In this document: one piece after another, positions 1-43,501 of the stretch
How the letters are laid out: each line of letters begins with the position of its first letter
How positions within the stretch are numbered: the first letter of the stretch is position 1
Virus record (IMG/VR): IMGVR_UViG_3300013006_002409
Coordinates: 1 to 43,501 of that record
Direction: 5' to 3' (one strand)
DNA length: 43,501 nucleotides
Origin: a virus
Translations under genes and position numbers: made by a program
The notes under the pieces: generated by a model
Databases searched by the model: none
The model's input: only the letters and a program-made list of their open reading frames with translations
What the model was told of the DNA's origin: nothing

Positions 1-825
1 ATGCACAATGTCTCGGGTGCAGATTCAGCGACCGATGGCGACATGGACATCGCCTACGCCCTGATCCTCGCTGACCGCCAGTGGGGATCAAACGGGCCGA
101 TCCATTACCAGAATGAAGCACTGCGAGTCCTATCAGACCTGCTCACCTACTGTGTCAAAACAACCGATTCAACCATCCTCCCCGGCGATTGGGCTTCCCA
201 AGATGCAACGCCACACTCGCGCGCGTCGGATTACATGGTCGACCACCTGTTAACCTACGCCGACTTCGACACCACGCACGCAGCCGATTGGATGAAGGTC
301 TACAACCGCGTCACCACCATCGTGAATCATCAGTTTGCAAATGGCAGCGGTGAAACCGGCCTCATGGCTGATTTCTATGTGAAATCCGGGTCCGACTATA
401 TTCCGGTGACTCACAAATACCTCGAAGCCCCTCACGACGGAGACTGTTTCTACAACGCGTGCCGGATCCCATGGCGCTTACCAATGGCCTACATTCTAAC
501 AGGCAAGCCAGACATCAAAGATCCGCAAGTGAAAATGGCAAACTGGATTTCGTGCACGACCGATAAGCAACCGCGCAACATCAAAGCCGGTTACTGGGTC
601 ACCAACGGCCCAAACGTCCCCGTTTTCGGGAACTACAACGACCTCGCGTTCACCGCCCCCTTCGCCGTTGACGCGATGCTAAGTGACGACCCGCAATGGC
701 TCAACCGCCTCTGGACCTCGATCACTGGTGGTGACTTCGGGCCCACCCAAGCTTACTACGCCGACGCCATCCGCCTTCAAGTCCTACTTGTCGTCTCCGG
801 TTACTGGTGGTTCCCCACCCTCTAA
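1..825 (+). CDS. Glycoside hydrolase family 8 enzyme, 5'-truncated by the window edge
   Basis: This is the C-terminal part of a GH8 enzyme (endoglucanase, chitosanase or xylanase type), an inverting hydrolase of beta-1,4-linked polysaccharides. The family signature SATDGDMDIAYAL is visible at residues 9-21, and its Asp is an active-site residue. The acidic proton-donor Glu, which in GH8 lies in an N-terminal SEGMGYG-like motif, is absent. The gene therefore almost certainly starts upstream of the window, and the ATG at base 1 is probably internal. Substrate specificity cannot be read from this fragment. The gene belongs to the host chromosome: its stop codon is only 2 bases from attL, so the phage did not disrupt it. 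It would have been convergent with the tRNA-Val gene before integration. Confidence 0.85.
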   Translation: MHNVSGADSATDGDMDIAYALILADRQWGSNGPIHYQNEALRVLSDLLTYCVKTTDSTILPGDWASQDATPHSRASDYMVDHLLTYADFDTTHAADWMKVYNRVTTIVNHQFANGSGETGLMADFYVKSGSDYIPVTHKYLEAPHDGDCFYNACRIPWRLPMAYILTGKPDIKDPQVKMANWISCTTDKQPRNIKAGYWVTNGPNVPVFGNYNDLAFTAPFAVDAMLSDDPQWLNRLWTSITGGDFGPTQAYYADAIRLQVLLVVSGYWWFPTL

Positions 826-827
826 GC

Positions 828-856
828 ATGGTGCACGCTGCAGGGTTCGAACCTGC
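828..856. repeat. attL core (29-bp direct repeat, displaced tRNA 3' end)
   Basis: These 29 bases are identical to 39311-39339 and correspond to the T-arm, the 3' acceptor strand and the CCA of tRNA-Val (minus strand). The match ends abruptly on both sides: the preceding base is C here and A at attR, and the following bases are AATA here and GACC at attR. Only the tRNA 3' piece is present here, as expected when phage-supplied sequence restores the whole tRNA at the other end. Confidence 0.95.
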
Positions 857-902
857 AATATATTTGATTAAAAGGCTTATTTTATATAGGTTTTTTCCTA
901 AC

Positions 903-921
903 TGTTCCGACAGTGTTCCGA
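903..921. promoter_or_regulatory. Putative integrase arm-type sites, left arm
   Basis: Two copies of TGTTCCGA lie at 903-910 and 914-921, 47 bases inside attL. The same pair occurs at 39203-39210 and 39213-39220, near attR, and both pairs are preceded by CTAAC. Paired short direct repeats close to each att core are typical arm-binding sites for the N-terminal domain of tyrosine integrases. The role is inferred from position and repetition. Confidence 0.6.
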
Positions 922-948
922 TCAAATCGAGGTGCCATAGCGAGAATA

Positions 949-971
949 AGCGGGGTTTGTTTTTACCCGCT
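949..971 (-). terminator. Possible terminator at the end of the lysis module
   Basis: On the minus strand AGCGGG pairs with CCCGCT across an 11-base loop, beginning inside the last codons of the endolysin gene and followed by a modest T-rich stretch. It would end the leftward late transcript before attL and the host GH8 gene. The stem is only 6 bp and the T-run is broken, so the call is tentative. Confidence 0.4.
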
Positions 972-1442
972 GAACCGAATCCGGCTACGAATTTTGGTCA
1001 GGTGGCGAGTTTTGCGATAAACTCCATCACCCTCGCGGCTGCCTTCGCCATTGGTGTTGCCCTCGACCGTTGGCACGTCTCCGTTGGCGTCTGGCGGGCC
1101 CGTGGCAATGCCGATGTGGCTGAAACTAAACACGAGCACGTCCCCGCGCTGAACGTCGCCCATGATTGGTTTGCGGAGTTTTACGGTTTTATCGACGCTG
1201 CGGCACCAACGTTCGAAATCCCACGCACCGGCGGTTTCCGGGCGGTCAAAGGAAATAGTCCGTCCTTGGATCGCCCACATAATCACCCAACAGATGAAGG
1301 CAGCACACCACGGCCATGCGCCCACTGGCAACCAGGTCGCTCTCTGGTACTCCGCAATTTGTGTGCCGCCATTTTTTTTAGTTTCGCGGACGCCCACTTG
1401 GGATTCGGCAATGGTGGCAATGGCTTCGGCGAGGGTGCTCAT
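963..1442 (-). CDS. Endolysin, CHAP/NlpC-P60-like cysteine peptidoglycan hydrolase
   Basis: This 159-residue protein has the layout of a small single-domain phage endolysin. It has an N-terminal helical segment, a catalytic Cys in WPWCAAF (C46), a catalytic His in FSFSHIGI (H109) and a downstream VEGNT motif (E127/N129) that supplies the third active-site residue. The fold is CHAP-like, as in proteins annotated TIGR02594-type or NlpC/P60. It should cut peptide or amide bonds in peptidoglycan at the end of the lytic cycle. No signal peptide is seen, so a holin-type membrane protein is needed for export. Two small membrane-protein genes lie immediately upstream, the nearer one ending 3 bases before this start. 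It is the last gene of the leftward late operon. Confidence 0.85.
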   Translation of the reverse strand: MSTLAEAIATIAESQVGVRETKKNGGTQIAEYQRATWLPVGAWPWCAAFICWVIMWAIQGRTISFDRPETAGAWDFERWCRSVDKTVKLRKPIMGDVQRGDVLVFSFSHIGIATGPPDANGDVPTVEGNTNGEGSREGDGVYRKTRHLTKIRSRIRFSG

Positions 1443-1445
1443 CGC

Positions 1446-1610
1446 CTAGCGGTTTTTGAACGTGTTAATAACCCCCACCAGTGCCGTGCCAATCGCTATC
1501 AAGGCCGCTGCCTGGGCTGGGTTTAGAGCAACTCCGGCGGCGGTAGCAATTTGAATGATCCCGCGCCAGGTGGATTCTTGTTTGAGATAGCCTAAGAGAA
1601 TTAATTTCAT
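1446..1610 (-). CDS. Small hydrophobic protein, possible holin component (54 aa)
   Basis: A 54-codon reading frame starts at ATG 1608-1610 and stops at 1446-1448, only 3 bases upstream of the endolysin ATG. Its N-terminus (MKLILLGYLK) is followed by an alanine/isoleucine-rich segment at about residues 17-47 with a proline near 31, and a basic end (FKNR). One or two short membrane helices are plausible. The tight spacing with the endolysin gene and the similar context of phage lysis cassettes suggest a holin or holin-like role. I do not recognise a family. Confidence 0.6.
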   Translation of the reverse strand: MKLILLGYLKQESTWRGIIQIATAAGVALNPAQAAALIAIGTALVGVINTFKNR

Positions 1611-1649
1611 GGATATTATCTGTAATTTGTTGGGTTGATTGCAAAAAAA

Positions 1650-1874
1650 TCAGCGGCGCAATTTCCAGTAGCATTCCACCATGCCGCAGCCGTTCCCCAT
1701 GCGCTCGACCTCGTCCTGGAGTTTTTCGATGGTGGCCACTTGGGCGGCAAGGAGTTTGTCCTGAGCTTCCAGACGAGAAACCAAGAACCGCCACATGATC
1801 GCGGCCAACGTCGCAATGGTCGATGACAGCAACCCGACAGTGCCGAGCATCCAGGCAATGGGTATTTCGAGCAT
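1650..1874 (-). CDS. Small membrane protein with coiled coil, holin- or spanin-like (74 aa)
   Basis: The 74-residue product has one membrane-spanning segment at about residues 8-31 (WMLGTVGLLSSTIATLAAIM). After it comes a charged helix with heptad character (SRLEAQDKLLAAQVATIEKL) and a C-terminal pair of cysteines. This plan (one helix in the inner membrane, then a coiled coil) fits either a holin or an inner-membrane spanin subunit. It lies in the lysis module between the fibre-associated gene and the endolysin. Function is inferred from architecture and position only. Confidence 0.65.
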   Translation of the reverse strand: MLEIPIAWMLGTVGLLSSTIATLAAIMWRFLVSRLEAQDKLLAAQVATIEKLQDEVERMGNGCGMVECYWKLRR

Positions 1875-1894
1875 GTGATTTCTGATTTGCTAGT

Positions 1895-2230
1895 TTAGGC
1901 GATGATCTGAGTAGGAGACTCGGCATGAGGCACCTCCACGACTAATTCTGGCGCGACGTAAACCACGCTGCCGTCCGGTTGGGGTTGGAAGATCGCAAGA
2001 TCGAACGCAGGAGCGGTGTGGTTTGGTTTTACCACCGTCAGTGCTTGCAAGAACGCGGAGTAGGCGGTCAACGCTGCCACTGCATTCGTGCCAAACACTT
2101 CGAGCACCGCAGGGTCAGCAGCAAGTTCGTACAAGTTCTTGAGACGAGCTTCGACGAACGAGATCGTGTCGCCAGTGACTTGTTCGATTTCAGCGGCAGC
2201 GCGGAAGGCGGGAGTGATTGAGGTGTACAT
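1895..2230 (-). CDS. Hypothetical protein downstream of the tail fibre (111 aa)
   Basis: The likely start is the ATG at 2228-2230 (MYTSITP), 5 bases after the fibre stop codon. The frame stays open upstream but that part overlaps the fibre gene and is not credible. The product is mostly helical with an alanine-rich core (VAALTAYSAFLQALTVV) and an acidic, valine-rich C-terminal tail. It has no membrane segment and no motif I recognise. Small genes in this slot of podoviruses often encode fibre-associated proteins or chaperones, but that is only positional. Confidence 0.6.
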   Translation of the reverse strand: MYTSITPAFRAAAEIEQVTGDTISFVEARLKNLYELAADPAVLEVFGTNAVAALTAYSAFLQALTVVKPNHTAPAFDLAIFQPQPDGSVVYVAPELVVEVPHAESPTQIIA

Positions 2231-2235
2231 GAGTG

Positions 2236-5200
2236 TTATGCGATTTTGATGAATCGAACCATTGATCCAGCTTTGAGTGTTGCGGCATTGGTTGCATCTG
2301 CCACACTCCGCTGACTCACCCTTGGAGTAATTGTTTGGGATGTTGAGAAAGTTACCGTGCCGCTGAATATGGCTGAGCAAGCCTTCAAAGGAGCATCTGC
2401 AAACGCAGTTGCTACGTATTGGAATAAAGACGAACCGCTTCTCGGGGTCATATTTGCAGCAGATCCAGTTCCGATGTTAGATGAACTTTGAAATACAACG
2501 CTGCCAGTTGTATTAGTATCTGAGAACGTATAAAATGTCACATTGATGCCACCAGTTGTTGATGCAGTTAGACCAACGATATTGCCTTGGAAGAAATATG
2601 TCCCAGCAGGGAGAGTGATTGTGTCACTGCTATTTACATTAGAAAGCGATGTTGCCGAAACATCTGTCAGCACTCGCAGGTTGTATGGTGTGCCATAGCG
2701 AGTATCTGCATCATCTCGCGTCATCAAACTTGTTGCCTCTGGCGATCCGCTTACATTTGGTGCTGTAGGTCGGGCGGCGTTGGTGAATGATGCGGCTCCG
2801 ACTACTGTGGTCGCCCCGCTAAGTGTTGCTGCGCCCGCGAGCGTCGTCGATCCATTGAGCGTGGTCGTGGACGTGCCAGCCGTAGACCCGATGGTGATGG
2901 TCGTCGTCGAGCCTGAGAGGCCGTTCGTGCCGATCGTGATAGCCTTGGTCAGACCAGTGGCGGTTGCACCTGTACCAAACGCCAACAAGGCATCCCCCAC
3001 ACCATTGCCGAGCGTGAGGTTATTGATTGTCGCCGTCATCGGCCCGACAAAGTTGATTGCGCCGTTGATGGTAGTGGTCGAGCCGTTAGCCGACCCGATG
3101 GTGATGGTCGTCGTCGAGCCTGAGAGGCCGTTCGTGCCGATGGTGACCGTTTTGGTCTGGCCAGAGACAGTCGCACCGGTTCCCACTAAGATGTTGGTCG
3201 TGCTCGTGCTGTTGCCGAGGTTCTGCGAAGCCCCAGTGAAAGTCGTCGAGCCGTTGACAGTGATAGTCGTACCAGCGGTCGCGCCGATGTTGATGGCCGT
3301 GGTCCCAGTAGTTCCACCGGTTCCGATGTTTACGGTCTTGGTTGCACCAGTTAGATTGTTGCCCGTGGCGAGGCCGAGCGTGGAGTTGACGGTGCTTGGG
3401 CCGATGTCGATGGTCGAGATGCCAGCCACAGGGCCAATCCCCATGGCACTGGTCGAGCCAGTTAAACCGTTCGTCAAGATGTTGACGGTCTTGGTCGAGC
3501 CAGAGACAGTTGCGCCGTTGCCGATGGCAATCACGCCAGCCGCCGTAGAGCTTCCAAAGATAAGATTGGCGGACGCGAAGGTCTTGTTGCCAGCAACGGT
3601 TTGCGTCGTGGTCAAGTCCATGATCTGGTTGGTTGAGCCAGCGATGCGGGCGAACAGGCCAGCGGTCGTCGTCCAGATGTCGCCGTCCACGAAGCTGGTC
3701 GGAGCCGTGCCGTGCGGGATGTTGAATCCAGCGGAGGCGGTCACGCAAGGAATGGTGGTGAGCTTGCCGTCGGCGTTGATGAAGGTGAAGGTCGTGTCCG
3801 ATGCAACGTCCTTGAACTGCACGACATCGCCGGTGCCGTTTTGCTGGATGGTGAGGGCAGGTGAAGTCGAGTTCGACTCGATCGTAACATTGCCCGTCAG
3901 CGCGGGGCTGGCAAGCGGCGCAGCACCACTCACATCCTCCACGGCAAGCGTGACGGCACCCGTCTTGCCTGCCACGGATGAAACTGGTGCTGATGTCAGA
4001 AAACCTTGCGCTTTGACGAAAGCGGTCGTCGCAATGGAGGTGTCGTCGTCCGAGGTGGCAGGAGTCGGGGCGGTCGGGTTGCCCGTCAGCGCGGCATTGT
4101 TGAAGCCTGGGAAGGCGGTGGTCTGCGTGCTGGAGTTCGGGAAGGTCAGGCCAGAGGCCGTCACCGCCATCGTGCCAGCAAAGTTCTGCACCTGAAGGCC
4201 GTTGTACTGCAAGCTCGCGTTCTCGGACGGGTTGACCGAGAGTTCGACACCAAAGGTGTCGCCAGCGAAGAGCGAGGAGGTTGTGGCCGTGGACGCAGTG
4301 ACAGTCGCGTTGGCGTCGAGCGTTCCACCGGAAAGATCGAGCTTGGTGCTCAGCAGGGCAGCCACACCAATGTTCTCACGCACCCGCGCTTTCTCTTCCT
4401 CGAATAGAGGATAGGTGCCGTTGTTCCAGGCTGAAGACACCGGCTTGCCGCCTAACCATTCTTCAAAAGTGTAAGGGAGAAACTTTTTATTTGCCACGAC
4501 TACTGGCGTGCCTGTGACATTCGCGCTTTTTTCTACGAGCGTCCATGTAACGACCAAATCGGGGCTTGCAACTACGATGTTGGAGCGAAACTTGAAGTAG
4601 TTAGTTAACGTCCCCGCAACAGAAACATAATACTCAATGGTCCAGTGATGGCTGTTGGGAATGATATTATTATCATCAACATCATAGTTAGCTTCGACAT
4701 CACAGTATGCGTAGACGCCTGCTGCGGGATACTGACGAAATCCGTACCCATATCGCCCATCGTTGTTGAGCGAGAAAAGAGGGCAGTCTAGCTCGATCGG
4801 CTCGCCATCTACCATCATGCCGGTGACTAGCACCCCAGATGGGAGCAATGGCTGGTCGGAAGCCGCTGGGCCAGATGAATCCATTTGCGCTTTTACAAAC
4901 TCAGTGGTCGCAAGTCTGGTGGACGAGTCATCCAGCGCTGGCGTGGGGGCAGTCGGGGTGCCAGTCAAAGCAGGCGAAGCGAGGTTCGCTTTTAGGTTGA
5001 TAGCATTCTGCTGCGCGGTGGAGACTGGCTTGTTCGCATCGCTCGTATTGTTTACATTGCCCAGTCCTACCATGGAGGCGGTGATGCCGCTTACCGTTCC
5101 CGTAAAGGTCGGCGATGCAAGCGGGGCCTTGCCATTTAGCAAATTCTCAAGCTCGTCCTGCCCTAAAAACCGAATGGCGGCAAGCTGGCGAGGGGTCACC

Positions 5201-5550
5201 TTGTCGGCGGCGGCCATGGCCAGTCGATCGAGGGCGGCTTCCATGGCCGTGGCGGGAAGCGGGGTATTGGGGGGCAGCGAAAGCGTTTGAATGCCGGGCG
5301 TCTCGCGGTACACGGTGACGGTGGAGGTCGCGGGGACGGCGGCAACAGTGGTGAAGGTGCCGGTGCCGCTCGCTCCGTTGCCGCCCAAGGTGTAGTCGGT
5401 GACTTGCTCTAGGTCGGTGATCTCGCCGAGGGCGTTCTTGACAGTGACCTTGACCCACGAGGCGGCATCAAACCGAAACGGGATGATGTAGGCCGTCACA
5501 GGGCTGGCATTGCCGGCGTATTCCGCGTGGTTGGTGGTAGTGCCAATCAT
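2236..5550 (-). CDS. Tail fibre protein with T7 gp17-like N-terminus
   Basis: This 1104-residue fibre is the likely receptor-binding protein. Residues about 15-130 match the T7 gp17-type tail-attachment domain: an AYIIPFRFD start, a beta-rich DYTLGGNGASGTGTFT section, then VYRETPGIQ and a helix rich in Ala. Residues about 193-222 and 486-515 are copies of the common fibre module TPTAPTPA...ATTxFVKAQ. Residues about 680-890 hold degenerate repeats built on TKTVxIxTNGLxGSTT, a beta-helical or triple-spiral shaft. At DNA level 2885-2934 and 3092-3141 are a 50-bp perfect direct repeat. The C-terminal 150 residues look like a beta-sandwich tip. Segments 4440-4760 and 2240-2760 are visibly more AT-rich than the shaft, suggesting exchange of receptor-binding parts. 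Confidence 0.88.
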   Translation of the reverse strand: MIGTTTNHAEYAGNASPVTAYIIPFRFDAASWVKVTVKNALGEITDLEQVTDYTLGGNGASGTGTFTTVAAVPATSTVTVYRETPGIQTLSLPPNTPLPATAMEAALDRLAMAAADKVTPRQLAAIRFLGQDELENLLNGKAPLASPTFTGTVSGITASMVGLGNVNNTSDANKPVSTAQQNAINLKANLASPALTGTPTAPTPALDDSSTRLATTEFVKAQMDSSGPAASDQPLLPSGVLVTGMMVDGEPIELDCPLFSLNNDGRYGYGFRQYPAAGVYAYCDVEANYDVDDNNIIPNSHHWTIEYYVSVAGTLTNYFKFRSNIVVASPDLVVTWTLVEKSANVTGTPVVVANKKFLPYTFEEWLGGKPVSSAWNNGTYPLFEEEKARVRENIGVAALLSTKLDLSGGTLDANATVTASTATTSSLFAGDTFGVELSVNPSENASLQYNGLQVQNFAGTMAVTASGLTFPNSSTQTTAFPGFNNAALTGNPTAPTPATSDDDTSIATTAFVKAQGFLTSAPVSSVAGKTGAVTLAVEDVSGAAPLASPALTGNVTIESNSTSPALTIQQNGTGDVVQFKDVASDTTFTFINADGKLTTIPCVTASAGFNIPHGTAPTSFVDGDIWTTTAGLFARIAGSTNQIMDLTTTQTVAGNKTFASANLIFGSSTAAGVIAIGNGATVSGSTKTVNILTNGLTGSTSAMGIGPVAGISTIDIGPSTVNSTLGLATGNNLTGATKTVNIGTGGTTGTTAINIGATAGTTITVNGSTTFTGASQNLGNSTSTTNILVGTGATVSGQTKTVTIGTNGLSGSTTTITIGSANGSTTTINGAINFVGPMTATINNLTLGNGVGDALLAFGTGATATGLTKAITIGTNGLSGSTTTITIGSTAGTSTTTLNGSTTLAGAATLSGATTVVGAASFTNAARPTAPNVSGSPEATSLMTRDDADTRYGTPYNLRVLTDVSATSLSNVNSSDTITLPAGTYFFQGNIVGLTASTTGGINVTFYTFSDTNTTGSVVFQSSSNIGTGSAANMTPRSGSSLFQYVATAFADAPLKACSAIFSGTVTFSTSQTITPRVSQRSVADATNAATLKAGSMVRFIKIA
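2885..3141. repeat. Direct DNA repeats inside the fibre gene
   Basis: Fifty identical bases occur at 2885-2934 and 3092-3141, with further degenerate copies towards 3500. They encode the GLSGSTTTITIG shaft motif. Such exact repeats allow slippage or recombination that changes shaft length in steps of whole repeats. Confidence 0.8.
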
Positions 5551-5606
5551 TGCCCAAACCTAGCGGGCAGGCGCGGGCGCGGGAATTGAACAGGCGGACA
5601 GGTTCG

Positions 5607-8600
5607 TTAATCCGGACCTTCAAGGTTCTCGATGAAGCCGACCACATCGCGGATGATGTGGAGGGCGGAGGCGGCGGCGGCAGAGGTGCCAGAGAAGCCC
5701 GCCCCGCCGGTGGCGAGGGTTTCCAGATCCTTGAGCGGCTCGACCTTGCCCTTGCTCCACTTGAGCGGGAGCGCGGCGGCGTCTTCGACAAAATTCAGCA
5801 TCCCGCCCTTGGGCATGAATTGGCCAGTCGCGGCCCATGTAGAGGCTTCCACCATCCCGCCGAGGTATGGCACCGCACTGAGCGGTCCGGTGGCAGCCAT
5901 GAGCGCAAGGCGGCCTGGGCTCCAGTAGCGCTCGTCAAAAATTTCATCATCATCATCATTGCGAAGATCGCGGCTGATGGCGCGGAGCAGGGTGGCAAGG
6001 ATGCCGCCGATGATCCAGACCTTGGCGGCGGTGAATGCGACGTTGCCCGCCTTGTCCAAGCCGGAGGTGTCCCGGCGCATGGCTTCGTAAACCAGCAGGG
6101 ACCCTTTTTGGCGTGGATCGCTGGAGAAGTTCCAAATGGCGCGGAAGGCGGGGTTGCCTTGGTTGGCGACTTCCAGCCACGAGCGCGCGCCGGTGCGGGT
6201 GGGTTGCGCGACTTGATCGGTGAGGCGCTCGGCTTCGCGGTGGGCGGCGGCGGCGTCCTTGGTGATCTTCAGATGGTAGTCGTAAAAAATGGCATAGGTC
6301 CCCGCAGTGAAGAGCGCATCCGCCCCGGAGATGGTTTCTCCGAGTTTTGCGGCGAGGAACTTGGCACGGTTCGGAGTTCCCGCCCCCATGCCTTGCAACA
6401 TGTCCCGCACGAGCGGCGGCATTTGCGAGGCGCGGCGCTGGATGTAGTCCGAATTGATGGCATCCCCCCAGCCGAGCCGCCCGGCAGAGAGCTTGGCAAA
6501 GCGGGTGAGGAATGCCCCCAGCGGCATCTTAAAGGACGCGGCAGCAAGTTGCAGCGACTGCATGGCCAGCACCGAGACGCGGCCCACCAGCGCGGCTTGG
6601 GAGATTCTGCCAAGCATGCCGTTGATTTTCCGTCCCCATTGACTACCAATGTTTGCGCATTGCACGCCACCGAGGGCGAAGTAGTCGATCCATTTCGAGA
6701 GCGTGGTGGCGGCGGCTTGTCCACCCGCAGCAAGGATGGCGGAGCGGGTTTCCCAGCGGTTGATGACGCCCAGGGCATCGCGGGAAAATTCCCCGTAGGC
6801 GATGAAGTGTTCCATCTGCCGGGCGTGGGTGAGGAAGACTTGGAAGGCATCCTTGAATTCCGGTTGCGCGATGGCCGAAAAGCTCCGGTTTTTCAGGCTG
6901 CCGGGTGTCATGCCCGCGCCCATGGTGTCGCCGCTTACCGGGTCCATGATGGTGTCTGCCTTGCCTTGCTTCGGATTGATGGAAAGCGGCGCGTACATTT
7001 TGTGACGCGGCATGGAGACGCTCCAGATCCGGCGGAACACGTCATTGATCCGCTCGTATTCCTCGCCGTAGGATTGGCCAAGAAAGGCCATGACGGCCTT
7101 GCCCTCGCGGGAAAGCTGGCTTTCGATGGATGCGGCGGAGTCATCGTTCCACCCCCAATTCGAAACGATGGCACCGGTTTCCTCACTGATGATGCCTTGC
7201 ATGTGGCGCTTGCCGTCCTCTTGCCGCCACATGAGCAGGAAGGTGATCGCGGAGGCCTCGCTGAAGGCTTGTTGGACTCCGAGCGCATCGGTCACCTGAA
7301 TCGTTTGGCTGGTGGCCATGCGGTGGCGGAGCTTCTCGCCGTCGAAACGGTTGCCGGAAAGCGTGTCGAACAGAGATTCCAGGCTGTTCGCCTTGGCTTG
7401 GAAGCCATCGAAGGCGGCATTGCTGGCGGCGAGCTCGCGGCCGGAAAACCACTGGGCGGCGTCTGACTTCTCACCGAACAGCACATTGACGAGCTGGCCG
7501 AAGCTCAGGAACTCCCAGGACATGGCCTTGATGCTGCCGACCTTGGTGGCGTCCGTCTGCTTGGCCGCTTCCCGCTCCATGCGGGCACCGGTCTTGCCGG
7601 TGCCCTTGATGGCAGACGTGCGGAGCTTGCCAAGGCGCTCACGGCGGCGGCTGTTCTCGATGGCTAGGGCTTGGAGTCCGCCGAAATAAATCTTGTCCCC
7701 TTCCAGTACGGCTTGCTCGCGGCGGGCGGCATCGGCGGCGGGCCAATTCGTGGTGAGCCGGATCATCTGGGCCTTCACGCGCGCGAGATCGGCGTCTTTG
7801 ATTTCCGTGTCGGGGTTGTCGGCAATGGCATCGTATTTGTCGGCTTCCGCTTCACCCACCACAAAGGATTGCCCCATGGCCCACTCCGCCACGCGGAAGA
7901 TGTCGTAAGCATCCGCAGCAATGGAGCCGGTGGGGCGCTGGCCTGCCTCGTTCGTTTTTGGGGCGGCTTTTTTGAGGAGCTCTTCCCACTCCTTGGCGTA
8001 TTCCACGCGGAGGAAGGTTTCAAGTTCCTTGTCGGCCTTGGCCAGCTTGTCCTTGAGGTAGGCCAGCCGGGCGGCGTCCGTGCCGATCATGGAAATCTGG
8101 GTGTAGCCACCGATTTTCCCGCGAATCTCTGCGGGCAGCGCGAGCAAGATGGCGTCGAGCATGCGAAGCGATCGGCGGATTTCCTCCTTGTCGGAGAAAT
8201 TCACCTCTTGATCCTTGCCCTGGGTGGCAAGCCATTCGTTGGCTTCTTGTTTCGCTTCGAGCTTGGCCTCGCGGATTTGCTCCTGAGCCATGACAAGCAG
8301 TTCCTTCATGCTCGCCACCGTCTTTTGCTCCACGAGCAGGGCTTCCCACAGGGCGTCTGCGGTGGGTTCCTTGATGAGCCCCTCATCATAGAGTTCTTGC
8401 GCCGCTTGGTCCGGCATTCTCTGACCGCCGAAGACGGAGCGGGAAACGCCGTCGCTGCCGTCGTAGTCGCCGGCACGGTGGAGCTGGAACATCTCGGGAT
8501 GCTCGCGGATGGCGGCGGCTTTGCTCTTGAGCCGCCCGCGCAGGGGCGTGGTAGGGTCTGCTAGGAAAGCGTGGACGGGCTGGCTCTTGATCTTTGCCAG

Positions 8601-11600
8601 ATCCTCGTCCGCCATGAGTGCGCCGAACCGTTGGTGAATGAGCGCAATCTTCTCTTCCGCTGCCAGTTCCTCGCGGGCCATCGCTTCGCGGCGGAGATCG
8701 CCCTTGCTGCGGCGGATGCCGGACAGCGCCGTCATGCGCTCGATTTGCAAGCGCATGGTGTTGAAGTCCCGCGCGATGCGGGACATGACGTAGGTGCGCC
8801 GCCGGGGGTCGTCGATGCGGGCAAGCGCGTGGTCGGAGAGGATGCCCGCGACCTGGGCAGGGCCGAGGGAGAAGGCGGGATACGTCGTAGGGTCCGATTC
8901 ATTTACCGCCCGAGCCTCGGCAATCTGCGCCTGGGTGGGTAACGTGCCAAAGGAATATTCCTGGGTGGAGTTATCCGCCACAAACACCGTTCCCGCGTCG
9001 TCGATCGGCACGTAATGCAGTTGATCCGCCACCGCGCTTTTTTCCGTGACTGGCAAGTCAAGCTGGAGCTGTTCCACCAACGCATCCATGACATCGAGAG
9101 GGTCGATGCTCTTGAAATCTGGCCCATTCAGGGTGTCTTGCAGCCATTCCCAAAACGGGGCTTGTTGATCAGCCGATTCCGCGTGTCGGGAAATTTGGTC
9201 GATGATTCCAGTTCCGGCCACTCGGGCAGCGGTTGCCCGTTTTGCTGGTAAATCGGTGGGTCCATCGTCAGCCAACAATCGGCCCCACCATCCGGCATTT
9301 TCATCTGAGCGGAGTTCGGGGGGGGCGGTGTACGTTTGGATTTCATGTCCGTCTGGAAAAAGAACTCCGGTAGCGCTTTTGTAATAAAGCGTGGGTCCGT
9401 CAGTGCGCAAGTTGAAAGTGGCGTAACGCCCGCCAATCGAAAAGCTGCCGGAATCTTCCTGAACTCGCTCGCCAACAACACCGCTTTCCAATCCATAGAA
9501 AGCGGGCGTCGCTGAATAAAGACCCGTCTCCATGCCTGATTCATACCAATTCCGGCCCTTTTCATCGACGTAGTCCACGATCATGTCAGTGAGCATATTG
9601 TCCCTGTTCATGCCGTGGAATTTGTTAATCATCCGCTCTGCTTCCAGTTTGGAAGATGCTTTCGCATGGAGCATCAAAAATGCTCCCCCTTGACTTAACG
9701 TGTAAGAAGCCAATTGGTCTTTGGTGATTTGCAAAATATCAATCGCGGACCCGGTAAATGTTGAGGCGATTGCCCCTCTTGCCGTGGTAATAAATCCTAA
9801 AATATGATTCGGGTTTTCCCTGTCACCTTCGATGTCACGAGCAATCAATGCAACCTGGTCAGGACTCAATGCTTCGCGCCCAAGATCATTTACCTTGTCA
9901 ATCAAGCGACTTGGCCACGCATACGGATCAACTTCTTTGCCTACTTCACGCAAGGCATACTGTGGAATGCGATGATCATTCACCACTCCTATTTCGTCAA
10001 TCGTCGCAAAAGATGAATGATTAATCACTACATGATCCACCATTCTAATCCCATGCTTCTTCATTTCCTCAGAATGGAGGAGCGTGACTCTTAAGTCCGC
10101 CCTTGATGGGCTAGGATCACCGCTTGGGTGGTTGTGAATCAAAAAATAACTGTCAGCCTTGGCGGCTTGTAAAAATGCCAAATGCTCCGCCAGCCCTTCC
10201 TCAATGGTTTTCCCGCCCGCAAATACCGCCGCCGAGGTAGGAACCCGCGAAGTGATCGCCATGGAATCAAGAATCTGATAGCCTTCCCCGCCTTTGTGGC
10301 GTTTGGTCCGCCGCTTGGTAGCCAACAGATAGAATGTTTCAAAACGCGGATTTCTCAAGGCTTGGGCTTTTACTGCCAATTCCTCCGGCGAGCCAATCGT
10401 TTCGCCAATGAACCTTACTTGGAGATCGGTTTCAAGACCGCTGGCGAGGCGTTGCCGTATGATGGCCGCGTTTCCGATTCGTCCGCGTAAATCCCGTTCT
10501 TGAGCCAGTCCTTCGGTGGTGGCGGCAACTTCACGGGCATCCCCTTCAAGGATGCTTTTCGAGAATTCGAGTAGGAGTTGGCGTTTGTCTTCATAGGAAG
10601 TTTTAGGCTGTTCCAAACGTAGTTCCTCTTCCCCGATGGTGTCAAGAAGTGACTTGTGGAATGAGCCAATCGAAAAGGAACCCTCCCCGCCCATCTCCAT
10701 TGGCGTCCCGTTCTCTTCCGTGATCTTGATCTTGGATTCGTCGAAGATGACATAGTTGTAAGAGCCGCTTCCGCCATCCCGGCTATTTCCATCCAGGTAA
10801 CGGATGCCGGGGATGCCCTTGGCCAGCAAACCCATGGAAACCTTCGCGGAGTTGTCACCCGAAATGGCCCGCATTCCAACCTTATCCTGGCGGTTTGCTT
10901 TCGCTTGCGCTTCGTAAAAATCCCGCACGTTTACATTCCATCGGGATAGCTTTCTTTCAATTGCTGCAATGTCGCTTTGCAGCTGACTTTCTTCAAAAGT
11001 CTCTGGATTGATTTGGCCCTCCAGTTCTTTCAGCTTCGCCCGCAATGCATCGTTTTCGGATTCATCTATGCCAAGCGCTGCCTTCACCTTCTCACTCTGT
11101 TCACTCAGCGGCTTGTCCCAGTCCAGCAGATCCTCCTCGTTCACGTCAAGCGTGACGGTGTAGAGGTTGGCAGCAGCTTCCGCAATAGCAAGGCGTGCTC
11201 TCCCTTGTTGAAGTAGTGCCAAGCCTTGCGCTTCTGTAAGCGTCTCATCCAAAATAGAAAGACCGTCCAAGATATCTTCATCTGAAACTTTAGCATTCAT
11301 CTGACCCGCCACCCACGCGGGTCTGTCAGCACTAAATCCCGCATCACGTAGTTTCTTGAATTCTGGATGCAGTTGAGTATAAGATTTCGCAACTTCCCGA
11401 TTTACTGCAAAATACAGCCCCCAGCCAAACGCCTGCGCTCCCTCTCCCGTCCCGATCTTGTCGGTGCTGAACTTGTCCACCTTGTGCGGCGTGCCGTGGT
11501 AGGCACCGATGGAGAACGCTGCCGGGCCGATGACACTCGGCGAGCCTTCCGCGCCTGGGAAGGTCTGGGTTTGCGGCGTGGGGGTGACCGTGGAGCGGCC

Positions 11601-14600
11601 AATCGAAAACGGAAACGTCCCTTGATCTAGTCCACCGTCGCCCAGAATGCCGCCCGCGCTTTCTCCGCCACCTCGTAACGGGTTAGAATACGCTCCTGCA
11701 CGTCGGCCGGAAGATGCGATATCGATAAGCTTGGCGCTGTTTTCGGCATTGCGGCGGGTGTTGCTTCGGCTGACTTCGGCTTCGGCTTTGTTGAAGAGTT
11801 GCTTGAAGGTGCCATCGAAAAGAGAGTGCATCACTGGCAGCACTTCGTCAATGCCTTTGCCGGTGGCAGCAGCTACCTTTTCACTAAGTCGCTCGATGTC
11901 CCTTGGCTTGGTGATCCGTTGCTCAGTGGAAACCAAGGTCGCCACGCCCAGCACCTCCACGCCGTTGTCCATCAGCATCCGGGCAAAGGCAATCCAGCTT
12001 TCGCCGGTGTTGTGCACGTCCTCGGTGATAAATACCCGCTTGCCTTGGAGATCGGCAATAACTTTCGCCACGGGCTCGAATGCTACCGGGTCCGCTTCCT
12101 TCTTAAAAAACGTCCGCTTGTTTTTCGCTTCCCCCTTGGCCCTCGCTATGCCCACCGTCCGCTTTTCAATCGCTTGCCCAAAATCTTTGGAAATTCGATT
12201 TGCCAGTGCATCAGGTAGAATGTTCCGCCCGCTGGTCGATGGCATGGGAAGCAACACCGCATCACGCGGAATCCCGGCAAATGCCGCCGTCTTGTAATAC
12301 TTCGAGACGATTTCCTTCGCTCGCTCCGGGTCCGCCCCTGCATCCAGCCACGCCGTCTTGTCGTGGCGCAGGTCCCGAACATTGGAGGCACTGAAAAACG
12401 GGCGGTCTGCCCGACCAATCGAAAACGGAATGTCATCCGCTTCCATGTCAGCATCGTGCCCGCCCATCATGCGGTCAAATTCCTTTCTCACGGCGGCGTC
12501 GTGTTCGGTTTGCTGGTCGAGTCCGAGCAGCTTGTCGAGGTAGGCGTCGTAGCCTTCCTTGTCAAAGGTGCCGTCGCGCTCCGCCTTCTTCATGGCGATG
12601 GCGCGGGAAAGACTCAGCCCCCAGCGGGTGCGGACAGCCTGCATGAATGCGACCCACTTGCCAATCGTGCCAGGCATGAGCTTGGCCAGCGCGGTGAGGT
12701 TGCGAGAAATCACGCCGCGAGTGAGGCCAAACTTGCCCTTCCCGTCTTTCTTGCGAGTGCGGAGCAGTTCCATTTCCCCAATTTCAGAAAACGCCTCATC
12801 GAGCATGGCTTCAATGTATTGTGCCGGAGTTCCTTTGAACCCTTTTGGAATCAATTCCACGGGCACGTTACCGCTGTTGATATGCTCATCGGTGATTCCC
12901 TCAGGGATAAAACGCAGTTGCACGCCGTCCTTGGTCGTCTTTCCTGCCAGCACGGTATCCAACGAACGAAGCAGGGCAATCTCATCAGCGCGGGTGATGG
13001 TGCCGAGCTTGCGTGCGCCGCGCCGGATACCGTGGAAAGTTTCGTGAAAAACCTCCGTCACTGACGCCCCGTTAAACAGCCGATTGACGGTTTGTCTCAT
13101 TCCTAACGCAAAATCAGTGTTTGAATAACCGAGCACGGAGCGGGCGATGTCGCCGGTGCCGCCTTCCGCCTGTTCCTTTAGCGCGATTTGCGCAGCATAG
13201 CGGGCAGCAGATGGGGCCGTTGGATGGGATGGGTCAAACTCCCCGAGATTTACTTCCAGCGTGGACGCAGGATCCAGCGCCACCGCTGCCTTGGCCGCTT
13301 CCATGAGTGAGCCAAGCGCGGCGATTTGATCCGCTTTTAGGTTATCCAGTGCGACGGTGTGGGCGCGGGCGATGCGAAGTGCGCCGGAAAGGTCAGGCGA
13401 CACGCCGAGTTCCTTACCATCCGCATCAAAGACAAAGATTCCCTCGTTGGTCTGGGTCATCGTCGGGGGCGAGTAGCCGAGCCGCCCGAGGTCGGTCTTG
13501 GCTTGGCGTTGGCTGGCCAGTTCCACCTTGCGCGCCTCCACCGCCGCTTTCGCTTCTTCCGTGTTGGGGTCGTGGGTGGCCATGGCGATATCCACGGCGG
13601 TGGCGAGTGATGCCGGACCTTCTGCCGCACGGATGGCGGCAATGCCATCCGCTGTGATGCCCAAGGCTTGCAGCTCAGTGGTGCTGGCGCTGGCAAAAGC
13701 CGCATTGCGCGACTCTTGCGACAGCCCGCCAGCGGCCCCGAGGATGGCCAGCGGAAGCAGGGTCAAAAAGATTTCCGGGGCTTGCGCCCAGGTGCCCGCA
13801 AGTTCCTTGCTCCAGTCCACATCCGGCACATCTTCTGTGAGCGCAGCGGCGAGGTCTTGCACGCCATAGACGAGCGAGTCTTGCACGAGCTCGATGCCGG
13901 TTTCCGCCGTGGCAATGGTACCGGCTTTGACGGTGCCGCGCAGCACCCGGTTGGTGATCTGGTCACCCAGCGCATCCAAGGCCTTGGTGAAGCCCGGCAG
14001 CTTGCGCGACCAGATGCCGAAGCCGACTTTTTCCAGCGCGATTTGGGGCAGCGCGATGATCGGCGCGAGCCCTTCCGCGATGGCGGTGGCTTCCTCGTCT
14101 GTCTTGCCCGCCGCGAGCATCCGCCCGCGCATTTCCTCGTAGGCTTGCCCTTCCATGGCAAACGCCATGGTACCCATGCCCAAGACCGGCACGGCCATGG
14201 TCAGGGAAATGCCCGTGACGCCGGGCGCTTGGTAGGCGACATTTTCCCAGAACCCCGGCTTGCCGTCTCCAAACGCGGACTTGAGCGGATCATAATCTTC
14301 CCGCGCCACCTTGCGCACATCTGCCGCGAAGTTCCGGCGCATTTGAAAATCCTTTTGCCCCTGCTGCCGCGCCGCTTCCGCCGCCGGATAGTTCTCGGTG
14401 CCGTAAAATGCATCCGCAAAGCCCAAGGCCATGGGGGTGGGTTCTGCCATGCCGAGCGCTTGCGCGGACTCCACCGCATTCCTCCCGTAGTCGGAAATGG
14501 CCTGACCTGTCTGCTTGCCCATATTTGCCCAGAACGTCGCCCGTTCCTCGACCGGCAGCGCCTTGGCGCGGATGGCCAGCGCGTCCATGAATTCCGGGCG

Positions 14601-15377
14601 TTGCTCCGGCGTCAGCTTGGCGTAGGCATCCATCGCCGCAGCGGTGATGTCGCCATTTTGCTTAAAAGTCCGCCACACGTTTACAAGCGGTTCACGGAAG
14701 GCATCCACCTTTTCTTTCGCCCGCTGCCGGGTCTCGTGCCAAGCTTCGAGGTAATCGGCTTCGCGCTCGGGATCATACCCGGCGTGGGTCTTGAGCTTTT
14801 GCCGGAATGCCGCGTAGCCGCCGGACGGGTCACTCGGCAGCATGGCATCGTGGTAGGCGGCAAGTTGCAGGTCTTGGCCCAGCGCTTTGGCATCCTTGCG
14901 CTTGCCCGCATCTTTCTTAATCAGGGTGTAAAGTTCCTCCGGCGTGCTCGCCATTTCGTTGAAAACGGCCAGACTGGCCACCTGCATCTGCACGGCGCGT
15001 TGCAACTCGGTGGGGGCGGGCGGCTCGTCGTGGTGGAGTTCCATCCACGATTCATTGATGAGCGTGCGCTTGGCGGTTTCTGGATCCGCCTCGAAGTCGA
15101 GATTCATCCCCGCAAACGCTTTGTCCGGATCTTGGACGGCAGCGTCCAAGGCATCTTGGCCGGACCGCCGCCAATCGCTCAGAGCTTGGTCGTAGTCCTT
15201 GTCCTCCTCGACCCACCGGCTTTGCCCAAACGTGTCCAGCATGGCCGGTGGTGGGGCCGAGGATTGGGGGATGCCCAGCACCCGCACCGGCGCGATTTCC
15301 GGCTGAGTGGGTGCGGGCGCGAAGTTGGTTTCGGCGGAGTTGTCCACCAAGGGGATGTCGGAGATTTTGAAGGCCAT
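5607..15377 (-). CDS. Giant polyvalent internal virion protein (gp16 slot): zincin, PRTase, ART, JAMM domains
   Basis: The product has 3256 residues; T7 gp16 has about 1320. Visible parts: a helical N-terminal region with a hydrophobic stretch near 385-410; a zincin motif HETFH (H778-H782) with candidate third ligands E861 or E865; a phosphoribosyltransferase-like PRPP loop, FITEDVHNTGES, near 1117-1128; an ADP-ribosyltransferase of the polyvalent type starting AYHGTPHKVDKF at 1292 with GWGLYFA and a late IRYLDGNSRD; and a RadC-like JAMM domain with H1748-x-H1750-x10-D1761 (HNHPSGDPSPSRAD). The C-terminal 1090 residues are helical and resemble large polyvalent-protein associated domains. The linker [PAS]FS[IL]G occurs six times, with F at 985, 1257, 1288, 1568, 1979 and 2169. 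The protein is probably packaged and ejected with the DNA. Enzyme calls rest on motifs; activity is inferred. Confidence 0.85.
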   Translation of the reverse strand: MAFKISDIPLVDNSAETNFAPAPTQPEIAPVRVLGIPQSSAPPPAMLDTFGQSRWVEEDKDYDQALSDWRRSGQDALDAAVQDPDKAFAGMNLDFEADPETAKRTLINESWMELHHDEPPAPTELQRAVQMQVASLAVFNEMASTPEELYTLIKKDAGKRKDAKALGQDLQLAAYHDAMLPSDPSGGYAAFRQKLKTHAGYDPEREADYLEAWHETRQRAKEKVDAFREPLVNVWRTFKQNGDITAAAMDAYAKLTPEQRPEFMDALAIRAKALPVEERATFWANMGKQTGQAISDYGRNAVESAQALGMAEPTPMALGFADAFYGTENYPAAEAARQQGQKDFQMRRNFAADVRKVAREDYDPLKSAFGDGKPGFWENVAYQAPGVTGISLTMAVPVLGMGTMAFAMEGQAYEEMRGRMLAAGKTDEEATAIAEGLAPIIALPQIALEKVGFGIWSRKLPGFTKALDALGDQITNRVLRGTVKAGTIATAETGIELVQDSLVYGVQDLAAALTEDVPDVDWSKELAGTWAQAPEIFLTLLPLAILGAAGGLSQESRNAAFASASTTELQALGITADGIAAIRAAEGPASLATAVDIAMATHDPNTEEAKAAVEARKVELASQRQAKTDLGRLGYSPPTMTQTNEGIFVFDADGKELGVSPDLSGALRIARAHTVALDNLKADQIAALGSLMEAAKAAVALDPASTLEVNLGEFDPSHPTAPSAARYAAQIALKEQAEGGTGDIARSVLGYSNTDFALGMRQTVNRLFNGASVTEVFHETFHGIRRGARKLGTITRADEIALLRSLDTVLAGKTTKDGVQLRFIPEGITDEHINSGNVPVELIPKGFKGTPAQYIEAMLDEAFSEIGEMELLRTRKKDGKGKFGLTRGVISRNLTALAKLMPGTIGKWVAFMQAVRTRWGLSLSRAIAMKKAERDGTFDKEGYDAYLDKLLGLDQQTEHDAAVRKEFDRMMGGHDADMEADDIPFSIGRADRPFFSASNVRDLRHDKTAWLDAGADPERAKEIVSKYYKTAAFAGIPRDAVLLPMPSTSGRNILPDALANRISKDFGQAIEKRTVGIARAKGEAKNKRTFFKKEADPVAFEPVAKVIADLQGKRVFITEDVHNTGESWIAFARMLMDNGVEVLGVATLVSTEQRITKPRDIERLSEKVAAATGKGIDEVLPVMHSLFDGTFKQLFNKAEAEVSRSNTRRNAENSAKLIDIASSGRRAGAYSNPLRGGGESAGGILGDGGLDQGTFPFSIGRSTVTPTPQTQTFPGAEGSPSVIGPAAFSIGAYHGTPHKVDKFSTDKIGTGEGAQAFGWGLYFAVNREVAKSYTQLHPEFKKLRDAGFSADRPAWVAGQMNAKVSDEDILDGLSILDETLTEAQGLALLQQGRARLAIAEAAANLYTVTLDVNEEDLLDWDKPLSEQSEKVKAALGIDESENDALRAKLKELEGQINPETFEESQLQSDIAAIERKLSRWNVNVRDFYEAQAKANRQDKVGMRAISGDNSAKVSMGLLAKGIPGIRYLDGNSRDGGSGSYNYVIFDESKIKITEENGTPMEMGGEGSFSIGSFHKSLLDTIGEEELRLEQPKTSYEDKRQLLLEFSKSILEGDAREVAATTEGLAQERDLRGRIGNAAIIRQRLASGLETDLQVRFIGETIGSPEELAVKAQALRNPRFETFYLLATKRRTKRHKGGEGYQILDSMAITSRVPTSAAVFAGGKTIEEGLAEHLAFLQAAKADSYFLIHNHPSGDPSPSRADLRVTLLHSEEMKKHGIRMVDHVVINHSSFATIDEIGVVNDHRIPQYALREVGKEVDPYAWPSRLIDKVNDLGREALSPDQVALIARDIEGDRENPNHILGFITTARGAIASTFTGSAIDILQITKDQLASYTLSQGGAFLMLHAKASSKLEAERMINKFHGMNRDNMLTDMIVDYVDEKGRNWYESGMETGLYSATPAFYGLESGVVGERVQEDSGSFSIGGRYATFNLRTDGPTLYYKSATGVLFPDGHEIQTYTAPPELRSDENAGWWGRLLADDGPTDLPAKRATAARVAGTGIIDQISRHAESADQQAPFWEWLQDTLNGPDFKSIDPLDVMDALVEQLQLDLPVTEKSAVADQLHYVPIDDAGTVFVADNSTQEYSFGTLPTQAQIAEARAVNESDPTTYPAFSLGPAQVAGILSDHALARIDDPRRRTYVMSRIARDFNTMRLQIERMTALSGIRRSKGDLRREAMAREELAAEEKIALIHQRFGALMADEDLAKIKSQPVHAFLADPTTPLRGRLKSKAAAIREHPEMFQLHRAGDYDGSDGVSRSVFGGQRMPDQAAQELYDEGLIKEPTADALWEALLVEQKTVASMKELLVMAQEQIREAKLEAKQEANEWLATQGKDQEVNFSDKEEIRRSLRMLDAILLALPAEIRGKIGGYTQISMIGTDAARLAYLKDKLAKADKELETFLRVEYAKEWEELLKKAAPKTNEAGQRPTGSIAADAYDIFRVAEWAMGQSFVVGEAEADKYDAIADNPDTEIKDADLARVKAQMIRLTTNWPAADAARREQAVLEGDKIYFGGLQALAIENSRRRERLGKLRTSAIKGTGKTGARMEREAAKQTDATKVGSIKAMSWEFLSFGQLVNVLFGEKSDAAQWFSGRELAASNAAFDGFQAKANSLESLFDTLSGNRFDGEKLRHRMATSQTIQVTDALGVQQAFSEASAITFLLMWRQEDGKRHMQGIISEETGAIVSNWGWNDDSAASIESQLSREGKAVMAFLGQSYGEEYERINDVFRRIWSVSMPRHKMYAPLSINPKQGKADTIMDPVSGDTMGAGMTPGSLKNRSFSAIAQPEFKDAFQVFLTHARQMEHFIAYGEFSRDALGVINRWETRSAILAAGGQAAATTLSKWIDYFALGGVQCANIGSQWGRKINGMLGRISQAALVGRVSVLAMQSLQLAAASFKMPLGAFLTRFAKLSAGRLGWGDAINSDYIQRRASQMPPLVRDMLQGMGAGTPNRAKFLAAKLGETISGADALFTAGTYAIFYDYHLKITKDAAAAHREAERLTDQVAQPTRTGARSWLEVANQGNPAFRAIWNFSSDPRQKGSLLVYEAMRRDTSGLDKAGNVAFTAAKVWIIGGILATLLRAISRDLRNDDDDEIFDERYWSPGRLALMAATGPLSAVPYLGGMVEASTWAATGQFMPKGGMLNFVEDAAALPLKWSKGKVEPLKDLETLATGGAGFSGTSAAAASALHIIRDVVGFIENLEGPD

Positions 15378-15380
15378 GGC

Positions 15381-17366
15381 TTAAATTTTGGAAATTTTGG
15401 TCACTCGGCCACCCCAGCCATTTGAGCCATCTTTCGGCCGGTAAATGTCGATGGTTTCCGGCAAGTCGCCGGTGCGTGAATCGGAAGCAGGCACGGTGTC
15501 GTCATAGGACACGAGGAATTCCCCCTGGGTGGTTTCGATCTTGATCTTGTCGCCGTGTTCCAGCCCGAGGCGCACCGCCAGACTTTTGGAAATGGCGGCA
15601 GACTGCCCCGCCACGAGCTTGTTGTTGCGGTGGCCGATGCCCTTGGCACTGTTGCTGTCTGGCGTGGTGTCGGAGTCGTAGCCGTAATTGGAGAGCTTGA
15701 GCCCGCCCTTGGGGATGGCCATGCTGGTTTCTCCCATGCCCGCCCGCGTGGGCCGTGCCGGGATGAGTTGCCGCTTGGCTTCTTGCTTGATGGACTCGCC
15801 GGTGATCCGCTTAAACGCGGCGTCGATCTCCGCAGGCTTGGCCTCGGGATTGAGGCGCAGGTAGTCTTCCATTTGCATCCTCGCAATGCCGTAGTTTCTC
15901 GCAGTGGCGAAATTGGTCTCGTTCGCCGCGTCCACCGCACCGGCTGCCGCAAAGGGAATCGTCGGCTGGCCGAGGCGCAGCGCATTGGCCGCCGCCAGTT
16001 CGATCTCGCTAGCGTTCACGCTGCCACCAGGGCGCTTACTCCACAGCTCGATCATCTTGCGCTGGCCAAGTGGCCCGCTTTCCCGTGCCGCAGCCTCGAT
16101 GCTGGCGGCTTGATCTTCCGAGAACCCCAGGCGCTGGAGCTTGTCTTTGTCCTTGAGAAAGCCAGCGTCCACGATGTCCTGGGTGGTCATGTTCTCAGGC
16201 TTCACGGTCTGACCGAAGCGGCCCACTTTGTGCAGCTCGTCCACTTGCTGGAGCGTAAACTCGCCGTAGTTCTTGGCGGGTTCTGGGCTTTCGAGGGTGC
16301 GGAATTTCTTGGTGAGAGAGTCTTTCTGGAAGCCGGGTTTAAGGTCGCGCATCATGCGGTCAATCTGGGCAATGCGAGCATCAGCATCCTCGGCCTCCGG
16401 GTTGAAGTCCGCGATGGCGGCGGAAAGTTGCCCGTAGACTTGCGCCTGGTAGTCCGGGGACGCGACCCTTTCTTTGTAGTCATCCGCCTGCCGCAGCCGC
16501 AGGCCGTTCTTGAGTTCCTCCACCGCAGTGGGGCGCAGGTCTTGGGTGAGTTCCTCAATTTGTTGCTCGGTGGTGATTTGTCCGCTCACGATGCCGTCCA
16601 TGATGTTGGCACTGGCCTCGTAGGTTTTCTTCCGCATCTGGCCCTTGGCGAAGTCCTGCATTTGCTGGTAGCGGGCGGGATCGGTGCCGGGTGGCACTTG
16701 GTCGGCAGGGTGCAGGTCCAGCCACTCCGCCGGGTCCTCGATCACGGCCTTTTGCTCTGCCCGCTCTTGCAATGTTTGCTGGATTTTAACCTTGGCCGCT
16801 TGCCCTTGCTCCGGCAGTTGGACGCCCGCCGCCACGCTTCGATCCACGATGGACATGGCCAGCGACTCGTCCCCGGCTTGCACCGCTGCATCTAGCTCAT
16901 AATTTAACTGCAGCCCCGCCCGTTTCATGCTGAGCGCTGCCGAGGATGCGGCCACCTGCACGGTCCCCTTGTGCGCAAACTCGGTGTGGAACTGGCGCAG
17001 GCTATCGCGCACTTGGGGCGCAAGCTTGGCGTTCTCGGCGATGCTCTTAGTCCGCTCGAAATACTGGCGGGTTTTCTGGATCCGACTCACCGGGTCCGGG
17101 TCTTTTTCCAAATCGATCTGCAGTTGCGAGAACCCGGAATCGATCTGCATCCGCGCCTCAGACTCGGCGCGGGCGTTCTCCAGCTTTTGCGCTCGGTCGG
17201 CCACGTCCTGGAAAGCCTCGCCCACCCCGCCGATGGCGTCCGCCACGGCACCGCCCAGCGCGGCATTCACCGCCAGCGCGGGAGCGAGGCGCACATTGGT
17301 CTCCCGTGCATCTGGCGCGTCGATCGGGGTGCCTTGCAGGCCGGGAACGTTGGGGATTCTGATCAT
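15381..17366 (-). CDS. Internal virion protein, gp15-like, with C-terminal 3D/DPBB-like domain
   Basis: This 661-residue protein is largely helical and coiled-coil-like from about 50 to 530, like the podoviral internal core protein gp15 whose slot it fills. The C-terminal 110 residues differ. They begin SNYGYDSDTTPDS near Y561, continue with GQSAAISKSLAVRLGLEHGDKI, and end with D622-D623 and GDLPETIDIYRP (D640). That pattern resembles the 3D (Asp-Asp-Asp) or double-psi beta-barrel domain of MltA-type lytic transglycosylases, so this part may cut or bind peptidoglycan during DNA ejection. The start ATG overlaps the stop of the preceding gene (ATGA). The stop is 3 bases before the start of the giant protein. 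Confidence 0.8.
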   Translation of the reverse strand: MIRIPNVPGLQGTPIDAPDARETNVRLAPALAVNAALGGAVADAIGGVGEAFQDVADRAQKLENARAESEARMQIDSGFSQLQIDLEKDPDPVSRIQKTRQYFERTKSIAENAKLAPQVRDSLRQFHTEFAHKGTVQVAASSAALSMKRAGLQLNYELDAAVQAGDESLAMSIVDRSVAAGVQLPEQGQAAKVKIQQTLQERAEQKAVIEDPAEWLDLHPADQVPPGTDPARYQQMQDFAKGQMRKKTYEASANIMDGIVSGQITTEQQIEELTQDLRPTAVEELKNGLRLRQADDYKERVASPDYQAQVYGQLSAAIADFNPEAEDADARIAQIDRMMRDLKPGFQKDSLTKKFRTLESPEPAKNYGEFTLQQVDELHKVGRFGQTVKPENMTTQDIVDAGFLKDKDKLQRLGFSEDQAASIEAAARESGPLGQRKMIELWSKRPGGSVNASEIELAAANALRLGQPTIPFAAAGAVDAANETNFATARNYGIARMQMEDYLRLNPEAKPAEIDAAFKRITGESIKQEAKRQLIPARPTRAGMGETSMAIPKGGLKLSNYGYDSDTTPDSNSAKGIGHRNNKLVAGQSAAISKSLAVRLGLEHGDKIKIETTQGEFLVSYDDTVPASDSRTGDLPETIDIYRPKDGSNGWGGRVTKISKI

Positions 17367-17884
17367 GGGATGGAACCGGTGTATTTGTTGTGACCGTAAG
17401 CACTCACGGATTTCGAGACGCCAGAAAGCCCGGTGCTAAATGCCTCCAAGGTGCTGGCCTGCTTGGCTTGACCTGCCTCCCAAATGCCCATCTTGCCTTG
17501 CCGACGCACCACGTCCGCCCGCTGGTAAATGCTGGTGACCTGCATGGTGCTGGCGCGGGCGGCGTCACTGATGGCGAGCTGGAAATTCCCCGCCGTTTCG
17601 CCCAAGATGTCCATGGCCGTGCCAGAGCTCATCAGGGTGCCGGAGCCAGACAAGCGGGCGCGGAGGCTGGCCATGGCCTTGCGCTGGTTGATGCGCTCGC
17701 GCTTGACGCCCTCCGCAAATTCGAGCTGTTTGTTGCGGGCTTCCGCTTCGAGGTTCTTGGCCTCGGTCTGCGCGTTTTTGTCGTTCACCTTGGCAACCCG
17801 CTCGGCGGTTTTCCCTGCCTGCATCTGGCTGTAAACCTGCAATCCGGTAGCAATCCCGGTGACTATTAAGCTCGCAACGCCCAT
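17363..17884 (-). CDS. Internal virion protein, gp14-like
   Basis: The start is taken as the ATG at 17882-17884 (MGVASLIVTG). The open frame upstream lies inside the previous gene and the small intergenic space and is unlikely. The 173-residue product begins with a short hydrophobic stretch, followed by a long charged helix (AKVNDKNAQTEAKNLEAEARN) and a glycine/serine-rich turn (RLSGSGTLMSSGTAMDIL), a layout shared with podoviral gp14-like core proteins. It sits exactly between gp13-like and gp15-like genes. T7 gp14 forms part of the ejected channel across the outer membrane; the same role is inferred here. Confidence 0.75.
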   Translation of the reverse strand: MGVASLIVTGIATGLQVYSQMQAGKTAERVAKVNDKNAQTEAKNLEAEARNKQLEFAEGVKRERINQRKAMASLRARLSGSGTLMSSGTAMDILGETAGNFQLAISDAARASTMQVTSIYQRADVVRRQGKMGIWEAGQAKQASTLEAFSTGLSGVSKSVSAYGHNKYTGSIP

Positions 17885-17885
17885 A

Positions 17886-18311
17886 TCACAACCGTAGCGG
17901 GTCCGGTGCGGGCAGCGATTTGAACAACTGGACAAGACCGCTGTCCCCGCTGGCATACCCGCGCCGGGTAAACAGCCGGATGAATGAGGCGTGGCAATGG
18001 GTGCACATCACGGTGTGGTAGTTGAGCGCCGCCGCTTCGTTTTCCAGAAACTCAATCACGTCGAGCATAGCATGCCCCCGCGCGATGGCAGATGCGGTGG
18101 GATCGGTGGCGGTCCATGCCATCACCGCCACGCCGGAGCCGGTAGCGTCCAAGTACAGGAACCCGCAGGCCATGTCATCCCCCAGCACGCCCAGGGTGGG
18201 CAGCACGTTGCGCGGTGGGGGGCTGCCCCGGCCTTGCCAGAATCCACAAATCCGGGCGTAGTCATCCAAGGAAATGCGCCCGTCCGGTTCCCGAGTGATG
18301 GTCCGGATCAT
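17886..18311 (-). CDS. GNAT-fold protein in the gp13 position
   Basis: This 141-residue protein has the strand-helix order of a GNAT acetyltransferase: an N-terminal helix, a two-strand meander (MACGFLYLDATGSGVAVMAW), a long helix, and a C-terminal HASFIRLFTRRGYASGD segment like the usual end of GNAT proteins. T7 gp13, a minor internal virion protein, belongs to the same broad fold, and this gene lies in the gp13 position between gp12-like and gp14-like genes. The acetyl-CoA pyrophosphate-binding loop is not clear, so catalytic activity is doubtful. The start overlaps the end of the nozzle gene by 4 bases (ATGA). Confidence 0.7.
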   Translation of the reverse strand: MIRTITREPDGRISLDDYARICGFWQGRGSPPPRNVLPTLGVLGDDMACGFLYLDATGSGVAVMAWTATDPTASAIARGHAMLDVIEFLENEAAALNYHTVMCTHCHASFIRLFTRRGYASGDSGLVQLFKSLPAPDPLRL

Positions 18312-21300
18312 GGTTCGTGCAGGTTCCAGCGCAACACGGCCGCGCGCACGGTGAACGGATAGGGCTCGGAGTGGATGATGGAAAAGCTCAGGTCATCCAT
18401 GTGCGCGGACGGCACGGTCACGCCGATCCACTGCGTCTTGAGCAGGTTGGGCGAGTCCATCCGGTCGGAGGAGTTCGACCAGTCAAACAGCACGTTTTGG
18501 CCATCGTACTGCACGCCGCCGCCGAACGATTGGTAAACGTTCAGCAAAATTTCATTCGCGCGCTTCTTGCGGCCTTGCGTGCCACCACCGCCGTCCAGTT
18601 GCAGGTCTTGCGGGGGCAACCGAAGTTCCGACACGATCGGCAAATTTCCCCCCACCCTGCCAGCGGCGTCCACGTAGTTTCCCACCGTGCCCGCTTCCTG
18701 GGTGGCCTGCCAGCCTTGCGGGAAGCGTTCCAAGTTCGAGGTGCCCGCGCGGTCGATGATGAAAAAGACCTGATCGTCCCCGTCGTCAGCCGCGAAAACG
18801 ATCACATCACGAAAGCTGCCGCCTTGCGTGTGGTGCATGGCCCACGCGGCAATGTTCTCACTGCGCGAGTAGTTGAAGCTCAGCAGATTTCCGGCGCGGG
18901 TGACGCACCACAGGCACGGCTCGCGGGTTTGCTGGAAGGCGAAGTTCGAGATGCCCTGCACCGTGAGGTGTTCCGCGAGGCGCGACAGGTCGCCCGCCGC
19001 GTAGGTGTCATTTCCGGAGTCACTGGCCCCAAGTTCGTAAAGCCGCCCGCCCTGCCGACCGAGGAAAAACAGCCCGTCATTCACCTTGAGCGGTTGGTGG
19101 GGGCATGAGCCAGTCGGCGTGTACTCGCGGAACTGAATGTTCGTCGGGCTAATCGGGGTATCCACGCTTTCCGAGCCTTCTACCCACTCGCCTACTGGCG
19201 TGCCGAGGAAGAGCCGCCGCGAGCTCGCCATCCAGCGGATCGGGTGGTGGTGCGAGTCCGCCAGGGTGCGGAAAATCCCGTCGTCATCCAGCGTGCCCGT
19301 CTCGAAGTCGAAAAAGTCATCGATGCGACTGGCCCAGATGGACACCGGGTTCAGCAGCGTGCCGGCGAACCACAGCCGGAAACCGTGCAGGGTGAGCGCC
19401 CGAGGGAATCCGCGCTCCAGGTCAAATGCGCCTTCGCTCCACTGGTAGGTGTTCCCAGACATGAGCGCGGTCTTGGCAACGCCGGTCATCGAGGCCACCC
19501 CTACATAGGTGTCCATCAGCGCAAATCCCGTCACCGAGGCGGATTCTGGCACCAGCAAGGCACGCGGGTTGCCCGTGCCAGTGGCCACGTGAAAATATTG
19601 GATGCGTAGCAAGGTGGGCTCATCCTCGGTGCCCTTGTCTGAGACGTTCCGGTCGGCGGTGCTTTGGTAGGAGCGCACGACTTCCCACGATTTCCCGCCA
19701 TTGATGCTGCGCTGGACATTGAAGGTGCCGGACCATGTCCCAAAGGTGAAGAAATTCCACGCCCCTTGCATGATGATCGGCGCGGTGAATTTGCCGTTGT
19801 TGCCCGAGGTGGCGGCAAGTTCGACTTGGAAGTCCGCGTCATCCCGCTGCGGGGCGATCTTGTAATACTTGCCCGGCGAGGTGGGCCCAGCGGCAAACGA
19901 GGAAGTGTAGCCGCCGGAAAGCAGCGTCCACACGGCATTCGGTGGGCGGTTCCCCAGGGTAGGGGTGTGGGTGGTGTTGGCCACATAAATCAGGCCATTG
20001 TGGGAAACGCGGCTGCCGGTAACGTATTGCTTGGAAATCAAAATCCACTGACTTCCCACGCCAGGGCGGTTTGCATCGCTCGGGATGTGTTCACTCGAAG
20101 CCTGATAAATAAGACCATTGTAGGAGACTTTTTCGCCGAGAAGGTAGGGAGCAAACAAGACCACTGGCACCGGAGGATCAAAGCTGGCAAATTTTAATGT
20201 CCAATAACTTCCCCACCCGTTCGTTACTCCCGGTTCATAACTGCCAGGAGGGGGTTCATCGGAAGGATTGTCAGAAATCCAGTCATGGGTTTGATGGCAG
20301 CGATAAATTTTTGAGTTATGAAAAACCGTCGTACCTTCCTCATAGCCTCCAAGGGAGCCATTAGAGTGGTCAATTTCTACCCATGGAGTAACGATGACCC
20401 AATGTTGGCCAGGTATGTCTTCCCACCAGGTTTCGCCCATTTCTCCGTCCAGGCTTAGTGCAAAGTCAGGATGCTGCGTGAAATTGTTCACGCACACCCA
20501 GAAGAAGCCGGGCATGGAAAAAGGCGAACTACCATCATAATCGAGGACAGTATCCCCCGCCTGATAGCTTTTATAGCGAATCCCCCAAGCCGCCGCCGTC
20601 TCAAAATCGGCTTCCCACGCCACCTCTGAGCGGTCATCGCCCAGCAGGGTGATCGCATCGCCCGCGCTGTAAAACATCCGCTGCCAGTAGGTTTGCCACT
20701 GCGCCCCGCTGCCGGGTTTTTTCGCGGCATCCGCCGTGTGCGCCGCGATGCACAACCACTCGCAGTTGGTAAACGCCACGACACCCGCGGCGTAGCTTGC
20801 GCCGCTCGCCCAAGTCGGTGCCACTGGGTTACTGGCCACGGTGTACGTTTTGGTCCGGTCGCTGTTTTCATCGAGCATCGGAGCCCGCTCAAAAGGGACA
20901 AAGCCCAGCGTCCAGCTCGTGTCCGACAGGGAAACCAACTGGAGCGGGTGCACGCGCGGGTGGGTGAAAAACGCGACGTCATTGACCTGCACCATTTGCA
21001 GGCCACGGATGGAAAATTCCTCATTCGCATCGCTCGTGAACAGGTAGCCAGCCACAAACGGCACCGTGTCCGCCACCGTCCCGTTGGCGCGGTAGATGGT
21101 CAGCAGTGATTGGGTAAAATGCAGGATGTAGTTCACCCCGTCGCTCGAGGTGAAGCCAAACGCTTTGCTATTCGCTCCGCCGTACTCGGTCTGGCTGAGC
21201 CACTGCGTCCCTGGCCGCTTGGTGGTCGAGCCAAAGGGCAGCGGCAGGAAATTGCGCATCTTCTCCGCCGCCGCCGGGACCTTGGCAAAGTCGGAGCGGT

Positions 21301-21361
21301 ACAACAAATAAGGCGAGATTTCCCCGGAATTGGACGCAAGAAATGTCTGGTGAATGGGCAT
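18308..21361 (-). CDS. Tail tubular protein B (nozzle, gp12-like) with inserted sugar-binding-like modules
   Basis: This 1017-residue protein is the gp12-like nozzle; T7 gp12 has 794 residues. The N-terminus (HQTFLASNSGEISPYLLYRSDF...GSTTKRPGTQW) and the C-terminal propeller motifs (NDGLFFLGRQGGRLYEL, ENIAAWAMH) are typical of the family. Between them are four modules resembling CBM5/12 chitin/cellulose-binding repeats, each with aromatic-x-x-G, a central tyrosine and a closing Trp: about 184-226, 340-388, 406-441 (YLLGEKVSYNGLIYQA) and 446-480 (YVTGSRVSHNGLIYVA). Bases 19980-20560, which encode most of them, are more AT-rich than the flanks. The structural role is secure; sugar binding is inferred from the pattern. 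Confidence 0.88.
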   Translation of the reverse strand: MPIHQTFLASNSGEISPYLLYRSDFAKVPAAAEKMRNFLPLPFGSTTKRPGTQWLSQTEYGGANSKAFGFTSSDGVNYILHFTQSLLTIYRANGTVADTVPFVAGYLFTSDANEEFSIRGLQMVQVNDVAFFTHPRVHPLQLVSLSDTSWTLGFVPFERAPMLDENSDRTKTYTVASNPVAPTWASGASYAAGVVAFTNCEWLCIAAHTADAAKKPGSGAQWQTYWQRMFYSAGDAITLLGDDRSEVAWEADFETAAAWGIRYKSYQAGDTVLDYDGSSPFSMPGFFWVCVNNFTQHPDFALSLDGEMGETWWEDIPGQHWVIVTPWVEIDHSNGSLGGYEEGTTVFHNSKIYRCHQTHDWISDNPSDEPPPGSYEPGVTNGWGSYWTLKFASFDPPVPVVLFAPYLLGEKVSYNGLIYQASSEHIPSDANRPGVGSQWILISKQYVTGSRVSHNGLIYVANTTHTPTLGNRPPNAVWTLLSGGYTSSFAAGPTSPGKYYKIAPQRDDADFQVELAATSGNNGKFTAPIIMQGAWNFFTFGTWSGTFNVQRSINGGKSWEVVRSYQSTADRNVSDKGTEDEPTLLRIQYFHVATGTGNPRALLVPESASVTGFALMDTYVGVASMTGVAKTALMSGNTYQWSEGAFDLERGFPRALTLHGFRLWFAGTLLNPVSIWASRIDDFFDFETGTLDDDGIFRTLADSHHHPIRWMASSRRLFLGTPVGEWVEGSESVDTPISPTNIQFREYTPTGSCPHQPLKVNDGLFFLGRQGGRLYELGASDSGNDTYAAGDLSRLAEHLTVQGISNFAFQQTREPCLWCVTRAGNLLSFNYSRSENIAAWAMHHTQGGSFRDVIVFAADDGDDQVFFIIDRAGTSNLERFPQGWQATQEAGTVGNYVDAAGRVGGNLPIVSELRLPPQDLQLDGGGGTQGRKKRANEILLNVYQSFGGGVQYDGQNVLFDWSNSSDRMDSPNLLKTQWIGVTVPSAHMDDLSFSIIHSEPYPFTVRAAVLRWNLHEP

Positions 21362-21388
21362 GGCTAATTTGAATTCCGAGTGAGGCTT

Positions 21389-22048
21389 TTAGGGCGGCAG
21401 TAGCGTCACGCCGCCGACCTCGCTGCCGGGCAGGGAGGAAATGCGCGAGCGGCGCACCCGGCGGAGGGCACTTTGGCCAATCAGGTCGGCCAGCCCAAAA
21501 CCCTCGCCACTGTTCGCCTCGCGCGCGTCCGCAGTCTGGGCGGTGGGCAGCGCGAGCGATTCCAGCTCGCTGGAAATCTCCGCCATTTTCTGCGGGTTCT
21601 GTACAATGTCCTCGCAAATCTTCTTGGCCAGTGCCAGCGCCAGCGCTTCCACAAACAGGGAATCCCACTGGCTCACTGGCACCGCATTGGAAATGTATTC
21701 CAAATCGACGGTGGCGTAATTCTCACACAGCAGCAAGCGGCCGTGGCGGGCGTAGTCGGTGATCGTCTTGCCCTCGGTACTCGCGCCGAGGATTCGCACG
21801 CAGTCCGCCGGCAACTGCCACGCGGCGGGATACTGCGGAGCAACCGCCGCCGGGAGCTTGGTGAGCCTCTTGCTATCCTTCGCAAAGTCCCACTGGTGCC
21901 GCCTGAGCAGCCCGTCGAGCGCCAGTTCGTAATGCAGGCGGCAGCTCGTGCCCTCCACGCTGGTGTCAGACTCATAGGCGGAAAGACGCCGTGCCCCGAT
22001 ACGGGACAGCGCGAGATTGCAAATCTGGGTGACGGTGGTGACGGCCAT
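21389..22048 (-). CDS. Tail tubular protein A (gatekeeper, gp11-like)
   Basis: The start is placed at ATG 22046-22048 (MAVTTVTQICNLALSRIG), which gives the canonical N-terminus of podoviral tail tubular protein A. An in-frame upstream Met would run into the terminator hairpin. The 219-residue length is close to T7 gp11 (196). The sequence LALDGLLRRHQWDFAKDSKRL is characteristic: a helix followed by the conserved W-x-F-A. The protein forms the ring between portal and nozzle. It is the first gene after the capsid terminator. Confidence 0.88.
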   Translation of the reverse strand: MAVTTVTQICNLALSRIGARRLSAYESDTSVEGTSCRLHYELALDGLLRRHQWDFAKDSKRLTKLPAAVAPQYPAAWQLPADCVRILGASTEGKTITDYARHGRLLLCENYATVDLEYISNAVPVSQWDSLFVEALALALAKKICEDIVQNPQKMAEISSELESLALPTAQTADAREANSGEGFGLADLIGQSALRRVRRSRISSLPGSEVGGVTLLPP

Positions 22049-22064
22049 TTTCTCAAAAGAAAAA

Positions 22065-22100
22065 GGGCCGCGCCTGAGACAACACACTCAGACGCGGCCC
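22065..22100 (-). terminator. Strong intrinsic terminator downstream of the capsid unit
   Basis: A 14-bp stem (22065-22078 pairing with 22087-22100) encloses an 8-base loop and is followed on the minus strand by TTTTTC. One position is C-A when read as plus-strand RNA but G-U when read as minus-strand RNA, so the hairpin is fully paired only for leftward transcripts. It lies between the 152-aa capsid-associated gene and tail tube A, the same place as T7 terminator T-phi after gene 10. Confidence 0.9.
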
Positions 22101-22136
22101 CGGTTTTTCTGCCATGAACAACAGAGGCGTGGGCGC

Positions 22137-22595
22137 TTAGCCCTTGATGCGGAATGCAACAAGGAAGTTTAGCACCGTTCCGGCGGTAAGGGTCGTCGCC
22201 GTTTTTACCGTGGCGTAAACGCGGCTGGTGGCCGCAGGCAAGAACGGCGTGGTGATCCCGGCAGCCACAGCCGTGGTAGAGCCAAATCCCACTTGGCCGC
22301 CGTTGGACAGCGAGATGCCGACCGCATAACGGTCAGGATCTGCGGCGTCGCCAATGTCCAGCGTGAGAGCCGTCCCCGGATCTGAGCAGGTCACTGACGA
22401 CAGTTGCGGAATGAGCACGCACTCCGCAGGCAAATCCATGAGCTGGATCGTGTCGTTAGCGACCTCGGTGCTAAGCAAGGTATAAGTGCAGGTGTGGAAA
22501 AGAGGCAACTTTCCCACATAATTGGAAGGCTGCGCCTGAGCACTAGCATCAGCACCCTCTTGAATGACAATGACGTTTGATTTAAAATTAGCCAT
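22137..22595 (-). CDS. Hypothetical beta-rich protein in the capsid unit (152 aa)
   Basis: The product is rich in short beta strands (TIQLMDLPAECVLIPQL, ALTLDIGDAADPDRYAVGI, SRVYATVKTATTLTAG) with no membrane segment or catalytic motif. It is co-transcribed with the major capsid protein and lies inside the same pair of terminators, which suggests a need for high copy number. A head decoration, minor head or tail-spike-base protein is plausible. I do not recognise a named family. Confidence 0.7.
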   Translation of the reverse strand: MANFKSNVIVIQEGADASAQAQPSNYVGKLPLFHTCTYTLLSTEVANDTIQLMDLPAECVLIPQLSSVTCSDPGTALTLDIGDAADPDRYAVGISLSNGGQVGFGSTTAVAAGITTPFLPAATSRVYATVKTATTLTAGTVLNFLVAFRIKG

Positions 22596-22619
22596 GATAT
22601 TAGTTCTTTCTCGTGATGA

Positions 22620-23570
22620 TTAGAGGTTGTTTTTGGTGGCGATCTTGACGACTTTCTTGTCCTCCGTGCGGCAAGCGTTGAAGCTGTATTCACTGAAGAA
22701 CTGCGTGGCGTATTTCAGATCGGCGCGTTCAGAAACGCGGGTTTCCTTGGCTTTCCAGACGCCAAGTTTTACGGCGTCTGAAGTCCACACGCTGGCAAAT
22801 TGAACCGTGGAGTCTGCCGGGTCTACTGGCAGATTTCCCGAGCGGATCCAATTGACCCCGAGGAAGAATTTGATGCGGCCCTTCTCGTCCAGAACCGGCG
22901 GCATGAAGTCCTTCGAAAACAGCCGGTTTGCAGTAGATCCGCTCGATGCGTTTGCCGCATAAAGCAAACTGCGCTCCATGCGTGGCGTCAAAGCGCCCCA
23001 CAGGCTAATTCCGCGAGCTTCCGCGTCGTCGCCATAGGATTCATTGTCGGCAAGAATGCCGATGGCTTCGATGATCTTGTCAACGATCAGCCCCGAGTTG
23101 GCATCGGTCATGCCAGGTGCATTCCAATCCACCGCCACGTTGTTTGCCGTGGGGATTTCGGCAGGAGTGACACCTTCCGTGCCGGTGTAGTTGGTGCCAA
23201 GGAGACCGTCGATGAACACTTTGTCCATGCGGCGACCGTAGGCAGCACTGTGCGCGTTGATGTGGCGACCTCCGCCCATGATGGTGGGTGCCAAGAGCAC
23301 CTCATCAAACGGGATGTCGTAGGTCGCAAGATCGAACTTGCGAGGGCGAAGCCAGCGCTTGAACGTGCCGATTTCTTGCAAATTCGTGCGGGCGAGGCGT
23401 TCGCCAGTGGTTTCGTTGTCATCGACAGGCAGGTCGTAATTGAACGTCACTGCTTCGCCGCTGCACGAAGTATCGATAATCGCGGCTTTTTGAAAGCGCG
23501 AGGTGAGTTGTTGAACCGATTGTTCAAAGTTTTTGCCAAACTGGATGGTGAAATGGTCAGGAATAGCCAT
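22620..23570 (-). CDS. Major capsid protein (gp10-like)
   Basis: The 316-residue product has the N-terminal pattern of podoviral capsid proteins: an amphipathic start (MAIPDHFTIQFGKNFEQSVQQ), then TGERLARTNLQEIGTFKRWLRPRKFD, VFIDGLLGTNYTG in the middle, and a C-terminal KLGVWKAKETRVSERADLKYATQFF segment. It probably adopts the HK97 fold. Position after scaffold and before tail tube A agrees with gp10. It is bracketed by two terminators (23804-23863 upstream, 22065-22100 downstream), so it should have its own promoter in 23571-23800. The start is ATG 23568-23570; no good Shine-Dalgarno is visible. Confidence 0.85.
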   Translation of the reverse strand: MAIPDHFTIQFGKNFEQSVQQLTSRFQKAAIIDTSCSGEAVTFNYDLPVDDNETTGERLARTNLQEIGTFKRWLRPRKFDLATYDIPFDEVLLAPTIMGGGRHINAHSAAYGRRMDKVFIDGLLGTNYTGTEGVTPAEIPTANNVAVDWNAPGMTDANSGLIVDKIIEAIGILADNESYGDDAEARGISLWGALTPRMERSLLYAANASSGSTANRLFSKDFMPPVLDEKGRIKFFLGVNWIRSGNLPVDPADSTVQFASVWTSDAVKLGVWKAKETRVSERADLKYATQFFSEYSFNACRTEDKKVVKIATKNNL

Positions 23571-23586
23571 GATGATGTGTTTTCTA

Positions 23587-23614
23587 TTGGAATTGGAATT
23601 GGAATGGGAATTGG
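23587..23614. repeat. Short hexamer array just upstream of the capsid gene
   Basis: Four to five tandem copies of TTGGAA/GGAATT, one with a G substitution, end about 17 bases before the capsid start codon. On the transcript this becomes a repeated AAUUCC sequence in the leader. It could be an unstructured or translation-enhancing leader, or simple slippage. Function is unknown. Confidence 0.6.
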
Positions 23615-23803
23615 TAACGTTCCGGTTCCGATAGGCCTCACTGGAGGGTCATCACCTGCGCGTAACGCGGCGGTCGCGGTGGGGTCTGCCATTGGGTCCG
23701 CTAGCGCGAATAGTCCATGGCTGGGCCACGTTCGGAGCTTGCTGGAAATGACGATTTCCCGCCATTGAACAAATGGACACCCGTGCCACGCGGGCAAGAA
23801 AAA

Positions 23804-23863
23804 GCCGGAAGGATCCCACGTGGGCCAGCAACCATCACTCGATGCTTGCTGTTTCCTTCCGGC
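23804..23863 (-). terminator. Intrinsic terminator upstream of the capsid gene
   Basis: A 10-bp perfect stem (23804-23813 with 23854-23863, GCCGGAAGGA) closes a 40-base apical region that contains a second perfect palindrome CCCACGTGGG (23815-23824). On the minus strand the stem is followed by TTTTTC. It begins about 12 bases after the scaffold stop codon and would reduce readthrough from the early/portal operon into the capsid unit. Confidence 0.8.
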
Positions 23864-23874
23864 AAACATCCTCC

Positions 23875-24753
23875 TCAGGAATCTTTGTTCAGTAGGCGGG
23901 CAACTTCTTGATAGGCCGCGCGCTTTTCGTCGTCGCTGCCGTCCTTGTACTTCTTGCCCCACACCGGGTCGGACCCGTCCATGATGGAGTCTGCAATCTG
24001 CCGTGGGCTGCGCAGATCGCCCATACCGGCGGGGGTGCGGATGCTGTCCTCGCGGGTGAGTTTGCTCACCTCCAGCAGCATTTTGCCAAAGGCAGGATTG
24101 TCCACCAGCGAGGCGAAGGACGCATCCTCCGGCGCAATGCCCGCCTGGGCGGCCAGCGTGGTGGCCAGGTGACGCACAATGGATTTGTTTACCTCGAAGT
24201 CGCCGCGCCATGTGGCAATCAGATCGTCTTGGGCGGCCTTGGTCGCTTTCGCTTGCTCGTCCTCATAGGCTTGCTGCACTTCCGCCTGAATTGCCTGATA
24301 CTCGGCCACCATTGCCCGCACCGCAGGGGCACTGGCATGGTTTTTCTGTGCCACCGCTGTGATGCGGTCAAGCACGGACTTATCCAGCTCGCTGGCACCC
24401 TCGGGCAGCGCAAGCCCGTACGCAGTCGGAGTGCCTTCCACCGGCACCTGGGCGAGCGCATGGAAGCGGGAAATGTCTTCCGGCTGCGCACCCTCAGTCG
24501 GGTATGACGGACCCGTCTTGCGGAAATGCAGGTAGCTTTTGGCTAGCCCCTTCACGTCCTTGAAGTCTTTGAGCGCATCGGCATGCGGTGAGAATTCATC
24601 CCCGAGCTTGCTGGTCCAGCCCTCGGCAAAGCTGCCGTCCGGGTTGAAATGCACGGGTGCCGGTGATGCCGGTGGTGTGGAGCTGCCACCTCCGCCGCCG
24701 TCGCCGCCTTCGGGGGGGGCTTCGTTCAATAGTCTTTGGAATCGATGTTTCAT
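23875..24753 (-). CDS. Scaffolding protein (gp9-like)
   Basis: This 292-residue acidic protein starts with a disordered Gly/Pro/Ser-rich segment (residues about 10-35). Then come the motif GWTSKLGDEFSPHADALKDFKDVKGLAKSYL, typical of podoviral scaffolds and head assembly proteins, and a long helical region with many Ala, Gln and Glu. The C-terminus is a charged helix, as required for docking on the capsid protein. It lies immediately upstream of the capsid gene and downstream of the portal, the T7 gene 9 position. The ribosome-binding region is weak. Confidence 0.82.
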   Translation of the reverse strand: MKHRFQRLLNEAPPEGGDGGGGGSSTPPASPAPVHFNPDGSFAEGWTSKLGDEFSPHADALKDFKDVKGLAKSYLHFRKTGPSYPTEGAQPEDISRFHALAQVPVEGTPTAYGLALPEGASELDKSVLDRITAVAQKNHASAPAVRAMVAEYQAIQAEVQQAYEDEQAKATKAAQDDLIATWRGDFEVNKSIVRHLATTLAAQAGIAPEDASFASLVDNPAFGKMLLEVSKLTREDSIRTPAGMGDLRSPRQIADSIMDGSDPVWGKKYKDGSDDEKRAAYQEVARLLNKDS

Positions 24754-24765
24754 GTTTGTTCTGGT

Positions 24766-24933
24766 TTAGGAGATGAGCAGGCTTTTCAGCCTCTGAATCG
24801 TTTGGGTCGTCAGCTTGCCAGCATGCAGATTGAGCATGTGTTGGGCGCGGTGTTGGTAGGTTTCCAAGTATTCGGTGTCGGAAAAATGGAGCGTCGCCCA
24901 GTTCAGGTAATCCACGCCACCTCTGCCTTGCAC
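24766..24933 (-). CDS. Small protein between Bbp19-like gene and scaffold (55 aa, GTG start assumed)
   Basis: The C-terminal half reads as a genuine protein (VDYLNWATLHFSDTEYLETYQHRAQHMLNLH), mostly helical. No ATG lies in a sensible place, so I take the GTG at 24931-24933, just after the Bbp19-like stop. The same frame remains open to 25239, but that extension overlaps the Bbp19-like gene and is a proline/serine-rich sequence of the kind produced by antiphase reading. Function unknown. Confidence 0.4.
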   Translation of the reverse strand: MQGRGGVDYLNWATLHFSDTEYLETYQHRAQHMLNLHAGKLTTQTIQRLKSLLIS

Positions 24934-24949
24934 CGGGCACTTGGCCGGT

Positions 24950-25255
24950 TCATTTGATGACGCCTGGGCCGGTGTCGGCTTGGGAGTCTTCGGCGGTGGC
25001 AAGGTTGGCGAGGATTTCGTCAACGACGGATTGCCGGCCGACTCGGACATGGGTGGCGTAGGGGTCGATGGCACCCCCGGCGGTCGGTAAGTAGGCAGGC
25101 TTGCCGTGTCCGGTAAGGTGCTTGAGGGATTCGAGGACTCGCTTTCCGGCATCGGTTCCGAAGGTAGCTCGGTAGTCGGCGAGGATGGATTGTTGTGCTC
25201 GGGTGATGGCGTCGCGGTTTTTGGTTTCTTGCGTGGCATGGTCTTTGGTGGTCAT
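24950..25255 (-). CDS. Bbp19-like podoviral virion protein
   Basis: Taken from the ATG at 25253-25255 (MTTKDHATQETKNRDA), this 101-residue protein carries the pattern YRATFGTDAGKRVLESL and then DPYATHVRVGRQSVVDEIL. These are the hallmarks of the small Bbp19-type proteins encoded beside the portal in many podoviruses. The family is found in virions, but its exact function is not settled. It sits between portal and scaffold, as usual. An upstream in-frame Met at 25315 would overlap the portal gene and is less likely. Confidence 0.75.
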   Translation of the reverse strand: MTTKDHATQETKNRDAITRAQQSILADYRATFGTDAGKRVLESLKHLTGHGKPAYLPTAGGAIDPYATHVRVGRQSVVDEILANLATAEDSQADTGPGVIK

Positions 25256-25271
25256 GGAGAAATCATGAAAA

Positions 25272-26924
25272 TCAGGCTGCCGCATCGGGCGGTTCCAGAT
25301 TCGAAAGTTCCGCAATGCCCTGGGCCCCTCCCAGTTGGTTCACGGCGCTGGCGGCTTCTCTGGCCATCGCGGCTTCGGCCTGCATGGCGCGGGATTGCTG
25401 CATCGCGGCAATGGCTTCTGGCGTGTTGATGAAGGTTTCCGGCAGTCCCTTGTACCTGAAAAAAGCGGGCCCGATTTCGACCCAGTTCACAAAATCCAAA
25501 ATACTTGGGTCCACTTGCCCGGCGATCATCAGCACGTTCATCACATCGGCAAAGTTGGCGAGCTGGCTTTGCTCCAGTGCCAGCGCCATCGGCGAGGTGT
25601 ATTCCACGCCCGGATCTTCGAGGTAGAGTCCCAAGTCGCCCTCGACGAGCAGTTCATCGGGCGGCCGTTCGATCAAACCTTGGCGCAGGCAGATCGAAAA
25701 ACTCCGGCGAATGACTGGGGAAAGAAACTCGCGCGTCAGCCCGGCGAGGATCGGGTGGAAGAGTTCGCGGGATTCGCTGACCAGTGCCCGCACTTGCTCC
25801 GCCGTCGCATCACTACCCAGTTGGGCGATGCCGTTGAACAGCGGCACGTAGAACGCATCCTCGATCGCCCTCCGCTTGTCCTCCAGCCGGTCCTTGCCGA
25901 TGTCATAGCGCCCTTGCGTCAGCCATTCTTCGGGCTTCTCGCCGTTGGTGGGGTCGTAGCACGTGAGCCCGAGGGCGCGGAAATTCACATCGCCTTTGAT
26001 GTTCGACGGATAGAGCACCCGTGGGAATGCCGCCGTCTCGGCCAAGGTGTCGAGCATTTGCTCGATGAAGTTCGCCTGCACCGCTTCCGGCAGTGCCAAG
26101 TAGCTCGGTGGCCAGCCGTAGGGGGAATTCCCCCACCGCTCCCAGCGCGAGACGGCCACGGGAAATTCATCATAACCTTCTTCTGCCAGAATCTCTTTTT
26201 CCGAGCAAAGGATGTGAATGCTTTCCCACGCTTTGTTCGCCTTATCCACCTTGCGCGGGTCGCGGTCGAGTCGCGGGCGCACCAGTCGCTGCACTCGCAA
26301 GGGAATGGTGCGCTCCTTGGCATCCGCCAGTTTCTTCGCCACGCACTCCGGCACCGTCTGGTAGCGCTGTTTAATCTGCTTGGGCGTCATCCACAGCGTG
26401 CGGCAAATCGTATCCACCTCGCCGTTTTCATCCTCCTCGATGGAATAGGTGCCCACCGGGTAGGCCTCGAAATGCAGCCCCTTGCCGTTTTTGCCCACGC
26501 GGATCTCCGTCGCCGCCGTGCCGAATGCGCCACGGTCAAGATAGTGCTCGGTCGCGGCGGTGTGAAAGTTGCTTTTCCGGATTTGCTGGCCGGTGGTGTC
26601 GCTCGCGCGGTGATAAAATGAGATCCCGGCGGCCGAGGCTTTCACCCCATCGTCCGGCTTCATGCCAAACCACCGTGCACCCTGGGGCGTCACCCGCGCC
26701 GAAACGCCGGTGGCCAGCGTGCGGAGTGAGCGCATGGCCGTGCCGTCAAAGGCTTCGTCCGCCTGACTGTCGGGCGTGAGCATGGCGCTGCGGTTGTTGG
26801 AAATCATTTCGCGGCGCGGATGCACCACCCTTGCCAGTTCCTCCCACAGTCCCTCCCACGGCCGGCGCAACGCGTCCAGCGCCTCGCAATGCTGGAGGAT
26901 TTCATCGATGCGCTCGGTGCTCAT
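25272..26924 (-). CDS. Portal protein (head-to-tail connector, gp8-like)
   Basis: The 550-residue length matches podoviral portals (T7 gp8, 536). Characteristic stretches include LEALRRPWEGLWEELARVVHPRRE-like sequence at about 13-38, DEAFDGTAMRSLRTLATGVSARVTPQGARWF at about 56-86, and PVGTYSIEEDENGEVDTICRT in the middle. This is the head-to-tail connecting protein family. A dodecamer at the packaging vertex is the expected form. Its ATG overlaps the stop of the upstream 69-aa gene (ATGA). Confidence 0.92.
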   Translation of the reverse strand: MSTERIDEILQHCEALDALRRPWEGLWEELARVVHPRREMISNNRSAMLTPDSQADEAFDGTAMRSLRTLATGVSARVTPQGARWFGMKPDDGVKASAAGISFYHRASDTTGQQIRKSNFHTAATEHYLDRGAFGTAATEIRVGKNGKGLHFEAYPVGTYSIEEDENGEVDTICRTLWMTPKQIKQRYQTVPECVAKKLADAKERTIPLRVQRLVRPRLDRDPRKVDKANKAWESIHILCSEKEILAEEGYDEFPVAVSRWERWGNSPYGWPPSYLALPEAVQANFIEQMLDTLAETAAFPRVLYPSNIKGDVNFRALGLTCYDPTNGEKPEEWLTQGRYDIGKDRLEDKRRAIEDAFYVPLFNGIAQLGSDATAEQVRALVSESRELFHPILAGLTREFLSPVIRRSFSICLRQGLIERPPDELLVEGDLGLYLEDPGVEYTSPMALALEQSQLANFADVMNVLMIAGQVDPSILDFVNWVEIGPAFFRYKGLPETFINTPEAIAAMQQSRAMQAEAAMAREAASAVNQLGGAQGIAELSNLEPPDAAA

Positions 26925-27130
26925 TTCCCAAGGGTGGCAGAGGTTCCCGGCGGAAGAGCGCCCATCATCCCGGCGCGGTAAATGGTCTTGTCAAAGCCGT
27001 AGTTTTTCCGCTGCCGCTGCTTCTCATCCGCCGCCGCTCGGCTCACGTCCGTGCTCGTTGCCGAGACTGGAGGCGGTGGCGGAGGCGCTACAGGTGCAAC
27101 GGCCTGTTTGGGCATCTTCGGCGACTTCAT
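26921..27130 (-). CDS. Small proline-rich protein preceding the portal (69 aa)
   Basis: The start is ATG 27128-27130, overlapping the upstream gene's stop (ATGA), and the stop overlaps the portal start in the same way. The protein has a basic start (MKSPKMPKQ), a Pro/Ala-rich linker with seven prolines in a row, a charged helix (DEKQRQRKNYG) and a C-terminal TIYRAGMMGALPP motif. Proteins of this style precede the portal in many podoviruses, but I know of no established function. Confidence 0.7.
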   Translation of the reverse strand: MKSPKMPKQAVAPVAPPPPPPVSATSTDVSRAAADEKQRQRKNYGFDKTIYRAGMMGALPPGTSATLGK

Positions 27131-27501
27131 GGCTCGCAGGATAGCCCCCAGCCGAGCCGCGCCCGTTTGAACAGATGGACAAGCGGGACGCACCGCAGCC
27201 GGTCTTGTCCGTGCCGCTGGTAGGTGAGCCATTGCACCCCATGCCGCCGGGCGAGATCGATCAACTCGTGCAAGTTTCCCGCCCCCACCCACACATGCCA
27301 GCAGTCCCCCGCCGTAGCGACTGGTCCAAGCATCGTGTGCAAGTCATCTTCCCATTCCCGCATCACCGGACGCGCCATCACAAACAGCTCCGGCGTGGAG
27401 ATCACCGCGCCGCGTTGCAGGTGAAAATCGAGCGCATCCGTCCAGCTCTCGCCACGGTCATGCTTCTGGTATTCCTGGAAGGCGGTGAGGTAGGGATTCA
27501 T
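27127..27501 (-). CDS. Conserved-looking hypothetical protein between TerL and portal (124 aa)
   Basis: A mixed alpha/beta protein without membrane segments. Notable parts are FVMARPVMREWEDDLHTML, DCWHVWVGAGNLHELIDLARRHGVQWLTYQRHG, and a basic C-terminal VPLVHLFKRARLGWG. It is linked by ATGA overlaps on both sides, so it belongs to the packaging/portal block. The strand-helix-strand centre is reminiscent of small acyltransferase-like phage proteins, but no catalytic signature is visible. Function unknown. Confidence 0.7.
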   Translation of the reverse strand: MNPYLTAFQEYQKHDRGESWTDALDFHLQRGAVISTPELFVMARPVMREWEDDLHTMLGPVATAGDCWHVWVGAGNLHELIDLARRHGVQWLTYQRHGQDRLRCVPLVHLFKRARLGWGLSCEP

Positions 27502-29099
27502 CGTCTCGCGCGCACCGGCCCACCCACCGCCCGTGGCGCGGCTTGGCTCGCGTCTGGGTTAATCATGCCGCGCCGCCATGCCTCCGCAAACGTCCGGAAG
27601 GCATCCGCCGAGTGGGAAAATAAATCGTGCTCAGGCATTTCCCGCAGCGTCTTCTGCTTCGCCCCCACCTGCTTGTGATAGCCCTTCAAGCAGGCCACGC
27701 CACTCGGCAGCTTCTTCTCCTCGACCACGCGCGGAGTGTCACAGTTGGTTTTGTGGAAAAAGCAGTGCGGCAGCACATCGCGCACGTAACCGATGCCCAG
27801 CCACAAGTCCGGCGTGCGAGGCACCACCTTTAAATGAAACAGTCCCGCCATGCTTAATTCCTCCACAAACGAGGTGCCGGATCCCGGGGCGCGGGTGTTC
27901 GCATCATGCGGCAGAAAATGCCCGGCAATGTGCTTTCTCCATTTGCCCTCCCATTCCCGCATCTTCTCCGCGTGAAACGCCGCCCCCACTCCGGAATTTT
28001 CATACCAATCCAAAACCAGAAACCACCGCCCAATCGGCTGAATCAGCCATATGGAACAGTAATCGCTTAGCCCGATGTCCCAAAACGTGTAAATCGGTGG
28101 CAACCCTTCACAACCGAAATCACAGATCCGGGGAGGGTTTGCCGCCACCAAATCCGCCATCTCCGTGCCATAGATCGCGTATTGGTTGATCGCTTCGAAC
28201 ATTTCGCCGGGCGTGCTAGGGAATTCTTTTTTCATTGCGTAGCCTTGTTTCAGTTGTGTCCGGTCATACCACAGCATTTGCCCGTGGGTAAACTCCCGCC
28301 CAAGATTTGCCGACAACCGCTCGAAGTATGCCGCAATCGCGGGCCGGATTGGCGCGGAGGAATTCAACGAGTAATCTCGGCATTTCCACCAAGGGAAGAA
28401 GTGAAACTTGAAGTCAATTTCCGTGAGCTGGGAGGGATCGGTCTCAATCGCTAACTGGAGCATGTCATAATGAAGGCCGGACTCTCCGCCCTCGTGCGTG
28501 CTCTCAATGTTGACAATGTTTCCAGGGGCAATCGTGTTTAGCGCCCCCGAGCGGATTTCCTCCGCCTTCCCAGGGAAAAAATAAGCGATTTTACCCAGCT
28601 CCGAAATATCAAGAATCTGCGGATTAGACCCCCGCAAGGCCGTTCCTACCCAGATCGCAGAGCCATTTGAAAAGCTGATCGACTCCCTGCTTGCCCGCAT
28701 CTTCACCGCCCGCTTGATCGATTGGCCCAGCTCCCATGTCTCAGGGTGCAGCTTCGGGTTGTCCATATTCTCATACGCGTCCCGCACCATCCGCAGCTTT
28801 TTCTTGCCGTCAGGAAGCGTGAAATCGATGTGACCCACCGAAATTCCATCTGGCGAGGGCGGAAGCACCGAGTCACCTGATGGGAAAAGCATCGCATCCA
28901 GAGCCAGCAGCTTGTGAAACGTGGAAAATCCAAGTTGCCGCGCTTTGCCGATATGGTTGCAAGTGTGGCGAGTGTGGTAATATTCGGTTTGCTCCTCGTT
29001 CGGAACAAAGGCGTCAAGGCGACCCTGCTTGTTGCGGATCGTGTAAAGGTTGCACAACCGCCACCACTGGCTGGCCAGATTTAAAGCAAGCGGCTTCAT
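27498..29099 (-). CDS. terL: Terminase large subunit (DNA-packaging ATPase/nuclease)
   Basis: The 533-residue protein has the two-domain TerL layout. A variant Walker A is KARQLGFST (residues 52-60), the Walker B with catalytic Glu is ILDISE (162-167), and a nuclease-domain Asp lies in YTFWDIGLSDY. The nuclease domain continues through VVPRTPDLWLGI. It drives DNA into the prohead through the portal. The ATG overlaps the small-subunit stop and its own stop overlaps the next gene, giving ATGA at both ends. Bases about 28200-28700 are more AT-rich than the phage average. Confidence 0.92.
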   Translation of the reverse strand: MKPLALNLASQWWRLCNLYTIRNKQGRLDAFVPNEEQTEYYHTRHTCNHIGKARQLGFSTFHKLLALDAMLFPSGDSVLPPSPDGISVGHIDFTLPDGKKKLRMVRDAYENMDNPKLHPETWELGQSIKRAVKMRASRESISFSNGSAIWVGTALRGSNPQILDISELGKIAYFFPGKAEEIRSGALNTIAPGNIVNIESTHEGGESGLHYDMLQLAIETDPSQLTEIDFKFHFFPWWKCRDYSLNSSAPIRPAIAAYFERLSANLGREFTHGQMLWYDRTQLKQGYAMKKEFPSTPGEMFEAINQYAIYGTEMADLVAANPPRICDFGCEGLPPIYTFWDIGLSDYCSIWLIQPIGRWFLVLDWYENSGVGAAFHAEKMREWEGKWRKHIAGHFLPHDANTRAPGSGTSFVEELSMAGLFHLKVVPRTPDLWLGIGYVRDVLPHCFFHKTNCDTPRVVEEKKLPSGVACLKGYHKQVGAKQKTLREMPEHDLFSHSADAFRTFAEAWRRGMINPDASQAAPRAVGGPVRARR

Positions 29100-29572
29100 T
29101 TACGGGGTCTAGGCTCATTGCGCATGTTTGCCAAAACCTTTGCCAGTTCCTGAACGCCATCCACCTCGACTTTTTCCGGCATGTCCCAACCCAGCATCTT
29201 AGCCAGTCGGTCCATCATCTTTGCCTTTGAGGGGAAAACCGCTTTGGGCCCCTCGGAAGTGTGCCGAACTTCGCACAACGGATTATCCAAAGACGCCTCA
29301 GACGGAGCCGAACGCAGGATTTTCACGGCCATCATCACCGCTTCCGTCTTGTCGATGTCGGCCGCCTTTTCCATTACCCGGCGCTTGGCCTCCAAATAAG
29401 CTGCGACATTAGCATTTTTTAACATTCGTGATGCTCCAACCGCCCGCGCTGACGGTGTTTTTGCCGCAAATCCAGCAAGCCCGTAAGCCGTGGCGGCATC
29501 ATGTCCCGCTAACAAAAGATCGGCAAAAACCTGATGCTCTCGCTTTTTGAGCAGTTGGATTTCCTCAGACAT
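29096..29572 (-). CDS. terS: Terminase small subunit
   Basis: The start is placed at ATG 29570-29572 (MSEEIQLLKKREHQVFADLL); the upstream Met at 29620 would deepen the overlap with the preceding gene. The 158-residue product has the Terminase_2 pattern: a helical N-terminus, GHDAATAYGLAGFAAKTPSARAVGASRMLKNANVAAYLEA (the DNA-binding helix-turn-helix and the following helix), then a helical oligomerisation region. It recognises phage DNA and starts packaging with TerL, whose gene follows directly. Confidence 0.87.
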   Translation of the reverse strand: MSEEIQLLKKREHQVFADLLLAGHDAATAYGLAGFAAKTPSARAVGASRMLKNANVAAYLEAKRRVMEKAADIDKTEAVMMAVKILRSAPSEASLDNPLCEVRHTSEGPKAVFPSKAKMMDRLAKMLGWDMPEKVEVDGVQELAKVLANMRNEPRPRK

Positions 29573-29966
29573 AGCGTGCCAATCTTTTCGAAACCCTCCC
29601 CAGTTTTTCCGCCCCGTCACCCGTCAGCGCTAACCCCACCGGCGTACCATCCACCCGTTTAAGGTAGTGCGTCCGGTCCGTCATCTGGCGAATGGCGTGG
29701 TAGGAATACCCGCACTCGATGGCGATGCCCGCCAACGTCGCCGCCGCTTGCTGCCGGTGCACCGCCATCATCACCGCATAGTAGCTATAAGTGAGGTTTT
29801 CTTCGGTCACCGCACGCAGCAGCACCACCGCGAAGTCCTCGGGCGTCGCCGAGGCCACCGCCGCCGCCCGCACGGGCTTGCGCTGCATCCTCGCCGCAGC
29901 GGGTTGCAGATCCAGCGCCGCGACCAGTGCCGCAAACTCAATTTGTTCCATGCGCACGCGGTTCAT
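29565..29966 (-). CDS. Winged-helix-like DNA-binding protein upstream of terminase
   Basis: The frame allows starts at 29996, 29966 and 29951; I chose 29966 (MNRVRMEQIEF), though none has a good ribosome site. The product contains EENLTYSYYAVMMAVHRQQAAATLAGIAIECGYSYHAIRQMTDRTHYLKRV. This looks like a winged helix: a helix-turn-helix followed by the wing strand YLKRVDGTPVGLALTGDGAEKLGRV. Its end overlaps terS by 8 bases. A late-gene regulator or packaging accessory is plausible; neither is proven. Confidence 0.65.
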   Translation of the reverse strand: MNRVRMEQIEFAALVAALDLQPAAARMQRKPVRAAAVASATPEDFAVVLLRAVTEENLTYSYYAVMMAVHRQQAAATLAGIAIECGYSYHAIRQMTDRTHYLKRVDGTPVGLALTGDGAEKLGRVSKRLARYV

Positions 29967-30052
29967 TGGATTCAAACGGTTGTTTGATTGTTGCACGGCT
30001 CGGGCGCTTACTCAATGTTTCGTTTTGGAATTTCATGGTGATTTCAAGTTGG

Positions 30053-30277
30053 TTAAGGGTGTAATTCTGCAAAGGTGGAGGATAACAACGAGTTAGTCTC
30101 ATATGAGATCATCAGGAGGTCGCACGGTTCATCCGTGTCGGTGCGTTCCCCTCGGATTTTTGTCGCGATTGGCATTTTGGCGGATTCGTCCGTGTCGTCG
30201 TATTCAGCAACAGCGGGAACGAAAATAGGAAGGTCTGGCCCTTCGAGCAGTTGTTTTGCAAATTGGTGTGCAGTCAT
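30053..30277 (-). CDS. Small phage protein of unknown function (74 aa)
   Basis: The N-terminus (MTAHQFAKQLLEGPDLPIFVP) has the look of a small protein found in many phage early regions, where an N-terminal helix is followed by LP-[IV]-x-V and an acidic patch (EYDDTDES). No enzyme motif is seen. It is the first gene downstream of the tad2 cassette-like unit and does not overlap its neighbours. Confidence 0.65.
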   Translation of the reverse strand: MTAHQFAKQLLEGPDLPIFVPAVAEYDDTDESAKMPIATKIRGERTDTDEPCDLLMISYETNSLLSSTFAELHP

Positions 30278-30288
30278 AAAATTAAGAA

Positions 30289-30380
30289 GGCTAACAAGTG
30301 GATGCTAGCAACGGCGGGAAGCTGCCTGTTTGGTTTATTTGGAGTCTTGCGCCCGCCGCGCCAGATCCTTGTCGTTAGCC
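30289..30380. other. attC-like imperfect inverted repeat downstream of tad2
   Basis: The 92-bp element begins GGCTAACAAG (30289-30298) and ends CTTGTCGTTAGCC (30368-30380). The inner arms carry AACGGCGGG and CCCGCCGCG, with unpaired bases between the paired blocks and a loop of about 30 bases. Terminal AAC...GTT boxes, imperfect arms with extrahelical bases and placement just after a gene are the features of integron attC recombination sites. The terminal boxes deviate slightly from the RYYYAAC/GTTRRRY consensus. A simple structured 3' end remains possible. Confidence 0.55.
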
Positions 30381-30416
30381 CGACATGAAGAACCTCCCCA
30401 TGTCCGGCCTGTTTGG

Positions 30417-30713
30417 TCAGTCGAGGATTTCCCAGTCTTCGGCCAGCAGATCACTCTGCGAAGCCAGCCAACCCGTGAGCACCTTCTTGTCAGCAGTGAA
30501 CATCCGCACGCTTCCCAGCGCATCGAAGGTTTCACCGCCAACTTCCGATTCGATCACCGCACGAAGCGCGGGGTCGTGTATCACTTTCGTGGGGATGCCA
30601 TCGCCAGCGGGAAGCAGGAAGATGAACATTCCTTTTCCGTTCCAGCCTGCGCGGCGCACACGTTTTCCAGCCTTCAAGGCTTCTACTGCATATCCAATGT
30701 CTGGTGTTCTCAT
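30417..30713 (-). CDS. tad2: Tad2-family anti-Thoeris protein (DUF2829)
   Basis: Starting at ATG 30711-30713 (MRTPDIGYAVEALKAG), the 98-residue product has the full DUF2829 signature. It shows a first helix, RAGWNGKGMFIFLLPAG at 21-37 (with W24-N-G-K-G-M29), a central variable loop, and the C-terminal VLTGWLASQSDLLAEDWEIL. Characterised Tad2 proteins sequester the cyclic ADP-ribose signal made by Thoeris ThsB and so block this defence. The family assignment is strong; the anti-Thoeris role is transferred from it. The gene stands apart from the ATGA-coupled genes around it and lies between two attC-like elements. Confidence 0.88.
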   Translation of the reverse strand: MRTPDIGYAVEALKAGKRVRRAGWNGKGMFIFLLPAGDGIPTKVIHDPALRAVIESEVGGETFDALGSVRMFTADKKVLTGWLASQSDLLAEDWEILD

Positions 30714-30749
30714 TTTGTTTGTCCTTTGGTTATCCGCCACGCCCCGAAC

Positions 30750-30835
30750 GGCTAACAAGACGGTCGAGGCAACGGCGGGAAAGTTTCTAGTCGAGGTCGG
30801 CGTCCTTTGCGCCGTGCCTCACCTCTGCGTTCTCC
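30750..30835. other. Second attC-like element, overlapping the end of the next gene
   Basis: The left arm (30750-30779) begins GGCTAACAAG and ends AACGGCGGG, as in the element at 30289. The right arm (30811-30835) pairs with it through GCCGT-GCCTC-ACC-TCT, with single unpaired bases, and ends GCGTT. The right arm lies inside the last codons of the 117-aa gene (stop 30787-30789), which is common for attC sites. The two elements flank tad2 in the same orientation. The right-hand end box is degenerate. Confidence 0.5.
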
Positions 30836-31140
30836 CCAGATTCAGAAGCCCATTGTCGGATCTCATCTCTCACGGCCTCCGATAGCTTCGGTGGTGGTTC
30901 ATCGTAGCCGCTCATTGCCGCACACACGATAGCGTCTTGCGCCTTCTGTGAGAGCTTCGAGAACGATGTTTGCCCCTCCTCGTTTGGAGGCTCCACGCCT
31001 AGCATGGAGAAGGCGGCGACAAGTTCGGTCATTGTGGTTTGTCTCATGGTATTTCGGAAGAGGGAGAACAAGTCAGTCGAGCCAATGCCTACCGCGTCGT
31101 CGGTTGGCGTGATGGCGAAGTTTCGAGGCGCGGTAGTCAT
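30787..31140 (-). CDS. Hypothetical protein (117 aa)
   Basis: A soluble protein with a helical middle (TMTELVAAFSMLGVEPP, SQKAQDAIVCAAMSGY) and an acidic, hydrophilic C-terminus. The start overlaps the end of the membrane-protein gene (ATGA). An internal Met (MTELVAAF) could also be used. The end is embedded in the attC-like element. No family recognised. Confidence 0.6.
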   Translation of the reverse strand: MTTAPRNFAITPTDDAVGIGSTDLFSLFRNTMRQTTMTELVAAFSMLGVEPPNEEGQTSFSKLSQKAQDAIVCAAMSGYDEPPPKLSEAVRDEIRQWASESGENAEVRHGAKDADLD

Positions 31141-31358
31141 GGCTCACTTGTGGCGTTCGCCTTACTGATTTCTTCCTTTTTCTGCATGTAGCAGAGGAAG
31201 GGAATGAATGGCCACGCAAGGATCATCATGGCACCCATGAGAATGCAGAAGATGGCGGCGACTGGTACGAAGAAGAACGCCCCGAGGCCATACCAAAAAG
31301 GCAAACAAGTCGTGGCTGGACAACTGCTGCCAGCGGTGGTGTTTGATTGGGAATTCAT
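31137..31358 (-). CDS. Small membrane protein (73 aa)
   Basis: After a polar Ser/Thr/Cys-containing start, residues about 21-57 are almost continuously hydrophobic (WYGLGAFFFVPVAAIFCIL, MMILAWPFIPFLCYM). That is enough for two tightly spaced membrane helices, followed by a charged tail. It overlaps both neighbours by ATGA. Function unknown; small early membrane proteins of prophages are often superinfection-exclusion or host-takeover factors. Confidence 0.7.
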   Translation of the reverse strand: MNSQSNTTAGSSCPATTCLPFWYGLGAFFFVPVAAIFCILMGAMMILAWPFIPFLCYMQKKEEISKANATSEP

Positions 31359-31774
31359 AGATTCTTCTCGCTGGCATCAGTGCCAGCACTTTTTGCGTTC
31401 TGCGGAAGAAATTCGGTGAGACATGCCGTGCAAAACCACCCTTCGCGGGCAATAGCCGGATGCGGGCGTTTTGCGTCCACCCATCGAATCGTGCTGTCTT
31501 TGCAGTAGCATCGCCAATCATCGGCATTCTCAACAAATTGCATGCCGGTGCCTTGGCAGGGGTAGCACTGATCGCGCTGCACCTTGTCAATCTCAGGGCG
31601 ATACATTGGCTTCCCCATGCCGGAGCCGCCGCACGCCAAACAAGGCATAGGAGCGCAACCTTCACGATCCACCTCTCCAGCGAACATTGATTTTGGATCA
31701 AAAGTGCTATCTGTTTTCGGCCAAGAAAAAAAGCCGTGCCCTGAAACTTCTTCGTTTGTTGTTTCTTTAGTCAT
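31355..31774 (-). CDS. Zinc-ribbon protein with DnaJ-like CxxCxGxG motifs (139 aa)
   Basis: Cysteine pairs are visible at CLACGGSGMG, CYPCQGTGMQ, CYC and CTACL, the first two being DnaJ-type CxxCxGxG motifs. These probably bind two zinc ions. The remainder is polar. There is no J domain, so this is a stand-alone zinc finger as found in many phage early regions. The end overlaps the membrane-protein gene (ATGA) and the start overlaps the preceding gene by 8 bases. Confidence 0.72.
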   Translation of the reverse strand: MTKETTNEEVSGHGFFSWPKTDSTFDPKSMFAGEVDREGCAPMPCLACGGSGMGKPMYRPEIDKVQRDQCYPCQGTGMQFVENADDWRCYCKDSTIRWVDAKRPHPAIAREGWFCTACLTEFLPQNAKSAGTDASEKNL

Positions 31775-32162
31775 TTTGGTTAGAGTTGTATTTACGGTTG
31801 GTTGGAGAGTTGTATTTAGCCACTCCTATCCAGTCCGCGAACGAATGTCCGGTATCGGCTCGGAGCCATTCTTGATAGCGGCGTTTTGCTCGTGAGAGTT
31901 TTGGCCGCGCAGGGCTTTGTAGAGCGACGGCATCCACGCCAGCGGGCGTCACGGTGTAGCAGTGCATTCCGTCTGCGATTGGTTGCGGCCTATGGTCGCG
32001 CATGTACCCCATTGCCACCAGTTCCCCGCAACGCTTCCCATCGGGACTATCTGGCGGCGTGATGAATCGGTTTCGGTATTGGTTCCCGTCGCCGTATTTG
32101 TCGAGGCCTAGCGAGTGCTGCAATACATGGAGTAACTCGGCAGAAAGTGAAGAAGCACTCAT
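31767..32162 (-). CDS. Conserved-looking phage early protein (131 aa)
   Basis: The motif LLHVLQHSLGLDKYGDGNQYRNRF...CGELVAMGYM...YTVTPAGVDAV is one seen in many phage and prophage early proteins of unknown function. It may form a winged-helix-like domain, since TVTPAGVDAV resembles a wing. It is followed by a basic helix, SRAKRRYQEWLRAD, which fits nucleic-acid binding. The start overlaps the upstream gene (ATGA). Function not known. Confidence 0.7.
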   Translation of the reverse strand: MSASSLSAELLHVLQHSLGLDKYGDGNQYRNRFITPPDSPDGKRCGELVAMGYMRDHRPQPIADGMHCYTVTPAGVDAVALQSPARPKLSRAKRRYQEWLRADTGHSFADWIGVAKYNSPTNRKYNSNQND

Positions 32163-32554
32163 GCCATCTCCTTTCTAATTCGCTCCAGCACCCGCTGGAT
32201 TGTGGTGGCGTCAGCGTCCATGTCGTTCATATGCTTTTTGGCGAGGATGCCTAACGCTCGTCTCGCGATCCGCCACTCCTCGGGCGTGCCGATATCGCCT
32301 CGGTAAACCGGTTCGGAACACCGATGCATGGCATGCGGGCCGGGGCCAACGATGTAGAGCCGGATGCTACCGACATGGATCTCCCATTTCGGGGCGATTT
32401 GGTCGATCGTGCCGCCCCGAATCGCAGTGAGGCACGGGATGCATGTTCTGCCGTGGCATTTCGCCTGCCAATTCCAGCGGAACTGGTTGATTTCCCGAGG
32501 CTCTTTGCATTTCTTGCAGAACCTCGTTGGTGGTGATTCTTTTAGTGTATTCAT
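32159..32554 (-). CDS. Zinc-finger protein (131 aa)
   Basis: The N-terminal CKKC...CIPC arrangement (FCKKCKEPREINQFRWNWQ, then RTCIPC) forms one zinc finger of a type shared with small HNH-associated and phage recruitment proteins. No HNH catalytic His-Asn is present. The C-terminal half is helical and ends with a charged QRVLERIRKEMA helix. The stop overlaps the next start (ATGA). Probably nucleic-acid binding; role unknown. Confidence 0.65.
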   Translation of the reverse strand: MNTLKESPPTRFCKKCKEPREINQFRWNWQAKCHGRTCIPCLTAIRGGTIDQIAPKWEIHVGSIRLYIVGPGPHAMHRCSEPVYRGDIGTPEEWRIARRALGILAKKHMNDMDADATTIQRVLERIRKEMA

Positions 32555-32603
32555 GTTAGTTTTTCAGTGAAGTTCTATCGGTTTTCCATTTTCTTTGGCG
32601 CGA

Positions 32604-33449
32604 TCACCCAAAAATCGACTTGAGCGAATCCCGATCAATCTTGTCCCTCACCTGCACCTGTTCCGGCTGCCTGACCGTCCTCGGCTTATCCTTGCTCGCC
32701 CAGCGTTGGGCATGGCCGTAGACGTCCGAGAAGTTCGCCACGAACTGGCCTCGGCTCTTCGGTTGCCAGAACCCCGCGCCTGTTTGCGTCCTAGCGGCCA
32801 TGTAGCGGCGTAGAAGATCCCAGTCGCTGTCATCCATCTCTACCACCTGCGCAAGGGTGCTGTGAAGGTCGTGCATCTCCATTGCCGACCACGAGGAGGG
32901 TTTTTGCCACTCGGGCTTGATCGAATTGATCTTGCCGATGATCTCGGATCGATCCAGAGCAAGCCGAGAGCGAGCGAGCGGAGTCGCCGCGCTCTTCGCT
33001 TCCCCTTCCTTTCCAATTCCCTTCTCCTTCCTTTCTCCTTCCCCTTCCCCTTCCGCTTTCTCAGAACTGGCCAAGGTGGGTTCTTCCGGGAAACCAACGT
33101 CGGTTTCCTCTGGGTTGGTTTTTTGCCTCCCGCCGCCCTTCCCGTTGGTTCGTGCCGTCTCGCGTTTTTGCCGCACTTGGGTTTCCTTGTCGGATGGGTA
33201 AAACCGCACCACGAGGTTATCACCCACCCACTGCCAGAGGTCGGACTCACGCCGTACCTCGGCCAGCGTCACTTTGGCCAACTGCTGCCATTTGCGGTCC
33301 TTCCACCCGGCACAATCGGTGATGACCCCGCCGCACTCCTGGCCGATGCAGTAGCGTAGCAGCATGAGCCACGTTCCCCGGTCGAGTGGCTCCGCGCCAA
33401 CGACTTCGGGGGAATCAAGGATAGATGTATGTAGGTTTAACCAGTCCAT
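32604..33449 (-). CDS. Replication-initiator-like protein
   Basis: The 281-residue product starts MDWLNLHTSILDSPEVVGAEPLDRGTWLMLLRYC. Together with WKDRKWQQLAKVT, this resembles the N-terminal winged-helix of phage replisome organisers. The centre (about 125-165) is a low-complexity Glu/Gly/Lys linker encoded by a long purine tract. The C-terminus (SDWDLLRRYMAARTQTGAGFWQPKSRGQFVANF) is helical and may recruit helicase. It is encoded next to the SSB-like gene. I see no helicase or loader gene in the phage, so host replication proteins would be used. Confidence 0.65.
   Translation of the reverse strand: MDWLNLHTSILDSPEVVGAEPLDRGTWLMLLRYCIGQECGGVITDCAGWKDRKWQQLAKVTLAEVRRESDLWQWVGDNLVVRFYPSDKETQVRQKRETARTNGKGGGRQKTNPEETDVGFPEEPTLASSEKAEGEGEGERKEKGIGKEGEAKSAATPLARSRLALDRSEIIGKINSIKPEWQKPSSWSAMEMHDLHSTLAQVVEMDDSDWDLLRRYMAARTQTGAGFWQPKSRGQFVANFSDVYGHAQRWASKDKPRTVRQPEQVQVRDKIDRDSLKSIFG
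33000..33062. repeat. Purine/pyrimidine tract inside the replication gene
   Basis: Sixty-three bases are almost pure pyrimidine on the plus strand, with only AA at 33015-33016 and one G near 33054 as exceptions. The tract is built from CTTCC and CCCTT units. It encodes the low-complexity linker of the initiator-like protein. A comparable location, inside the O gene, holds the lambda origin, so an origin role is possible. Confidence 0.5.
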
Positions 33450-33458
33450 CGTCGTGCT

Positions 33459-33731
33459 TCAGAATGGAATGTCATCATCCTCACCCGCTGCCACTGCGGC
33501 AGGCGTTGGCCCCGCTCCAGCCGTCCTTTGCGGCGCGCCTTCCCGAGGTTTGAGGGGGTATAAATTCATCCACCCAGTCCAGCCCGGCCCCGGGATCGCA
33601 TCGAGTTTGATCGATAGATTCCCATCCGCCGTCGTGAATCCGGTACCGCAGCGCAAGTAGCGCTTCTTGGTGGCTCCGGTGGCATCCGTGTACTCGCCAA
33701 GCGTGGCGACAATTTCATGAGTTGCAGGCAT
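33459..33731 (-). CDS. Single-stranded-DNA-binding-like protein with DDDIPF tail
   Basis: The 90-residue product has a short beta-rich body (HEIVATLGEYTDATGATKKRYLRCGTGFTTADGNLSIKLD) with the look of a small OB fold, a Gly/Pro/Ala-rich linker, and the exact C-terminal tip DDDIPF. In E. coli SSB this tip binds primase, exonuclease I, PriA, RecO and others. At half the usual SSB size, the protein is a minimal version. It sits between the initiator-like and clamp-like genes in the replication/recombination block. Confidence 0.75.
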   Translation of the reverse strand: MPATHEIVATLGEYTDATGATKKRYLRCGTGFTTADGNLSIKLDAIPGPGWTGWMNLYPLKPREGAPQRTAGAGPTPAAVAAGEDDDIPF

Positions 33732-33739
33732 AATTTGTG

Positions 33740-34306
33740 TTAGTATTGTTTTGCAAGAATGTGGCAGATCGCAGTCGCTTTCAGTTCTTGCGCGTGGTTC
33801 AAGCGGGCCACGAGCCCTTCCCCGCCATTGAAGCGGAATCGCACCGACTCCGAGCGGTCGATGCTCGTGTAAATCTCACAGCGCGGTAGCCGGGAAATCA
33901 GCTGCAACGACACCAGCGGCACCAGCGTGCCATGATTGATCCGCACGCACGGATCGATCAGGTAGTAGCTTTTCCCAAAATCCTCCTCCAGTTTCCATGG
34001 TTCAAAAACCCCATCCCGGAACAAATCCAGCGTGCAGTCATCGAGCATCCGCCAAGCGCTGGCATCCTCATACGTCTGGGTCCAAACGTGTTTGCGCAAG
34101 CGGTCCACCACCGTTTGCGGCCCTGGGCCGAACGCCGCTGAGAATCCGAAGAATCGAATCGCAATCCAACCGTTAGATGCATAGAGTTTCCCGTCGCGGC
34201 CCCAAGCAGCTTGGGCGTAATGGTGCCCCTCTGCCGGGTGGCAGAAATAATCGATTGCCAAGGCTGGCACCGGGTACCCAAACGGGCGTTTGCTCGGGGT
34301 TGGCAT
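33740..34306 (-). CDS. Hypothetical protein, possibly clamp-like (188 aa)
   Basis: The strand-rich sequence contains DGKLYASNGWIAIRFFGF and later YTSIDRSESVRFRFNGGEGLVARLNH. These alternate in the way seen in DnaN-type sliding-clamp domains, where an 'x-A-T-D-G-x-x-A-I-R' turn is followed by paired strands. One domain of this size would need to multimerise to encircle DNA. The resemblance is weak and visual only. Its start shares a base with the resolvase stop (TGATG), placing it in the recombination block. Confidence 0.5.
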   Translation of the reverse strand: MPTPSKRPFGYPVPALAIDYFCHPAEGHHYAQAAWGRDGKLYASNGWIAIRFFGFSAAFGPGPQTVVDRLRKHVWTQTYEDASAWRMLDDCTLDLFRDGVFEPWKLEEDFGKSYYLIDPCVRINHGTLVPLVSLQLISRLPRCEIYTSIDRSESVRFRFNGGEGLVARLNHAQELKATAICHILAKQY

Positions 34307-34650
34307 CAGGGGTGCAGGGTGATTTCGAGACGCGGGTTTTCGCGGTCGATCGTGAAAAAGGAGAGCCCCACCTTGGGCAGCTCGTGGTCGTCGATCCCCA
34401 GCGCCTGAGCGATCCCATCGCGGTATGCTTTGCAGCTTGCTTCCGCATTGTCGTCATCCCGCCGGCAGGCATCGCCGTAGTAAAAGGCCAGCGAGTAGCC
34501 CGCGAACCGTGGCAAGCCACCGCCCAATGCCTCGCGCGTCGCCGCCCATGCCAGCGCACGGTGCCGTTTCGTGATGGGGCATTTCTTCCGCCAATGCACC
34601 CGAGCATTCGGCGACAATTTTCGGTCAGGCAGTGGCAGGGTGATCGTCAT
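34306..34650 (-). CDS. rusA: RusA-type Holliday junction resolvase
   Basis: Starting at ATG 34648-34650, the 114-residue product has the RusA plan. It has LPLPDRKLSPNARVHWRKK at the N-terminus, a strand (YSLAFYYGDACR), the acidic metal-binding cluster D65-D-D-N68, helix ASCKAYRDGIAQALGID (D78), and DD at 87-88 followed by the last strands. Cleavage of branched DNA before packaging or during recombination is the known role of the family. ATGA overlap with the exonuclease gene couples the two. Confidence 0.85.
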   Translation of the reverse strand: MTITLPLPDRKLSPNARVHWRKKCPITKRHRALAWAATREALGGGLPRFAGYSLAFYYGDACRRDDDNAEASCKAYRDGIAQALGIDDHELPKVGLSFFTIDRENPRLEITLHP

Positions 34651-35489
34651 GACAATGCCAATGGCAGCGGGGCTTGAGTTTCTGACATGGGCAGCTCGCG
34701 GATGGGCATGCTCAGCACCCGCATCCCGGCGGAGGTGATCATGTATCGGTTGGGCCGCCCCTGCTTTTGGGAGTCGCGCACGGGTGCCAGCAGCAGCCCA
34801 GCCTCCACCAAGCGGCCGAAGGCATGGTGCGCCGTGCTGGCGCTCACCGCCATCACCTCGCATGCCCCAGACGTGGTAATCCCCGCCCACTCGCAGCGAC
34901 CCGCCAGCGCCAGCATCGAGGCAGACAGCAAGTCGCGCAGCCCGGCGCGGTAAAAAGCCAAGGGATGCGGTGTGGAGTCATGCCTCAACCGGTACACCTC
35001 CACCGCCGCCATCAAGTCGCGCACCGCAGCCAAGGCATCCGCCAAGGCTTCATGCGGCCTTGGGTCATGCTGCAAGTCGCCAAACGCCACCCGCCACACA
35101 GACCGCGCACAGCACTGCTGCCAATAATGCCATGGCAATTCCAGTCCGACGAGCCGGTACGCCTCCCCCAGCAGCGGGAAATCATAGGTGCTTCCCCACG
35201 ACCAGATCGATTCAATCGCCCCCGCGTCACGAATCCATGCGTTGAGCTCCTTCAATGCCTGAGCCAGTGGCAAGGCATCCGGCTGGTTGATCCACCGCGT
35301 TCCCTTGCGTTCATGCCACGCCAGCGTGTCCAGCTCCACCGTGAACCTCGCATCCGGCTGCACCTTCGCGCGGAAGGTTTCCCCGGTCTTGCCCGTCTCC
35401 AGATCAAACAGCACACAGCCAATTTCCAATATCACCGACCCCGGCCGCAGGCCCAGTGCCTCGATGTCGATCATCGCGTGCAAGCTCAT
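34647..35489 (-). CDS. DEDD-type 3'-5' exonuclease fused to a winged-helix domain
   Basis: The start at ATG 35487-35489 is supported by a good ribosome site (AAAGGAGG, 4 bases upstream). Residues 1-165 form an exonuclease of the phage DEDD type: MIDIEAL supplies D8 and E10, the next Asp is in STYDFPLL, and the last is in HEALADALAAV. Residues about 185-270 form a winged helix (WAGITTSGACEVMAVSASTAHHAFGRLVEAGLL, then NRYMITSAGMRVL). The combination suggests a nuclease with its own DNA-targeting module or a self-regulating gene. The stop overlaps rusA (ATGA). Confidence 0.8.
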   Translation of the reverse strand: MSLHAMIDIEALGLRPGSVILEIGCVLFDLETGKTGETFRAKVQPDARFTVELDTLAWHERKGTRWINQPDALPLAQALKELNAWIRDAGAIESIWSWGSTYDFPLLGEAYRLVGLELPWHYWQQCCARSVWRVAFGDLQHDPRPHEALADALAAVRDLMAAVEVYRLRHDSTPHPLAFYRAGLRDLLSASMLALAGRCEWAGITTSGACEVMAVSASTAHHAFGRLVEAGLLLAPVRDSQKQGRPNRYMITSAGMRVLSMPIRELPMSETQAPLPLALS

Positions 35490-35773
35490 GCCGCCTCCTT
35501 TCGTAACTGCTCCGCCTCTGCCTCGATCTTTTCGAGAGTTTCTTTGAGCTGCCGCTGGTACGATTTCGCATGCTCCGGTTTGAGTTCGCTTAGACGCCGA
35601 GCTGCCGCCCGCGCCCGCACTGCGTCCAAGTAGCATTCGACGAGCTGATCATAATTCGGGCAGCCTTTCGCTGGCGGCGATTCGGTTATCGCAAATTCAA
35701 AATAACCCTCACCGTCGCAGTCTGGGCAGTCAATTTGGCCCGTTCCTCTACATTCGTCGCATTCGCATCTCAT
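35486..35773 (-). CDS. Zinc-finger plus coiled-coil protein (95 aa)
   Basis: The N-terminus has a DnaJ-like double CxxC (CDECRGTGQIDCPDCDGEG), enough for one zinc. The C-terminal half is a charged helix, RLSELKPEHAKSYQRQL, which strongly resembles the C-terminus of the next upstream gene. ATGA overlaps join it to both neighbours. No known function; probably a nucleic-acid or protein-binding adaptor. Confidence 0.7.
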   Translation of the reverse strand: MRCECDECRGTGQIDCPDCDGEGYFEFAITESPPAKGCPNYDQLVECYLDAVRARAAARRLSELKPEHAKSYQRQLKETLEKIEAEAEQLRKEAA

Positions 35774-36093
35774 GATGCAATACCTCCCGACTCAGCTTCG
35801 ATCTCAGCGATGGCTTCTTGCAGTTGCCGTTCGTACGACTCTTTGTTTTCTGGCTTCAGCTCGGTGAGTCGCAAAGCCGCCGCGCGAAGGATTCTAATTT
35901 TTTCGTCAATCAGCGCTCTATTTTTCCGCCGCTCAATAAGCAATGCGTTTTCAAATTCCCTCGTGTCCAGTTCCACCGCTCGCTCCATTTCGCGGATGGT
36001 ATTCGAGGCCATGAGGGCACAGGCGGTAAATCCAATGCTACCGCCTAGCAGCACCCAAAAAAAATCTTGTGTTAAAAAAGTGGCTAAATTCAT
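35770..36093 (-). CDS. Membrane-anchored coiled-coil protein (107 aa)
   Basis: One membrane helix at about residues 11-30 (FFWVLLGGSIGFTACALMA) is followed by a long charged helix. It ends in RLTELKPENKESYERQLQEA, nearly the same module as in the zinc-finger protein encoded next. The two genes thus share a C-terminal domain on different N-terminal parts. Function unknown. Confidence 0.7.
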   Translation of the reverse strand: MNLATFLTQDFFWVLLGGSIGFTACALMASNTIREMERAVELDTREFENALLIERRKNRALIDEKIRILRAAALRLTELKPENKESYERQLQEAIAEIEAESGGIAS

Positions 36094-36112
36094 ATTTCCA
36101 ATTGGTTCGGAA

Positions 36113-36193
36113 TCACCTCTGATACGTCATCACCCAGATCCACAGCCAAATCGGCACGTTCGCCCCAAAGATGATCCAGAGGAAAAGTTTCAT
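36113..36193 (-). CDS. Micro-protein, hydrophobic (26 aa)
   Basis: An ATG at 36191-36193 overlaps the stop of the preceding gene (ATGA), and the frame runs 26 codons to TGA. The product (MKLFLWIIFGANVPIWLWIW, then VMTYQR) is nearly all hydrophobic with five Trp and would form one membrane helix. The coupling and the fit to the gap between genes support it; such a short frame can also arise by chance. Confidence 0.5.
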   Translation of the reverse strand: MKLFLWIIFGANVPIWLWIWVMTYQR

Positions 36194-36459
36194 GCGGGTA
36201 AGAGTTGGTTCATACGCCGCACCACCGCCGCCTTGCGGTCCATGATCCATCGTTGCTCAGGCTCTTTCCGGTCCACCGCAAAACGCTTGCCGAGATCCGC
36301 CGCCACGGCTTTGAGCAAATCCAACCCGTAACCGGCCACCGCCTGGTCATGAGTATTCGCTCGCCGCACATTGTTGGACGCAAGCACTTCCCAAGCATCC
36401 TTCGAGCCTGGCCGCTTTGTGACGCACTTCGGGCGTCGGTAGGTTGTTGTTGTTTTCAT
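36190..36459 (-). CDS. Hypothetical basic protein (89 aa)
   Basis: A basic protein starting MKTTTTYRRPKCVTKRPGSK with a helical C-terminal half (YGLDLLKAVAADLGKRF, DRKAAVVRRMNQLL). No recognised motif. It lies in the early operon between the excisionase-like gene and the 26-aa membrane micro-protein. Confidence 0.6.
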   Translation of the reverse strand: MKTTTTYRRPKCVTKRPGSKDAWEVLASNNVRRANTHDQAVAGYGLDLLKAVAADLGKRFAVDRKEPEQRWIMDRKAAVVRRMNQLLPA

Positions 36460-36466
36460 TTTTGGT

Positions 36467-36706
36467 CTATTTGGTATTTTGGGAGATAAATTCTTTCAGC
36501 GTTTTCAGCTTCACGCCCCGCGTGCGTTGCCCCACCTCGGTGATGGGAAATTTCCGGCTCACCATGGACGGGCTCAGCCCCAAGCACTGGCTCACCATGG
36601 CCACCGGCACGATCACCAGCTCCTCCAAGTCGATCGGCTGCCGCGCAAGCAGCAGCTCAGCAATCTGCCGAGTCACCGCTTGGTGATCCATTTCCGACAG
36701 CTGCAT
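36467..36706 (-). CDS. HTH protein, excisionase/Cox-like (79 aa)
   Basis: The helix-turn-helix VAMVSQCLGLSPSMVSRKF lies at about residues 35-53. It is followed by a short wing and VKLKTLKEFISQ, the arrangement of small MerR-like excisionases. As second gene of the leftward early operon in an integrase-carrying prophage, it is the best candidate for the excision factor. The start shares one base with the stop of the preceding gene (TGATG). Confidence 0.6.
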   Translation of the reverse strand: MQLSEMDHQAVTRQIAELLLARQPIDLEELVIVPVAMVSQCLGLSPSMVSRKFPITEVGQRTRGVKLKTLKEFISQNTK

Positions 36707-36882
36707 CAGGCGGCCTTCTCGGGGTTGAGGGTAATGGCCACAAAATGCGCCGTAAGGCTCTCGGCCTTCGCGTCAGCCGCGGCTTTTTCAAATTTAGCGA
36801 TTTCGTCCTCAGTGAGGACATCACGCAGGTCAAAACTGATCCGCGTCCGGGATGGGGTATCTAAGATTGCTGTGTTTGACAT
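36706..36882 (-). CDS. First gene of the leftward operon, small protein (58 aa)
   Basis: The start is placed at ATG 36880-36882 (MSNTAILDTPSRTRISFDL). An upstream Met at 36903 falls inside the operator region. The short acidic/helical protein (DLRDVLTEDEIAKFEKAAADAK) has no clear HTH. Lambda Cro occupies this position in its genome, but the similarity is only positional. Confidence 0.6.
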   Translation of the reverse strand: MSNTAILDTPSRTRISFDLRDVLTEDEIAKFEKAAADAKAESLTAHFVAITLNPEKAA

Positions 36883-36895
36883 GTTCAAAGTCTCG

Positions 36896-36950
36896 TTACG
36901 CAAGAAAGAATGTCTCGCGAAAAGACTTACGCAAGAAAAAAGTTGCGTGA
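36896..36950. promoter_or_regulatory. Putative operators between repressor and leftward operon
   Basis: Three copies of TTGCGT[AG]A lie in the 95-bp divergent space: 36896-36903 and 36927-36934 on the minus strand and 36943-36950 on the plus strand. The last two form a near-perfect inverted repeat (CTTACGCAA...TTGCGTGATAAG). The plus-strand copy contains the -35 box of the repressor promoter. Binding by the 138-aa HTH protein would control both directions. Confidence 0.6.
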
Positions 36951-36971
36951 TAAGACTTTTATTGATAAAAT
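36943..36971 (+). promoter_or_regulatory. Repressor promoter, apparently leaderless
   Basis: TTGCGT (36943-36948), a 17-base spacer and TAAAAT (36966-36971) form a good sigma-70-type promoter. The expected transcription start, about 7 bases later, falls on the A of the repressor ATG (36978), so the transcript would have little or no 5' leader, as for lambda cI from pRM. Confidence 0.65.
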
Positions 36972-36977
36972 TTAGCT

Positions 36978-37394
36978 ATGACCCATGAATCGACCATCCG
37001 CGCCCACCTGGTAAGCGCCTGCCGCCAACGCGGAATTCAGGCAGAAATCGCAAAAACATTTGAGATCCATCCCTCCACCGTAAAGCGCTGGATCGAAGGC
37101 GGGGAAATCTCCCCCCCCATGCTTATCCTGCTCGACTGGTACCTCCTCGGAACCATGCCGCCGCGCATCCACCATGCCTCTAACGATCTAAGGGGCATCC
37201 TCGAATTCGACGATTCCGAATGGCGCATCATCCAGATCCTCGCCACCCGGGAGGGCAACAAAACTCCAGCCCGCTGGATTGCGGATAAAATTCTTGGCTA
37301 CCTCGAAAGCAATCCCAAAGCTCAAGCGGTCGCCAAGGAACCCATCACCGCCCTCGAATCCCCCGTGGCGCATTACGGCGAAAAGCAGGCATGA
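36978..37394 (+). CDS. Repressor-like HTH protein (138 aa)
   Basis: The HTH spans about residues 18-42 (GIQAEIAKTFEIHPSTVKRWIEGG), followed by MLILLDWYLLGT and a C-terminal region predicted to be helical. Divergent orientation from the leftward early operon, with operator-like repeats between, points to a lysogeny repressor. No Ser-Lys LexA-type peptidase domain is seen, so induction would not be by RecA-stimulated self-cleavage of this protein. Its stop overlaps the next start (ATGA). Confidence 0.7.
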   Translation: MTHESTIRAHLVSACRQRGIQAEIAKTFEIHPSTVKRWIEGGEISPPMLILLDWYLLGTMPPRIHHASNDLRGILEFDDSEWRIIQILATREGNKTPARWIADKILGYLESNPKAQAVAKEPITALESPVAHYGEKQA

Positions 37395-37567
37395 GCGTTC
37401 TACCCGTCATTTCCCCCCGCTCCATCACCACTCAACTCCTCCTTCCCTTCATCATCTCTACACCTCAGGAAACCGTTCCAGAGCTGGATGAAATCGCAAA
37501 CGGCAAACTAAACATCCTGCCATTTTTCAGGAAGCAATGCCCAAAATGCAATACCAGATTCAACTAA
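37391..37567 (+). CDS. Small protein with CPKC knuckle, coupled to the repressor (58 aa)
   Basis: The ATG overlaps the repressor stop (ATGA) and the frame runs 58 codons to TAA at 37565-37567. The product has a hydrophobic middle (TQLLLPFII) and ends in RKQCPKCNTRF, a half zinc ribbon that could dimerise. It could be an antirepressor or a partner of the repressor. No family recognised. Confidence 0.6.
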   Translation: MSVLPVISPRSITTQLLLPFIISTPQETVPELDEIANGKLNILPFFRKQCPKCNTRFN

Positions 37568-37576
37568 TCAAAAGCA

Positions 37577-37948
37577 TCAGTGCCCAAGCAGCTTATTTAG
37601 AGCCCTTTGCTTTTTTTCCCGATCAATTTCATACTCCATCTCGGAGATCCTTTCTTTCAAGGATTCAATATCCGCAGAACGAGCGCCAACCTCGCCCTTG
37701 ATTTTTCTGATTGAATTAAAATCTTCGCGGCTCCGGTCGCCATGACGATTTACCACATTCCATAAATCACTGGAACTTTCAGCTAAAGAATTTACCAAAT
37801 CACGCACACGATTCAGTCTAACACTGACATCTTCAATGCTATCTTGCGATTGATTTACCTGTTCAAAAATCGCCGATTTTAACTGAACAATCTGGAATTG
37901 CTGCCACCCAACCCACCCGCAGATCAAAAACAAGACGACGAGATTCAT
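37577..37948 (-). CDS. Membrane-anchored coiled-coil protein beside the integrase
   Basis: Residues from MNLVVLFLICGWVGWQQF onward form one membrane helix followed by a long coiled coil (SIEDVSVRLNRVRDLVNSL, SADIESLKERISEMEYEI). Two further Met starts upstream (38011 and 38044) would add a second hydrophobic segment but would overlap the integrase gene on the other strand, so I use 37948. The base composition (many A/T) differs from the integrase. Its position between repressor and integrase is a frequent site of lysogenic-conversion (moron) genes; function unknown. Confidence 0.6.
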   Translation of the reverse strand: MNLVVLFLICGWVGWQQFQIVQLKSAIFEQVNQSQDSIEDVSVRLNRVRDLVNSLAESSSDLWNVVNRHGDRSREDFNSIRKIKGEVGARSADIESLKERISEMEYEIDREKKQRALNKLLGH

Positions 37949-37994
37949 TTTTTTCACCCCACCGTCATAGAACCCCCACCCCAAAACGCAAGCC

Positions 37995-39275
37995 ATGAGT
38001 GCCAAGCCCATCAGCCACCGGAGCGTAAAAGTCTCCAAAGGCAACAGTCACCTCACCGTCTACCCGTGGCACCACCCCGCCACCGGCAAACTCCGCTGGC
38101 GGTTCGCGTGGCGCACCCACGAAAACCAGCCGTGGGCCTACGTAACGCGCCAGACCAAAGCCGCAGCCATCTCCGCCGCAGAACTGAAGCTCGACGAGCT
38201 CGACCAAGGCGGACTCATCTGGTCCGCCCTCGCCCCCGCACGCCGCCGCTTTCTCGAAGCCATCCACCATCATGCCACCGCCGCCGACGAAGACGCCCTC
38301 CTTGCCTTCCTCACCAGCCGCCACAGCTCCGCCGAGGTCACCGCCAGCGTCGCCAAGTTCCTCGCTTGGAAAATCACCACCAAGGGCGAGGAAACCCGCA
38401 ACCTCGCCAACGTCCGCCGCATTCTCGAGCCCATGGCCAGTCACTTCGCGGGCCAACTCATCAGCGACATCACCGCAAATGCATTAGTCGCCTGGTGGAC
38501 GACTCGTTGCCAAGGCCTCGGCAAGAAAACGTCCAACGAAGTCCGGGGTGCCCTCGTCGCATTCTGGAACTGGTGCATCTGGGAAAAACTCTACCCCAAA
38601 GAAGTCACCCCCGCCGAGCGCATCCCCCGCCAAGAGCTCGATCAACACGAACGCCGCGTCCTCACCCCCGCCGAGTTCACCGCCCTTGCCGCCCACATCA
38701 GCTTGCCCTTCCGCCCGGCACTGGTCCTCGGGGCATTCGCCGGCATGCGCCCGGAGGAAATCGCCCCGCCCACCCGCAAAGGCATGTCCAAGAAAGGCAA
38801 GCGCGGCCTCCACCGAGAGGAGATCGACTGGCAATTTTCCGTCATCAATGTGCCCTCCGAAGTCTCCAAGACCAAAACCCCCCGCAAAATCCCCTTGCTG
38901 CCAGGCACCCGCAACTGGCTCGAATGGGCCGGCATTCGCCCAGGTCAGACAGGGCCCGTCTGCCCCCAAAACCCGAGCGAAGCCGGGGAAACCACGCGCC
39001 TAGGAAAGCTCGTCTTCCCCAACGAAGGTTGGCCGCAAGACGCCTTGCGCCACTCCTACGGGTCCTACCGCAATGCCATCATTCGCTCCCTGCCGCAAGT
39101 CGCCGAGGAAATGGGCAACTCCGAGGCCATGCTCAAGCGGCACTACCACAACCCGAAGAACCGAGAAGAGGGCGAAACGTGGTTCAATCTAACACCTCTA
39201 ACTGTTCCGATTTGTTCCGATGGAAATGAGGTTACAGCGCAAGAATACCTCAAAGCGATGAATTCAAAACCTTGA
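37995..39275 (+). CDS. int: Tyrosine integrase
   Basis: This 426-residue recombinase has an N-terminal arm-binding region, a core-binding SAM-like helical domain and the catalytic domain. R252 lies in AGMRPEE, R352-H353 in DALRHSYGSY (the usual first His of HxLRH is Asp349), and the nucleophile Y384 in KRHYHN. It integrates the phage into the tRNA-Val 3' end. The gene ends 35 bases before attR and its last codons contain the right-arm TGTTCCGA pair. Possible starts near 37995 overlap the membrane-protein gene's alternative starts. Confidence 0.92.
   Translation: MSAKPISHRSVKVSKGNSHLTVYPWHHPATGKLRWRFAWRTHENQPWAYVTRQTKAAAISAAELKLDELDQGGLIWSALAPARRRFLEAIHHHATAADEDALLAFLTSRHSSAEVTASVAKFLAWKITTKGEETRNLANVRRILEPMASHFAGQLISDITANALVAWWTTRCQGLGKKTSNEVRGALVAFWNWCIWEKLYPKEVTPAERIPRQELDQHERRVLTPAEFTALAAHISLPFRPALVLGAFAGMRPEEIAPPTRKGMSKKGKRGLHREEIDWQFSVINVPSEVSKTKTPRKIPLLPGTRNWLEWAGIRPGQTGPVCPQNPSEAGETTRLGKLVFPNEGWPQDALRHSYGSYRNAIIRSLPQVAEEMGNSEAMLKRHYHNPKNREEGETWFNLTPLTVPICSDGNEVTAQEYLKAMNSKP
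39203..39220. promoter_or_regulatory. Putative integrase arm-type sites, right arm
   Basis: Two TGTTCCGA copies (39203-39210 and 39213-39220) match the pair at 903-921 and lie about 90 bases from the attR core, within the coding sequence of int. Spacing is 10 bases here and 11 on the left. Their role as integrase sites is inferred. Confidence 0.6.
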
Positions 39276-39310
39276 TAAATCAAGGAAAGTGCCACTGTTC
39301 TCACTGAAGA

Positions 39311-39339
39311 ATGGTGCACGCTGCAGGGTTCGAACCTGC
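39311..39339. repeat. attR core (29-bp direct repeat)
   Basis: Identical to 828-856 and part of the intact tRNA-Val gene (its T-arm, acceptor strand and CCA), plus one flanking base. The phage copy supplies the tRNA 3' end here, so the tRNA remains functional. Confidence 0.95.
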
Positions 39340-39386
39340 GACCCCATCCGTGTGAAGGATGTGCTCTACCACTGAGCTAAGCATGC
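39312..39386 (-). tRNA. tRNA-Val (anticodon CAC)
   Basis: The 75-base gene folds as a cloverleaf: a 7-bp acceptor with one G-T pair, a 4-bp D stem with loop AGTGGTA, a 5-bp anticodon stem around TTCACAC (anticodon CAC, reading GTG), a 5-base variable loop and a 5-bp T stem with TTCGAAC. The encoded 3' end is ACCA. It is the integration target; its 3' part (39312-39339) is the att core. Confidence 0.95.
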
Positions 39387-39538
39387 GATGCCAGAAATCC
39401 CCGCGAGGTGAAGACTTGAGGCGCAAGAATTAGGAAATGGGCACGGACTTGGCAAGCAATTCAGTGCTTTTCAGCGGATTTTAAAATTCCTGCTTCGCCA
39501 TGCAGGTACTGAGGCTTAGATTTCGCACAGCAAGAACC
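39387..39538. other. Intergenic space between tRNA-Val and dnaG
   Basis: It should hold the leftward promoter of tRNA-Val and the rightward promoter of dnaG. I see no clear motif of either type and no hairpin. Confidence 0.5.
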
Positions 39539-41446
39539 GTGACCCAGATTCCAAAAGACAGCGTAGAAAAAGTACTCGAAGCGACAGACATCGTCGATTT
39601 GATCGGTTCCTACATTCAGGTGAAAAAGGCAGGTTCGGCTTACCGAGCGAATTGCCCGTTCCACCATGAGAAGACCCCCTCGTTCTACATCACACCATCG
39701 ACCCAACGTTTTCACTGCTTCGGCTGCGGCAAGGGCGGCGATGCCATCGCGTTTGTGCGGGATCACGAGAATCTGCCGTTCGTCGATGCAGTGCGCAAAT
39801 TGGCTTCCCGTGCGGGCATCCACATCATCGAAGAGGATTCCGATCCCAATGCCGACCAATCGCGAAGGGCGCGCGGACGTTTGTTAGACATTCATCGTGA
39901 GGCTACTGCATTTTTCCACGAATGCTTGATGCACGCACCTGAGGCGGAGCATGCGCGAGCCTACATGAAATCGCGCGGGTTCGGTAGCGCGATGGCTGCG
40001 GGTTGGTCAGTCGGCTGGATGCCAGATCGGCCGCAAGTGTTTTTGGATTGGGCACGATCGAGGAAATTCAGCGGCCGCGACCTCGTAGATTCGGGCCTCG
40101 TGAAACTGAAAGAGGACAACCAACCCCGTTCGGGTTTGTTCGTGCGATTTCAAGACCGCCTGATGTTCCCGATTCGTAATGAAATGGGCGATGTCATCGC
40201 ATTCAGCGGTCGGCAACTCCGTGAGAATAAAAACAGCGGGAAGTACATCAACTCGCCGGAGACCCCCATTTTCAAGAAATCCAGGGTCTTCTTCGGACTC
40301 GACCGCGCGATCAAACCCATCCTTAAAGAAAAAGCTGCCCTCTTGTGCGAAGGACAAATCGACGCGATTTGCTGCCACGAGTTGGGGATTGCTCACGCCA
40401 TCGCCACCTGCGGCACCGCGTGTACACAACAACATGCTCGTCTCCTCAAACGCTACACCAGCAGCGTGCTGATCTGTTATGATGCCGACAACGCGGGACT
40501 GGCAGCGACCGAGAAGGCCTATCGCGAACTGGTCCCCGAAGGCCTTTCAGTTAGAGTAGTTGAAATGCCCGCCGGCGACGACCCAGACAGCTTTCTCAAA
40601 TCCCATGGTGAAGCGGCATTCCGGCAGTTACTCGCAAATGCCAAGGAGTTCTTCGATTTCAAACTCGAACGCGCCAAAGCAAGCGGAGCATTCAACTCTG
40701 CCACCGAACGCTCAGCGGCCCTTAAAGACTGCGCAGACCTGCTTTCCCTCATGACCGATTTCGCGGCGAGAGAAAACCAGATCAACATCGTAGCCACCCA
40801 CCTCCAAACATCGACCACTGCCTTGCGCGACGCGATCGCTCGTGCAAAGGCACAGCCGAAAAGGAATTTCACCGAAAAATCAACCGACCTAACGGATTCG
40901 AACACCCCTGCTGAGCCATCCCCATTACACCGGATCGTCGCGGTGCTTTGCCATCTAGCGCTTTCCTCAGGACCCGCCCAGCGGTTTCTCGGAGAACAAT
41001 TTGAAACATTGTACGAAGCCCATCATTGGCTAGAAGGCGTTTCACTGCTAGAAACGATCTTGGGTGCGGCACCCGATCCATCATCAAATGCAGCAGTGAA
41101 CGCCTTCATGAGCAGCCTATCGGAGGCGGATCGCCTCGCACTTGCCCGCGAAACGATGCCACAAGACGGAGCACCATCCGACGGCTTGCAGGCTGCCGAA
41201 CAAGCGCTTTCCCTACTCTCCGCAACGGTCTTACAACGGCGGGATGCGGCAGTCAAAACAGAGATGAAGCAGCCCGGACTCGGTACTGAGCGGATGCTTG
41301 AGCTACTCCACGAAGCCAAAGAGATCAGCAGCCTGCTTCGCGGTATCGGACAGCGGTCAGAGTTTGATGACGAATTACCAGCCTCGACCTGGAGGGACAA
41401 AGCACCTCCATGGAAGAAGTGGCAAGACCGACCGCGCCAATCCTAG
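39539..41446 (+). CDS. dnaG: DNA primase
   Basis: The protein has all DnaG parts. The CHC2 zinc finger has C39, H42, C60 and C63 (CPFHHEKTPSF, then FHCFGCGKGGDAIAFV). The catalytic core has a TOPRIM fold, with the acidic Glu in LLCEGQIDAI and the DAD of LICYDADNAGL, and there is a long helical C-terminal region for helicase binding. I place the start at GTG 39539 (TQIPKDSVEKV), where family proteins begin. An ATG at 39500 would add 13 residues with no family counterpart. This is host chromosome just outside attR and makes primers for replication. Confidence 0.93.
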   Translation: MTQIPKDSVEKVLEATDIVDLIGSYIQVKKAGSAYRANCPFHHEKTPSFYITPSTQRFHCFGCGKGGDAIAFVRDHENLPFVDAVRKLASRAGIHIIEEDSDPNADQSRRARGRLLDIHREATAFFHECLMHAPEAEHARAYMKSRGFGSAMAAGWSVGWMPDRPQVFLDWARSRKFSGRDLVDSGLVKLKEDNQPRSGLFVRFQDRLMFPIRNEMGDVIAFSGRQLRENKNSGKYINSPETPIFKKSRVFFGLDRAIKPILKEKAALLCEGQIDAICCHELGIAHAIATCGTACTQQHARLLKRYTSSVLICYDADNAGLAATEKAYRELVPEGLSVRVVEMPAGDDPDSFLKSHGEAAFRQLLANAKEFFDFKLERAKASGAFNSATERSAALKDCADLLSLMTDFAARENQINIVATHLQTSTTALRDAIARAKAQPKRNFTEKSTDLTDSNTPAEPSPLHRIVAVLCHLALSSGPAQRFLGEQFETLYEAHHWLEGVSLLETILGAAPDPSSNAAVNAFMSSLSEADRLALARETMPQDGAPSDGLQAAEQALSLLSATVLQRRDAAVKTEMKQPGLGTERMLELLHEAKEISSLLRGIGQRSEFDDELPASTWRDKAPPWKKWQDRPRQS

Positions 41447-41599
41447 CCACTTATCTGCCAGAGCAATATCCCTTGATCATTTCGATCGGGTCTCTAGCAT
41501 CTTCAAGGTAAGCAAGCTCCCGATTTGATTCGGCCGGCTTGCCTTTTCACGCAGCGCACGCGCAGCCCAGTCAACATTCATCATTCAATCTCCTCGCCG
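41447..41599. other. Intergenic space between dnaG and the membrane protein gene
   Basis: About 150 bases with no clear terminator or promoter; the downstream frame is open from 41525 with a TTG but without coding character there. Confidence 0.4.
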
Positions 41600-43501
41600 A
41601 TGCATCCCAGCTATTTGCCCGTATTTTTCTGGAGCCTCATCATTTTCGTCTCGTTTCTCGGGTACGGAGAAACCTTGCGCCGCGCACTGAATCGCACGGA
41701 GTTCGATGATCTCGGTTGGGGACTCACCTCGGCATGGGGCATGGCAACCGTCCTAGCAATCGGCGGGCTTCTGATGGCATTCCATCTCGCCATCACCCCC
41801 ATTCTCACTGCAGTCGTCGTACTAGGTGCCGCACTCGGCCTATTTTATGGTGTGAGCAGCCTCGTGGGAGGCAAAGTATCACGCTCAACGTTTAACTTCC
41901 CTCTATCCGATCTCATCCTCTACCTCCTTGCCGCGATTGCCTTCGCCTCCTCAATCGCTTGGTCCAATCAAATTGATCCGAACGATGACCTGATTTGCTA
42001 CCTCATGCTGCCAAAGAAAGTCCTCGCCACCGGCACGCTCATCGAACCATTCAGCTTTCAGCGAGCAGGCACCTTCGGCGGACAAGCGCTGTTGCAGGCG
42101 CTGGTGATGATCGTCGGAGCCGAGCGCAATGGCCACGTCCCAGACCGCGGACTGGCGATGGTCATGATGTTTGGCCTACTCGTGCATGCCACTCGCGGAC
42201 TACGCGGTCAACAAGCGGTGGTCCGCTTCCTGCTACTCTTCGCATTCTGGCTCGTGCCCGTGCCACGCATTAGTACCAACGGTGCAATCACTGGAGGCAT
42301 CTTATTCATCGGAATGCTGGCAACCCTTGAACGTGCTTTCAGTGTAAAATCGCGGAAGTGGTTAGCATTCATCCCAGTTGGACTTCTTTTGGCCGGCGCG
42401 TGCACCATACGCCCGACGTTCACCGTAGTAGCCGGTGCCGTTTTACTTGCTCTGGCGCTTCGTGATCTATGGGGCAGTTACCGCAGCGGCGGACTGCCAA
42501 ACGCAATCGCTCCTTTTGCAACAATCGGTCTAACAGCTCTAGCTGTCCTCACCCCATTCATGGTGGTGCTTTACGCGTCTAACGGCACCCCAATGGTACC
42601 GCCTTTTAGTGGTTTTGTCAGCCAGGCATTCCAGACTTATTCGTTCCAAGAGCCGCTCAAGAATGTCACTGGCACACTCGCGTTTTTTACTGCGCCAGAA
42701 GCCCTAGCGATGATGGCACTGCTTGCTATTGCCGCTTTCTACCCTGTCAAACGAGATACAAAACCGATCCTCTGGGGAACCATGATCGCCAGCGGCGTCA
42801 TTCTTCATCGATTCAGTGCACTCGCATTTCTGGATCTCTATCGCTACCTATATCCGATTTTTGTTCCTCTTGCCATGTGGATGATTGCAGCCTTGCTTCA
42901 AAAATCTGCGGCTGAAAACCAACAGGATTCAGTCAACGAGCCAATCCGCATGCCAATTGCAGCATCTGCGGCCGCGTTGCTGTTCTTCATCATCATCGGC
43001 TCAAGCCAAGGTGGCAAAGAGCTGAACGAACAAATCACTGGACTCCCCGACCAAATGAAAGAGGTAAAACCATTTTTTGATCCAAATCTGAGAAAAGCTT
43101 ATGAGGAGCTCCAAGGGCTTGTACCGGCAGGTGAGAAAATCCTTACCATGGTTGATGCAAGCTATTGGTTAGACTATAAGCGCAATCCGATGTATTCAAT
43201 TAATGCAGTCGGTGGTTCTTCACCACCACCTGGGATTCCTTTTGAGCAAGGCCCGGATGCATTGGCGAGCTACTTCAAAGGACTTGGAATCCGCTATGTG
43301 ATCGCAGTCGATTTCAACAACGCAGTGCTGCTCTACACCCGAAAACTCTGGAACGAAAGCACCCGCCCTGAATGGTTTTACACCTCGATTTGGAAGCCAC
43401 GCTTCAACGACTTCATGGACAATATCGATACGCTCGCCGCCAAAGAAGGCCGACTTGTCGCCAAAGCTGGCAATGCCCGCTTGATCGACCTCGGAAAGTA
43501 A
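41600..43501 (+). CDS. Multi-pass membrane protein, GT-C glycosyltransferase-like
   Basis: Taken from ATG 41600 (MHPSYLPVFFW), the 633-residue protein has 10 or more hydrophobic segments up to about residue 480. They include FFWSLIIFVSFLGYG, DLILYLLAAIAFASSI and ASAAALLFFIIIGS, followed by a soluble C-terminal domain of about 150 residues (ending DLGK). The loop IDPNDDLICYLMLPKKVL after the third or fourth helix, the DD-containing acidic patch, and the soluble tail are like GT-C or PMT-type mannosyltransferases, which use lipid-linked sugars. The match is not certain. The gene ends at the last base of the window and appears complete. It is a host gene. Confidence 0.65.
   Translation: MHPSYLPVFFWSLIIFVSFLGYGETLRRALNRTEFDDLGWGLTSAWGMATVLAIGGLLMAFHLAITPILTAVVVLGAALGLFYGVSSLVGGKVSRSTFNFPLSDLILYLLAAIAFASSIAWSNQIDPNDDLICYLMLPKKVLATGTLIEPFSFQRAGTFGGQALLQALVMIVGAERNGHVPDRGLAMVMMFGLLVHATRGLRGQQAVVRFLLLFAFWLVPVPRISTNGAITGGILFIGMLATLERAFSVKSRKWLAFIPVGLLLAGACTIRPTFTVVAGAVLLALALRDLWGSYRSGGLPNAIAPFATIGLTALAVLTPFMVVLYASNGTPMVPPFSGFVSQAFQTYSFQEPLKNVTGTLAFFTAPEALAMMALLAIAAFYPVKRDTKPILWGTMIASGVILHRFSALAFLDLYRYLYPIFVPLAMWMIAALLQKSAAENQQDSVNEPIRMPIAASAAALLFFIIIGSSQGGKELNEQITGLPDQMKEVKPFFDPNLRKAYEELQGLVPAGEKILTMVDASYWLDYKRNPMYSINAVGGSSPPPGIPFEQGPDALASYFKGLGIRYVIAVDFNNAVLLYTRKLWNESTRPEWFYTSIWKPRFNDFMDNIDTLAAKEGRLVAKAGNARLIDLGK

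Follow-up and report, generated by a model that had tools for sequence, protein, structure and literature searches.

Viral polyproteins carry repeated short protease sites between their domains, and the consensus of these sites is specific to each virus. The phage protein described here resembles them in that a short motif with its own consensus is repeated between domains (hereafter the punctuation, its variants being called dialects), but the likeness is one of sequence. Among phages, self-processing by a zincin domain has been proposed for the class of polyvalent proteins (Iyer et al. 2017; PMC5512222). As in that class, our protein is a giant with unrelated enzymes (ART, PRTase and RadC), a zincin-like motif and a gene slot for injected proteins; unlike here, neither punctuation nor dialects turned up in a term search of the text of that paper. 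In phage P1, the head-packaged anti-restriction proteins DarA (PMC12810830) and DdrB (PMC5512222) are cut during assembly, DarA reportedly at its N-terminus by the prohead protease Pro (PMC12810830). Our proposal is alike in that a phage protein would be cut, possibly in assembly. It differs in that Pro reportedly cuts the N-terminus of DarA and uses no repeated sites, and in that the Peptidase_S78 and S49 models gave no match in the 24 virus records searched here, several of which are fragments. A literature search found no published description of such linkers or dialects, and none of the papers found reports cleavage at the sites. The protein class is known; the punctuation as one of its features is new.

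Gene setting and cassette architecture

The window analysed here is the whole stretch of 43,501 bases of virus record IMGVR_UViG_3300013006_002409. The giant protein of 3256 aa is encoded on its minus strand (5607-15377) in a T7 gp16-like slot, adjoining a gp15-like ORF (15381-17366) and the gene for an internal virion protein (17363-17956; phrog_418). Portal, scaffold-like and capsid genes lie farther along, and the order of the giant ORF and its virion neighbours is the same in phages vir555 and MD07. Several unrelated enzymatic domains are held in one chain encoded among virion/ejection genes, as in polyvalent proteins, and the giant protein is presumably injected into bacteria with the DNA. 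Elsewhere in the window, an integrase-like ORF (37995-39275) within the T7-like podovirus layout suggests a temperate phage, and an ORF with a match to glycosyl hydrolase family 8 (1-825) is truncated by the window edge.

All parts of the giant gene were mapped on the minus strand. The conserved N-terminal core (N-core; residues 1-984, 12426-15377), homologous throughout the family, ends at the first site, FSIG at F985 (12414-12425). It is followed by a PRTase cassette (residues 989-1256, 11610-12413), FSIG at F1257 (11598-11609), a 27-residue spacer belonging to the ART cassette (11517-11597; 31 residues from F to F, with a GP(A/T)xFS end common to relatives), FSIG at F1288 (11505-11516), the ART cassette itself (residues 1292-1567, 10677-11504), FSIG at F1568 (10665-10676), a RadC/JAB cassette (residues 1572-1978, 9444-10664), FSIG at F1979 (9432-9443), a cassette without assigned function (residues 1983-2168, 8874-9431, delimited from the sequence), FSLG at F2169 (8862-8873) and the C-terminal core (C-core; residues 2173-3256, 5610-8861), conserved among relatives. 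In Pfam, the RadC/JAB match was clear (1739-1791, E 2e-11). The ART-PolyVal (1293-1337, E 1e-4) and PRTase (1102-1160, E 4e-4) matches were weak, the former below the cut-off and the latter below the curated cut-off, yet both segments are conserved in relatives of the giant protein, the PRTase segment being held in common with the relative L010 at 82% identity.

Using the C-terminal part as query, we found 12 viral loci at 29-86% identity; searches with C-core and ART-cassette profiles then raised the total to 163 distinct large ORFs. Within this family the N-core and C-core are conserved and the cassettes between them are exchangeable and move between phages. The ART cassette of seven relatives is bordered on either side by an invariant F-S, the residues after F-S being variable. 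In Sulfitobacter phage phiGT1, a gene of its own within the head cluster encodes this cassette (387 aa; L215:4918-6081, phiGT1_5), and Octadecabacter virus DB2 likewise has a separate gene homologous to a segment of the relative L093 (L219:2752-4233, DB2_6). Such homologues would suit cassettes that work as free proteins. Both phages are isolated marine podoviruses, and the separate cassette genes lie in structural clusters. No isolated, named phage with the same punctuation was found; USP_18, F116, Dfl-JY45, MD07, vir555, pPME5 and p382 are without repeated sites of such kind.

Position of the F-S-[IL]-G sites at domain boundaries

The first-pass annotation had listed six copies of the motif, each at a domain boundary, and an HETFH motif (residues 778-782, 13032-13046, minus strand) ahead of the first copy; the scan returned all these positions exactly. 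The motif [PAS]FS[IL]G was observed six times against 0.02 expected by composition (P about 1e-13), and FS[IL]G six times against 0.087 (P about 6e-10). A chance origin of the motif is ruled out by these composition counts together with the homologues. The boundaries were then checked independently of domain models, by counting ends of local alignments to relatives that fell at most 6 aa from a site. Such ends clustered at five of the six sites (12, 31, 34, 31 and 17, against 1.9 expected), including the first and the last. The exception was F1979, with one alignment end nearby; the neighbouring piece has few homologues, and the alignment of one relative stops at 1982. All six copies stand at cassette boundaries and the motif is conserved at boundaries in homologues; its occurrence inside domains or its loss from boundaries, which would have spoken against the proposal, was not encountered there. 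Inside the N-core the motif was avoided (2 against 7.3 expected), while its avoidance in the C-core was not specific, and the other proteins of the same phages gave a single chance-like match.

In the structural model of the ART cassette, which takes in three linkers, those at 1257 and 1568 lie, to within a residue or two, in stretches of predicted disorder with pLDDT under 50, and the one at 1288 goes directly into the first ART strand. A Foldseek search of the ART model against PDB gave no match at E 0.001, and a search of BFVD gave one match, to an ART-PolyVal-like phage protein.

Lineage dialects of the punctuation

Comparison of about 160 giant ORFs of related phages indicated that each giant protein repeats its own short punctuation ahead of its domains. 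The site consensus is x-[FY]-S-[ILVM]-x, five residues with sharp limits. The linkers had at first been taken for one fixed sequence, a description replaced here by that of dialects which vary with the protein or lineage: the window, L009 and L010 use FSIG or FSLG, L017 uses FSVI/FSII/FSMI, L120 TFSL, L081 FSIS, and a clade of about 20 NYSI. In an unbiased count of tetrapeptide over-representation, the top tetrapeptide was often the linker (NYSI in 18 proteins), and the same count detected non-FS punctuation ahead of domains in other families (FMPA, TLFQ, LLAK and RFAV). FMPA or FLPA precedes domains of the unrelated giant polyvalent proteins L133, L123 and L152; among L175, L137 and L142, domains are preceded by TLFQ, by LLAK (six times, in L137) and by RFAV (five times).

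Among 93 ART-bearing proteins, 47 recurrences of the tetrapeptide before ART were counted elsewhere in the protein that carries it, where the other proteins would lead one to expect 7.5 and the permutations reached 21 at most, and the pre-ART site tracked the dialect of the rest of the host protein even with ART and whole-protein similarity allowed for (partial Mantel r 0.45, permutation maximum 0.19), kinship among the sequences limiting the exactness of these tests. As judged from these comparisons, the pre-ART copy conforms to the dialect of the host protein more than to the ancestry of the shuffled ART. Since comparison with the nearest whole-protein relative gave no difference, the dialect is common to a lineage and not unique to one protein. 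Domain punctuation with lineage dialects is well supported by this set of sequences.

The sites might alternatively be junctions of cassette shuffling, that is, short DNA homologies for recombination with no function in the protein. Cassettes do move, four of the six window linkers (at 9433, 10666, 11599 and 12415, minus strand) share the identical 11 bases TTTTCGATTGG, and same-codon pairs are modestly above expectation (697 against 589 of 1542), all of which speaks for such junctions. However, sites were more alike within a protein than between proteins only at offsets -1 (identity 0.40 against 0.13), 0, 2 and 3 around the fixed S, identity being flat on both sides; this coherence was equally strong in 424/572 pairs with differing F/S codons, and the DNA flanking the sites showed an identity of 0.30, the level of unrelated DNA. 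Because pairs that differ in synonymous codons are equally coherent and the flanking DNA is unrelated, the likeness of the sites does not stem mainly from DNA copied recently; both observations suggest that selection has acted on the protein instead. Furthermore, phages that swap cassettes have unlike dialects, and the homology would be missing just where shuffling needs it. We consider junctions of this kind a highly improbable explanation. Alignment breaks accumulate at the sites: HSP ends near them were 7.2-fold above random, and breakpoints coincided with 75% of non-ART sites but with 26% of other FS and of random positions. The identity of four window linkers over 11 bases is rare under codon usage and perhaps reflects recent linker copying in the window phage. 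No gene was seen to be split naturally at a linker; the splits observed lie inside domains, look like sequencing or frame errors and were rejected as natural proof.

The zincin-like site and a proposed cognate factor

Processing by the zincin-like motif had been suggested for this protein, as well as by Iyer et al. for polyvalent proteins (PMC5512222), which here would mean that a domain of the N-core cuts the linkers in cis. The model of this domain was confident (mean pLDDT 87.5), with HETFH in one helix and E861 in a later helix, the two motif helices that zincins need, and it matched no solved fold in PDB at E 0.001 (Foldseek). Among 81 homologous N-cores, E861 was invariant (81/81), whereas the position of HETFH was occupied by HExxH in 17, E[ED]xxE in 29, EExxH in 16, RDxxQ in 11, HExxE in 7 and another motif in 1. 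HExxH and the downstream Glu on a second helix are both present in the window, but HExxH is lost in 64 of the 81 cores, some of which have no metal ligand left in the motif (RDxxQ), and the punctuation stays: it is present in all five main active-site classes, with 3-10 sites in EExxE and RDxxQ N-cores. In the sequences compared, the motif was shown to be family-wide and independent of an intact HExxH, and no cis protease conserved wherever sites occur was found among the N-core homologues.

In favour of autoproteolysis, at least in the HExxH clade, FS[ILV][GA] is the dialect of 11 of the 14 HExxH cores for which one could be classified, and HExxH stands ahead of the first site in the window and also in L133, L142 and L175 of other families. 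L010, however, belongs to the same clade and has LEETIH, yet carries FSIG/FSLG at six sites. Against cleavage in general, the virion RNAP of N4, itself a polyvalent protein that includes a zincin, is packaged without being processed (PMC5512222). Active-site class and dialect go together in a striking cross-table, but both are clade features with few independent changes; the 2-3 independent pairs on the tree are too few to bear out a coevolution of enzyme and substrate. Because cores without HExxH keep the punctuation, the N-core zincin is not a general explanation unless its other forms are active. Cutting in cis by this domain appears unlikely to us. The suggestion of zincin-driven processing survives as possible in the HExxH clade of the window and is doubtful for a general agent, HExxH being present in only 17/81 cores. 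The alternative motifs are themselves well conserved, for example in L093, L116 and L091 (RDxxQ) and in L015 and L079 (EExxE), and their second position stays acidic. N-cores with a replaced motif and the invariant E861 possibly hold a non-classical active site or a binding pocket.

A gene named 'protease' by PHROGs (phrog_458; window 23875-24753) was present in 21 of 25 records. Its alignment contains no invariant catalytic Ser, His or Cys, and its slot is annotated as scaffold in phiGT1; on these grounds it was rejected as the cutting agent, and its product is most likely a scaffold protein. That no protease was found with S78, S49 and phrog_458 checked is in line with another explanation, in which the sites are short docking motifs, each cassette tag binding the ejection apparatus, a chaperone or the cores, for instance as a pause or threading handle. 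The conformity of dialects and the sharp limits of the site fit any cognate recognition, docking included, but a tag need not sit exactly at every domain start, nor directly on the first ART strand. We assign docking a low probability.

Taken together, recognition by a cognate factor fits the sequence data best, and specific proteolysis is most likely its form. In our estimate there is an even chance that the F-S-[IL]-G copies serve specific recognition, most likely as sites at which a polyprotein-like ejection protein is split by proteolysis. By this cleavage model, the sites would divide the giant protein into N-core, exchangeable effector cassettes and C-core; a cognate factor would read the site and cut at or next to F-S, and the effectors would be set free by the cut, whether in the prohead, at ejection or once inside the host cell. 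The zincin-like site of the N-core may be the agent in the HExxH clade of the window, though not the general one if the chemistry needs HExxH. Release of separate effectors, as first proposed, would fit well with the arrangement of sites. More tentatively, and with the balance somewhat against it, polyvalent proteins may be true polyproteins, the cassettes of which carry a lineage-specific cleavage code: effectors captured from other phages would have to take on the local code, which would itself coevolve with a cognate protease. That protease may be the N-core domain, acting through unorthodox active sites (EExxE, or RDxxQ plus the invariant Glu).

As the motif marks each effector start in a dialect of the lineage, processing is testable site by site. 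The punctuation lets effector boundaries be located in a sequence without other data and draws attention to a missing cognate factor. It also bears on how multi-enzyme proteins of several hundred kDa traverse the phage tail and act in the host.
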